Made by a program: the position numbers and the translations under genes. A DNA stretch of 43,576 nucleotides, taken from the NCBI GenBank assembly GCA_023150915.1, contig JAKLKA010000114.1:1-43576 (forward strand), in the 5' to 3' direction. Below, in pieces: positions 1 through 43,576 of the stretch. The notes beneath the pieces are model-generated. The model made no database searches and had not been told where the DNA came from. It saw nothing but the letters and a program-made list of their open reading frames with translations. Position 1 is the stretch's first letter, and the number at the start of each line of letters is the position of its first letter. Origin of the DNA: Polyangiaceae bacterium. GTDB taxonomy: Bacteria; Myxococcota_A; Polyangia; Polyangiales; Polyangiaceae.

Positions 1-264
1 GCTGCCGCCGGACGCGCCGCTGCCGCCACTGCCGCCAGTCGCGCCGCTGCCGCCGGTCGCGCCGCTGCCGCCGGTCGCGCCGCTGCCACCGGTGCCGGCG
101 GTGCCGCCGGTGGTGCCGGCGCTGCCACCCGTGGCCGAGCCGCCCGAGCCACCGGAACCGCCGGAGCCGCCCGCGCTGCCGCCGGTGCCGCCGCCACCGT
201 CGGACTCCGAATCACCGCCACATCCCCAGGCCAGAATCGCGAAAAGCACGAGAGCGCGTCGCAT
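1..264 (-). CDS. Gly-rich-linker lipoprotein, N-terminal part (cut by window edge)
   Basis: The reading frame starts at an ATG at 264 and is still open at base 1, so only the first 88 codons are present. It begins with a short basic stretch and a hydrophobic segment ending in LAWGC, a lipobox, followed by a Gly/Ser/Thr/Ala linker built of GGSGGS, GGTAGT and GGSGAT units. The protein is therefore a predicted lipoprotein whose functional domain lies outside the window. Similar linkers occur in the lipoproteins at 14133, 16649 and 42641. It is read divergently from the lipoprotein at 361. No function can be assigned. Confidence 0.75.
   Translation of the reverse strand, partial: MRRALVLFAILAWGCGGDSESDGGGGTGGSAGGSGGSGGSGGSATGGSAGTTGGTAGTGGSGATGGSGATGGSGATGGSGGSGASGGS
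38..91. repeat. 18-bp tandem repeat in lipoprotein linker (3 units)
   Basis: Three adjacent 18-bp units (gtcgcgccgctgccgccg, the last with one change) encode GGSGAT repeats on the minus strand. The unit is a multiple of three, so gain or loss of units keeps the frame. Confidence 0.8.
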
Positions 265-360
265 GGGCACCTCCGGTCAGGCATTTTTCGCTGATTTCGC
301 TCAGCCTGCAATCGAAGAAGGGGTTGGCTGCCCTCGCGCTTCGTGCGAAAGAGCGCGCTC

Positions 361-1125
361 ATGACCATCCGAACCGTACTCCCGTTCCTGTTCTCCGCTG
401 TTTTCGTGGCCTGTGGTGGCGGTGCGCCGCCCCCCGCCGAGACCCCGCCGACCGATCCGGCGCAGGGCAAGTCCGACATGCCCACCGAGCCCGCAGCCGA
501 GAAACCCGCCGAGGGCGGCGACAAGGGCGATCCGGCGGCGAAGCCGGAAGAGAAGAAGGCCGAGCCCGCGCCGAAGCTCGACAAGCCCAAGAGCGCGTCG
601 ACCGCCGCCGGCAAGTCGCTGAGCGAGGTCGAGGGCACCGCGGTGCTCGACGAGGCCAAGAAGCTCGGCTGGATCAAGGACGGCACGGCCGTCGGCGGTG
701 GCACGATCGGCTCGTACGAGCAGTTCAAGTTCGACATCGAGAAGGGCAAGCTCAAGGGCTTCGTCGAGGTGGTGCGCCCCGCGGCGACTCCGACCGCGGC
801 TGGCAGCGGCGGCCTGGTTCCGCCCGCAGAGCTCAAGGGCACGCGCGAGAAGGAAGGCGCCGCCGTTCACCACGACGAGGCGGCCGACGTGATCGTGATC
901 GTGTCGATCGAAGGCAAGAACGCCGACGCCAAGAAGCTGCTCGGCCAGCTGGTGAAGATCGCCAAGGCCGCACCGGCCAAGGCCGAGCCCGCGAAGAAGG
1001 CCGAGCCCGCGAAGAAGGCCGAGCCCGCGAAGCCGACGGGTGACAAGGCTGCGACGCCCGCGACGCCGGCCAAGCCCGCGACGCCCGCGACGCCGGCCAA
1101 GCCCGCGACGCCCGCCAAGAAGTGA
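361..1125 (+). CDS. Predicted lipoprotein with Lys/Ala/Pro-rich tail
   Basis: A 254-residue protein starting at ATG 361. A GTG at 343 is in frame, but ATG 361 puts a normal signal peptide at the N-terminus, ending in the lipobox FVAC at about residue 18. A Pro/Glu/Lys-rich low-complexity stretch follows, then a folded-looking middle (about residues 75-200) with no family I recognise. The last 50 residues are KAEPAK and PATPAK repeats, resembling histone H1-like tails. The tail could bind an acidic partner such as polyanionic surface material or simply act as a spacer. It is divergent from the gene ending at the window start and convergent with the next gene, their stop codons being adjacent. 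Confidence 0.8.
   Translation: MTIRTVLPFLFSAVFVACGGGAPPPAETPPTDPAQGKSDMPTEPAAEKPAEGGDKGDPAAKPEEKKAEPAPKLDKPKSASTAAGKSLSEVEGTAVLDEAKKLGWIKDGTAVGGGTIGSYEQFKFDIEKGKLKGFVEVVRPAATPTAAGSGGLVPPAELKGTREKEGAAVHHDEAADVIVIVSIEGKNADAKKLLGQLVKIAKAAPAKAEPAKKAEPAKKAEPAKPTGDKAATPATPAKPATPATPAKPATPAKK
979..1032. repeat. 18-bp tandem repeat encoding KAEPAK (3 units)
   Basis: Three copies of aaggccgagcccgcgaag lie end to end in the 3' part of the lipoprotein gene and encode the basic KAEPAK repeats. Confidence 0.85.
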
Positions 1126-2055
1126 TCAGAACACCCAGGTCGCGCTCGCCCCGGACGGGTGCACGCCCAGCCGCAGAGACCCTGCGTTGGCGGGCGCCTG
1201 CTTCTTCGGGGCGAGCAAGATCAAGGTGACGCCCGCGGCGGCGCCCACCCCGGCGCCGATCCAGAACGCACGCGCCACGCTGTAGCGATCGATGGCGTCT
1301 TCGCGCGCGCCGGCGTCCTTGTGATCCGAGTCGTCGAACTTCTGCTTGGCGCCCAGCGCGCTCACGTAGAAGCCCAGGCCGACCCCGGCCGCAGCCGCCG
1401 AGGCCCCGACCAACACGAAGCCGAAGGTGCGCTGCAGGTTGCCCGCCGAATCGTCGGCAGGCTCGGTGGGCGTCGGCTTCTGGGGCGCACCGGCAGGCTC
1501 GTCTTCGTCCAGCTCGAGCTTCACCACCTTGAGCTGGCCTGCGGCCACGCTCACGCCACGTTCGACGATCTCGCCCTCGGGGCCTTCGAGCTTGATCTCG
1601 TGGTCACCCGGCTCGACGAAGGTCTCGAAGGGGATGCGCGTCTGGGCGATGGGGCCCACGCTGGCGCGCGTGCCCTTGGGTTCGGTGATCTCCAGCTTGC
1701 CCAGGGCGGCTTGCAGATCGACGAGCTTCTTCTTGGCCTGCTTGCTCTGGGCCTCCGAAAGGCCCCCCAGCTTCAGCGACTCGGCGTAGCCGTTGGCGGC
1801 GCGGGCGCGGTCTTTCGCGCCCTCCCAGCACATCGCGGCGTTGTACAGGGTCGCGCCGTGGGGCGCGCGCTTGTGGGCCTCGGTGAAGGCCTCGGCGCAG
1901 ACCCGGAACTCGCCCTTCTTGGCGGCAGCCGCCCCGGCCTCGAAGAACTGCGCCGCCACCTGGGTTTCCGAGCCGCTCTGGGCCCGCGCCCCGGGCGCGA
2001 GCAGAAGCCCGGTCGCCAGCCCGAAGAGCGCAGGTTTTCCGACCGGTGGCAGCAC
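1126..2055 (-). CDS. TPR/PEGA-like exported protein
   Basis: About 309 residues if started at GTG 2055; GTG 2076 is also in frame and neither has a clear ribosome-binding site, so the start is uncertain. The N-terminus has a signal peptide ending GARAQ. A TPR-like region follows (GEFRVCAEAFTEAHKRAP, then LYNAAMCWEGAKDRARAANG), then a PEGA-like beta domain (PFETFVEPGDHEIKLEGPEG), a Pro-rich spacer, and two hydrophobic segments near the C-terminus. This plan is common in Myxococcota, where such proteins are thought to be envelope or scaffold proteins. It lies directly downstream of larE in the same direction and may be co-transcribed. A related plan is seen in the gene at 41804. Confidence 0.75.
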   Translation of the reverse strand: MLPPVGKPALFGLATGLLLAPGARAQSGSETQVAAQFFEAGAAAAKKGEFRVCAEAFTEAHKRAPHGATLYNAAMCWEGAKDRARAANGYAESLKLGGLSEAQSKQAKKKLVDLQAALGKLEITEPKGTRASVGPIAQTRIPFETFVEPGDHEIKLEGPEGEIVERGVSVAAGQLKVVKLELDEDEPAGAPQKPTPTEPADDSAGNLQRTFGFVLVGASAAAAGVGLGFYVSALGAKQKFDDSDHKDAGAREDAIDRYSVARAFWIGAGVGAAAGVTLILLAPKKQAPANAGSLRLGVHPSGASATWVF

Positions 2056-2084
2056 GGGACGACGATACCACGGCACCCCGCCGT

Positions 2085-2921
2085 TCAAACCAAACGCAGC
2101 GAACGACCTTGCAGGACCTCGTTGTGCGAGCCCTGGCGGTAGCCCGCCAGATCGACCGCCACGTAGGCGAAGCCGTGGACCTTGCCCAGGCGCACGATCT
2201 CTTCGCGGACGCCGGGGCGCAGCAGCCCCTCGAGCTCGCCCAGATCGATCTCGATCCGCGCGACGGTGTCGTGCCAGCGCACCCTGAGCTGCCGGAAGCC
2301 GAGGGCGCGCAGCGCCGCTTCGAGCCCGCCGATCTGCTTCAGGCGATCGGCCGTCACGCTGGTTCCGTACGGAATGCGGCTCGACAGGCACGCCGACGCC
2401 GGCTTGTCCCACACGTCCATGCCGATCAGGCGCGCGGCCTGCCGCACCTCGGCTTTGGTCATGCCGGCCTCGACCAGCGGGCTCTTGACCGCGGCGTTCT
2501 TGGCGGCTTCCAGCCCCGGGCGATAGTCGCCCAGGTCGTCCAGGTTGGTGCCGTTGGCCACGTGCGCCAGCCCCCACAGTGCGCGCTTCTGCTCGGCGAT
2601 CTCGTACAGCTCGCTCTTGCAGTGGAAGCAACGGTCGGGCTCGTTCGCCACATAGCCCGGGCGCGCGATCTCGTTACTGTCCACGAAGCGGTGCTGCGCG
2701 CCGATCTTCCTGGCGATCCGCTCGGCGTCCTGCTTTTCGCTCTCGGGCAAGCTGGGGCTGACCGCGGTCATGCCCACGGCACGCTCGCCGAGCTCGGCGT
2801 GGGCCACCGCCAGCACGAACGCGCTGTCGAGACCGCCCGAGTAGCAGACCAGCACCGAGCCCAGCCCGCGCAGGCCTTCGCGCAGGCGCTCGAGCTTTTC
2901 TTGGGCCGCGTCGCTGCTCAT
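2085..2921 (-). CDS. larE: LarE-type ATP-dependent sulfur transferase
   Basis: A 278-residue PP-loop protein, the usual LarE length. The nucleotide-binding motif SGGLDS is at residues 28-33. Further family marks are PDRCFHCK (about 96-102), GTNLDDLGDYRPG (about 124-136) and ACLSSRIPYG with C178, the position of the sacrificed or cluster-binding cysteine. LarE supplies sulfur to the pyridinium dithiocarboxylate precursor of the nickel-pincer nucleotide cofactor of lactate racemase-type enzymes. C98 and C101 together with C178 suggest the three-cysteine type that may carry an iron-sulfur cluster rather than sacrificing its own cysteine; this is inference. larB, larC and larA are not in the window. 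The ATG at 2921 fits the N-terminus of the family. Confidence 0.9.
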   Translation of the reverse strand: MSSDAAQEKLERLREGLRGLGSVLVCYSGGLDSAFVLAVAHAELGERAVGMTAVSPSLPESEKQDAERIARKIGAQHRFVDSNEIARPGYVANEPDRCFHCKSELYEIAEQKRALWGLAHVANGTNLDDLGDYRPGLEAAKNAAVKSPLVEAGMTKAEVRQAARLIGMDVWDKPASACLSSRIPYGTSVTADRLKQIGGLEAALRALGFRQLRVRWHDTVARIEIDLGELEGLLRPGVREEIVRLGKVHGFAYVAVDLAGYRQGSHNEVLQGRSLRLV

Positions 2922-2961
2922 CGCAACTGGGTTCTTAACACCCGGCTGACCGGGTGCCAGC

Positions 2962-3528
2962 TCAGGGTTTGGCGGCCTTGCCCAGCCCCGCGGTGTTGCC
3001 CCAGATCTGCAGCGCGTAGCGGCCGGCGCCGCGGAACACGCTCACCTCGAGCATGTAGAGCCCGGGCACGTCGAAGCAGATCGGTCCGGCGGGCGGCGTC
3101 ACGGGGAAGGCGTCGTGGCTCACGTCGCCGGTCACGTCCTCGCCGTCGGGCCCGCGCAAGAGCACGTCCAGGTCCTGGACGTTGCGATCGCCGACGGCGT
3201 ACACGCGGTAGCACGCGCCCGAGGCCGGCACGTAGAAGGTGAAGCGATCGGCCGGATCCTTCTCGGCCTGCTCGGCGGTGTGCACCGCGGTCACGGCTTG
3301 CATGCCGCCGGTCGCGCCGCACGACCGTGTCAGGCGGGCCAGATCTTCTTTCGGCGCGCCGCTGGGCGCAAAGGCCGAGTAGCACTCGGACCAGACCCCG
3401 CCCTTGGGGCCGGCTTCGTCGTCGGTCTTCGCGCTGGGCGAGCCCGAGGTCGGCGGGGGGAGCGGCTCGGGGGTCTGCCCACCACAGCCGAACGCCAAGA
3501 ACGCGAGGAGCAAGATCTGCCGAGGCAT
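2962..3528 (-). CDS. Predicted lipoprotein
   Basis: A 188-residue protein from ATG 3528. The first 15 residues form a short lipoprotein signal with lipobox LAFGC, followed by a Pro/Ser-rich spacer. The rest contains paired cysteines (SECYSA, RSCGATGG, GACYRVYAVG, GPICFDVPG) and a beta-rich C-terminal half (about residues 95-180) that looks like a pre-peptidase or jelly-roll type domain: FTFYVPASGACYRVYAV, DLDVLLRGPDGEDV and GLYMLEVSVFRGAGRYALQI. The function is unknown. It lies upstream of larE on the same strand with a gap of 40 bp, so the two may share a transcript. It is divergent from imuA. Confidence 0.75.
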   Translation of the reverse strand: MPRQILLLAFLAFGCGGQTPEPLPPPTSGSPSAKTDDEAGPKGGVWSECYSAFAPSGAPKEDLARLTRSCGATGGMQAVTAVHTAEQAEKDPADRFTFYVPASGACYRVYAVGDRNVQDLDVLLRGPDGEDVTGDVSHDAFPVTPPAGPICFDVPGLYMLEVSVFRGAGRYALQIWGNTAGLGKAAKP

Positions 3529-3592
3529 CGCGGCGCGAGGATAGTCGCCTGCCGGGCCAGGTGAAGGGCGGACATTTCCTGACCAGGCTGGG

Positions 3593-3620
3593 TTGCACTG
3601 AGCGAAGCTGAGTGTATGTT
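3593..3620 (+). promoter_or_regulatory. Predicted imuA promoter
   Basis: A -35-like TTGCAC (3593-3598) and a -10-like TATGTT (3615-3620) are separated by 16 bp. The -10 lies inside the LexA operator. Transcription would begin only a few bases before ATG 3634, giving an almost leaderless message. There is no Shine-Dalgarno sequence before that ATG, which agrees with this. Confidence 0.55.
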
Positions 3621-3624
3621 CAGT
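3608..3624 (+). promoter_or_regulatory. LexA operator (SOS box) of imuA-imuB
   Basis: The sequence CTGAGTGTATGTTCAGT fits 13 of 17 positions of the Myxococcus xanthus LexA consensus as I recall it (CTRHAMRYBYGTTCAGS), including CTR at the start and GTTCAG at the end. The same CTG-N7-TGTTCAGT frame occurs at 17341, in front of dnaE2. LexA bound here would cover the -10 element. Confidence 0.75.
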
Positions 3625-3633
3625 ACACCCGTC

Positions 3634-4386
3634 ATGGCTCTGCCGCAACACGTGCTCGATCGACTCCCGGCGGCCCTCGTGCGAGGGGGCCAGCTCGCCC
3701 CGGCCGAATCGCCGGAAATCGGCCTGCCCTTGGGCCTGGCCGAGCTCGACGCGCTCTTGCCCGATGGGGGCCTTCTGCGGGGCGGGGTGGTCGAGCTGTG
3801 CGTGTCGGGGGCGGCGGCCGGGGCCACGCGCATCGCGCTCGCGGCCTGTCGCGCCGCGCAGGCCGAGGGGCGCGCGCGCGGCGGCGACACGCCCTGGTGT
3901 GCGTTCGTCGATCCTTCCGGCTCCCTCTTCGGGCCCGGCGTGGCCGAGGCGGGGGTTCAGCTCGATCGGCTGCTGGTGGTGCACCCCCCGCTCGAGGCGC
4001 TGGGGCGGGTGAGCGTGCGCGTCGTCGAGTCGCGGGCGTTCGCCGTGGTGGTCGTCGACACCCTGGGCGCGCCGGGCGCACCGGTCGACGTCGCGCTGGG
4101 CACCTGGCCGCGCATCGTGCGCCGGCTCGCGCTCGCCGTCGAGGGCAGCGCTGCCTGCGTGCTGCTCGTCACCGACAGCGCGGCTTCGCGGCCATTGCCG
4201 CTGCCGGTGGCGCAACGCATCGAGCTGTCGCGTCCCAGCGAGCACGAGCTCGCGGTGCGGGTCGCCAAGGACAAGCACGGGCGCATCGCTTCCATGCGCA
4301 AGATCCCGTGGGCGCCGTCGCCCCCACGCCCGCTGGTCAAAGCCGAGGGGCCGTCGCGCCGGCTCGCGCGAATTGCGGGGGGGTGA
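3634..4386 (+). CDS. imuA: ImuA, RecA-like mutasome protein
   Basis: A 250-residue RecA-fold protein of the ImuA family, an accessory protein for SOS-induced translesion synthesis with ImuB and DnaE2. The N-terminal part has the family pattern GLAELDALLPDGGLLRGGVV (about residues 35-54). The Walker A region reads SGAAAGAT, lacking the usual lysine, so ATP hydrolysis is doubtful. A beta strand with acidic end (AVVVVDTLGA) and QRIELSRPSEHELAV follow in the expected order. An in-frame ATG at 3616 lies inside the LexA operator and is rejected as a start. imuB begins 3 bp after the stop, so the two form an operon. Confidence 0.85.
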   Translation: MALPQHVLDRLPAALVRGGQLAPAESPEIGLPLGLAELDALLPDGGLLRGGVVELCVSGAAAGATRIALAACRAAQAEGRARGGDTPWCAFVDPSGSLFGPGVAEAGVQLDRLLVVHPPLEALGRVSVRVVESRAFAVVVVDTLGAPGAPVDVALGTWPRIVRRLALAVEGSAACVLLVTDSAASRPLPLPVAQRIELSRPSEHELAVRVAKDKHGRIASMRKIPWAPSPPRPLVKAEGPSRRLARIAGG

Positions 4387-4389
4387 GCC

Positions 4390-6081
4390 GTGCCTCGCAT
4401 CGCAGCCGTGTCCTTGCCGCACCTGATGATCGAGCTCGCGGCCGAGTCGCTGGCGGTGGCCGAGGGCGTGCGGAAGCCGGGCGCGCGGCCCGAGCTGCCA
4501 CCTTTCGCGGTGGTGCTGGTCGCGCGCGCGGGCCGCGCAGAAGGCGATCGTGCGGGCGCTGGTGAGCCGGTGTCGTCGGCTTCGCTGATCGACGCGGTCA
4601 GCGCCGACGCGCGGCGCTTCGGCGTGCGCCCGGGTCAGAGCGTCGCTGAGGCCTGCGCGCTCTTGTCGCGGCTGGCGGTGGTCCCGCTGCCGCGTGAAAC
4701 GCTGGCGGCTGCGCTCGGTCGCGTGGCAGAGGCCGCGCTCGCCTTCGGCGCCACGGTGTCCCTCGAGCCGCCGGACACCGTCTGGGTCGACGTGTCGGGG
4801 GCAGCCCATCTCTTCGGGGGCGAGGCCGCGCTCGGCGCCGAGCTGGCCAGCCGCGCGCGCGCGCTGGGGCACGTGGTGCGCGTCGCCATCGCCGAGGGGC
4901 CCCGCCTTGCGCAAGCGCTGGCGCGCTGGGGCAGCGCGGGCTCCACCCGGGACGAGCGCAGCGTGATCACGGTCGAGGGCCCGCGCACCCGCGCGGCCAT
5001 GGCGCTCTTGCCCATCACCGCCCTGCCCATGGCTGAAGAGCACGTGGCGTGGTTCGCTCGCCTCGGCGTGCTCAGTCTGGGGCAGCTGGCCGAGCTGCCG
5101 CGGGCGGCGGCGGCGGCGCGGCTGGGCGCCGAGGCCGATCGCGCCCTCGATCTGGCGCAGGGGCGCGACGACTCTCCGCTGGTGGCGTATCGCCCCCCGA
5201 GCCTGCTGTCGGAGCACAGCGAGTGGGACGAGCCCGCCGAAGGGCTCTCGCCGCTGCTCTTCGTGCTGAGCGGGCTGGTCTCGCGGGTCTCGGCGCGGCT
5301 GGCGGGGCGAGGCGAGGCGGCGCAGAAGCTGGTGCTGGTGCTCGAGCACGATCGCACCATCGCGCGTCATCGGGGGGTGCCGCTGGAAAAGGCGTTGGTG
5401 TTCGATCTGGCGTCGCCGCTCTGGCGCGCGGAAGAGATGAAGCGCGTGATCGTCTCGCGGCTCGAGCGCACCCGGCTCGAAGCGCCCAGTATCGGCCTTC
5501 GGCTCGAGGTGCCGGCCATCATCCGCGCGCTCGGTCGCCAGCTCGATCTGTCGCGGGTCTCGGGCGGGGTCACCGGGCAAAAAGGGCTCGAGTCGCTGCC
5601 GGTGATCCTGGCCGAGCTGGTGGCCGACATCGGTCGCGAGCGGGTGGGGGTGCTCGCCCTGCTCGATGCGCATCGCCCGGAAAAGCAGCACGCGCTTCGG
5701 CCGGCGCTGCCCGAGCCCGGCTCGCTGCTCACGCCCCAGAAGCGCTCGAAGAAGAGGGCCCGCCCCGAGCCCGAGCTGGTGAGCCGCGTGCGCTCGCTCG
5801 CGGCCGCGAAGCAGGGCGTGCCTACGCGGCTCTTGCCCGCACCGGTGCCCCTCGCCGCCGCGCTCCGGGTCGGTGCCACGCTGCGCATCGATCACCGGCT
5901 ATTCACCATCGATCGCATCGGCTTCGTCGAGCGGCTAGAGGCCGTCGAGTGGTGGACGGGCGCGCCCGTTGCGCGGGACTACCTGCGGCTCTGGCTCGGC
6001 AGCAGCGACGGCGGGCTCGACGCACTGGTGTACGTCGATCGGCAGAGCGGCAAGCGCTTCTTGCAAGCGGTGGGGGATTGA
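4390..6081 (+). CDS. imuB: ImuB, catalytically inactive Y-family polymerase homologue
   Basis: A 563-residue protein starting at GTG 4390. Family marks are the N-terminal beta strand RIAAVSLPHLMIELAAES, the diagnostic WVDVSGAAHLFGGE (about residues 131-144), the helix-hairpin-helix stretch LGVLSLGQLAELPRAAAAARLG, and the C-terminal RDYLRLWL followed by YVDRQSGKRFLQAVG. The acidic catalytic residues of true Y-family polymerases (the DxD near the N-terminus and the SxDE motif) are absent, as is normal for ImuB. The protein is expected to bridge the beta clamp and DnaE2. I did not find an obvious beta-clamp binding motif by eye. It is translated with imuA; dnaE2 lies 11 kb downstream on the same strand. 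Confidence 0.9.
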   Translation: MPRIAAVSLPHLMIELAAESLAVAEGVRKPGARPELPPFAVVLVARAGRAEGDRAGAGEPVSSASLIDAVSADARRFGVRPGQSVAEACALLSRLAVVPLPRETLAAALGRVAEAALAFGATVSLEPPDTVWVDVSGAAHLFGGEAALGAELASRARALGHVVRVAIAEGPRLAQALARWGSAGSTRDERSVITVEGPRTRAAMALLPITALPMAEEHVAWFARLGVLSLGQLAELPRAAAAARLGAEADRALDLAQGRDDSPLVAYRPPSLLSEHSEWDEPAEGLSPLLFVLSGLVSRVSARLAGRGEAAQKLVLVLEHDRTIARHRGVPLEKALVFDLASPLWRAEEMKRVIVSRLERTRLEAPSIGLRLEVPAIIRALGRQLDLSRVSGGVTGQKGLESLPVILAELVADIGRERVGVLALLDAHRPEKQHALRPALPEPGSLLTPQKRSKKRARPEPELVSRVRSLAAAKQGVPTRLLPAPVPLAAALRVGATLRIDHRLFTIDRIGFVERLEAVEWWTGAPVARDYLRLWLGSSDGGLDALVYVDRQSGKRFLQAVGD

Positions 6082-6239
6082 GGGAGGGCGCGTGCCACGA
6101 TCTCGCTCCGCGCGAGTGCGCGTGCGTGCGGCACGCACCCACCTTTCTGCTCCTCGACGGACCGTAGTTGTCGCGTCGCAGGGCGAACGCTGATAGCTCT
6201 CGGAGGTGCGGACGGGAGCGCCCGCGGGGAGTGGCGATC
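6082..6239. other. Intergenic region before the TSP3/Kelch gene
   Basis: The 158-bp gap holds no gene that I can support. A GGGGAG at 6226-6231 lies 8 bp before GTG 6240 and is the best ribosome-binding site for the next gene. No clear promoter or terminator was seen. Confidence 0.5.
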
Positions 6240-6881
6240 GTGGCAGTCAAAGACGCAGCGCGAACCGGCCGAGTCGAAGCGGTCTTCCAGGGAAATTTGG
6301 GGGGGGCGAGCAGATCCTCGCGTGCGTGGGCGCGCTGCCTCGTAGCGCTCGCGCTGCTCTGCGCCACCGTGATGATCAGTCGTCACGCTGAAGCCGGCAA
6401 GACCACGGGGGGCAGCCCGACGTGGGAGCTTCCACGCTCGCCATTCGTGCCACACCGCGCGACGCCCTCGGCGCTCGAGTGCGAGATGGACGAGGACGAC
6501 GACGGACTGGACGACGAGATCGAGGGGTTGCTCGCCGAGCGGTTCGTTCCCGTGATCAGATTCGCGAGCGGCGAAGCGCACGTCAAGTCAGGAGCCCAGT
6601 TTCCCGGCGGCAAAGAGCCGTTCGTTGCATTCAATGTGTGGCCGCGCAAGGTGGACGGTGATCTCCGGATCAACATCGTCTTCGCGACGTTGTACACGCG
6701 AGATGGCGGCTACTACTCGCACTTCCCAGGCGGCCAGGGAACGAACTCGCACCCTGGGGACAGCTCGAGCCTCGGGGTTGAGCTCGAGCTGACGCAGAAG
6801 CCTGATGGCCGATGGATGGCCGAGCTCGTCTACCTGAACGGCGGTCAGAAGTGGGCGCGGGACGTCGTCGGCAGTGACTAG
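6240..6881 (+). CDS. N-terminal part of a large exported protein, ending at an in-frame TAG
   Basis: A 213-residue frame starting at GTG 6240, preceded by GGGGAG at an 8-bp distance; TTG 6168 and GTG 6231 are alternatives. A long basic N-terminus leads to a hydrophobic segment (CLVALALLCATVMIS) and AEA, a probable signal peptide. An acidic patch MDEDDDGLDDEIEGLLAE follows, then a beta-rich region with RFVPVIRFASGE, VFATLYTRDGGYYSH and NSHPGDSSSLGVELELTQ. This pattern loosely recalls Vps62-like (HPGDWE-type) domains, a tentative call. The frame stops at TAG 6879-6881, but coding in the same frame resumes at once and continues to 10973, so this is very likely the front part of one longer protein. 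Confidence 0.6.
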   Translation: MAVKDAARTGRVEAVFQGNLGGASRSSRAWARCLVALALLCATVMISRHAEAGKTTGGSPTWELPRSPFVPHRATPSALECEMDEDDDGLDDEIEGLLAERFVPVIRFASGEAHVKSGAQFPGGKEPFVAFNVWPRKVDGDLRINIVFATLYTRDGGYYSHFPGGQGTNSHPGDSSSLGVELELTQKPDGRWMAELVYLNGGQKWARDVVGSD

Positions 6882-6899
6882 GAGAAGGAGGACTACTTC

Positions 6900-9800
6900 T
6901 TGTGGAAGAAGTTCGTGTGCAACCCTCCACAACAAGTGGAAACGTTGTTTCTCGATGCCGACGGCCGACCAGAGGTGCTCGCGTCTTGGGGCAAGCACCA
7001 CTACTACCTGAACGTCGAGCCGTACTTCGTCGAGCGCTACATCGAGGACTGCAGCAGCATCTTCATCGGCGGTTGCTGGGTTCCGATCAAGATGTGGGAC
7101 CTGGTGGACGGCGGGGGCCCGGCGATCAAGCCGACGCTGAAGATGAACTACCCCCTGAGCACGTCCCCCTTGGTCTACAGCAACGTCGGGGATCTGCGTG
7201 GGCCGGGCACCGCGATTGAGGAGGACTGGGTCACGAAATGCGCCGGCTACAAGTTCGTGTACGAACAGGCGTGCAAGTGTGATCCCGCCGCCGGCGTGAC
7301 CTGTCCGCCGCCGGCCCCTGAGGTCGACTGCTACGCCATGTCGCAGCAGGTTGCCTTCTGCAAGTACCCGCCGAGTGGCGTCGATTTGTGGCCGTTCACG
7401 CCCTCCGGGAGCTGTCGCGACCGGACGGACCCCGGCGGGAAACCCCACCCGTCGAAGTTCATCGGCAACATCAACTTCGTCTACTTCGGCGCGTCGTTTC
7501 TTTCGGGATCGCTCTTCTGCGGCGGGCTCTTCGAAGACGGGTGCGAATCCACGCCGCTTCCCGCCGTGGCCGGCAGGGGCGGGGAGAAGGACCTCGACAC
7601 CGACGGCGACGAAACCCCCAATTTCAGCGACCTGTGTCCTCTGCTCCCCGCGGGCCCGTTCGACCATTCCGATCCCGACGGCGATGGGGTCGGCAAGGAC
7701 TGCGATCCGAACCCCAAGTACCGCGACACTTGGATCGGTGCCGGGTTCCCCGAGTACAACTTGCGCGCTTTCAAGCCAGTCCAGGGCGCGCTCGACGACC
7801 CCAAGCGCCGCGGCTGGCTCGACACGGACCAAGACTCGATCACCAACGGCGCAGACTTCTGTCCGGCAACCGCCGGTGGCACCGCCGACCAGCTCCCGAA
7901 CTGGAACGTCTGGGCGGAGCAGTCAGTGTTCGTCCAAGATCCGAGCAACAGCAGCTACGTCGCGTACCAGGACGACGGCAAGGACCTCTCGCCCTACCGC
8001 CCGAAGCCGAGCGACGCGGGGTTCGTCGAGCGCGGATCGCTCTGCGACCCGTACGAGTCCACTCGGATGTGGCAAGAGCCGGCCTGGGCCGCCCAGGTGC
8101 GAGGCGACGTGTGCATGCCGCTCACGCAGTTCGGCACGCCGACCATCCAGGTGCGCGCGACGCCGCTGCGCGGCGTGAGCTCGAACGATCTGGCCTTCAG
8201 CGGCAAGACGTACAAGGAACGGCTCGAGCTGTCGAAGTCCAAGGGCGCCGCGGTACGCGTCGATCCGCGGCGGTGCGCGTGCTCGGCGTTCGACAAGCCG
8301 GCGGCGGTGCGGGACAAGGTCTGCTTCGACCGGTTTACTGGAGAGTGCCCGCGGCGGTCGCCGTTGCCCATCGAACCGAACGATGTGACGCGGTGGTTCG
8401 CTCACGAGTTTCCGGGTTGCGCGCGCACAGCGTCGGACCTGGCCGGTGGCAGCCGCTGCCTCCCGTTCGCCACCAAGGCGCCCGTCGCCGCGTCGGCGTA
8501 TTGCCCGCCATGGGAGCTGACCGGTTGCCCGAAGGCGCCGGCGGATCTCGTTCCCAAGTCGCACAACCTCGGCTGGGACTGGATGATCGAGCGCGCCAAG
8601 TACCCCGGGCACTTCCGGCCCGAGTGGTTCACGAGCGCGGCGGACGCCTTCGGGAAGGGCTACGCCGAGGCCACAGTGGGCTTCACCTTCGCGTCACGGA
8701 CCTACATCGACGGCGTCGTGCCAGGCACGATCTTTCCGGTGGACAGTGACCTCTTCGCGCCGAGGGCGCAGCCGTTCGCGCGGGCCATGGGCCAGCACGC
8801 CGACGTGAACCCTTGGCTCCGCTCCGACGACCCCTCCAAGTCCGAGAGCAAGCTCTCGGCAGAAGACAAGCTTCGTCGGACCGGGAGTCTGCGCACGTAC
8901 TTCTCGGGGTCCTTCGCGCAACCGGCGGAGCCGCACATCGGGCTGAACAAGTACCGCCCCATCGAGTGCGTGCGCATTTACGAAACGGCACCGGACCAGA
9001 CCATCTGGTACATGCCGTACAAGCCGTGCATCCCCATCGAGACTTGCTACGGCAACTGGAACCACCCGGCCTACGCGCTGCTGTTCAGCATCGCGGATCC
9101 AGCTGCGACGAAGGTGGTCGAGGTTTCGAGCGGTGCGACCCAGGCGGTTCAGGTGGTCATGCCCCAGGGCGGGCTCGCATCGCTGGCGTGCCTGCTCGCG
9201 GATTGCGGGCCGCCCCCTGGCGGTGCGGGGTGGCACATCACGGCCGTCCCCGGCAGCACGGAGCTCGCGGGCTACCCCAAGCTGATCGCGGTGTCGACCA
9301 AGCCTCCTTCTACCCCGGGCTTCGCGGGCGACGCTCTAGGCGAGTCATATTGGGTGCTCGATCCCGTCGCGAGCCAGCAAGGGATCGTTGCGTATTCCAT
9401 CACCATGCAGGGCGCCGCGCCTGCGGGTACTGCCTCGAGCACCGTCTTCCTGGGGTCGGAGGACGGAGCGCACGTCGTGGCGTTTGCGGAGCCGACCGCG
9501 GCTGCCGCTGCGCGGCTCCGTGTGCTCGACTTGAGCGACGGGCGCTGGGCCGAGACGCCGCTCGAAGGGCTGGCGGCGCGAAGCGGCGCATCCTACCTGC
9601 TGAACGAGCACGGCCTGTATCGCGCAGGCGGCGAGGCGGCAGGCTCGCTCACCGGCGAGGTCATCGCCATCGACTGGCGCAGCGGGCACTTCGAGACGCT
9701 GGTGGCTGCGGGGACGCTTCCGGCCCGCAGGCAGCCGGCGCTGGCTTGGGACGCCCAGGGCGTGGGTCTGATCTACGGTGGCGGTGCCAGCGCCGACGGT

Positions 9801-10973
9801 GCGTTCCACAACGACGTCTGGTCGCTGCGGTCGGGGCATGCCGCGGCCACCGTGCTCGTCGGCGACTCTGCCGCGGCGCCGGCGACGCTGAGCGCTCGCT
9901 CGCTGCTGGTCGCCACGGGCGTGACCGGCGAAGCGCTCTGGTGGGATGCACCCACGTACGTCGTCGGAGAGGGGCTCCGGCACGCGCTGCGCAAGGCCGA
10001 TCTCGGAGGGTGGGTGCTGGCGGACGCGCGGAGCAAGGACGCCACGCCGCCCAGTTGTCCTGACGGAACCGCGCCTCGCCTGTGCGCCAGCGGTGCGGAG
10101 TGGTGGCGGACACCCGGAACGCGCTGTGGCAATGGGCCGTGTGCGTTGGGGCGCGCCGAGCAGGCGAGCTCGGCTCTGCTCGCTGGCGTGGGCGCGACCC
10201 ACGTCGCGCTCGAGCACTCGACCCTGTGGATCGCCCGGGGGAGCAAGCTCGAGCGCTGGAGCCTGCTGGAGCCGGGCAACGCCACCCAGCAGGGCACGCT
10301 CGATCTGGGCAGCTCGATCAACGCCATAGCCGTACGCGACGGCACGGCGCTGGTGGCCACGGGAAGCGCGGTCACCCGCGTGGCCATGGTGGACGGCGCT
10401 CTCGGCGCGCTTTCCACTTCGGTTCCCGTTTGTGACACCGAAGGCATTGCCAGCCTCGGAGCCCGCGGCTGGCTGCTCGCGACTGCCGGTGGAGCCGTGC
10501 TCCTCCAGCCCGACGAGTCGGGGGTGCTGGTCGTAGCGAGCGAGGTCGAGCTCCGCGTGGTCGGCGGGAAGTGGGCGGCAACGCCGCCGAAGCAGCCCGC
10601 GAAAGCCTGCTCGAAATCGACGGGGGTGGGCGAAGGCCAACCCGCGAGCGTTGCCTTCGACGGCCGAGACGTCGAGCTGGCGCGCGGCAACGACGTGCTC
10701 CGGCTCCGCTGGGACGACGCGGGTCAGCTCGCCGTGTCGGACGCGGTCAGCGTCACGGGCAAGCTCCTCGCCGTCCGCTCCGCGAGCTCGCGCGCGTACG
10801 TGGTCGGCAAGCACCCACAGCAGAAGACGGATCTCGAAGTGCTCCTGGGCGCCTCGATGACGCTCGGACCCAAGCACGACGTGGCGAGCTGGGTGGAGTC
10901 GGAGCACAGCGGGCTGTACCGGGCACGAGTGCTCCCCGACGGGCGAGTCGAGGTCGCATGGTTGGCGCAGTAG
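6900..10973 (+). CDS. Large protein with thrombospondin type 3-like and Kelch-like parts (main part, after TAG)
   Basis: A 1357-codon frame, in the same frame as the gene ending at 6881 and separated from it only by TAG and six sense codons (EKEDYF). Its first residues complete the beta domain begun upstream (LFLDADGRPEVLASWGKHHY). Thrombospondin type 3-like calcium-binding acidic repeats lie at about residues 231-315 (DTDGDETPNFSDLCP, DPDGDGVGKDCDPNP, DTDQDSITNGADFCP). A cysteine-rich middle follows. The C-terminal third is beta-propeller-like, with a Kelch-type motif near residues 945-975 (LIYGGGASADGAFHNDVWSL). If translated alone, TTG 6900 has a perfect AAGGAGG (6885-6891) 8 bp upstream. 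It is probably a cell-surface or secreted protein. The 3' end overlaps the next gene by 16 bp. Confidence 0.65.
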   Translation: MWKKFVCNPPQQVETLFLDADGRPEVLASWGKHHYYLNVEPYFVERYIEDCSSIFIGGCWVPIKMWDLVDGGGPAIKPTLKMNYPLSTSPLVYSNVGDLRGPGTAIEEDWVTKCAGYKFVYEQACKCDPAAGVTCPPPAPEVDCYAMSQQVAFCKYPPSGVDLWPFTPSGSCRDRTDPGGKPHPSKFIGNINFVYFGASFLSGSLFCGGLFEDGCESTPLPAVAGRGGEKDLDTDGDETPNFSDLCPLLPAGPFDHSDPDGDGVGKDCDPNPKYRDTWIGAGFPEYNLRAFKPVQGALDDPKRRGWLDTDQDSITNGADFCPATAGGTADQLPNWNVWAEQSVFVQDPSNSSYVAYQDDGKDLSPYRPKPSDAGFVERGSLCDPYESTRMWQEPAWAAQVRGDVCMPLTQFGTPTIQVRATPLRGVSSNDLAFSGKTYKERLELSKSKGAAVRVDPRRCACSAFDKPAAVRDKVCFDRFTGECPRRSPLPIEPNDVTRWFAHEFPGCARTASDLAGGSRCLPFATKAPVAASAYCPPWELTGCPKAPADLVPKSHNLGWDWMIERAKYPGHFRPEWFTSAADAFGKGYAEATVGFTFASRTYIDGVVPGTIFPVDSDLFAPRAQPFARAMGQHADVNPWLRSDDPSKSESKLSAEDKLRRTGSLRTYFSGSFAQPAEPHIGLNKYRPIECVRIYETAPDQTIWYMPYKPCIPIETCYGNWNHPAYALLFSIADPAATKVVEVSSGATQAVQVVMPQGGLASLACLLADCGPPPGGAGWHITAVPGSTELAGYPKLIAVSTKPPSTPGFAGDALGESYWVLDPVASQQGIVAYSITMQGAAPAGTASSTVFLGSEDGAHVVAFAEPTAAAAARLRVLDLSDGRWAETPLEGLAARSGASYLLNEHGLYRAGGEAAGSLTGEVIAIDWRSGHFETLVAAGTLPARRQPALAWDAQGVGLIYGGGASADGAFHNDVWSLRSGHAAATVLVGDSAAAPATLSARSLLVATGVTGEALWWDAPTYVVGEGLRHALRKADLGGWVLADARSKDATPPSCPDGTAPRLCASGAEWWRTPGTRCGNGPCALGRAEQASSALLAGVGATHVALEHSTLWIARGSKLERWSLLEPGNATQQGTLDLGSSINAIAVRDGTALVATGSAVTRVAMVDGALGALSTSVPVCDTEGIASLGARGWLLATAGGAVLLQPDESGVLVVASEVELRVVGGKWAATPPKQPAKACSKSTGVGEGQPASVAFDGRDVELARGNDVLRLRWDDAGQLAVSDAVSVTGKLLAVRSASSRAYVVGKHPQQKTDLEVLLGASMTLGPKHDVASWVESEHSGLYRARVLPDGRVEVAWLAQ

Positions 10974-12274
10974 CCGTGTCGCGAAGCCTCGCCACCGCCT
11001 TGATCGCCGTCGGGGCGCTGGTGGCGCTGCGGACCTTCGGGAGCTGCTCGTCGCCGCCCGAGGCGCCCGGCGGCGCCGCGGACGCGGCGGCGGATCAGGG
11101 GACGGACGGGGACGCTGGCGCGCCCGATTCGCCAGCGGACGCCCCCGCCGATCACGCAACGCCGCCGTGGGATCCCGTGTGGCACGAAACCAAGCCGGCG
11201 TCGTTTCAGGTCGTGCCGCCGGGTCCGCGGCGCGGGACTTCATGTGGTCCGCGCTGCAAGGTGATCGCTGAGACCGCGCCCGCTCCCGGCGCCGGGCGCC
11301 GCCCCCGGGCGAACGACGACTGGGCCGTTTTCCAGGTCGTCCCGGGCGGAAGAGTCCACGCGGTTCAGCTCGCCACGGGCACCGAGTACGTGGTCGACGA
11401 CGGCAAGGGATGGCCGGAGGGCGAGGGCGCAGGCGGCGGTCCATCCGTTTCCGGCGGCCACGCGTTCTACGGAGTTACTACGTGGTGGGGCGGGCTGTTG
11501 GTGGTGCGATCACTCACGACTGGCGAGGGCAAAGTCGTCTTTTCCTGGGACGCGCCGGTCGGCCAGACCGGCGCAATCACGACGAGCTTCGCGTTTCCGT
11601 TCCTGTTCTGGGAGTTCGTCGTGCCCAACGCCATCCATCGCTTCGACCTGCGTGATGGAACCACGAAGTCCAGCGCGGGCGGCGGCTGCATCATTCTCGA
11701 AGGGGCGAGCAATGGCCTGGCGACGTGCGCGGGTGAAGGCTTCGTGGATCTCATCGACTTTGATGCCGGCACCACCAAGAAGCTCAGCAAGAGCGCGTAC
11801 GCCGACATCGCGGGGAGCATCTCGCCGGACGGCAAGACGGCGGCCTGGATCGATACGCGAGATCCGGCGGCCAACGGCAAGCACAGCACGTGGCTCGATC
11901 CGTACGGCGGCGAGGTCTACACCAAGGAATTGCTGACGGGTGTGGAAACGCGGGTCACCTGGGATTCCCCGGCGACGCCGACGCTCAAGTCGTTCCCACG
12001 ACTGGCCTCGGGCAGGCTCGTGTGGCGCTCGCGGAGCGGTTTGCCTGTCGAGTCCCCCAGTGATCACTTCGCCTGGCAGCTTCCAACACCGGTGTGGGCC
12101 AGTATCGGCGGGCAGAAGCCGGCGCCGCTCCGCGACCCTCCGGCCTGGATGGAATTCCCTGAGCCCCTCTCGAGCGGAGTCGTGGGGACGCTCGACCAAC
12201 CTGCAGACGGCGGCGCCACCCTCGACTGGTTTCTCGTCCACATCGACTGGCCGCCCGGTGCGGACGGTGGGTGA
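10958..12274 (+). CDS. Beta-propeller lipoprotein, copy 1 of tandem pair
   Basis: 438 residues from ATG 10958, overlapping the previous gene; GTG 10976 is an alternative start. The N-terminal hydrophobic segment ends in FGSC, a plausible lipobox, followed by an Asp/Ala/Pro-rich spacer. The rest shows repeated beta strands of a TolB/WD40-like propeller: DDWAVFQVVPGGRVHAVQ, GSISPDGKTAAWIDTRD and GEVYTKELLTGVETRVTW. Conserved cysteines occur at GSC, SCGPRC and GGGC. The gene at 12341 is a close duplicate. The function is unknown; overlap with the TSP3/Kelch gene suggests they are expressed together. Confidence 0.75.
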   Translation: MVGAVAVSRSLATALIAVGALVALRTFGSCSSPPEAPGGAADAAADQGTDGDAGAPDSPADAPADHATPPWDPVWHETKPASFQVVPPGPRRGTSCGPRCKVIAETAPAPGAGRRPRANDDWAVFQVVPGGRVHAVQLATGTEYVVDDGKGWPEGEGAGGGPSVSGGHAFYGVTTWWGGLLVVRSLTTGEGKVVFSWDAPVGQTGAITTSFAFPFLFWEFVVPNAIHRFDLRDGTTKSSAGGGCIILEGASNGLATCAGEGFVDLIDFDAGTTKKLSKSAYADIAGSISPDGKTAAWIDTRDPAANGKHSTWLDPYGGEVYTKELLTGVETRVTWDSPATPTLKSFPRLASGRLVWRSRSGLPVESPSDHFAWQLPTPVWASIGGQKPAPLRDPPAWMEFPEPLSSGVVGTLDQPADGGATLDWFLVHIDWPPGADGG

Positions 12275-12290
12275 GCTCGTGACCGGGCAA

Positions 12291-12356
12291 AGCGGGCTGT
12301 ATCGGGCACGGGTGCTCCCCGACGGGCGAGTCGAGGTCGCATGGTTGGTGCAGTAG
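12291..12356 (+). pseudogene. 3'-end remnant of the TSP3/Kelch gene carried in a duplication
   Basis: The 66 bp encode SGLYRARVLPDGRVEVAWLV-Q-stop and match the last 66 bp of the large gene (10908-10973) with few changes, at an offset of exactly 1383 bp. This is the same offset as between the two downstream lipoprotein start codons. The piece has no gene of its own, so it marks the left end of the duplicated unit. Confidence 0.85.
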
Positions 12357-13645
12357 CCGTGTCGCGAAGCCTCGCCACCGCCTTGATCGCCGTCGGAGCG
12401 CTGGTGGCGTTGCGGACGTTCGGGAGCTGCTCGTCGCCGCCCGAGGCGCCCAGCGGCGCCGCGGACGCGGCGGCGGATCAGGGGACGGACGGGGACGCTG
12501 GCGCGCCAGATTCGCCAGCGGACGCCCCCGCCGATCACGCAACGCCGCCGTGGGATCCCGTGTGGCACGAGACCAAACCGGCGTCGTTTCAGGTCGTGCC
12601 GGCAGGTCCGCGGCGCGCCAAGGGCTGCGGACCCGCCTGCAAGGTTATCGCGGAGACCGATCCCGAGGGGACCGGCGAGCGCCGCCCACGTGCGAACGAC
12701 GACTGGGCCGTCTTCCAGGTCGTTCCAGGCGGAAGAGTCCACGCGGTTCACCTCGCCACGGGCACCGAGTACGTCGTCGACGACGGCAAGGGATGGCCGG
12801 AGGGTGTCGGCGCGGGCGGGGGGCCATCCGTCTCCAAGGAGCTCATCTTCTACGGCGTCAGCACCTGGTGGGGCGGGATGATGATCCTGCGCTCACTCAC
12901 CACCGGAGAGGCCAAGGTTGTGTGGTCGCGCGAAGGAAACGGAGGAACGATGACGACGTCGTTCTCCGATCCTTACCTGTATTGGGCGCACGGCCCACCT
13001 GAGTTGCTCTACCGGTTCGATTTCCGGAATGGGGCGATCAGATCGGTGCCTGACGGCGGCTGCATCATTCTCGAAGGGGCGAGCAATGGCCTGGCGACAT
13101 GCGCGGGCGAGGGCTTCGTGGACCTCATCGACTTCGACGCGGGCACCGCCAAGAAGCTCAGCAAGAGCGCGTACGCCGACATCGCGGGGAGCATCTCGCC
13201 CGACGGCAAGACGGCGGCCTGGATCGACACGCGAGATCCGGCAGCCAATGGCAAGCACAGCACGTGGCTCGATCCGTACGGCGGCGAGGTCTACACCAAG
13301 GACTTGCTGACGGGTGTGGAAACGCGGGTCACCTGGGATTCGCCCCAGAAGCCGGCCGTCAAGACCTTCCCTCGCTTCGTCGCCGGCCGGCTCGTGTGGC
13401 AGTCATGGGCTGGAATGGATGGCGGGGGTCCGCAGTCCCAGGATCTTTGGCAAACCGCATCCCCCCTGTGGCACACGGTGGACGGGGGCAAGCCGGTCGC
13501 GTTGGCGGGAAGCGACCGCCGTTTCACCTTCCCCCAGCCTGCCACCATCGGAGTGGTTGCAACGCTCTACGAGCTTGCTGACGGGGCTGCCGCCCAGTCC
13601 TCGTTGGTTCTCCTCGACTGGCCGACCGGTGCGGAGGGCGGGTGA
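12341..13645 (+). CDS. Beta-propeller lipoprotein, copy 2 of tandem pair
   Basis: 434 residues from ATG 12341. The first 80 residues are almost identical to copy 1, including the signal segment and FGSC lipobox. A second block (13055-13344, against 11681-11970) has about 14 differences in roughly 290 bp by eye. Between these blocks, and in the last 100 residues, the copies differ strongly (for example SREGNGGTMTTSFSDPYLYW here against SWDAPVGQTGAITTSFAFPF). This pattern suggests duplication followed by divergence with some gene conversion. Predicted fold and location are as for copy 1. The divergent blades may bind different partners. Confidence 0.78.
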   Translation: MVGAVAVSRSLATALIAVGALVALRTFGSCSSPPEAPSGAADAAADQGTDGDAGAPDSPADAPADHATPPWDPVWHETKPASFQVVPAGPRRAKGCGPACKVIAETDPEGTGERRPRANDDWAVFQVVPGGRVHAVHLATGTEYVVDDGKGWPEGVGAGGGPSVSKELIFYGVSTWWGGMMILRSLTTGEAKVVWSREGNGGTMTTSFSDPYLYWAHGPPELLYRFDFRNGAIRSVPDGGCIILEGASNGLATCAGEGFVDLIDFDAGTAKKLSKSAYADIAGSISPDGKTAAWIDTRDPAANGKHSTWLDPYGGEVYTKDLLTGVETRVTWDSPQKPAVKTFPRFVAGRLVWQSWAGMDGGGPQSQDLWQTASPLWHTVDGGKPVALAGSDRRFTFPQPATIGVVATLYELADGAAAQSSLVLLDWPTGAEGG

Positions 13646-13825
13646 GCCGCCAACGGCCCGCAGCCCGCGTGTCGTGTCAGGACTTCCGATCAGGCGCGGG
13701 TCAGGTGCTGTCGAAAAAAGCGCACGTTCGAGCGCCGAGAGGGCGCGGAAATCGTGGCGCGACGGAACGCTTCGTGGGGCTGATCCGCGTCACCGAGCCG
13801 CTGCTTGCGCGCGGCGGGGGACTGA
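13646..13825. other. Gap between convergent genes
   Basis: The 180 bp between the second propeller gene and the disrupted end of the lectin gene hold no gene that I can support. A bidirectional terminator would be expected here, but I saw no strong hairpin with a T run. Confidence 0.5.
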
Positions 13826-14132
13826 TCACCCCTCGGTCAGCGAGACCGCGTCGATGTACCAGCCTGCGCCGTTGCCCACCGGCTTCACGCCCATGAAGTG
13901 GAAGCCCTCCTGGTCTCCCAACCGGCCCAGTCGCGCCAGCGCAGGGTGGCCTTGGTCCAGCTGGCTGGGATCACCGCGGCGAAGCTCGAGATGCTGTCGT
14001 TCTCGGGCACCGTGCTGGTGCATTTGTCCCAGCCCTCGATGTTGCCCAGGCTGTTGAAGCAGTCGTTCAAGATCGTGCCCCACATGCCGGTGTGCCCCGC
14101 CGAGGTGGTGGGCTTGTTCAGCACCACGCCCG
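13826..14132 (-). pseudogene. Frame-disrupted C-terminal tail of the SUEL-lectin lipoprotein
   Basis: Two frames continue the protein of the gene at 14133. The first reads LTGVVLNKPTTSAGHTGMWG, then ILNDCFNSLGNIEGWDKC and ATLRWRDWAGWET (to about 13912). The second reads QEGFHFMGVKPVGN and GAGWYIDAVSLTEG before a stop at 13826. Restoring one C near 14136-14138 (CAGCCCTGA) and one C near 13912 (GAGACCAGG) would join all three pieces into one protein ending at 13826. The tail looks like the end of a beta-sandwich, possibly carbohydrate-binding, domain. Either the gene is decaying or the assembly has two one-base errors. Confidence 0.7.
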
Positions 14133-15176
14133 TCAGGGCTGGCAGAGCTTGTAGGCGGGGTGCGCTGCCAGCGGCTTGCAGGTCAGCCCCCCCGCGCACG
14201 AGCCCGTGCCGCCACACACCGTCTTGTCGGTGTCGCACTGGCTCGTGTGGACACAGGTCATCGAGTCGACCTGGTTGCCGACGAAGGTGGCGCAGCAGCT
14301 CTGGTTGCCCGAGCAGTCCTCGGGGCCGTCGCACTTCACGGTGACTCCGGAGCAAGCAGCCGAGCTGGACTGACAGGCATCGATCGACGCGAGGCAGCAA
14401 TACGACCCGTTCAGGGCGCAGGGCGAGCCGCCGCAGACCACGCTACCCCCGGTCGTGCCTCCGCTGCCGCCCGTCGCGCCGCTGCCTCCCGTGCCTCCGC
14501 TGCCGCCCGTAGCGCCGGTGCCACCGGTAGCGCCGGTGCCACCCGTAGCGCCGGTGCCACCCGTAGCGCCCGTGCCACCCGTAGCGCCGGTGCCACCCGT
14601 AGCGCCGGTGCCACCGGTGCCGACGGCGCACGACCCGCCGCTGCCGCCTGCGCCGCCGGCGCCGCAGGTCGCGACCACGAGCAGGTTCTTGGCGAGCCCG
14701 ACACAGGGGTCGCCGAAGTTGGCGTTGGTGGCGCCCACCGTGCAGCTTGCCTTGCCCAGACAGAAGCACGCGGCCACCGTCTTCGAGCTCGCGGCGTGGC
14801 AGCTTCCGGTCTTGGGATCGGCGCAGCTGCCCGGCGTGCCGTAGCTCGCCAGGCTGACGCCGGTGATCACGGTTCCGCTCGGACAGGTGAGGGTCAGCGA
14901 CGCGTATTCGGCCGCGGTCTGGCAGAGGGTCGCGTCGGTGCCGGCGCTACCCCCGCCCCCGGCACTGCCGCCGCTGCCCGCGCTGCCCCCACTGCCGGCC
15001 GCCCCGCCCGAGCCGCCGCCGCCGCTCGCGCCCGGCCGCACACAGCGCTGGGTGCTGGCGTCGCAGATCCAGCCGTCGGCGCACGGGCAACTCTTGCCGC
15101 CCAGATCCACTGCGTCCACGCTGCAGCCCACCAGCGCGGCGAAGGCGGCGAGGGCGACCGCGCGCAAGGGTGACAT
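14133..15176 (-). CDS. Lipoprotein with SUEL-type (galactose-binding) lectin domain
   Basis: 347 residues from ATG 15176. The signal peptide ends in the lipobox LVGC at residue 18, followed by a small Cys motif (SCPCADGWICDASTQRC) and a Gly/Ser linker. Residues 82-171 match the SUEL/Gal_Lectin pattern: LTLTCPSGTVITGVSLASYG, FCLGKASCTVGATNANFGDP and NLLVVATC. A second linker has six GGTGAT units. The last 100 residues form a Cys-rich domain (YCCLASIDACQSS, DCSGNQSCCATF, VDSMTCVHTSQCD). It is probably a surface protein that binds sugar. The TGA at 14133 follows CQP and is probably a frameshift product, since coding continues downstream. Confidence 0.78.
   Translation of the reverse strand: MSPLRAVALAAFAALVGCSVDAVDLGGKSCPCADGWICDASTQRCVRPGASGGGGSGGAAGSGGSAGSGGSAGGGGSAGTDATLCQTAAEYASLTLTCPSGTVITGVSLASYGTPGSCADPKTGSCHAASSKTVAACFCLGKASCTVGATNANFGDPCVGLAKNLLVVATCGAGGAGGSGGSCAVGTGGTGATGGTGATGGTGATGGTGATGGTGATGGTGATGGSGGTGGSGATGGSGGTTGGSVVCGGSPCALNGSYCCLASIDACQSSSAACSGVTVKCDGPEDCSGNQSCCATFVGNQVDSMTCVHTSQCDTDKTVCGGTGSCAGGLTCKPLAAHPAYKLCQP
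14509..14616. repeat. 18-bp tandem repeat in lectin lipoprotein (6 units)
   Basis: Six end-to-end copies of gtagcgccggtgccaccc, with one or two changes, encode GGTGAT on the minus strand. The unit length keeps the frame when copy number changes. Confidence 0.9.
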
Positions 15177-15193
15177 GGGCGCAGTCTAGCGCA

Positions 15194-16576
15194 TCAGCGC
15201 GCTGCCAGCTCGGGGCGCAGCGGGCCGTCGGCCACGCCGCCGCCCTTCAGCTTCATCCCGCCGTGGGGCGTGACGGTCGGCAGCTTGGCGAATTGGCTGT
15301 CCAGCAGGCCCCGCATCTCGCCCAGCTTCTCGGGCTCGCTCTTGCTCAGATCCTTCTTCTCGGCCGGATCGCTCTTCAGGTTGAACAGCTTCTCGGGGCC
15401 GGCCTTGTCGCCGAAGCGGATCAGCTTCCAGTCCCCGCTCACCACCGCGCGTCGCGCCGGCTGCACGTTGTCGGCGCACAGCTCGAGCACCACCGGTTTC
15501 TCTTTGCCGGGCTTGCCGTCGATCTCGGGCACCAGGCTCTCGCCCATGACGCTTGCAGGCGTTTCATGCCCCATCAGCTCGAGAATGGTGGGGGCCAGAT
15601 CGACATGCGTGTGCGGCGTCGCCACGCGACGCGGCTCGGCGCCGGGCACGCGGATCAACAGCGGAACGCGGACCAGCTCTTCGTACAGCTCGTGGGCGTG
15701 CTGCATCATGCCGTGCTCGCCGAAGGCTTCGCCGTGATCGGCGCTGATGATCACCGCGGTCTTCTCCCACCAGGGCTGCTTCTCGGCCCAGCTCAAGAGC
15801 TTGCCGACGTGCTGATCGGTATAGTGCACCTCGTTGTCGTAGAGGTCGCGCTCGCTCGAGCCGAAGTCTGGCGACTCGGCGTGCTTGATCCACTGGTGGT
15901 GTGGATCGGTGTAGTGCGTCCAGGCGAAGAACTGGCCCTTCACGTTGTCGGGGTTCGACAGGTGCTTGACCATCAGCTCGTGGGTCTTCGGGCTGGTGAC
16001 GTGGTCGTCGCTGCGCTCGTTGAAGGTGATCCCGGGCACCATGTCCCAGATGTCGAAGCCCTGGTTCAGGCCCTTGCCGCGGTTGAAATACAGGTGCGAC
16101 TGCACGCCGATGGTGCGTACGCCCTTGGCGGACAGCACTTCGGGGAAGAACTCGTTCGAGTCCTGGTAGCCGGCGAAGAAGTAGCCGCTGCGATACAAGG
16201 TCGAGGCGGGCCGACCAGAGAGGATGGCGGGCACGCTCTGGGCGGTGAAGCTGCTCACCGCGCGGTGGGCCTCGAACACCACGTTCTGTTTGGCGAAGCG
16301 CGTCAGGTTCGGGGCTATCTCTCGGGGGTAGCCGGCCCAGGGCATGTCGGCGCGCAGCGCGTCGATGGTCAGCAAGAGCACGTTCAGCGGCTCGCGCTTG
16401 CGCAGCGTCTTCTTGGCGACGGGCGCGGCCGCGGGCTCGCTTGCGGGCTTGGCGGCCGCCGCCTCCGTCTTGGCGGGCTCGGCGGGTTTCGCGGGCTCGG
16501 CGGTCGGCGCCGGCTTCTCGGCGCAGCCGAACATGAGCAGGGGCAGGGTCAGAAGTAGCGAGCGGTCCAGCTCCAT
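15194..16576 (-). CDS. Sulfatase/alkaline phosphatase-superfamily lipoprotein
   Basis: 460 residues from ATG 16576. The lipobox is MFGC at residue 18, followed by a Pro/Ala/Lys-rich spacer to about residue 62. The sulfatase-like fold starts at NVLLLTIDALRAD (metal-binding D72 and D77), has SSFTAQSVPAILSG at 108-121, and has the second metal site ISADHGEAFGEHG near 285. The C-terminal part shows VVSGDWKLIRFGDK and FNLKSDPAEKKDL, typical for sulfatases. The usual C/S-x-P-x-R sequence is not kept: there is no cysteine, and Thr111 or Ser114 would be the nucleophile, with Ile where Arg is expected. It could therefore be a serine-type sulfatase, a phosphodiesterase or a phosphotransferase. It is divergent from the lipoprotein at 16649. 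Confidence 0.8.
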   Translation of the reverse strand: MELDRSLLLTLPLLMFGCAEKPAPTAEPAKPAEPAKTEAAAAKPASEPAAAPVAKKTLRKREPLNVLLLTIDALRADMPWAGYPREIAPNLTRFAKQNVVFEAHRAVSSFTAQSVPAILSGRPASTLYRSGYFFAGYQDSNEFFPEVLSAKGVRTIGVQSHLYFNRGKGLNQGFDIWDMVPGITFNERSDDHVTSPKTHELMVKHLSNPDNVKGQFFAWTHYTDPHHQWIKHAESPDFGSSERDLYDNEVHYTDQHVGKLLSWAEKQPWWEKTAVIISADHGEAFGEHGMMQHAHELYEELVRVPLLIRVPGAEPRRVATPHTHVDLAPTILELMGHETPASVMGESLVPEIDGKPGKEKPVVLELCADNVQPARRAVVSGDWKLIRFGDKAGPEKLFNLKSDPAEKKDLSKSEPEKLGEMRGLLDSQFAKLPTVTPHGGMKLKGGGVADGPLRPELAAR

Positions 16577-16648
16577 GGCTCGGTCCTAACGACCCCGCGC
16601 AGAAGTGGGCAACTTCCCGACATGGCCGAGGCGGCGTACGCTTCGGGG

Positions 16649-17293
16649 ATGAGGCGCGCACTCTGCCTGGCGGTGGTCGTGATCGCGACGGCCTGCGGTG
16701 AGACCGAATCGGACGGTTCGAGCGCGACCGGCGGCGCGTCGAGCGGCGGCACGTCGAGCGGCGGCACGTCCAGCGGCGGCACGTCCAGCGGCGGCGCATC
16801 CGGCTCCGGCGGCGGCGGCACCGGTGGCAACGCCGGCTCGGGCGGCAGCGCCGGCGCTGACGGCAGCGCGGGCACGGGTGGGACGGACGCCGGCAGCTGC
16901 CAAGAGGGTGGGGTGCTCGACGGCGGCGCCGAGGCGATCATCGCGGCTGCCTGCGCGGTGGCGGTGGTGAAGGTCACGCGCATCGACGAAGAGTGCTCGG
17001 GCGCCGGCGGCGCCCACGTGACCTTCGACGTGATCGCGGTGGGCAAGGGGCCGGCGCTCACTCGCGTCAGCTACGGCGGCCATGCTTACTACGCGCCGCC
17101 CGACGGCCCCGACAAGCTCGGGGAGTACTTCGTGGCCGGGATCGATCCGTTCGGCAAGCTGGTGGCGCAGCCCGATAGTCCGGGCTGGTGCATCACCGGG
17201 CTGCCCAGCGTGGATGGTCGCGTCCACGCCCTGGTCGAGGCCGCGAGCGAGGCCGCGGCGAAGACCCAGATGGCGGCCATCCTGGCGAAGTGA
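16649..17293 (+). CDS. Small lipoprotein with Ser/Gly-repeat linker
   Basis: 214 residues from ATG 16649; an ATG at 16622 is in frame but would place unusual residues before the signal. Residues 1-16 form a lipoprotein signal ending ATAC. A linker follows with SSGGT repeats and Gly-rich units to about residue 80. The C-terminal 130 residues contain paired cysteines (GSCQEGG, AAACAVAVVKV, DEECSGAGG, GWCITG) and a beta-rich stretch (VTFDVIAVGKGPAL, GEYFVAGIDPFGKLVAQ). No family is recognised. It ends 67 bp before dnaE2 on the same strand, but the LexA operator of dnaE2 lies in between, so dnaE2 probably has its own promoter. Confidence 0.72.
   Translation: MRRALCLAVVVIATACGETESDGSSATGGASSGGTSSGGTSSGGTSSGGASGSGGGGTGGNAGSGGSAGADGSAGTGGTDAGSCQEGGVLDGGAEAIIAAACAVAVVKVTRIDEECSGAGGAHVTFDVIAVGKGPALTRVSYGGHAYYAPPDGPDKLGEYFVAGIDPFGKLVAQPDSPGWCITGLPSVDGRVHALVEAASEAAAKTQMAAILAK
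16739..16798. repeat. 15-bp tandem repeat encoding SSGGT (4 units)
   Basis: Four units of tcgagcggcggcacg or tccagcggcggcacg, the last slightly changed, form the linker of the small lipoprotein. Confidence 0.85.
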
Positions 17294-17340
17294 CTCGGCT
17301 TGCCCGGACGAAAACCGAGGGTTTTCTTCGCCGAAATAGA

Positions 17341-17357
17341 CTGCTAATCTGTTCAGT
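17341..17357 (+). promoter_or_regulatory. LexA operator (SOS box) of dnaE2
   Basis: CTGCTAATCTGTTCAGT fits 15 of 17 positions of the Myxococcus xanthus LexA consensus as I recall it. It shares CTG-N7-TGTTCAGT with the imuA operator. It contains a -10-like TAATCT (17345-17350) without a clear -35, and ends 3 bp before the ATG of dnaE2, so the message is probably leaderless and repression direct. Confidence 0.8.
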
Positions 17358-17360
17358 CCC

Positions 17361-20300
17361 ATGTTCGCCGAGCTGCTCGCGCGCTCGAACTTCAGCTTCC
17401 TGACCGGCGCATCGCACCCGGCCGAGCTGGTGGTGCGCGCCAAGCAGCTGGGGCTCGCGGCCCTGGCCCTCACCGATCGCATGGGGCTCTACGGCTCGGT
17501 GCGCGCCCACGCCCAAGCCCAAGAGAGCGAGCAAGCCGTGATCGTCGGCGCCGAGCTGGTGCTCGATCCGGCGGTGCCGTCGCGCTCGCCAACCTCGCCC
17601 AGTGAGGCACGCCTGGCCGCGCTCGCCCAGGCGCCCAGCGTCGCCCTGCTCGCGCAGGACCACGCGGGCTACTCGAACCTCTGTCGCCTCATCACGCTCG
17701 CGCACGCGGGTCACCCCAAGGGTGAGGGCGCGCTTCGGCTCGAAGATCTCGCTCTCTACCACCAGGGGCTCGTGGCCGTGGTGCCGGCGCCGCGCGATCC
17801 GTCGGGCCCCGACGCGCCCCCGGACGCGCTGCTCGGTCTGCTGCGTGACGTGTTCGCCGAGCGCGCGCTGCTCGCCGCGCATCGCCACCTGGATGCGTTC
17901 GACGGGGCACGCCTCGACGCCGTCGATGCCTGGTCGTCGCGCTTCGGGCTCGCGGTGGTCGCCAGCGCGCGGCCGCTCTTCCACCAGCGTTCGCAGAAGC
18001 CCGTGGCCGACGTCATCGCCTGCATCCGCGAGGGCACCACCCTGGACAGCGCTGCCACGCTGCTCGCGGGCAATACCGAGGCATTTCTGCGCTCCGAGCT
18101 GGAGATGCAGAAGCTGTTCCGCGAGCGCCCGGCCTGGGTCGAGCGCACGGCCGAGGTGGCCAGCGAGTGTCGCTTCTCGCTCTCGGAGCTGCGTTATCAG
18201 TTCCCGTGCACGCTCGAGCCCGGCGAGAGCGCCGACGACAAGCTGCGCCGGCTCGCGCAGCAGGGCGCGGCCCGCCGCTATCCGGGCGGGGTGCCCTCGA
18301 GCGTGGCCCAGCAGATCGAGAAAGAGCTGGCGCTGATCGCTCAGCTCGCGGTCGCGCCGTACTTCCTCTCGACCTGGGAGATCGTCGAGATCGCACGCTC
18401 GCGCCGCATCTTGTGCCAGGGTCGCGGCAGCGCAGCCAACAGCGCGGTGTGCTACGTGCTGGGGATCACCGCGGTCGATCCGGCGCGCTCCAACCTGTTG
18501 TTCGAGCGCTTCATGAGCGCCGAGCGCAGCGAGCCGCCGGACATCGACATCGACTTCGAGCACGAGCGGCGCGAAGAGGTGATCCAGGAGATCTACGCGC
18601 GCCATGGCCGGGACCGCGCCGCCATGGTCAGCGAGGTGATCTGCTACCGCGGCAAGAGCGCGCTGCGCGAGGTGGGCAAGGTCTTCGGGCTGTCGCTCGA
18701 GCAGGTCGATCGCCTGTCGGGTGCCATCACCCACTGGGACTCGGCCGAGGTGAGCGACGCCCGCCTTGCCGAGCTGGGCTTCGATCCGGCCGACCCGCGG
18801 CTCTGCCAGAGCGTGACGCTGGCCCGGGCCATCGAGGGGTTTCCGCGGCATCTGTCGATCCACGTCGGCGGCTTCGTGCTCTCGGCGGCGCCGCTCTACG
18901 AGGTCGCGCCGATCGAGCCGGCGCGCATGCCCGAGCGCACGGTGATGCCCTGGGACAAGGACGACATCGAGGCCCTCGGGTTCTTCAAGATCGACGTGCT
19001 CGGGCTGGGGATGCTGACGGCGATCCGGAAGTGCCTCGAGCTGATCTGGAAGGGGGGAGGGTTGGGGAGGCTCGGAGGATCGAGTGCGAGTACGAGTCGC
19101 GCGGAGCGGGAACCCATCCCTGGCCACGACCCCATCGAGCTTCTGACCCGGATCCCCGCCGAAGATCCGAGCGTCTACGACCTCTGCTGTCGGGCCGATA
19201 CGGTGGGGGTGTTCCAGATCGAGAGCCGCGCGCAGATGGCGATGCTGCCGCGGCTCAAGCCGCGACGCTTCTACGACCTGGTGGTCGAGGTCGCGCTGGT
19301 GCGGCCCGGGCCGATCCAGGGCGGCATGGTGCACCCCTATCTTCGGCGGCGAAACCGCGAAGAGCCGGTGGACTCACCCCATCCCGCGCTCTGGCCCATC
19401 CTCGAGCGCACGCTCGGGGTGCCGCTCTTTCAAGAGCAGGTGATGCAGATCGCCATCGTGGGCGCGGGCTATTCGGGCGGCGAGGCCGATCAGCTGCGGC
19501 GTGACATGGCGGCGTGGAAGAAGCACGGCAAGCTCTTGCGCCACAAGAGCCGGCTGCTCGAGGGCTTCGCCGCGCGGGGGATCAGCGCCGAGTTCGGTGC
19601 GCGCTTGTTCGAGCAGATCAAGGGCTTCGGGGAGTACGGCTTTCCCGAGAGTCATGCGGCCTCCTTCGCGCTCTTGGTCTACGCTTCGGCCTGGCAGAAG
19701 GCGCACTATCCGGCGCACTTCGCCTGCGCGCTGGTGAACTCGTTGCCCATGGGGTTCTACTCGGCCAGCACCATCTTTCAGGACGCGCAGCGCCATGGCG
19801 TCGAGCTCCGTGAGGTGAGCATCGTCGCGAGCTTCTGGGACTGCGAGCTCGAGCCCGCCGGCGAGGCGAACGGCATCCGGAGCCAAGCGCCCGACGCGGC
19901 GCGGGCGGTGCGCCTGGGCTTTCGGCTGGTGAAGGGGCTCGCAGAGGCAAGCGCGCGCCGCATCGAGGTCGTCCGGGCCAAGGCGGCGTTCTGTGGCATC
20001 GACGATCTGATCCGACGCGCGGCGCTGCGCAAAGACGAGGTCGAGCGGCTGGCAGAGGCCGGCGCGCTCGAGCCGCTGGTGCCCGGCCGGCGCAATGCGG
20101 TGTGGCAGTCGCGGGCGCCGCGGGTGGGCGGTTTGTTCGAGCGGCTCGCGCTGGGCGAGCCGCAAGTGGTGCTGCCGCCGCTCCGCGCAGCCGAACAGCT
20201 CTTGCTCGACTACGAGCGCAAGGGTCTCAGCATCACCGATCACCCGATGCGGCACCTGCGCGAGCGTTTGCGGGGCAGGGGGGTGCTGACCGCGGCCGAG

Positions 20301-20624
20301 CTCGCGCAGCAGCGGCAGGGGCGCGCGGTCAGCGTGGCGGGGCTGGTGGTCACGCGGCAGCAGCCGGCCACCGCCAGCGGCGTGGTGTTCGTCACGCTCG
20401 AAGACGAGACCGGGTTCGTGAACCTGATCCTCTGGCAGCGGGTCTACGAGCGCCTGCGCCTCACCGCGCGCCACTCACGACTGATGCTGGCCTCGGGCAA
20501 GGTCGAACGCGATCGCGAGTCGACCCGTTCGGAGGTGCCCATCGTGCACGTGATCGTCGAGCACCTCGAGCGGCTGGATCGGCCCGACTCGCGGCTGGGC
20601 CGGCAGTCCCGGGACTTTCACTGA
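17361..20624 (+). CDS. dnaE2: Error-prone DNA polymerase III alpha subunit DnaE2
   Basis: 1087 residues, the normal length for DnaE2 and shorter than replicative DnaE. The N-terminal PHP domain reads ELLARSNFSFLTGASHPAEL; the first histidine (ELH in most members) is Leu and the later TDE/TDH position is TDRMG, so the metal site looks lost. The polymerase core has CQGRGSAANSAVCYV and the catalytic acidic motif PPDIDIDFEHERREEV (about residues 392-407), then HVGGFVLSA, GFFKIDVLGLGMLTA, GVFQIESRAQMAMLPR, VALVRPGPIQGGMVHPY and FPESHAASFALLVYASAW. An OB-fold is near the C-terminus (VSVAGLVVTRQQPATASGVV). A Gly/Ser-rich insert lies near residue 570. With ImuA and ImuB it forms the SOS mutasome. It converges on smc with 13 bp between stop codons. 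Confidence 0.95.
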   Translation: MFAELLARSNFSFLTGASHPAELVVRAKQLGLAALALTDRMGLYGSVRAHAQAQESEQAVIVGAELVLDPAVPSRSPTSPSEARLAALAQAPSVALLAQDHAGYSNLCRLITLAHAGHPKGEGALRLEDLALYHQGLVAVVPAPRDPSGPDAPPDALLGLLRDVFAERALLAAHRHLDAFDGARLDAVDAWSSRFGLAVVASARPLFHQRSQKPVADVIACIREGTTLDSAATLLAGNTEAFLRSELEMQKLFRERPAWVERTAEVASECRFSLSELRYQFPCTLEPGESADDKLRRLAQQGAARRYPGGVPSSVAQQIEKELALIAQLAVAPYFLSTWEIVEIARSRRILCQGRGSAANSAVCYVLGITAVDPARSNLLFERFMSAERSEPPDIDIDFEHERREEVIQEIYARHGRDRAAMVSEVICYRGKSALREVGKVFGLSLEQVDRLSGAITHWDSAEVSDARLAELGFDPADPRLCQSVTLARAIEGFPRHLSIHVGGFVLSAAPLYEVAPIEPARMPERTVMPWDKDDIEALGFFKIDVLGLGMLTAIRKCLELIWKGGGLGRLGGSSASTSRAEREPIPGHDPIELLTRIPAEDPSVYDLCCRADTVGVFQIESRAQMAMLPRLKPRRFYDLVVEVALVRPGPIQGGMVHPYLRRRNREEPVDSPHPALWPILERTLGVPLFQEQVMQIAIVGAGYSGGEADQLRRDMAAWKKHGKLLRHKSRLLEGFAARGISAEFGARLFEQIKGFGEYGFPESHAASFALLVYASAWQKAHYPAHFACALVNSLPMGFYSASTIFQDAQRHGVELREVSIVASFWDCELEPAGEANGIRSQAPDAARAVRLGFRLVKGLAEASARRIEVVRAKAAFCGIDDLIRRAALRKDEVERLAEAGALEPLVPGRRNAVWQSRAPRVGGLFERLALGEPQVVLPPLRAAEQLLLDYERKGLSITDHPMRHLRERLRGRGVLTAAELAQQRQGRAVSVAGLVVTRQQPATASGVVFVTLEDETGFVNLILWQRVYERLRLTARHSRLMLASGKVERDRESTRSEVPIVHVIVEHLERLDRPDSRLGRQSRDFH

Positions 20625-23003
20625 GCCGCGGCAGCGCTCACGCCACGGCCACCGACTCGTCGACCTCGGCCACCGGCGGCGGGCTCGAGATCGCGCCGCG
20701 GTTCTCGCTGCGGGCCACGGCCTGCTCGTTGACCTTCACGCTCACGATGCGCGACACGCCGGGCTCGCCCATGGTCACGCCGTACAGCACGTCCACGCTC
20801 TGCATGGTCTTGCGCACGTGCGTGATCAGGATGAACTGCGAGCTCGCGGTCATCGAGCGAATGGCCTCGTTGTAACGGGCCACGTTGGCCTCGTCGAGCG
20901 GCGCGTCGACCTCGTCGAGCACGCAGAAGGGCGAGGGGCGATACTGGAAGATGCTGAAGATCAGGCTGACCGCCGTCAGCGCCTTCTCGCCGCCGCTCAT
21001 CAGCTCGATGTTGCCCAGCTTCTTGCCGGGCGGCTGGGCGATGATCTCGACGCCGGTCTCGAGCATGTCGTCGGGGTTGGTCAGCCCGAGCTCGGCGCGG
21101 CCACCGCGGAACATGCGGGTGAAGGTCTTCTTGAACAGCTCGTTGACCGCGTCGAAGGTCTCGCGGAAGCGCCGCCGCGACTCTTTGTTCATGTGTCGGA
21201 TGGCGCGATCGAGATCTTCCAGCGCTTTCTCGATGTCGATCTTCTGGGTCGACAGATCCGAGAAGCGCTTCTCGGCGTCTTCCCACTCGCGGCCGGCGTC
21301 CAGGTTCACCGGGCCCATGCGATCGATCAGCTGCGTCAGCTCGTCGATGCGCCGGCGCTGCTCGTCGTCGGGCATCGGGCGGGCGTGATAAGTGCCGACC
21401 ACGCGCCGCAGATCCAGGCCGCGGAAGCGATCGCGCACGTTGGCCAAGAGGTGGTCACGCTCGAGCTCGATGCGCTGCAGCGCCATCTCGGCCCGGCGCA
21501 CGGCGTCGTCGAGTTGCTGCACCTCGTCGCGCAGGACCTTGAGCTCGGCCTCGCGGCTGCCCAGGGCGAAGCGCACCTGCTCGAGCAATGCGCGGGCCGA
21601 GTCGAGCTCGGTGTGGGCAACGCGGGCGGTGTCCACGGCGCCGGCCCGGGCCTCGCGCGCGATCATGATCTGCGCGGCCGTCTCGCCGCTGGCGCGGGCG
21701 GTCTCGAGCAGGTCGTCGGACAGCCGCTGATCGCGGGTCTCGAAGTCGGTGATCGCAGCCAGCACGCGCTCTTGCGAGCTCTTGGCGGCCTCGACCTGCT
21801 CGCGGACCTGCGCCAGGCGGACCTTGCGCTCGGTCACCAGCGTGGCTTGAGCGTTGACCCGCTCGTTCCACGAGGTGGCCTCGGCTTCGGCCTTGGCCAG
21901 ATCGTGTCGCAGGTGCTCGAGCGACACCCGAGCGGTCTCGAGCTCGGTGCGGGTCGCGGTCTGTGCAGCCACCGCGTCGGCCAGCTTGGTCTCGAGCTCG
22001 GCGGTCTCGGCCGCGATGTTGGTCTTGCGCCCGGTGGCCCGCTCGATCTCGCCGGCGGTCCGCGCCAGATCTTTCTCGGCGGTGACGTGCGCCAGCTCGC
22101 CGGCGTGGGCCTCTTGCCGCGCGCGATCCAGGCTGGTCCCCACCTCGCTCAGACGGGCGCGCAGCGCGGTGTGCTCGTCGTGGACCCGGGTGTATTGCTC
22201 GCTCAGGCGCTCGACGTCTTGAGCCAGGACGCGCAACTCGCGCTTCTGCTCGACCATGCCGGCGGCGGCCTCGTCCCCGCTGCCGCCGCTGACCACGCCA
22301 TCGGGGCGCGCCACGGTGCCGTCCAGCGAAACCACGGTGGTGCCCACGTGCTGCTGGGCAATGGCCAGTGCCTGCTCCGGAGTCTCGACCAAGAGCGCGT
22401 CGCCCACCAGGGCGCGCACCAGGGCCTCGTCCGCCGGCTCGAACAGCAGGCGATCGACCAGCCGCCCGAGCACGCCGGGCTCGCCCAGCGCAGCCGCGCG
22501 CGCGGCACCGGCCACATAGGGCGGGCGCTGCGCCACGATGTTCGCCCGGCCCCGCTCGCTCTTGGCCAGCTCGGCGAGCAGGTCCAGGCCCTGGGGCAGG
22601 TCGTCGACCACCACGTACTGCAGCCGCTCGCCCAGCAGGCCGGCGAAGGCTGCCGTCAGCTCTTCCGGGGCCTCGATGCGGTCGGCAACCAGGCCCAGCA
22701 CGCCGGCATGCGTGCCGCTGACCAGCGCGCGGGCGCCGGCGCCCACGCCCTCGAGCCGGCGGTGCAGCTCGTCCAGCGCCTTGAGCCGGTTCTTCTTCAG
22801 CCCCAGCTCGTTCTTGGCGGCGTCCACCCGACGCTCGCTGTCCAGCTGCTTGGCGCGCAGCTCGACGATCTCTGCCTCGAGCGCCTCGCGCTCGGCCACC
22901 GTGAGCCGCTTGCCCTCGGCCAGCTCGGCCACGCTGCGGTCCAGAGCGTGCTTCTTCGCGCTGAGCTCGGCCAGCTCGTCGGCGATGCCGTCGCGCTCGG
23001 CGC

Positions 23004-24215
<1,212 letters not shown>

Positions 24216-24492
24216 CGGTGACGTCCTTCTCGGCCTGGCCTTCCGAGGCTAGCAGCCTTGGGAAGCCTGCGCTTCGCCCCGCCGGGTCGCCGGCGTGTGG
24301 GGCGTTTCGGAGGTGTTGCCGAGCGCCCCGAAGGGCGCCCTAAACCTAAGGTAACCGCACGTCATGTAGGGTCACGCCAGGTACTGCACATTTGATAGGC
24401 GACCTTCCGATCAGGTTCAAGGGAAAAACCGTGCGCGCCCCCATTCCTCGGGAAAGATTGACAGACCCTGCGCACAGTCGCATTTGGCCGCC
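24216..24492. other. Divergent intergenic region between smc and the zinc-ribbon gene
   Basis: This 277-bp region must hold promoters in both directions. On the plus strand a consensus -35 TTGACA lies at 24458-24463, but no good -10 follows at 16-18 bp. A short perfect hairpin GCGCCC-CGAA-GGGCGC lies at 24323-24338; it has no T run, so it is not a classical terminator. Base composition is noticeably less GC-rich between about 24340 and 24430 than in the genes around it. No gene is supported. Confidence 0.5.
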
Positions 24493-24795
24493 ATGACCTA
24501 CGAGTACGTATGCACCGCTTGCGCCCACGAGTGGGAAGCGGAGCAGTCGATGAGTGAGCCTCCGCTCACCACGTGCCCGAGCTGCAAAGCAGACACCGCC
24601 AAGCGGCAGGTGTCGGGGGGCACGGGGTTCATTCTGCGCGGCGGCGGCTGGTATGCCGATGGCTACGGTTCGAAGAAGCCGAGCGCGAGCGAGAGCGCGA
24701 AGCCCACGACCACGACCTCGGCACCCGCCACGACCAAGTCCGAGCCGGCGCCGGCCAAGACCGAGACGCCCACGAAGACGAGCACCGATTCCTGA
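24493..24795 (+). CDS. FmdB-family zinc-ribbon protein
   Basis: 100 residues from ATG 24493; an in-frame start at 24484 would add only MAA. The first 40 residues match the FmdB/CxxC regulatory zinc ribbon: MTYEYVCTACAHEWEAEQSM, then TTCPSCKADTAKRQVSG, with the two CxxC pairs that bind zinc. GTGFILRGGGWYADGYG follows, a conserved end of the domain. The C-terminal 40 residues are a Thr/Ser/Pro/Lys/Glu-rich, probably disordered tail. The exact role of this family is not known. It lies 21 bp upstream of pheA and is probably in the same transcript. Confidence 0.85.
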   Translation: MTYEYVCTACAHEWEAEQSMSEPPLTTCPSCKADTAKRQVSGGTGFILRGGGWYADGYGSKKPSASESAKPTTTTSAPATTKSEPAPAKTETPTKTSTDS

Positions 24796-24816
24796 ACGCC
24801 GCTAAGCTTGTCTCGT

Positions 24817-25890
24817 ATGGCTGACCGAAAGCACGAAGTCGGCGACGTGCGCACCGAGATCGCCGAGGTCGATCGCGCACTTTTGCAGAAGCTGGAAGAG
24901 CGCGCGCGGCTCAGTCGCAAGATCCACAAGCTCAGCGAGGGCGAGGTGCCCACCGCGGACCTGAGCGAGCGCGAGTGGCTGGCGGGGCTCGAGAAGGCCG
25001 CCAGCGGGGACCTGCCGGTGGACGATCTGGCCGCGATCTTCCGCCAGATCCGGGCCTCGGCCCGCGCGCTGGAAGAGGCCGCGCGCGTCGCCTATCTGGG
25101 CCCCGAGGGCAGCTTCTGCCACGCCACCGCGAAGCGCCATTTCGGCTCGAGCGGCGTGTATGCCGAGTGCGCCACCCTGGCCGAAGCGCTGGAAGAAGTG
25201 GAGCGCGGTCGCGCGCTGTATGCCGTCTTCCCCTACGAGTCGTCCACCGACGGCCTGGTGGTCTCGAACATTGCCACGCTCGAGGCCACCGATCTGGTCT
25301 TGGTCGCCGAGCGCACCACCACGGCGGCCTACGACCTGATGAGCCGCACCGCCAACATGGCAGACATCGAGAAGATCTACGCCACGGCGGCGGCCCACGC
25401 CGCGTGCGAGCGCTTCTTGGAGCGCGAGCTGCCCAAGGCCACGGTGATCGACGTGCGTTCGCCGGTGGTCGCGGCAGAGCTGGCGGCGGGCGACCACGGC
25501 AGCGCGGCGCTGGCGCCGGCGGCCTGCGGGGTCGAGGTCGAGCTCGGGACCGTGCGGGCCAACGTCGGCGACACCGCCGACATGGCGTTTCGTTTCGGCA
25601 TTGCTGGCGCCCGGCCGGCGCCGCGCACCGGCAAGGACACCACCTGCCTGCTCTTCAGTGTCGACGACTCGCCCGGGGCGCTGTTCGACGTGCTGCGCCA
25701 CTTCGCCGAGCGCGGCGTGAACCTGAAGAAGCTGCAGTCGCGCCCGGTGAGCGGCCGGGGCTGGGACTACGTCTTCTACGGTGAGGTCTCGGGGCACGTG
25801 ACCGACCGCCCGGTGGTGACCGCGCTCGAGGCAGTCAAGCGCGGGACCAAGTACCTCAAGGTGCTGGGTTCGTTCCCGACCGAGCGCTGA
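24817..25890 (+). CDS. pheA: PheA-like chorismate mutase/prephenate dehydratase with degenerate dehydratase motifs
   Basis: 357 residues from ATG 24817 (TTG 24808 is also in frame). Domains: an AroQ-type chorismate mutase (about residues 8-85: DVRTEIAEVDRALLQKL), prephenate dehydratase (about 90-265: AYLGPEGSFCHATAKRHF) and ACT (about 275-355: SPGALFDVLRHFAERGVNL). This is the fused enzyme for phenylalanine synthesis, with feedback control through ACT. Odd points: the usual PIENSxEG reads FPYESSTDG (139-146), and the catalytic TRF motif reads FRF (258-260), so the essential threonine appears absent. The ACT motif ESRP is QSRP (307-310). Dehydratase activity is therefore uncertain. Its place next to aroA, cmk and rpsA supports the family call. 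Confidence 0.82.
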   Translation: MADRKHEVGDVRTEIAEVDRALLQKLEERARLSRKIHKLSEGEVPTADLSEREWLAGLEKAASGDLPVDDLAAIFRQIRASARALEEAARVAYLGPEGSFCHATAKRHFGSSGVYAECATLAEALEEVERGRALYAVFPYESSTDGLVVSNIATLEATDLVLVAERTTTAAYDLMSRTANMADIEKIYATAAAHAACERFLERELPKATVIDVRSPVVAAELAAGDHGSAALAPAACGVEVELGTVRANVGDTADMAFRFGIAGARPAPRTGKDTTCLLFSVDDSPGALFDVLRHFAERGVNLKKLQSRPVSGRGWDYVFYGEVSGHVTDRPVVTALEAVKRGTKYLKVLGSFPTER

Positions 25891-25937
25891 CGACGGGCAT
25901 CGCCGAGGGCCGCGCGCTCGTGTAGGCTCGCGCCAGC

Positions 25938-26990
25938 ATGAAGCGCAGCGTTTGGGTGCAGGCGGCCCTGGTCGGCGGCCTCTCGCTCGGTCTGTTGGTG
26001 GGCTGCCCGAAGAAGCCGGACAAGATCGTGGCAGCGGGCGAAGACAAGGCGCTGACCGACGCCGAGATCGACCGCGAGCCCGAGGCGCTGATGCCCAGCG
26101 GCGCCATCGGGTTGTTCTCGGTCGACGCCAAGAAGCTCTTTGCCTCGCAGTTCGGGCAGAAGGTGCTGGCCATTGCGCGGGCGCGCACGCCGGTGCCGCC
26201 CAGCGCGGGTTTCGAGCCCGAGCGCGATCTGGACCACGCGCTGGTCGGGCTGTACTCGATGCAGGGCGCGGACTCGGTCTCGGTGCTGAGCGGGCGCTTC
26301 GACAAGGCCGCCATCGAGCGCGCTGCCGACGGCACGCAGAAGACGCCGCTGGGCACGCCGGTGGTCAAGTCGAGCTATGCCGGCCGCACGCTCTACACCT
26401 CGCACAACCTGGGGTTCGTGGTGCTGACCGCCAAGACCGTGCTCTTGGGCAACGAGACCGGAATCCGCCGGGCGCTCGACCGCATCAAGGAGGGGCGCGT
26501 GCGCAAGCAGCTTCCGGAGTGGTTCGCCGAGCTCTCGAAGACCCCGGGGGCGCCGGTGGTCGCCGGCTTCGACCTGCGCGCGCAACCGCTGAGCGATGCG
26601 GCGCGCCAGCAGTTCCCCTTCTTGAACGGGATGGAAACGGCGCGCATGGTCGGCAACTTCGAGTCGCCGGGCGTGAACGTGGCCGGCACCATGACCTATG
26701 GGGACGCGCAGGGTGCAGCCGCCGGGGCGCAGTCGCTCTCGGCGATCAAGGACACCGTCGCGAGCTTCGGCTGGCTGGCGCAGTTGCTGGGCATCGGGCA
26801 GCCCATTCGCCAGCTGGACGCGAAGGCCGAGGGGAAGGACACCAAGTTCGTCGCGGCGCTCGACGCGGCCGAGGTCGGCAAGATGCTCGATCAGCTCTCG
26901 GGCTTCTTGGGGGTGCAGAACCAACCCACGGTGATCCCCGCCACCCAGACCCCGGGCCTGACCGGCGGCCCCGGCGATTCGAAGAAGTGA
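25938..26990 (+). CDS. Predicted lipoprotein between pheA and aroA
   Basis: 350 residues from ATG 25938. The signal has lipobox LVGC at residue 23, followed by PKKPDK. The mature part alternates beta strands and helices: GAIGLFSVDAKKLFASQFGQ, LDHALVGLYSMQGADSVSV, LGFVVLTAKTVLLGNETGIR and RVRKQLPEWFAEL. No named family is recognised, but the plan (a long alpha/beta substrate-free domain testing self-values) resembles that of the lipoprotein at 29036 between cmk and rpsA, so the two may be distant paralogues. It ends 7 bp before aroA on the same strand and is probably in its operon. Residues near the C-terminus are Pro/Thr/Gly-rich. Confidence 0.75.
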   Translation: MKRSVWVQAALVGGLSLGLLVGCPKKPDKIVAAGEDKALTDAEIDREPEALMPSGAIGLFSVDAKKLFASQFGQKVLAIARARTPVPPSAGFEPERDLDHALVGLYSMQGADSVSVLSGRFDKAAIERAADGTQKTPLGTPVVKSSYAGRTLYTSHNLGFVVLTAKTVLLGNETGIRRALDRIKEGRVRKQLPEWFAELSKTPGAPVVAGFDLRAQPLSDAARQQFPFLNGMETARMVGNFESPGVNVAGTMTYGDAQGAAAGAQSLSAIKDTVASFGWLAQLLGIGQPIRQLDAKAEGKDTKFVAALDAAEVGKMLDQLSGFLGVQNQPTVIPATQTPGLTGGPGDSKK

Positions 26991-26997
26991 GAGCTCG

Positions 26998-28350
26998 GTG
27001 GCGCGCCTGATCGTCCAGCCTCTGTCGCGGCCGCTGAGCGGCAGCGTGCCCGTGCCCGCCGACAAGAGCATCAGCCACCGGGCGGTGATCATGGCGGCCT
27101 TGACCCATGGCTGCTCGGAGCTCGCTGGCTTCTCGTACGGCGAGGACAACGTCGCCACCCAGCGGGCGTTCTCCCAGATGGGCGTGCGCATCGAAGACGA
27201 CGCTCACGGCACGCTGCGGGTGCACGGCGTGGGCCTCGCGGGGCTCACGGCGCCGGCCGACGCCATCGACTGTGGCAACTCGGGGACCACCATGCGGCTC
27301 TTGGCGGGGGTGCTCGCCGGGCAGCCGTTCGCCTCGCGCCTGGTGGGGGACGCCTCGCTCACCCGCCGTCCCATGACCCGGATCGTCCAGCCGCTGGGCC
27401 AGCGTGGCGCCGTGATCTCGGGCACGCCGCGCGGGGGCGACGGGGGCGAGGTGACGGCGCCGCTCTCCGTCGGTCCGCTGCCGGCCGGGCGCCGGCTCGA
27501 CCCCCTCGAGTACCAGCTGCCGGTGGCCAGCGCGCAGGTCAAGAGCGCGCTCTTGCTCTCGGGCCTGTGGGCCAGCGGCCCGACCCTGCTGCGCGAGCCG
27601 CTGGTCTCGCGCGACCACACCGAGCGCATGCTCAGCGCGCTGGGGCTGTTGATCGAGACCGCGGGTCCCATCGTGAAGCTGCACCCGCCGGCCGATCCGC
27701 TGTCGATCGACCCGTTCTCCATCGAGCTGCCGGGGGACCTGTCCGCCGCCGCATTCGTGCTGGCCGCAGGGCTCTTGTGCGAGGGCGCAGTGGTCACCAC
27801 CCGTGCCACCGGTGTGAACCCCACGCGCTCGGGGTTCATCGACATCGTCCGGCGGCTGGGCGGCGAGCTGTCGATCGCGCCCCGCGGCGAATCGCTGGGC
27901 GAGCCGCGGGCCGAGATCACGGCGCGCCATTCGGGGCTGCGCGGGCAGAGCGTGGGGGGTGAGCTGGCGCTGCGCGCCATCGACGAGATCCCGATCTGCG
28001 CGGCGCTCGCGGCCCGCGCCACCGGCGTCACGCGCTTCTTCGACGTGGCCGAGCTGCGGGTGAAAGAGAGCGATCGCATCGCGGCCATCGTGGCGCTGCT
28101 CCAGGCCTTCGGGGTCGACGCGTCCGAGCACGAAGACGGTTTCTCGGTCGAGGGGCGCCCGGGCGGGCGGCTCCGGGCCGCGCAGGTCGACAGCCGCGGC
28201 GATCACCGAATCGCGATGACCGCCACGGTGCTGGGCCTGTTCGCCGACGGCCCCACGGTGGTGGACGACGCGGGCTGCATCGCCACCAGCTTCCCGCGCT
28301 TCGCCGGCACGTTGCGGGCGCTGGGCGCCGAGGTAGAGGTCGAGCCATGA
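26998..28350 (+). CDS. aroA: 3-phosphoshikimate 1-carboxyvinyltransferase (EPSP synthase)
   Basis: 450 residues from GTG 26998. It catalyses the sixth shikimate-pathway step, joining shikimate 3-phosphate and phosphoenolpyruvate. All family motifs are present: PADKSISHRAVIMAAL (K23 and nearby), DCGNSGTTMRLLAG, LTRRPMTRI, SAQVKSALLL, SRDHTERML, LPGDLSAAAFVLAAGL, LRVKESDRIAAI and DSRGDHRIAMT. The length is typical. It follows the lipoprotein gene closely and overlaps cmk by 4 bp (ATGA), so translation of the two is coupled. It supplies the chorismate used by PheA upstream. Confidence 0.96.
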   Translation: MARLIVQPLSRPLSGSVPVPADKSISHRAVIMAALTHGCSELAGFSYGEDNVATQRAFSQMGVRIEDDAHGTLRVHGVGLAGLTAPADAIDCGNSGTTMRLLAGVLAGQPFASRLVGDASLTRRPMTRIVQPLGQRGAVISGTPRGGDGGEVTAPLSVGPLPAGRRLDPLEYQLPVASAQVKSALLLSGLWASGPTLLREPLVSRDHTERMLSALGLLIETAGPIVKLHPPADPLSIDPFSIELPGDLSAAAFVLAAGLLCEGAVVTTRATGVNPTRSGFIDIVRRLGGELSIAPRGESLGEPRAEITARHSGLRGQSVGGELALRAIDEIPICAALAARATGVTRFFDVAELRVKESDRIAAIVALLQAFGVDASEHEDGFSVEGRPGGRLRAAQVDSRGDHRIAMTATVLGLFADGPTVVDDAGCIATSFPRFAGTLRALGAEVEVEP

Positions 28351-29057
28351 CCCGAACGCGCCCGGTGGTGGCCATCGACGGGCCGGCGGGGGCCGGCAAG
28401 ACCACGGTGACGCGCAAGGTGGCTGCCGAGCTCGGCTACCTGCTGGTCGACACCGGCGCCATCTACCGCTCGGTGGCGCTGGCGGCCCAGCGGCAGGGGC
28501 TCGACTTTGCCGACGCCGACGCGGTGGGCCGCCTGGCGCAGGGCCTGGCCGCGCGCGAGGGCATCCGCTTTGCGTCGCAGGCGGGCGGCGGGCAGCGCGT
28601 GCTCTTGGACGACGACGACGTCTCGACCGCCATCCGCACCCAAGAGATCGCCGAGGGCGCGAGCCGCGTCTCGGCCATCCCGGCGGTGCGCGCGGCGCTG
28701 CTCGACATGCAGCGGCGGGCGGGTATGCCGGGCGGGGTGGTGTTGGAAGGGCGCGACATCGGCAGCGTGGTGTTCCCCGACGCCGAGGCCAAGTTCTTCC
28801 TCACCGCCAGCGTCGAGGTCCGCGCCGTGCGCCGCAAGGCCGAGCTCGAGGCCCGGGGTGAGCCCGCCGATCTCGAGGTGATCGCGCGCGAAGTGCGGGA
28901 CCGCGACCATCGCGACAGCACGCGGCCGGTGGCGCCCCTGACTCAGGCGCCGGACGCGATCTTGGTCGACAGCTCGGCGCTCGACATCGACGCGGTGGTG
29001 GGGCGCATCGTCGCCCACGTTCGGGAGGTCGAACGACGGCTCGCTTCGCCGGCCTGA
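28347..29057 (+). CDS. cmk: Cytidylate kinase
   Basis: 236 residues from ATG 28347, overlapping the aroA stop. The P-loop IDGPAGAGKTTVTRK (residues 10-24) and the CMP-site sequence YLLVDTGAIYRSVAL are typical. Later marks are TQEIAEGASRVSAIPAVR, LEGRDIGSVVFPDAEAKFFL and RDRDHRDSTRPVAPL. The enzyme phosphorylates CMP and dCMP with ATP. The aroA-cmk-rpsA order is widespread in Proteobacteria and related groups. Confidence 0.96.
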   Translation: MTRTRPVVAIDGPAGAGKTTVTRKVAAELGYLLVDTGAIYRSVALAAQRQGLDFADADAVGRLAQGLAAREGIRFASQAGGGQRVLLDDDDVSTAIRTQEIAEGASRVSAIPAVRAALLDMQRRAGMPGGVVLEGRDIGSVVFPDAEAKFFLTASVEVRAVRRKAELEARGEPADLEVIAREVRDRDHRDSTRPVAPLTQAPDAILVDSSALDIDAVVGRIVAHVREVERRLASPA

Positions 29058-29950
29058 CGCTGGCGCTGCTGCTGTCGGCCTGCGCCGGCCGGCCGCGCAT
29101 TCCCCCGCCGGAGGCGCCCGCGCCCGCGTTCCGCGAGCCCAGCGACGCCATCCCGGCCGAGCTCGACGTCGCCCTGCGGGTCGATCTGTCGAAGATCCGC
29201 GCGGCGCTGGGCGAGAGCACCTTCGACCTGCTGCGGCAGAAGAGCGGCGATCGGGACGCGCTGGCGACCGACGCCTTGTCGCGGGCCGACACGGTGTGGA
29301 TCGCGCTCCGGCCCAGCGCGCGGGGGACGCTCGACGACAGCGTGACGATCTTGAGGGGGCGCTTCCGCGAGATCGATCCGAGCCGAACCCCCGGCTGGGG
29401 GCTGGCCGCGGATCTGGGCGCCGGGTGGCGGCGCTTCGACCGGAAGGGCAAGGTCGCCCGCAGCGCGCCGGCGCGGATCTACGCCCGGGGGGACGACCTC
29501 TTGGTCTTCGTGACCACCGCCCCGCTCGACAGCGTCGAGCGCCGGCTGGAGCAGGGGATCGCGGACGATCACCTGGACCCTGCCGAGAAGGGGGTGCTCT
29601 CGGTCGACGCCCGGCCGCGCCCCCTCGGGCGCCTGGCCAGTCAGTACTCGCCCACCCTGGGGCGGCTGCTCGAGCGCTCCGAGCGCCTGCGGCTCACGGC
29701 CGACCTGGATGCGCAGGGCCTGAGCGCCGAGCTCGAGCTCCAGCTCGGGACCGCGTCCGAGGCGCGGGCTGTGGCAGAATCCCTCGCCTCGGTGGCGCGC
29801 GCGCTGGGCCAGACCCGAGGCCTCGGCGCGCAGATCGCCGAAGGTCTGGTGGTCGAGGCGGTGGGTGAGCGGGCGGTCGTCCGGCTGAAGCTGCCCCCCG
29901 AGGCCCTGGCGCGGGCCGCGCGCTGCGCCGGGGGCGGTGGATGCGAATGA
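29036..29950 (+). CDS. Predicted lipoprotein between cmk and rpsA, no usual start codon
   Basis: The frame that ends at 29950 encodes a clear lipoprotein signal upstream (GLTLALLLSACAGRP, lipobox LSAC), but no ATG, GTG or TTG occurs in frame before TTG 29276, which would remove the signal. A GGGAGG at 29023-29028 lies 7 bp before ACG 29036, the best candidate start, giving 304 residues. The mature part has DVALRVDLSKIRAALGES, SRADTVWIALRPSARG, PARIYARGDDLLVFVTTAP and KGVLSVDARPRPLGRLASQY. Its plan resembles the lipoprotein at 25938. The start overlaps the cmk end by 22 bp. The beginning is uncertain; the coding part from 29276 on is well supported. Confidence 0.6.
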   Translation, partial: TARFAGLTLALLLSACAGRPRIPPPEAPAPAFREPSDAIPAELDVALRVDLSKIRAALGESTFDLLRQKSGDRDALATDALSRADTVWIALRPSARGTLDDSVTILRGRFREIDPSRTPGWGLAADLGAGWRRFDRKGKVARSAPARIYARGDDLLVFVTTAPLDSVERRLEQGIADDHLDPAEKGVLSVDARPRPLGRLASQYSPTLGRLLERSERLRLTADLDAQGLSAELELQLGTASEARAVAESLASVARALGQTRGLGAQIAEGLVVEAVGERAVVRLKLPPEALARAARCAGGGGCE

Positions 29951-29952
29951 GC

Positions 29953-29980
29953 GGCCCCGGGTTTCCCGTTTGACGGGGCC
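29953..29980 (+). other. Hairpin in front of rpsA
   Basis: GGCCCCG (29953-29959) and CGGGGCC (29974-29980) can pair as a 7-bp stem with a 14-base loop just after the stop of the lipoprotein gene. There is no T run, so it may be a weak terminator or a part of the rpsA leader. Confidence 0.4.
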
Positions 29981-30074
29981 CACACCGTGCGCTACGGGAG
30001 GCGTCCCTTCGGGCGAGGCGCATGGGCGCGGTCCATCTCGGGCCTCCCCAACACGACCAAGAAGTCCGAAGGCC

Positions 30075-30081
30075 AAGGAGG
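30075..30081 (+). promoter_or_regulatory. Strong but distant Shine-Dalgarno of rpsA
   Basis: AAGGAGG is a perfect anti-16S match, placed 14 bp before ATG 30096, longer than the usual 5-10 bp. It supports ATG 30096 as the start of rpsA rather than upstream in-frame codons. Confidence 0.6.
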
Positions 30082-30095
30082 CATCGAACCGTCCC

Positions 30096-31826
<1,731 letters not shown>

Positions 31827-31911
31827 CTCGCATCAATACGCCGGCCTTGGCCCCGTGCGGCGCGTCCGCGGCGGGGCCAGCCGGCGCCTCGTCCGCGCGG
31901 GGGGAGGGCGC

Positions 31912-33201
31912 ATGAAAGACCCGCTGATCATCGACGAGCCTCGGCCGAGCCGCTTCGGGTGGACGCGGGCGCGGGTGGTGTTCTTGGCGCTCTCGGGGGC
32001 CGCGGTGGTGGCCACCCTGCTCTGGGCCAGCGAGGTGGTGCTGCCGTTCATCATGGCGCTGATCATCGCCTACGTGCTCACGCCCGCCGTCGAGCTGTGC
32101 GAGCGCGCGAAGCTGCCCCGCGCGCTGTCGATCATCTTGGTCTACGTGGTCACGCTCGGCGCGCTCTACCTGGCCGTGGCCGCCATGGCCCCGCGCCTGT
32201 ATCAAGAGACGATGACGCTGGCGCGCGACACGCCGCAGCTCAGCGAAAAGCTGACCACCACCTGGGCGCCGCGGGTCGAGGACTTCGCACAGGGCATCAT
32301 GGACCGGGTCTCGCCCCCGGCGCCGCCGGTGGAGCGGGCGCCGGCCCTCGAGATCCACAAGCGCCCGGACGGGTCGTTCGCGGTGGAGCTGCGGTCGGGC
32401 GTCGAGATCGTGCAAGAGGACGCGAAGCACTGGAAGATCTTGCCGGCCACCCCCGAGACCGGCGAGCGCTTCAGCGCGGCAAGGCTGGCCCGCGAGGCGG
32501 CCGCGCAAGCGGTGGAATACCTGAAGCGCAACGCGCTCGACCTGCTCAAGGTGGGCCAGGCCATCTTCGGCAAGGTGGCACGCAGCATCTTCTTGTTCTT
32601 TCTGACGCTGATGGTGGCGGCCTACTTGATGCTCACGCGCGAGTCGATCATCGCGTTCTTCCGCTCGCTGCCGCCGCAGCACTCGCGGCAGAGCTTCGAC
32701 CGCCTGATGCTGCGCATCGACCGGGGGCTGGCGGGTGTGGTGCGCGGCCAGCTGTTGATTTGCTTGGTGAACGGCGTGCTCTCGGCCATCGGCTTCTGGA
32801 TGTTCGGCCTGAAGTACTGGCCCATCATGGCGCTGGTGGCGGGCGTGATGAGCATCATCCCGATCTTCGGCTCGATCCTCAGCACCATCCCTGCCGTGCT
32901 CATCGGCTTGACCCAGGATTTTTTCACGGCGCTCTGGGTGCTGCTGTGGATCATCGGCATTCACCAGGTCGAGGCGAACCTGCTCAACCCGAAGATCATC
33001 GGGGTGGCGGCCAAGATCCACCCGGTGCTGGTGGTGTTCTCGCTGATCGTGGGCGAGCACTTCTTCGGCCTGTGGGGCGCCCTGCTCGCGGTGCCGGCGC
33101 TGTCGCTGGCGCAAAGCGTGTTCTTGCACTTCCGCTACGAGCTCTTGCCCGACGCGGGCCCCGACAGCCTGCTGCCGCCGCCCAAGGCGGCGGAGGGCTA
33201 G
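31912..33201 (+). CDS. AI-2E family transporter (PerM-like permease)
   Basis: 429 residues from ATG 31912, preceded by a GGGGAGG-like site. About eight hydrophobic segments occur: two near the N-terminus (VVFLALSGAAVVATLLW, VVLPFIMALIIAYVL), then a large soluble insert with helices (about residues 85-215), and further segments after IFLFFLTLMVAAYLMLT. Family marks are VVRGQLLICLVNGVLSAIGF, IIPIFGSILSTIPAVLIGLT, HQVEANLLNPKIIGVAAKIH and GLWGALLAVPALSLAQS. The family includes exporters of autoinducer-2 and Na+/H+ antiporters; the substrate cannot be predicted. It lies 85 bp after rpsA, possibly a separate unit. Confidence 0.9.
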   Translation: MKDPLIIDEPRPSRFGWTRARVVFLALSGAAVVATLLWASEVVLPFIMALIIAYVLTPAVELCERAKLPRALSIILVYVVTLGALYLAVAAMAPRLYQETMTLARDTPQLSEKLTTTWAPRVEDFAQGIMDRVSPPAPPVERAPALEIHKRPDGSFAVELRSGVEIVQEDAKHWKILPATPETGERFSAARLAREAAAQAVEYLKRNALDLLKVGQAIFGKVARSIFLFFLTLMVAAYLMLTRESIIAFFRSLPPQHSRQSFDRLMLRIDRGLAGVVRGQLLICLVNGVLSAIGFWMFGLKYWPIMALVAGVMSIIPIFGSILSTIPAVLIGLTQDFFTALWVLLWIIGIHQVEANLLNPKIIGVAAKIHPVLVVFSLIVGEHFFGLWGALLAVPALSLAQSVFLHFRYELLPDAGPDSLLPPPKAAEG

Positions 33202-33243
33202 GGGCGCTTCCCCCCGGGGGGGCCGGCGGGCGACTTGCGCCCC
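33201..33243. other. GC-rich palindrome between permease and TPR-like genes
   Basis: CCCCCC followed by GGGGGGG (33210-33222) forms a perfect GC palindrome, flanked by GGGGCGC (33201-33207) and GCGCCCC (33237-33243), which can pair over it. There is no T run. It may be a terminator-like or mRNA-stabilising element. Confidence 0.45.
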
Positions 33244-33270
33244 GGGCCCATCGAGCGCTAAGAGCGGCCC

Positions 33271-34233
33271 GTGGCAAAAGAAGCCCGGAAGCTCAAGCGC
33301 GCCGCCGACCGGCGCGACGACGACGGCAAGAGCCGCAAGAAGCCCTCGATCAGCGAGCCGATGAAGCAGCGGCCGGTCGAGGTGCCGGACCCGCTCAAGG
33401 GCGACGCGTTCAAGACGCTGCTCAAGCGCCTCAGCTTGCCGCTGGTCGCGGTGTGGTTGATCGGGGCGTTCGCCGCCAGCTTCACCCACTCGACGACCGG
33501 CAGGTCGCTGGCCCTGGGGTTGCCGGCGCTGGCCACGCTGCTGCTCTTGGGCGTGGTCTTCTGGGCGGTGCAGCAGGCGAAGAAGGCCCGCAGCGTCGCG
33601 GGCATCTTGAACAAGGTCGAGACCGCCGAAGATCGCAAGGCGGCGCTGGCCGAGCTGGACGCTTCGTTCAAGAAGAAGGACCCGGCCGCCATCTTCGCCA
33701 GGGCGCAGCTCGAGCTGCAAGAAGATCCGAAGAAGGCCCTGATCACGCTGGAGCAGATCGAGCTGGGCAAGGTGCAGGCCACGGTGGCCGACGAGGCGCG
33801 CACGCAGCGCGCCATGATCCACCTCTTGATGGGCGACGTGGGCGATGCGCGGCCCCTGGCCGACGGCATCGACCTGAGCCGGCACCAAGATCCGCGCAGC
33901 CGCGCCATGATGACCGCGGTGATCGGCGAGGCCTGGGCGCGCAGCGGCCAAGCGAAGAAGGCGCTCGACACCCTGGGGCTGATCGACCCCGAAGATCCGG
34001 AGTACGAGCAGCTGCGCCCGCAGCTGTATCGCGCCCTGGCCTATGCCTATGCGCACACCAGCGACATGAAGGGCATGAAGCGCTGCGTCCGGCGGCTGGC
34101 GGACATCGATCTGCGCCTGCTCGGCGGGTTCTTGGCCAAGCGCGCCCACCCGCTCTTGCAGAAAGAGGCCAAGCAGACCCTCGAGAAGAGCGGTCAGCTG
34201 CCCCGCAAGATGGTGGTGCAGCGGGGGCTGTGA
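33271..34233 (+). CDS. Membrane protein with TPR-like repeats
   Basis: 320 residues from GTG 33271, with AAGAG at about 8 bp. A charged N-terminus (KEARKLKRAADRRDDDGK) is followed by two hydrophobic segments (SLPLVAVWLIGAFAASF, LGLPALATLLLLGVVFWAV), so the C-terminal part would stand on one side of the inner membrane. The rest is helical and TPR-like: DRKAALAELDASFKKKDP, ARAQLELQEDPKKALITLEQ, ARSGQAKKALDTLGLIDPED and LYRALAYAYAHTSDMKGMKR. TPR parts usually hold partner proteins. Its neighbour, with stop codons 1 bp apart, is the convergent sctV-like gene. No partner can be named. Confidence 0.8.
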   Translation: MAKEARKLKRAADRRDDDGKSRKKPSISEPMKQRPVEVPDPLKGDAFKTLLKRLSLPLVAVWLIGAFAASFTHSTTGRSLALGLPALATLLLLGVVFWAVQQAKKARSVAGILNKVETAEDRKAALAELDASFKKKDPAAIFARAQLELQEDPKKALITLEQIELGKVQATVADEARTQRAMIHLLMGDVGDARPLADGIDLSRHQDPRSRAMMTAVIGEAWARSGQAKKALDTLGLIDPEDPEYEQLRPQLYRALAYAYAHTSDMKGMKRCVRRLADIDLRLLGGFLAKRAHPLLQKEAKQTLEKSGQLPRKMVVQRGL

Positions 34234-34234
34234 G

Positions 34235-36205
34235 TCAGAGCCCCGCCAGCGTGGCTTTGGCCAGCGGGACGATGGCGATCTCGGGCAAGAGCTCGGCGTA
34301 CGACACCACCCGGAGCTCGGGCATGTCCAGCTCGAGCAGCTTGCGCGCGAAGCGGCGCACGTCGGGCTGGGTCAAGAGCACGGTCGTGGGGCCCGGCACC
34401 GATTCGCGCGCGCGGCGCACCGCCTTGACGATGTCCCGCGCGGCCGCCGGCGCCAGGGTGAGGTAGCTGCCGGCTGCGGTGCGCGAGATCGAGCCCCGGA
34501 TGGTGTCTTCGATCATCGGATCGAGCAGCACCACCTCGAGGTCACCCGCACCCGAGGTCAGCTCGTGGGTCAGCGCGCGGCGCATGCTCGAGCGGACCAG
34601 CTCGGCCAGCGTGAGCGGGTCTTTCTCGGCGTGCGCCACCTGGGCCAGCGACTCGAGCACGCCCCGGAGATCGCGGACGCTGACGCCCTCTTCCACCAGC
34701 CGGCGCAAGACGTCGGCCAGCAAGATCACGCTCACCGGCTTGGGCACCACCTGGCGCACGGTGGCGGGCGCCACCAGCTCGAGCTGATCGAGCAGGGTCT
34801 GGGTCTCCGAGATGCCCAGATAGTCGGCGGCTCGGCGGTGCAGGACGGCCAGCGACTCTTCGACCAGGAACCCGGCCACGTCGCCGTCCGCCAGCCCGGG
34901 GGGCAGCGCCATCGACTTCGCGGGCACCTCGGCCAAGCTGAGCACGATGGTCCGCTCGGGCAGATCGCCGCTGACCGCCACCCGACCGGCGGGCAGTGGC
35001 ACGCCCAGATCGCGGAACAGGACCTCTTGGATGGCCGAGGCCGCGGCGCGGACGCCGGCGCGGCGCAGCTCGCCGCCCCGGGTGTCGTCCTCGAGCAGGT
35101 GGGCCAGATCGGGGCTCACGTCCAGCGACCAGGGCACCACCACCGGGACGAAGCGCGGCGGCGCTTCCCCGCCGTCGCCGCGCTGCACCGGCTCGTTCGC
35201 GCTGGGCTCGCCCAGGGGCGCGCGGCGCGCGCTGCTGGCCCGCGAGGCCGCGAAGAGCAGCGCGCCGATCACCAGGAAGGGCAGGGCCGGCAGGCCCGGG
35301 ATGGCGGCCAGGATCAGCACGAACACGCTGGCCACGCGCATCGCCCGGGGGGCGCCGAAGATCTGTGAGGCCAGCTCTTGCCCCAGCGGCGTGTCCGGCT
35401 CTTCGCTGGCCACGCGCGTGACCAAGATGCCGGCGGCGGTCGAGAGCACCAGGGCCGGGATCTGCGAGACCAGCCCGTCGCCGATGGTGAGCAGGCCATA
35501 GCGCTTCACCGCCCCGATGAGCTCCATGTTCTTCTGCCCCACGCCGATGGCCACGCCGCCCAGGATGTTGATGGCGGTGATCAGGAAGGTGGCGATGGTG
35601 TCGCCCTTGACGAACTTCATGGCGCCGTCCATCGCGCCGTAGAACTGGCTCTCGCGGCTGAGCGTGCGGCGCCTTCGGCGGGCTTCGTTGCCGTCGATGG
35701 CCCCCGAGCGCAGCTCGGCGTCGATGGCCATCTGCTTTCCGGGCATGGCATCGAGCGTGAAGCGAGCGCCCACCTCGGCCACGCGCTCGGACCCCTTGGC
35801 AATCACCACGAACTGGATGATCGACAAGATCAGGAAGATCACCCCGCCCACCACGTAGTTGCCACGCACCACGAAGGTGCCGAACGCGCGGATCACCTCG
35901 CCGGCGTCGGCCTGGAGCAGGATCAAGCGCGTGCTGGACACGTTGAGCGCCAGTCGCACCAGCGTGGTGAGCAAGAGCAGGGTGGGGAAGGCCGCGATGC
36001 GCAGCGCGTCGCTGACGTAGAGGGTGACCAGCAAGATGGCGACCGACAGCGCCAGGTTCGAGGCGATCAGCAGATCGAGCAGCCAGGTGGGCAGCGGCAC
36101 GATCATCAGCCCGACGACCGCCATCACCAGCGCGGCCAGTGCGACCTCGGCGGTGGAGAAGCGTTTCTTCTGGGCGCCAAGGCGCAGGGCGGTGGGTGTA
36201 GCCAT
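34235..36205 (-). CDS. FHIPEP-family type III export gate protein (SctV/FlhA-like)
   Basis: 656 residues from ATG 36205, normal for the family. The N-terminal half has seven to eight hydrophobic segments with marks such as VGLMIVPLPTWLLDLLIASN, AFPTLLLLTTLVRLALNVSS, GARFTLDAMPGKQMAIDAEL, GDTIATFLITAINILGGVAI and DGLVSQIPALVLSTAAGI. A Ser/Pro/Gly-rich linker leads to the cytoplasmic domain (from about residue 350), ending with LELDMPELRVVSYAELLPEI. Proteins of this family form the nonameric export gate of the type III secretion system or flagellum. The absence of flagellar genes here, and the lineage, favour SctV of a non-flagellar system; the alternative FlhA is not excluded. No other type III gene is in the window. 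It starts 5 bp after the FIST gene. Confidence 0.88.
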   Translation of the reverse strand: MATPTALRLGAQKKRFSTAEVALAALVMAVVGLMIVPLPTWLLDLLIASNLALSVAILLVTLYVSDALRIAAFPTLLLLTTLVRLALNVSSTRLILLQADAGEVIRAFGTFVVRGNYVVGGVIFLILSIIQFVVIAKGSERVAEVGARFTLDAMPGKQMAIDAELRSGAIDGNEARRRRRTLSRESQFYGAMDGAMKFVKGDTIATFLITAINILGGVAIGVGQKNMELIGAVKRYGLLTIGDGLVSQIPALVLSTAAGILVTRVASEEPDTPLGQELASQIFGAPRAMRVASVFVLILAAIPGLPALPFLVIGALLFAASRASSARRAPLGEPSANEPVQRGDGGEAPPRFVPVVVPWSLDVSPDLAHLLEDDTRGGELRRAGVRAAASAIQEVLFRDLGVPLPAGRVAVSGDLPERTIVLSLAEVPAKSMALPPGLADGDVAGFLVEESLAVLHRRAADYLGISETQTLLDQLELVAPATVRQVVPKPVSVILLADVLRRLVEEGVSVRDLRGVLESLAQVAHAEKDPLTLAELVRSSMRRALTHELTSGAGDLEVVLLDPMIEDTIRGSISRTAAGSYLTLAPAAARDIVKAVRRARESVPGPTTVLLTQPDVRRFARKLLELDMPELRVVSYAELLPEIAIVPLAKATLAGL

Positions 36206-36210
36206 GGGGA

Positions 36211-37341
36211 TCAGCTGGGTGCAGAGAACAGGGCGATGACGCCGGTGTACAGCTGGAGCGAGGCGCGACCCGCGTGGGGCGCGATCTCGAACGACGACGC
36301 CAGGCCTGCGAACGGCATGTCGCCAAAGCGGCTGCGCAGGATCTTGGTGTCGACGTCGGGGCTGCCGTAGAGCGCGGCGCCGCGGCCGGCGCAGCTCACG
36401 TAGATGCCGAAGCGGGGGGCGGCCCCGGCGGCGGTTCTGAGGGCGTCGCGCGCCGCGGCTTCGAGATCGGCGCGGGCCCGGGCCGGGTCGCGCACCGCGA
36501 AGGCCATCAGCGTGCCCTCGCGCACCTCGTCCGAGATGAGCAGCCCGCGGCGCACCGGGTCGACGCCCTGCACGGCGCGAACCAAGAGCGCCGGGCGACC
36601 CTCGCCCGGGTCGCCCTCACCGAGCACCGCAAACACCAGGGGCTGACCGGCCAGGGCCTCGCCCACCGCGCTCAGCGCGTCGAGCGCCGGCTCACCTTCG
36701 ATGCGCGTCACGAGAGCGCCCCGCGTTTCGGTGATTCTACGGAGCGGTGAGAGCAGGCGGCAGGCGGGTGAGCTGCGGATCACCGGCGCCGACAGGCCGC
36801 GGATCAGCAAGGCCGCCGCTCGTCCCGAAGTGAGACGCCCTTCGGCGTCGATGCAGATCGGATCGACGCCGGTGGTGCCGGCCCCGAACAGGTGCGGGGT
36901 GACCCGCGCGCTCCACAAGGGCTCGAGGCTGGCCGGCGAGAAACCCTCGGGCCGGACGAACGAAAGCGCGGTCGGCGCGCTCGTCGCGCTGCGGTCGGTC
37001 AGGGCGCGCGCCAGGCCTTCCATTGCCTCGTCGGCGCCCGCGGCGGTGATGCTGAGCACCTCGGTGCGCCCGCCGGCCCAGATCACCCCGGCCGCCGCCG
37101 AATCGTTCTCGACCTCGCCACGCTCGGTCAGCACCCCGGCCCCCGTGGCCAAGAGCAGCGGCACGCCGGGCGCCGCGGCGGCCAGCTCACGGGCCAGCGC
37201 GTCGGCGCTCTCGGCCAGCGCACCACTGGCAAACACCAGGGCGCCCGCCGGGCGCGCCACGCGCGGCAACGCCGCCGCGAGCTCTCGGGCTGCGCGCGCG
37301 GCGCTTCGGGTCTGGACCACGAAGCTCGTCGCTCCCGCCAT
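36211..37341 (-). CDS. FIST-domain protein
   Basis: 376 residues from ATG 37341. The FIST N part spans about residues 25-215 (LVFASGALAESADALARE, LLLATGAGVLTERGEVEN, APTALSFVRPEGF), and the FIST C part has GIYVSCAGRGAALYGSPDVD (about 315-334), FAGLASSFEIAPHAG and LYTGVIALFSAP. The FIST domain is thought to be a ligand-sensing module, possibly for small molecules such as amino acids; no output domain is present. The gene is probably co-transcribed with the export gate gene (5-bp gap), an unusual pairing. It is divergent from the PP2C gene. The short hydrophilic sequence gives no sign of secretion. Confidence 0.85.
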   Translation of the reverse strand: MAGATSFVVQTRSAARAARELAAALPRVARPAGALVFASGALAESADALARELAAAAPGVPLLLATGAGVLTERGEVENDSAAAGVIWAGGRTEVLSITAAGADEAMEGLARALTDRSATSAPTALSFVRPEGFSPASLEPLWSARVTPHLFGAGTTGVDPICIDAEGRLTSGRAAALLIRGLSAPVIRSSPACRLLSPLRRITETRGALVTRIEGEPALDALSAVGEALAGQPLVFAVLGEGDPGEGRPALLVRAVQGVDPVRRGLLISDEVREGTLMAFAVRDPARARADLEAAARDALRTAAGAAPRFGIYVSCAGRGAALYGSPDVDTKILRSRFGDMPFAGLASSFEIAPHAGRASLQLYTGVIALFSAPS

Positions 37342-37454
37342 GGGCGGCCCACGTTATTTAACGACCGCCCCGGGTGCAAGGGCCGCCTCTCGGCTTTCGC
37401 CTGGCCGCCGGTTCCGCTAAAGGAAAGTGTCGCTCTTCGGCGGCACCGAGGCGC

Positions 37455-38222
37455 ATGAGCCAGTCGGGCGGACTCAAGATCAAGTCGTACGGCGCGACGG
37501 ACCTCGGCAAGCGCCGGCAGGTCAACGAAGACGCGTACCTGTGCGACGACGAGCTCGGCCTGTGGGTGGTGGCCGACGGCATGGGCGGGCACGCCGCGGG
37601 TGAGGTCGCCAGCCAAGAGGCCGTCGACACCGTCTACGGCATGGTCAAGCGCGGGAAGCACACGCTGGACCTCGAAGGCGAGTTCACCGAAGAGAAGGGC
37701 CGCGCCGCCGCGCGCATGCTCGAGGGCGCGGTGCAGGCGGCCACGTACATGGTGTTCGCCATGGCCGAGCTCGACGCCAACAAGGCCGGCATGGGCACCA
37801 CGCTCAGCACCATGATGGGGCTCGGCGACTACGCCATCTTGGCCCAGGTCGGCGACAGTCGGATCTACCGCGTGCGCGCCGGCGAGGCCGCACAACTGAC
37901 GGAAGATCACACGCTTATCGCCTGGCAGCTCAAGCAAGGCTTGATCACCGCCGAAGAGGCCAAGCACAGCCGTCACCGCAACGTGATCACCCGCGCCGTC
38001 GGAAACCGCGACTACGTCCAGGTCGACACCCACTGGGTCGAGCTGGAGCTGGGCGACCACTTCTTGCTCTGCAGCGACGGCCTGCACGGTTACCTGCGGA
38101 CCGCGGAAATCCCAGAGATTACCAACCTGGGCGGCGAGGCTTGCGTGAAGAAGCTGATCGAGATCGCAAACGCCCGCGGCGGCCGCGACAACATCACCGC
38201 CGTGCTGGTGGAAGTGACCTGA
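37455..38222 (+). CDS. PP2C-type protein phosphatase
   Basis: 255 residues from ATG 37455. Conserved metal-site sequences are RQVNEDAY (residues 21-28, D26), VVADGMGGHAAGE (D41), QVGDSRIYRV, LLCSDGLHGYL and GGRDNITAVLVEV. These give the two-metal Ser/Thr phosphatase of the PPM family, close to bacterial Stp. Such phosphatases remove phosphate added by Hanks-type kinases; one such kinase lies at 39981. It is followed 65 bp later by ddl. The 113-bp gap to the divergent FIST gene must contain both promoters. Confidence 0.93.
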   Translation: MSQSGGLKIKSYGATDLGKRRQVNEDAYLCDDELGLWVVADGMGGHAAGEVASQEAVDTVYGMVKRGKHTLDLEGEFTEEKGRAAARMLEGAVQAATYMVFAMAELDANKAGMGTTLSTMMGLGDYAILAQVGDSRIYRVRAGEAAQLTEDHTLIAWQLKQGLITAEEAKHSRHRNVITRAVGNRDYVQVDTHWVELELGDHFLLCSDGLHGYLRTAEIPEITNLGGEACVKKLIEIANARGGRDNITAVLVEVT

Positions 38223-38287
38223 CCGGCTCCCGCGTTTATTTGGCCGAACGCACCAACCTCCGTTAGCGACGGGGGTGAGGAGCTCGG

Positions 38288-39277
38288 ATGAAAGCGCGTC
38301 GAATCGGAGTCGTGATGGGTGGAACCTCGGCCGAGAGGGAGGTTTCCCTCAAGACCGGCCGTGCCGTGGCCGAGGCGCTGACCTCGGCGGGCCGCAACGT
38401 GGTCCCGATCGAGCTGGGGCCCGGGGTCGACACCATCGAGGCACTGCGCAAGGCCCGGGTCGACGTGGCCTTCTTGGCGCTGCATGGCCGGCTGGGCGAA
38501 GACGGCTGCATCCAGGGGCTGCTCGAGGTGCTGGGCACGCCGTACACCGGCTCGGGCGTGCTGGCGAGCGCGCTGGCGATGGACAAGGTGAAGAGCAAAG
38601 AGCTGTTCCGCCTGCACAACGTCCCCACGCCGCCCTACTACGTGTTCGACGGCGAGGGGGCCGACGTGGAAGAGGTCCACGGGTCGTTCGGCTTCCCGGT
38701 GGTGGTCAAGCCGCGCCGCGAAGGCTCGAGCTTCGGCATCGCCAAGGTGGACAGCCTGCCGGCCTTGGCACGCGCCATCGCCGACGCGCAGACCTACGAC
38801 CGCAGCGTGCTGGTCGAGCGCTTCATCGCGGGCAAAGAGATCTCGGTCGGCATCTTGGACGGCCGTGTGCTCGGCGCCATCGAGATCGCCCCCAAGACCG
38901 GGATGTACGACTATCACGCGAAATACACCGCGGGCGTGACCGAGTACTTCATGCCCGCGCGCCTGCCGCCCACGCGCTATCGCGGGGTGCTCAACCTGGC
39001 CGAGCGCGCCGCCCAGGCGCTCGACGTGGCCGGTGCGGTGCGGGTGGATCTGCTCGTGACCGAGGGGCAAAACGAGTACGTGCTCGAGGTCAACACCCTG
39101 CCGGGCATGACGCCCACCAGCCTGCTGCCCAAGATCGCCGCCGAGGCGGGCTACTCGTTCGCCGATCTGTGCGTCGCGATCGTCGACCGGGCGACGCTGG
39201 GCATGGCGGCGGTGACGCCCGCCCCCGAGCGACTGTCGCAGCCGGTCGCGCAGCCTGAAATCGCCATCGCGGTCTGA
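38288..39277 (+). CDS. ddl: D-alanine--D-alanine ligase
   Basis: 329 residues from ATG 38288, with GAGGAG 6 bp upstream. Family marks in order: GVVMGGTSAEREVSLKTG (about 7-24), LALHGRLGEDGCIQGLLE, TGSGVLASALAMDKVKSK, FPVVVKPRREGSSFGIAKV, VLVERFIAGKEISVGIL, IEIAPKTGMYDYHAKYTAG and YVLEVNTLPGMTPTSLLP. It joins two D-Ala residues with ATP for peptidoglycan precursor synthesis in the cytoplasm. The Mg2+- and ATP-binding residues are all in place. It converges on the lipoprotein at 39283 with only 5 bp between their ends. Confidence 0.96.
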   Translation: MKARRIGVVMGGTSAEREVSLKTGRAVAEALTSAGRNVVPIELGPGVDTIEALRKARVDVAFLALHGRLGEDGCIQGLLEVLGTPYTGSGVLASALAMDKVKSKELFRLHNVPTPPYYVFDGEGADVEEVHGSFGFPVVVKPRREGSSFGIAKVDSLPALARAIADAQTYDRSVLVERFIAGKEISVGILDGRVLGAIEIAPKTGMYDYHAKYTAGVTEYFMPARLPPTRYRGVLNLAERAAQALDVAGAVRVDLLVTEGQNEYVLEVNTLPGMTPTSLLPKIAAEAGYSFADLCVAIVDRATLGMAAVTPAPERLSQPVAQPEIAIAV

Positions 39278-39282
39278 GCAGC

Positions 39283-39963
39283 TCAGCGCGCCGCGGTGGC
39301 CGGCCCCTTGGCGCAGCGGTCGCGGACCCCCGAGTTGTGGCGGTCCACCATCGACTTGACCGCCTCGGGGTCGTCCTCGGGCGGGGTGAACACATAGCGG
39401 GCCTGGTCGGCCCGCGCCCGCTCACCCGAGCTGGGGCTGACCACGATGCCGGCAATGCCCAGGCCGAAGCCGGCGGCGATCAGCGCCGCGCCGCCGCCCA
39501 GGCGCCCGCCGTTGACGTCTTGGTCTTCTTCCGTGGTCCCATCCGAGTTCTTGGTGGTCTTGGTGTCGAACGAGGTGGCGAAGAAGTACGACCCGATCCC
39601 CAGGGCGATGACCCCCGCTGCGCCGAGCCCGCCGGCCAGCATCAGCTTGTTGTCGTGCCGCTCGACCCCTGCCTTGTGGCGGTCGATGATGGGCGACGAC
39701 CCGAGCCGCTCGGCGAGCCCCGGGATGCTCTCGGGCTGGCTCTCGCCGACCCGGTACGCCCCGAAGCCGTCCTTGCGCGCGGCGCTCGACCGCCCGCTGT
39801 GGCTGACCTCTTGGGACTCGGTCGGCGCCAGCACCAGCCACTCGGTGGACTCGCAGGCCGAGTTGGCCTTGCCGCTCTGCGTCGGTATCTCGCCCGGCAG
39901 CCGCGCGACCGTCGAAGCGCACCCCAGCGCCGGAATCAGCAGCGCCGCCCACAGTTTCTGCAT
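39283..39963 (-). CDS. Predicted lipoprotein with two C-terminal hydrophobic segments
   Basis: 226 residues from ATG 39963. The N-terminal signal is short, with lipobox ALGC at residue 15. A polar, Ser-rich middle (to about residue 105) is followed by two hydrophobic stretches, LMLAGGLGAAGVIALGIGSY and GGAALIAAGFGLGIAGIVV, separated by a polar loop (SFDTKTTKNSDGTTEED). This tail resembles that of the PEGA protein at 41804. The last 50 residues are charged. The function is unknown. It is divergent from the Ser/Thr kinase gene, with only 17 bp between start codons as annotated, which suggests the kinase may start further downstream. Confidence 0.72.
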   Translation of the reverse strand: MQKLWAALLIPALGCASTVARLPGEIPTQSGKANSACESTEWLVLAPTESQEVSHSGRSSAARKDGFGAYRVGESQPESIPGLAERLGSSPIIDRHKAGVERHDNKLMLAGGLGAAGVIALGIGSYFFATSFDTKTTKNSDGTTEEDQDVNGGRLGGGAALIAAGFGLGIAGIVVSPSSGERARADQARYVFTPPEDDPEAVKSMVDRHNSGVRDRCAKGPATAAR

Positions 39964-39980
39964 CGGGACCGGGAATTACC

Positions 39981-41807
39981 ATGCCCGACCGCCGCCGTCA
40001 CCGCCGCCTCTCTTGGGGTGACGCGGGGGACGCGCTAGCATTCAGGTCCTTGGGCAACGGGCAAGAAGCCGGGCGGGTCGTCGGCCGCTACGTGCTCTAC
40101 GACGAGATCGCGTCGGGGGGCATGGCGACGATCCACCTCGGCCGCATGATCGGCCAGGTCGGCTTTGCGCGCACCGTTGCCATCAAGCGCCTGCACCCGC
40201 ACTTCGCCAAGGACCCCGAGTTCGTGGCGATGTTCATCGACGAAGCCCGGCTGGCGGCGGGGATCCGCCACCCGAACGTGGTCTCGACCCTGGACGTGGT
40301 GGCGCTGGAGGGGGACCTGTTCCTGGTCATGGAATACGTCGAGGGCGACTCGCTCTCGCACCTGGTGAAGCGGGTGCACACGCGCGATCAGAGGATCCCG
40401 CCCGGGGTGGTCAGCGGCATCGTGAGCAACGTGCTCTACGGGCTCCACGCCGCGCACACCGCGATGGACGAGCGCGGCGAGGCCCTCTCGATCGTGCACC
40501 GCGACGTCTCGCCACAGAACATCTTGGTGGGGGTCGACGGCGTGGCACGGGTCGTGGACTTCGGCGTGGCCAAGGCCGCCCGCCGGATCATGGAGACCGA
40601 GGCCGGTCGCATCAAAGGCAAGTTCCGCTACATGGCACCCGAGCAGGTGCGAGCCGACAAGGTCGATCACCGGGTGGACGTGTTCGCCGCCGGCATCGTG
40701 CTGTGGGAGGCGCTGGTGGGGCGCGGCTTGTTCGTCGCCGACGAGCCGATGCGGACCATGAGCCTGGTGCTCGAGCACCCGATCCCGCCGCCCTCCAGCC
40801 TGGTGCCCGGCATCTTGCCCGACGTGGACGCGGTGGTGGCGAAGGCGCTCAGCCGCAACCTGGCCGAGCGCTATGCCAGCGCGCGAGAGATGGCGATCGA
40901 CCTGGAAAATGCCCTGCCGCCGGCGGTGCCGCGGGTGATCGGCGAGTGGGTCGACGGGCTGGTGGGCGACGCGCTGAAGCAGCGCGCGGCCCGGCTGATC
41001 GAGCTGGGCAGCGAGACCAGCGCGGCCGCAGCGGCGTCGGTCGCGGCGCCTGCCGTCCCGGCGCCTGCCGTCCCGGCGCCTGCCGTCCCGGCGCCTTCCG
41101 TCACGGCGCCTTCCGTCACGCCGCCTCCGGCCGAGGCCCCCGCCGCGCCACCGCCGGAGGTGGCCGCACCGCCCCCACCGGTCGCCGCTCCGTTCGTGGC
41201 GCCTGCGCCGGCACTGGCGCCAGAGCCCGCGCGCGAAGCGGCTCCGGTCGCGGTCGAGCCGGCGCCCGCGGTGGCACCGCGCACCGAGCCGAGCTCCCAG
41301 GTGTCCGAGGTCTCGACCGCAGCCTGGGACACCGCCGCGCAGCGCTCGCTCTTCCCCCACAAGAGCAAGCAGCTGAAGATCGTGGTCGCCTCGGTGGTCG
41401 GCGCGGCGGCGCTGTTCTTCCTGGTCGGCCTGGTGGTCATGACTGCGCGCGGCAAGGCCGACAGTGAGCCCGACGTGGTGCAGGTTCTGCCCACGGGCGT
41501 CCAGCAGCCTGCCGCCGCGAAGCCGCCGCAGCCCGTCGCCGAGCCGCCGGTCGCACCGGCACCAGAGCCGGTGCTGCCCGCGCCCAAAGCGAAGGACCCG
41601 GAACCGCCGCCGCCCGTCGCGGCGGCCCCGCCTCCGAAGGCGATCGGTTCCGAGCCGGCAAAAGCCGCGGCGCCCAAACCCGCGCCTGCGGCGGCAGCCG
41701 ACGTGGCGGCGCCCAAACCCCCGGCGCCGAAGCCCGCCGGGGACTGCAACCCGCCGTGGGTGATTGACGCGAGCGGCATCAAGAAGTTCAAACGGCACTG
41801 CCTGTGA
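39981..41807 (+). CDS. Hanks-type Ser/Thr protein kinase with C-terminal membrane segment
   Basis: 608 residues if started at ATG 39981; the kinase domain begins only at residue 34, so a later start is possible. The kinase core has the Gly-rich loop IASGGMATIHLG (43-54), AIKRL with K69, HRDVSPQN with D175, and DFGVAKA (193-199), all intact. YMAPEQV and FAAGIVLWEALVG follow. A long Pro/Ala-rich linker (about 345-450) leads to a membrane segment (IVVASVVGAAALFFLVGLVV). A second Pro/Ala stretch ends in GDCNPPWVIDASGIKKFK plus a last Cys, a tail seen in many myxobacterial kinases. The orientation places the linker tail outside the cytoplasm. The last 4 bp overlap the PEGA gene. Confidence 0.92.
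   Translation: MPDRRRHRRLSWGDAGDALAFRSLGNGQEAGRVVGRYVLYDEIASGGMATIHLGRMIGQVGFARTVAIKRLHPHFAKDPEFVAMFIDEARLAAGIRHPNVVSTLDVVALEGDLFLVMEYVEGDSLSHLVKRVHTRDQRIPPGVVSGIVSNVLYGLHAAHTAMDERGEALSIVHRDVSPQNILVGVDGVARVVDFGVAKAARRIMETEAGRIKGKFRYMAPEQVRADKVDHRVDVFAAGIVLWEALVGRGLFVADEPMRTMSLVLEHPIPPPSSLVPGILPDVDAVVAKALSRNLAERYASAREMAIDLENALPPAVPRVIGEWVDGLVGDALKQRAARLIELGSETSAAAAASVAAPAVPAPAVPAPAVPAPSVTAPSVTPPPAEAPAAPPPEVAAPPPPVAAPFVAPAPALAPEPAREAAPVAVEPAPAVAPRTEPSSQVSEVSTAAWDTAAQRSLFPHKSKQLKIVVASVVGAAALFFLVGLVVMTARGKADSEPDVVQVLPTGVQQPAAAKPPQPVAEPPVAPAPEPVLPAPKAKDPEPPPPVAAAPPPKAIGSEPAKAAAPKPAPAAAADVAAPKPPAPKPAGDCNPPWVIDASGIKKFKRHCL
41046..41120. repeat. 15-bp tandem repeat in kinase linker (5 units)
   Basis: Three identical units gcgcctgccgtcccg and two variants gcgccttccgtcacg encode APAVP and APSVT repeats in the Pro/Ala-rich linker. 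Confidence 0.9.
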
Positions 41808-42637
41808 CGAATCGGACCCCTCTTCTCGCGTTCGTGGGCGCGCTCGCCCTTTCTCCCGTCGCTCGGGCCGAAGGCAAGGCACCGTCCAAGGCCGAGTGCT
41901 TCGACGCGCACGAGCGAGCGCAGCTGGCGAACAAAGAGGGCAAGCCCAAGGCCGCGAAGAAAGAGTTCGCGATCTGCGCCGACGCCGCGTGCCCCAAGCT
42001 GGTCAAGACCGAGTGCGAGGCCGAGCTCGCCAAGGCGCTCGCGACCGTCCCGTCGGTGGTGCTCGTCGCGCTCGATGCGGGCAAGGCGCTGGCCGGCGCG
42101 AAGTGGACAATCGACGGCGCGCCGGCCGACGCGACGCCCGGCGCGATCGAGCTCGAGCCGGGCGAGCACCTCTTCCGGATCGAGGCGAGCGACGGCCGCA
42201 GCGCAGAGAAGCGGGTGACCCTGCAGCCGGGGCAGCGCGAGCTCAGGGTCGAGGTCGCGCTCGCGGCGCCGGCACCGGTCGCGCCCCCGCCGCCCGCGCC
42301 CGCGCCCGCAGCGAAACCCAGCGTGAGCCCGGTGGTCTGGGTGCTGGGCGGCGTGGCGGTGGTGGGGCTCGGCGGCTTCGTGGGCTTCGGGCTCGCGGGC
42401 AAGAGCAAAGAGAGCGATCTGGACCAGTGCAAGCCAGAGTGCGCGCGGAGCGAGGTCGATTCGATGCGGACCCGCTATCTGCTCGCGGACGTGTCGCTCG
42501 GCGTGGCGCTGGTCGCTGGCGGCGTGGGCGGGTACCTGTACTTCTCGCAGAAGAAGCGCCCCGCCGAGAAGGGGCTCACCCTGCGCGCACTGCCCGCGCG
42601 GGGTGGCCTGGGCGCCGCGCTCGGCACGCGGTTCTGA
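41804..42637 (+). CDS. PEGA-domain exported protein
   Basis: 277 residues from GTG 41804, overlapping the kinase stop codon (GTGA), so translation is coupled to the kinase. A signal peptide ends ARAEG near residue 24. A short helical, Cys-containing region (AECFDAHERAQLANKEGK, FAICADAACPKLVKTECEAE) resembles the TPR part of the gene at 1126. A PEGA-like domain follows (AKWTIDGAPADATPGAIELE, EHLFRIEASDGRSAEKRV), then a Pro/Ala linker and two hydrophobic segments (VVWVLGGVAVVGLGGFVGFG, LGVALVAGGVGGYLYF). The coupling suggests it acts with the kinase, perhaps as a substrate or partner in the envelope; this is inference. Confidence 0.8.
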   Translation: MTNRTPLLAFVGALALSPVARAEGKAPSKAECFDAHERAQLANKEGKPKAAKKEFAICADAACPKLVKTECEAELAKALATVPSVVLVALDAGKALAGAKWTIDGAPADATPGAIELEPGEHLFRIEASDGRSAEKRVTLQPGQRELRVEVALAAPAPVAPPPPAPAPAAKPSVSPVVWVLGGVAVVGLGGFVGFGLAGKSKESDLDQCKPECARSEVDSMRTRYLLADVSLGVALVAGGVGGYLYFSQKKRPAEKGLTLRALPARGGLGAALGTRF

Positions 42638-42640
42638 GAC

Positions 42641-43576
42641 TCAGCCGCCGCAGCTGGCGGTGAACGTCACCTTGCCGCCAGCGGTCAACGTCTGGCAGCT
42701 CTCGGGGCAGAGCACCGCGGCGCCTGCATATTCGAACCAGCCATCGCCGAACCCGCAGGCGATGGGCGTGTTGAGGCGGCTCAGCTTCTGCGCCCCCAAG
42801 GTGAGCGAGAGCTGCGAAGCGGTGTGCCCGCTGGGGATGGCGAAGCGGCAGGGGGTGACGGCGCGCTCCAGGGCGCTGCTGATGGAAAGTGCGCTGCTCA
42901 CCGACTCGGAGACAGCCGTTCCGCCGGCGCTCGCCAGGCTGTCGAGCATGCTCTTGGTCGCGTTCGGCATCGCCAGGAAGTGCGTTGCCATGCTGGGCCA
43001 CGCCGACGCGACGATCGTCGCGAACGTCGCGGTGCTACTGCTGCACCCGCCGCCATTGGTGGTCTGCGTGACGTCGGTGATGATCACCACGTCGACCTGC
43101 CGGCCCGGCTTGCTGGCAAGGTAACTGGTGCCGGCGTTCTTGCCGCCGTTCAGCACCCCCTCGAACGGGGTGGCCCCAGCCGTCGTGGTGCCGGCGAGCG
43201 AAGTCGCAATCGGCTGCGCCAGCGCCGGCAGCAGCCCGAACCCCACGGCCGGCGAGCCGTACCCTGCGCCAAGACAGCTGCCGCCGGTGTCGAGGCCGAA
43301 GTACTGCAGGCCGGCTTCGATGCCGGACGCCTTGGAGCCGGTCGCGAAGGTGTTGATGCCCGAGGTGGCGCTGCTGAACTTCGCGCCGTCGGCCATGCTC
43401 GCGGAACGGTCGAGCAAGAGATAGACCGCGCGCGGCAACGCCACCGCGTCGCCACTGGCGGGCTGGCATGTGCTGCCGCCGCTGCCCCCGCCGCCGGTGG
43501 GCGCGCCGCCACCGCCAGTGGGGGCGCCGCCGCCACCGGTGGGAGCGCCGCCGCCACCCGTTGGAGCGCCGCCACC
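42641..43576 (-). CDS. Von Willebrand A-domain protein with Gly-rich linker (5' end outside window)
   Basis: The frame is open up to the window end and ends at TGA 42641; 311 codons are visible. The upstream visible part is a Gly-rich linker with GGGGAPT repeats, then CQPASGDAVALPRAVYLLLD. The VWA domain follows, with the MIDAS motif DRSASM, and VDVVIITDVTQTT as a second MIDAS-like strand. The C-terminal part has several cysteines (GGGCSS, TPCRFAIP, IACGFGDGW, LCPESCQTL, TASCGG). GTG 43444 is the only internal start and is not likely to be the true one. VWA proteins with this linker are common surface lipoproteins in Myxococcota. It is convergent with the PEGA gene, 3 bp apart. Confidence 0.82.
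   Translation of the reverse strand, partial: GGGAPTGGGGAPTGGGGAPTGGGGAPTGGGGSGGSTCQPASGDAVALPRAVYLLLDRSASMADGAKFSSATSGINTFATGSKASGIEAGLQYFGLDTGGSCLGAGYGSPAVGFGLLPALAQPIATSLAGTTTAGATPFEGVLNGGKNAGTSYLASKPGRQVDVVIITDVTQTTNGGGCSSSTATFATIVASAWPSMATHFLAMPNATKSMLDSLASAGGTAVSESVSSALSISSALERAVTPCRFAIPSGHTASQLSLTLGAQKLSRLNTPIACGFGDGWFEYAGAAVLCPESCQTLTAGGKVTFTASCGG
43496..43576. repeat. 21-bp tandem repeat in VWA-protein linker (cut by window edge)
   Basis: Three complete 21-bp units and part of a fourth encode GGGGAPT on the minus strand. More units may lie outside the window. Confidence 0.85.

Follow-up and report, generated by a model that had tools for sequence, protein, structure and literature searches.

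A gene for a large, probably exported protein is split by a single in-frame TAG at positions 6879-6881 of the window (the whole 43,576-nucleotide stretch analysed, contig 70 of an 8.0-Mb draft genome that is 98.8% complete). The interpretation we favor, with a probability of about 0.5, is that the TAG is an isolated, real and recent nonsense change in a formerly intact gene. A possible but less probable alternative is a consensus-base error or a mixture of strains in the assembly, in which case the living gene would be intact. Nonsense change or consensus error accounts for nearly everything observed at this locus. The gene is most likely an ordinary broken or mis-called one in which residual restart or read-through is unlikely, and a new decoding mechanism is most likely not the explanation. 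The features at the site are the following.

6231-6881, + strand: 5′ part of the split gene, from a putative GTG start to the TAG, with homology to a same-genus protein
6879-6881, + strand: in-frame TAG, from the sequence and an alignment of 12 homologues
6882-10973, + strand: 3′ part of the split gene, with the second half of the N-terminal domain followed by TSP3-like and Kelch-like regions (both sub-threshold)
6885-6902, + strand: possible restart, with AAGGAGG at 6885-6891, an 8-nt spacer and TTG at 6900-6902

The TAG lies in frame in the context GGC AGT GAC TAG GAG AAG GAG GAC TAC TTC TTG TGG. On its upstream side the frame is open from a preceding stop at 6165 and contains 216 codons counted from GTG 6231, a start that was picked by eye and has an SD match of only 4 nt. 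On the downstream side, 1,363 open codons run to a TAG at 10971-10973. The total of 1,580 codons from GTG 6231, internal TAG counted, bears out the proposal of an earlier sequence-only reading that an in-frame TAG splits a protein of about 1,570 codons. The 5′ part carries the first half of the N-terminal domain and, near GTG 6231, a segment that by eye resembles a signal peptide (LVALALLCATVMI...AEA). The 3′ part keeps the natural C-terminus, ending in TAG 10971-10973 near the end of its orthologue.

Both halves of the gene match an uninterrupted 1,679-aa protein from a genome of the same genus (G021), with 48% identity for the 5′ part (query residues 1-143) and 41% identity for the 3′ part (residues 9-570, about the first 573 codons). 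A profile made from the 3′ part and the G021 protein gives a single match at 6249-10970, which spans the site and is reported with '1 TAG'. Because both halves match one same-genus protein and the profile crosses the TAG, the continuity of the frame is not due to chance. The open frames and this shared match also uphold the earlier claim that the same frame is used on both sides of the stop.

The codon itself was compared in 12 homologous frames, a check that the sequence-only reading had proposed: the G021 orthologue, a paralogue on contig 111 of the same genome and ten further homologous frames. No stop is present at the aligned site in any of the 12; these are stop-to-stop open frames, uninterrupted by construction, and the informative part of the comparison is that each one traverses the site. 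One frame (L045) was kept though a contig end cuts it, and five were left out: L035 (the same locus as L034), L046, L047 and L049 (weak or partial matches) and L050 (matching the 3′ part only). The TAG is flanked by conserved stretches, HxGD upstream and GKHH downstream, both within one N-terminal domain, in agreement with the earlier view that a single domain lies on both sides. In the other homologues only a short segment separates HxGD from GKHH, and 11 of the 12 frames have a gap at the TAG column. The insertion is common only to the same-genus orthologue among them, which places the stop in a variable loop, where a nonsense change should cost least. The 12 aligned frames, all stop-free here, and the match of both halves to one frame count in favor of a nonsense change. 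Four explanations had been offered without a choice between them (nonsense mutation, sequencing error, read-through and re-initiation); the stop-free homologues support the first two, and the others are taken up below.

Two scans of genome contigs (possibly omitting the source genome) and one pattern scan of viral contigs found no closer relatives. At the class level, the 235 codons after the stop match 3 of 317 genomes, namely the source genome, G021 and one marginal case (E = 9e-4). In an order-level profile search, for which two candidates per genome were scored for this long model, 33/183 genomes match somewhere, many over only a short stretch. Four rows of this search contain an internal stop: the split gene, G014:C4, G023:C67 and G029:C21. 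By their coordinates, the matches of the last three either fall within the profile's leader region or start upstream of the homologue's open frame, and they were not taken as split homologues. When the G021 orthologue is read from its first ATG (L033:4335-9374), a STQHAAR repeat precedes the signal-peptide-like stretch, and the true start may be later.

The description of the product as a TSP3/Kelch protein is matched by weak profile hits in the 3′ part, but all are below the family cut-offs. The Kelch profile PF24681 gives E = 3.3e-6 (27 bits against a cut-off of 50), TSP_3 gives E = 0.023 (14.8 bits against 25) and the MtsC profile NF047638 gives E = 1.8e-5 over part of the model (23.9 bits against 350). 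The weak MtsC match, together with GC and genome size, suggests a myxobacterium-like genome. For the N-terminal domain there is no Pfam match in the 5′ half of the window or in the three homologous domains scanned, and a search of solved structures gave no match.

The frame shows no decay. GC3 is 0.80 before the stop and 0.86 after it, with a median of 0.88 for 253 long gene-like frames, and no second internal stop is present over the 1,580 codons. Stop-making changes are 3.4% of all single-base changes in this gene; under a simple neutral model, the probability of at most one nonsense change is 0.003 at 5% divergence per site and 0.53 at 1%. Normal GC3 together with a single nonsense change means that the change is recent, that the 3′ part is under selection or that the base is an error. 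We count the absence of a second stop and the normal GC3 in favor of a recent nonsense change, and we infer that the base is real and the change recent.

To place the stop in its genomic context, we used a 766-kb convenience sample of the same genome, window included, in which 24 in-frame stops, TAG 6879 among them, meet the criteria for coding on both sides. Most of these look like borders of neighboring genes, with a start codon within 9 codons. For the five whose first start is 13 to 61 codons away, Pfam scans show no case with one family on both sides: three have one-sided matches, one has different families on either side and one has no match. At one of the five (L111), a TPR match reaches the stop, and truncation is possible there. 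By this weak test, the 766-kb sample contains no other clear split gene. TAG 6879 ranks 43rd of 2,750 on a wider 60-codon list, which indicates that homology, and not coding signal alone, singles it out.

A single-base consensus error would look identical to a nonsense change, and several observations are in keeping with one. The draft genome is spread over 295 contigs, a bacterial 16S search gave no match (though the same search missed 5/14 control genomes) and the tRNA matches include neither Tyr nor Ile; such gaps are probably typical of short-read metagenome assemblies. The undecayed frame and the lack of a second clear split gene in the sample point the same way. Nothing speaks directly against an error, but the assembly did resolve a tandem duplicate lying 4 kb downstream, whose DNA blocks are 88-91% identical, and so gives no obvious sign of poor local quality. 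We consider an assembly error plausible, yet place it behind a real nonsense change.

Reassignment of TAG in this organism, or its use for pyrrolysine, has only the open frame in its favor and is exceedingly improbable. RF1 is found in the genome above its cut-off, and TAG is an ordinary terminator, ending, in the 766-kb sample, 30 of the 243 long gene-like frames whose stop is visible, as well as the split gene itself; both facts count for a nonsense change. The best PylS match in the genome scores 29.5 bits against a cut-off of 178.15, with a profile to which 13/14 control genomes also respond, one of them passing. A CUA anticodon is absent from all 43 whole-genome tRNA matches, an incomplete set whose gaps, noted above, might conceivably hide a suppressor; 42 were given an anticodon and the remaining one contains no CTA. 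A wider scan with 62 predictions (overlapping loci counted repeatedly) also yielded no CUA, with two predictions lacking an assignable anticodon. On the RF1, PylS, tRNA and TAG-usage results, we reject a change of genetic code or pyrrolysine, and the same results disfavor read-through in the form of reassignment.

Low-level read-through of TAG 6879, giving some full-length protein, is very unlikely. In its favor, the 3′ frame is intact, and a survey of in-frame stops in bacteria holds that many of the affected genes are no pseudogenes and considers read-through frequent (Belinky et al. 2021, PMC7918605). This view, and the dN/dS below 1 reported there for genes with in-frame stops, count against a plain nonsense change. 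The same authors describe in-frame stops as widespread and mostly short-lived, many of them tolerated and read through (PMC7918605). At this site, however, the RNA structure is unremarkable (z = -0.29 downstream of the stop and +0.81 across it), no suppressor tRNA was seen in the tRNA scans and the aligned homologues do not share the TAG, whose conservation would be expected of programmed read-through. A recoding RNA structure was rejected as a candidate, since the folds around the stop are no stabler than shuffles and positions 6000-14000 contain no Rfam match. The local read-through raised by the sequence-only reading thus gains no positive evidence from folds downstream of or across the stop.

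One feature of the site is predicted neither by a random nonsense change nor by an error, and we give it weight for this reason. The AAGGAGG reported 8 bp before TTG 6900 is indeed present, placing a 7-nt SD match and a start within 7 codons of the stop, with a stop-to-TTG gap of 18 nt downstream. In sampled genes, 22,501 codons are one substitution from TAG, and an in-frame start within 10 codons with an SD match of at least 7 nt follows six of them (0.03%); 128 (0.57%) have a match of at least 6 nt. For the split gene alone, the figure is 5/282 (1.8%), real TAG included, all ahead of this same TTG 6900 start. Chance frequencies of 0.03-1.8% make the restart signal unusual for a random nonsense site, for a signal that was noticed first and tested afterwards.

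The signal could reflect gene fission, in which translation ends at the TAG and begins again at TTG 6900, directed by the AAGGAGG, either with other ribosomes or with those that have just terminated. The outcome would be a 1,357-aa product lacking a leader or, at the least, relief of polarity on the overlapping downstream gene. Besides the rarity of the signal next to potential TAG codons, the enrichment of SD-like 4-mers at first in-frame ATGs (43/182, compared with 193/2,140 internal ATGs) favors this reading. The other SD measure does not: the best start in the first 60 codons has a match of at least 5 nt in 35/246 cases, compared with 30/246 for codons 150-210, which is no enrichment. The motif is also simply what encodes Glu-Lys-Glu within a charged loop. 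As a start codon TTG is weak, and both minimum-energy folds pair its UU within a 7-bp hairpin; the hairpin is absent from the centroid of one fold, and neither fold is stabler than shuffles. The product would also be missing the first half of a domain which runs uninterrupted in homologues. Reading by eye shows no signal peptide at the restart, so the objection that re-initiation would leave the main part non-exported stands. The 18-nt gap falls where coupling in E.coli and Haloferax is reduced and variable, according to a study of termination-reinitiation (PMC10666635). In E.coli, a gap of +14 nt cuts reinitiation by 40-80% and one of +38 nt nearly abolishes it; its authors regard gaps between -8 and +10 nt as predicting coupling, and set aside +11 to +20 nt as too variable (PMC10666635). 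Overall, the signal for the proposed re-initiation is real, and statistically it is unusual, but with no visible export signal and half an N-terminal domain, we judge fission unlikely. Rather improbable, too, is a real stop that is tolerated because a strong ribosome-binding site lies just downstream, giving a short exported fragment and a leaderless main part and keeping the downstream lipoprotein-like genes expressed. If true, this would be gene fission in progress.

If the TAG is a real nonsense change, as we favor, its consequences for expression can be inferred. RF1 should terminate translation at TAG 6879, and the product would be a 216-aa fragment carrying the export signal and one half of the first domain. 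The cell would lose most of the main part, and the overlapping downstream gene would probably be translated less. The features downstream are the following.

10958-12274, + strand: downstream gene, 438 aa, whose ATG overlaps the end of the split gene
12284-12373, + strand: duplication scar, a 94.5%-identical copy of 10900-10990
12341-13645, + strand: tandem duplicate of the downstream gene, 434 aa, 74% protein identity

The downstream gene has a signal- or lipoprotein-like start (read by eye) and a weak PD40 match below the cut-off. A homologue of it lies 3′ of the G021 orthologue (46% identity) and another 3′ of the paralogue (26%). The two genes form a recurring cassette, seen at the split gene, at the paralogue in the same genome (L034:13013-18243) and at the G021 orthologue (L033:3055-9374). 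The tandem duplication covers 10900-13645 with a period of about 1.38 kb, and the lipoprotein-like, weakly PD40-like gene is present in two copies. The copied segment 10900-10990 covers the junction where the split gene ends and the next gene begins, and a remnant of the split gene's 3′ end (22 codons, 91% protein identity) remains between the two copies. More divergent stretches separate the similar DNA blocks. Further along, a SUEL-type lectin domain protein and an adjoining sulfatase are encoded at 14133-15176 (- strand) and 15194-16576 (- strand).

If the stop is real, it adds another in-frame stop in a large surface-protein gene and raises the possibility, open to testing, that nonsense changes survive preferentially at sites permitting translation restart. 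If it is an error, the matter is one of annotation only, and the two ORFs should be described as one disrupted gene rather than two genes.

Among known systems, MtsC-type TSP3 proteins and Kelch-repeat proteins resemble the split gene through the weak matches of its 3′ part, but these are far under the curated cut-offs. Gene pairs coupled by termination-reinitiation, as described in PMC10666635, share with it a stop closely followed by an SD sequence and a start. In those pairs the commonest spacings are -4 or -1, in contrast to +18 nt here. The pairs also differ in that the stop here divides one domain, so that neither product is a complete protein or domain, and the second product has no visible export signal. 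Nonsense-disrupted bacterial genes, whether pseudogenes or carriers of polymorphic in-frame stops (PMC7918605), resemble the split gene in several respects: a single in-frame stop, a conserved and undecayed frame, and an orthologue and paralogues that are stop-free at the aligned site.
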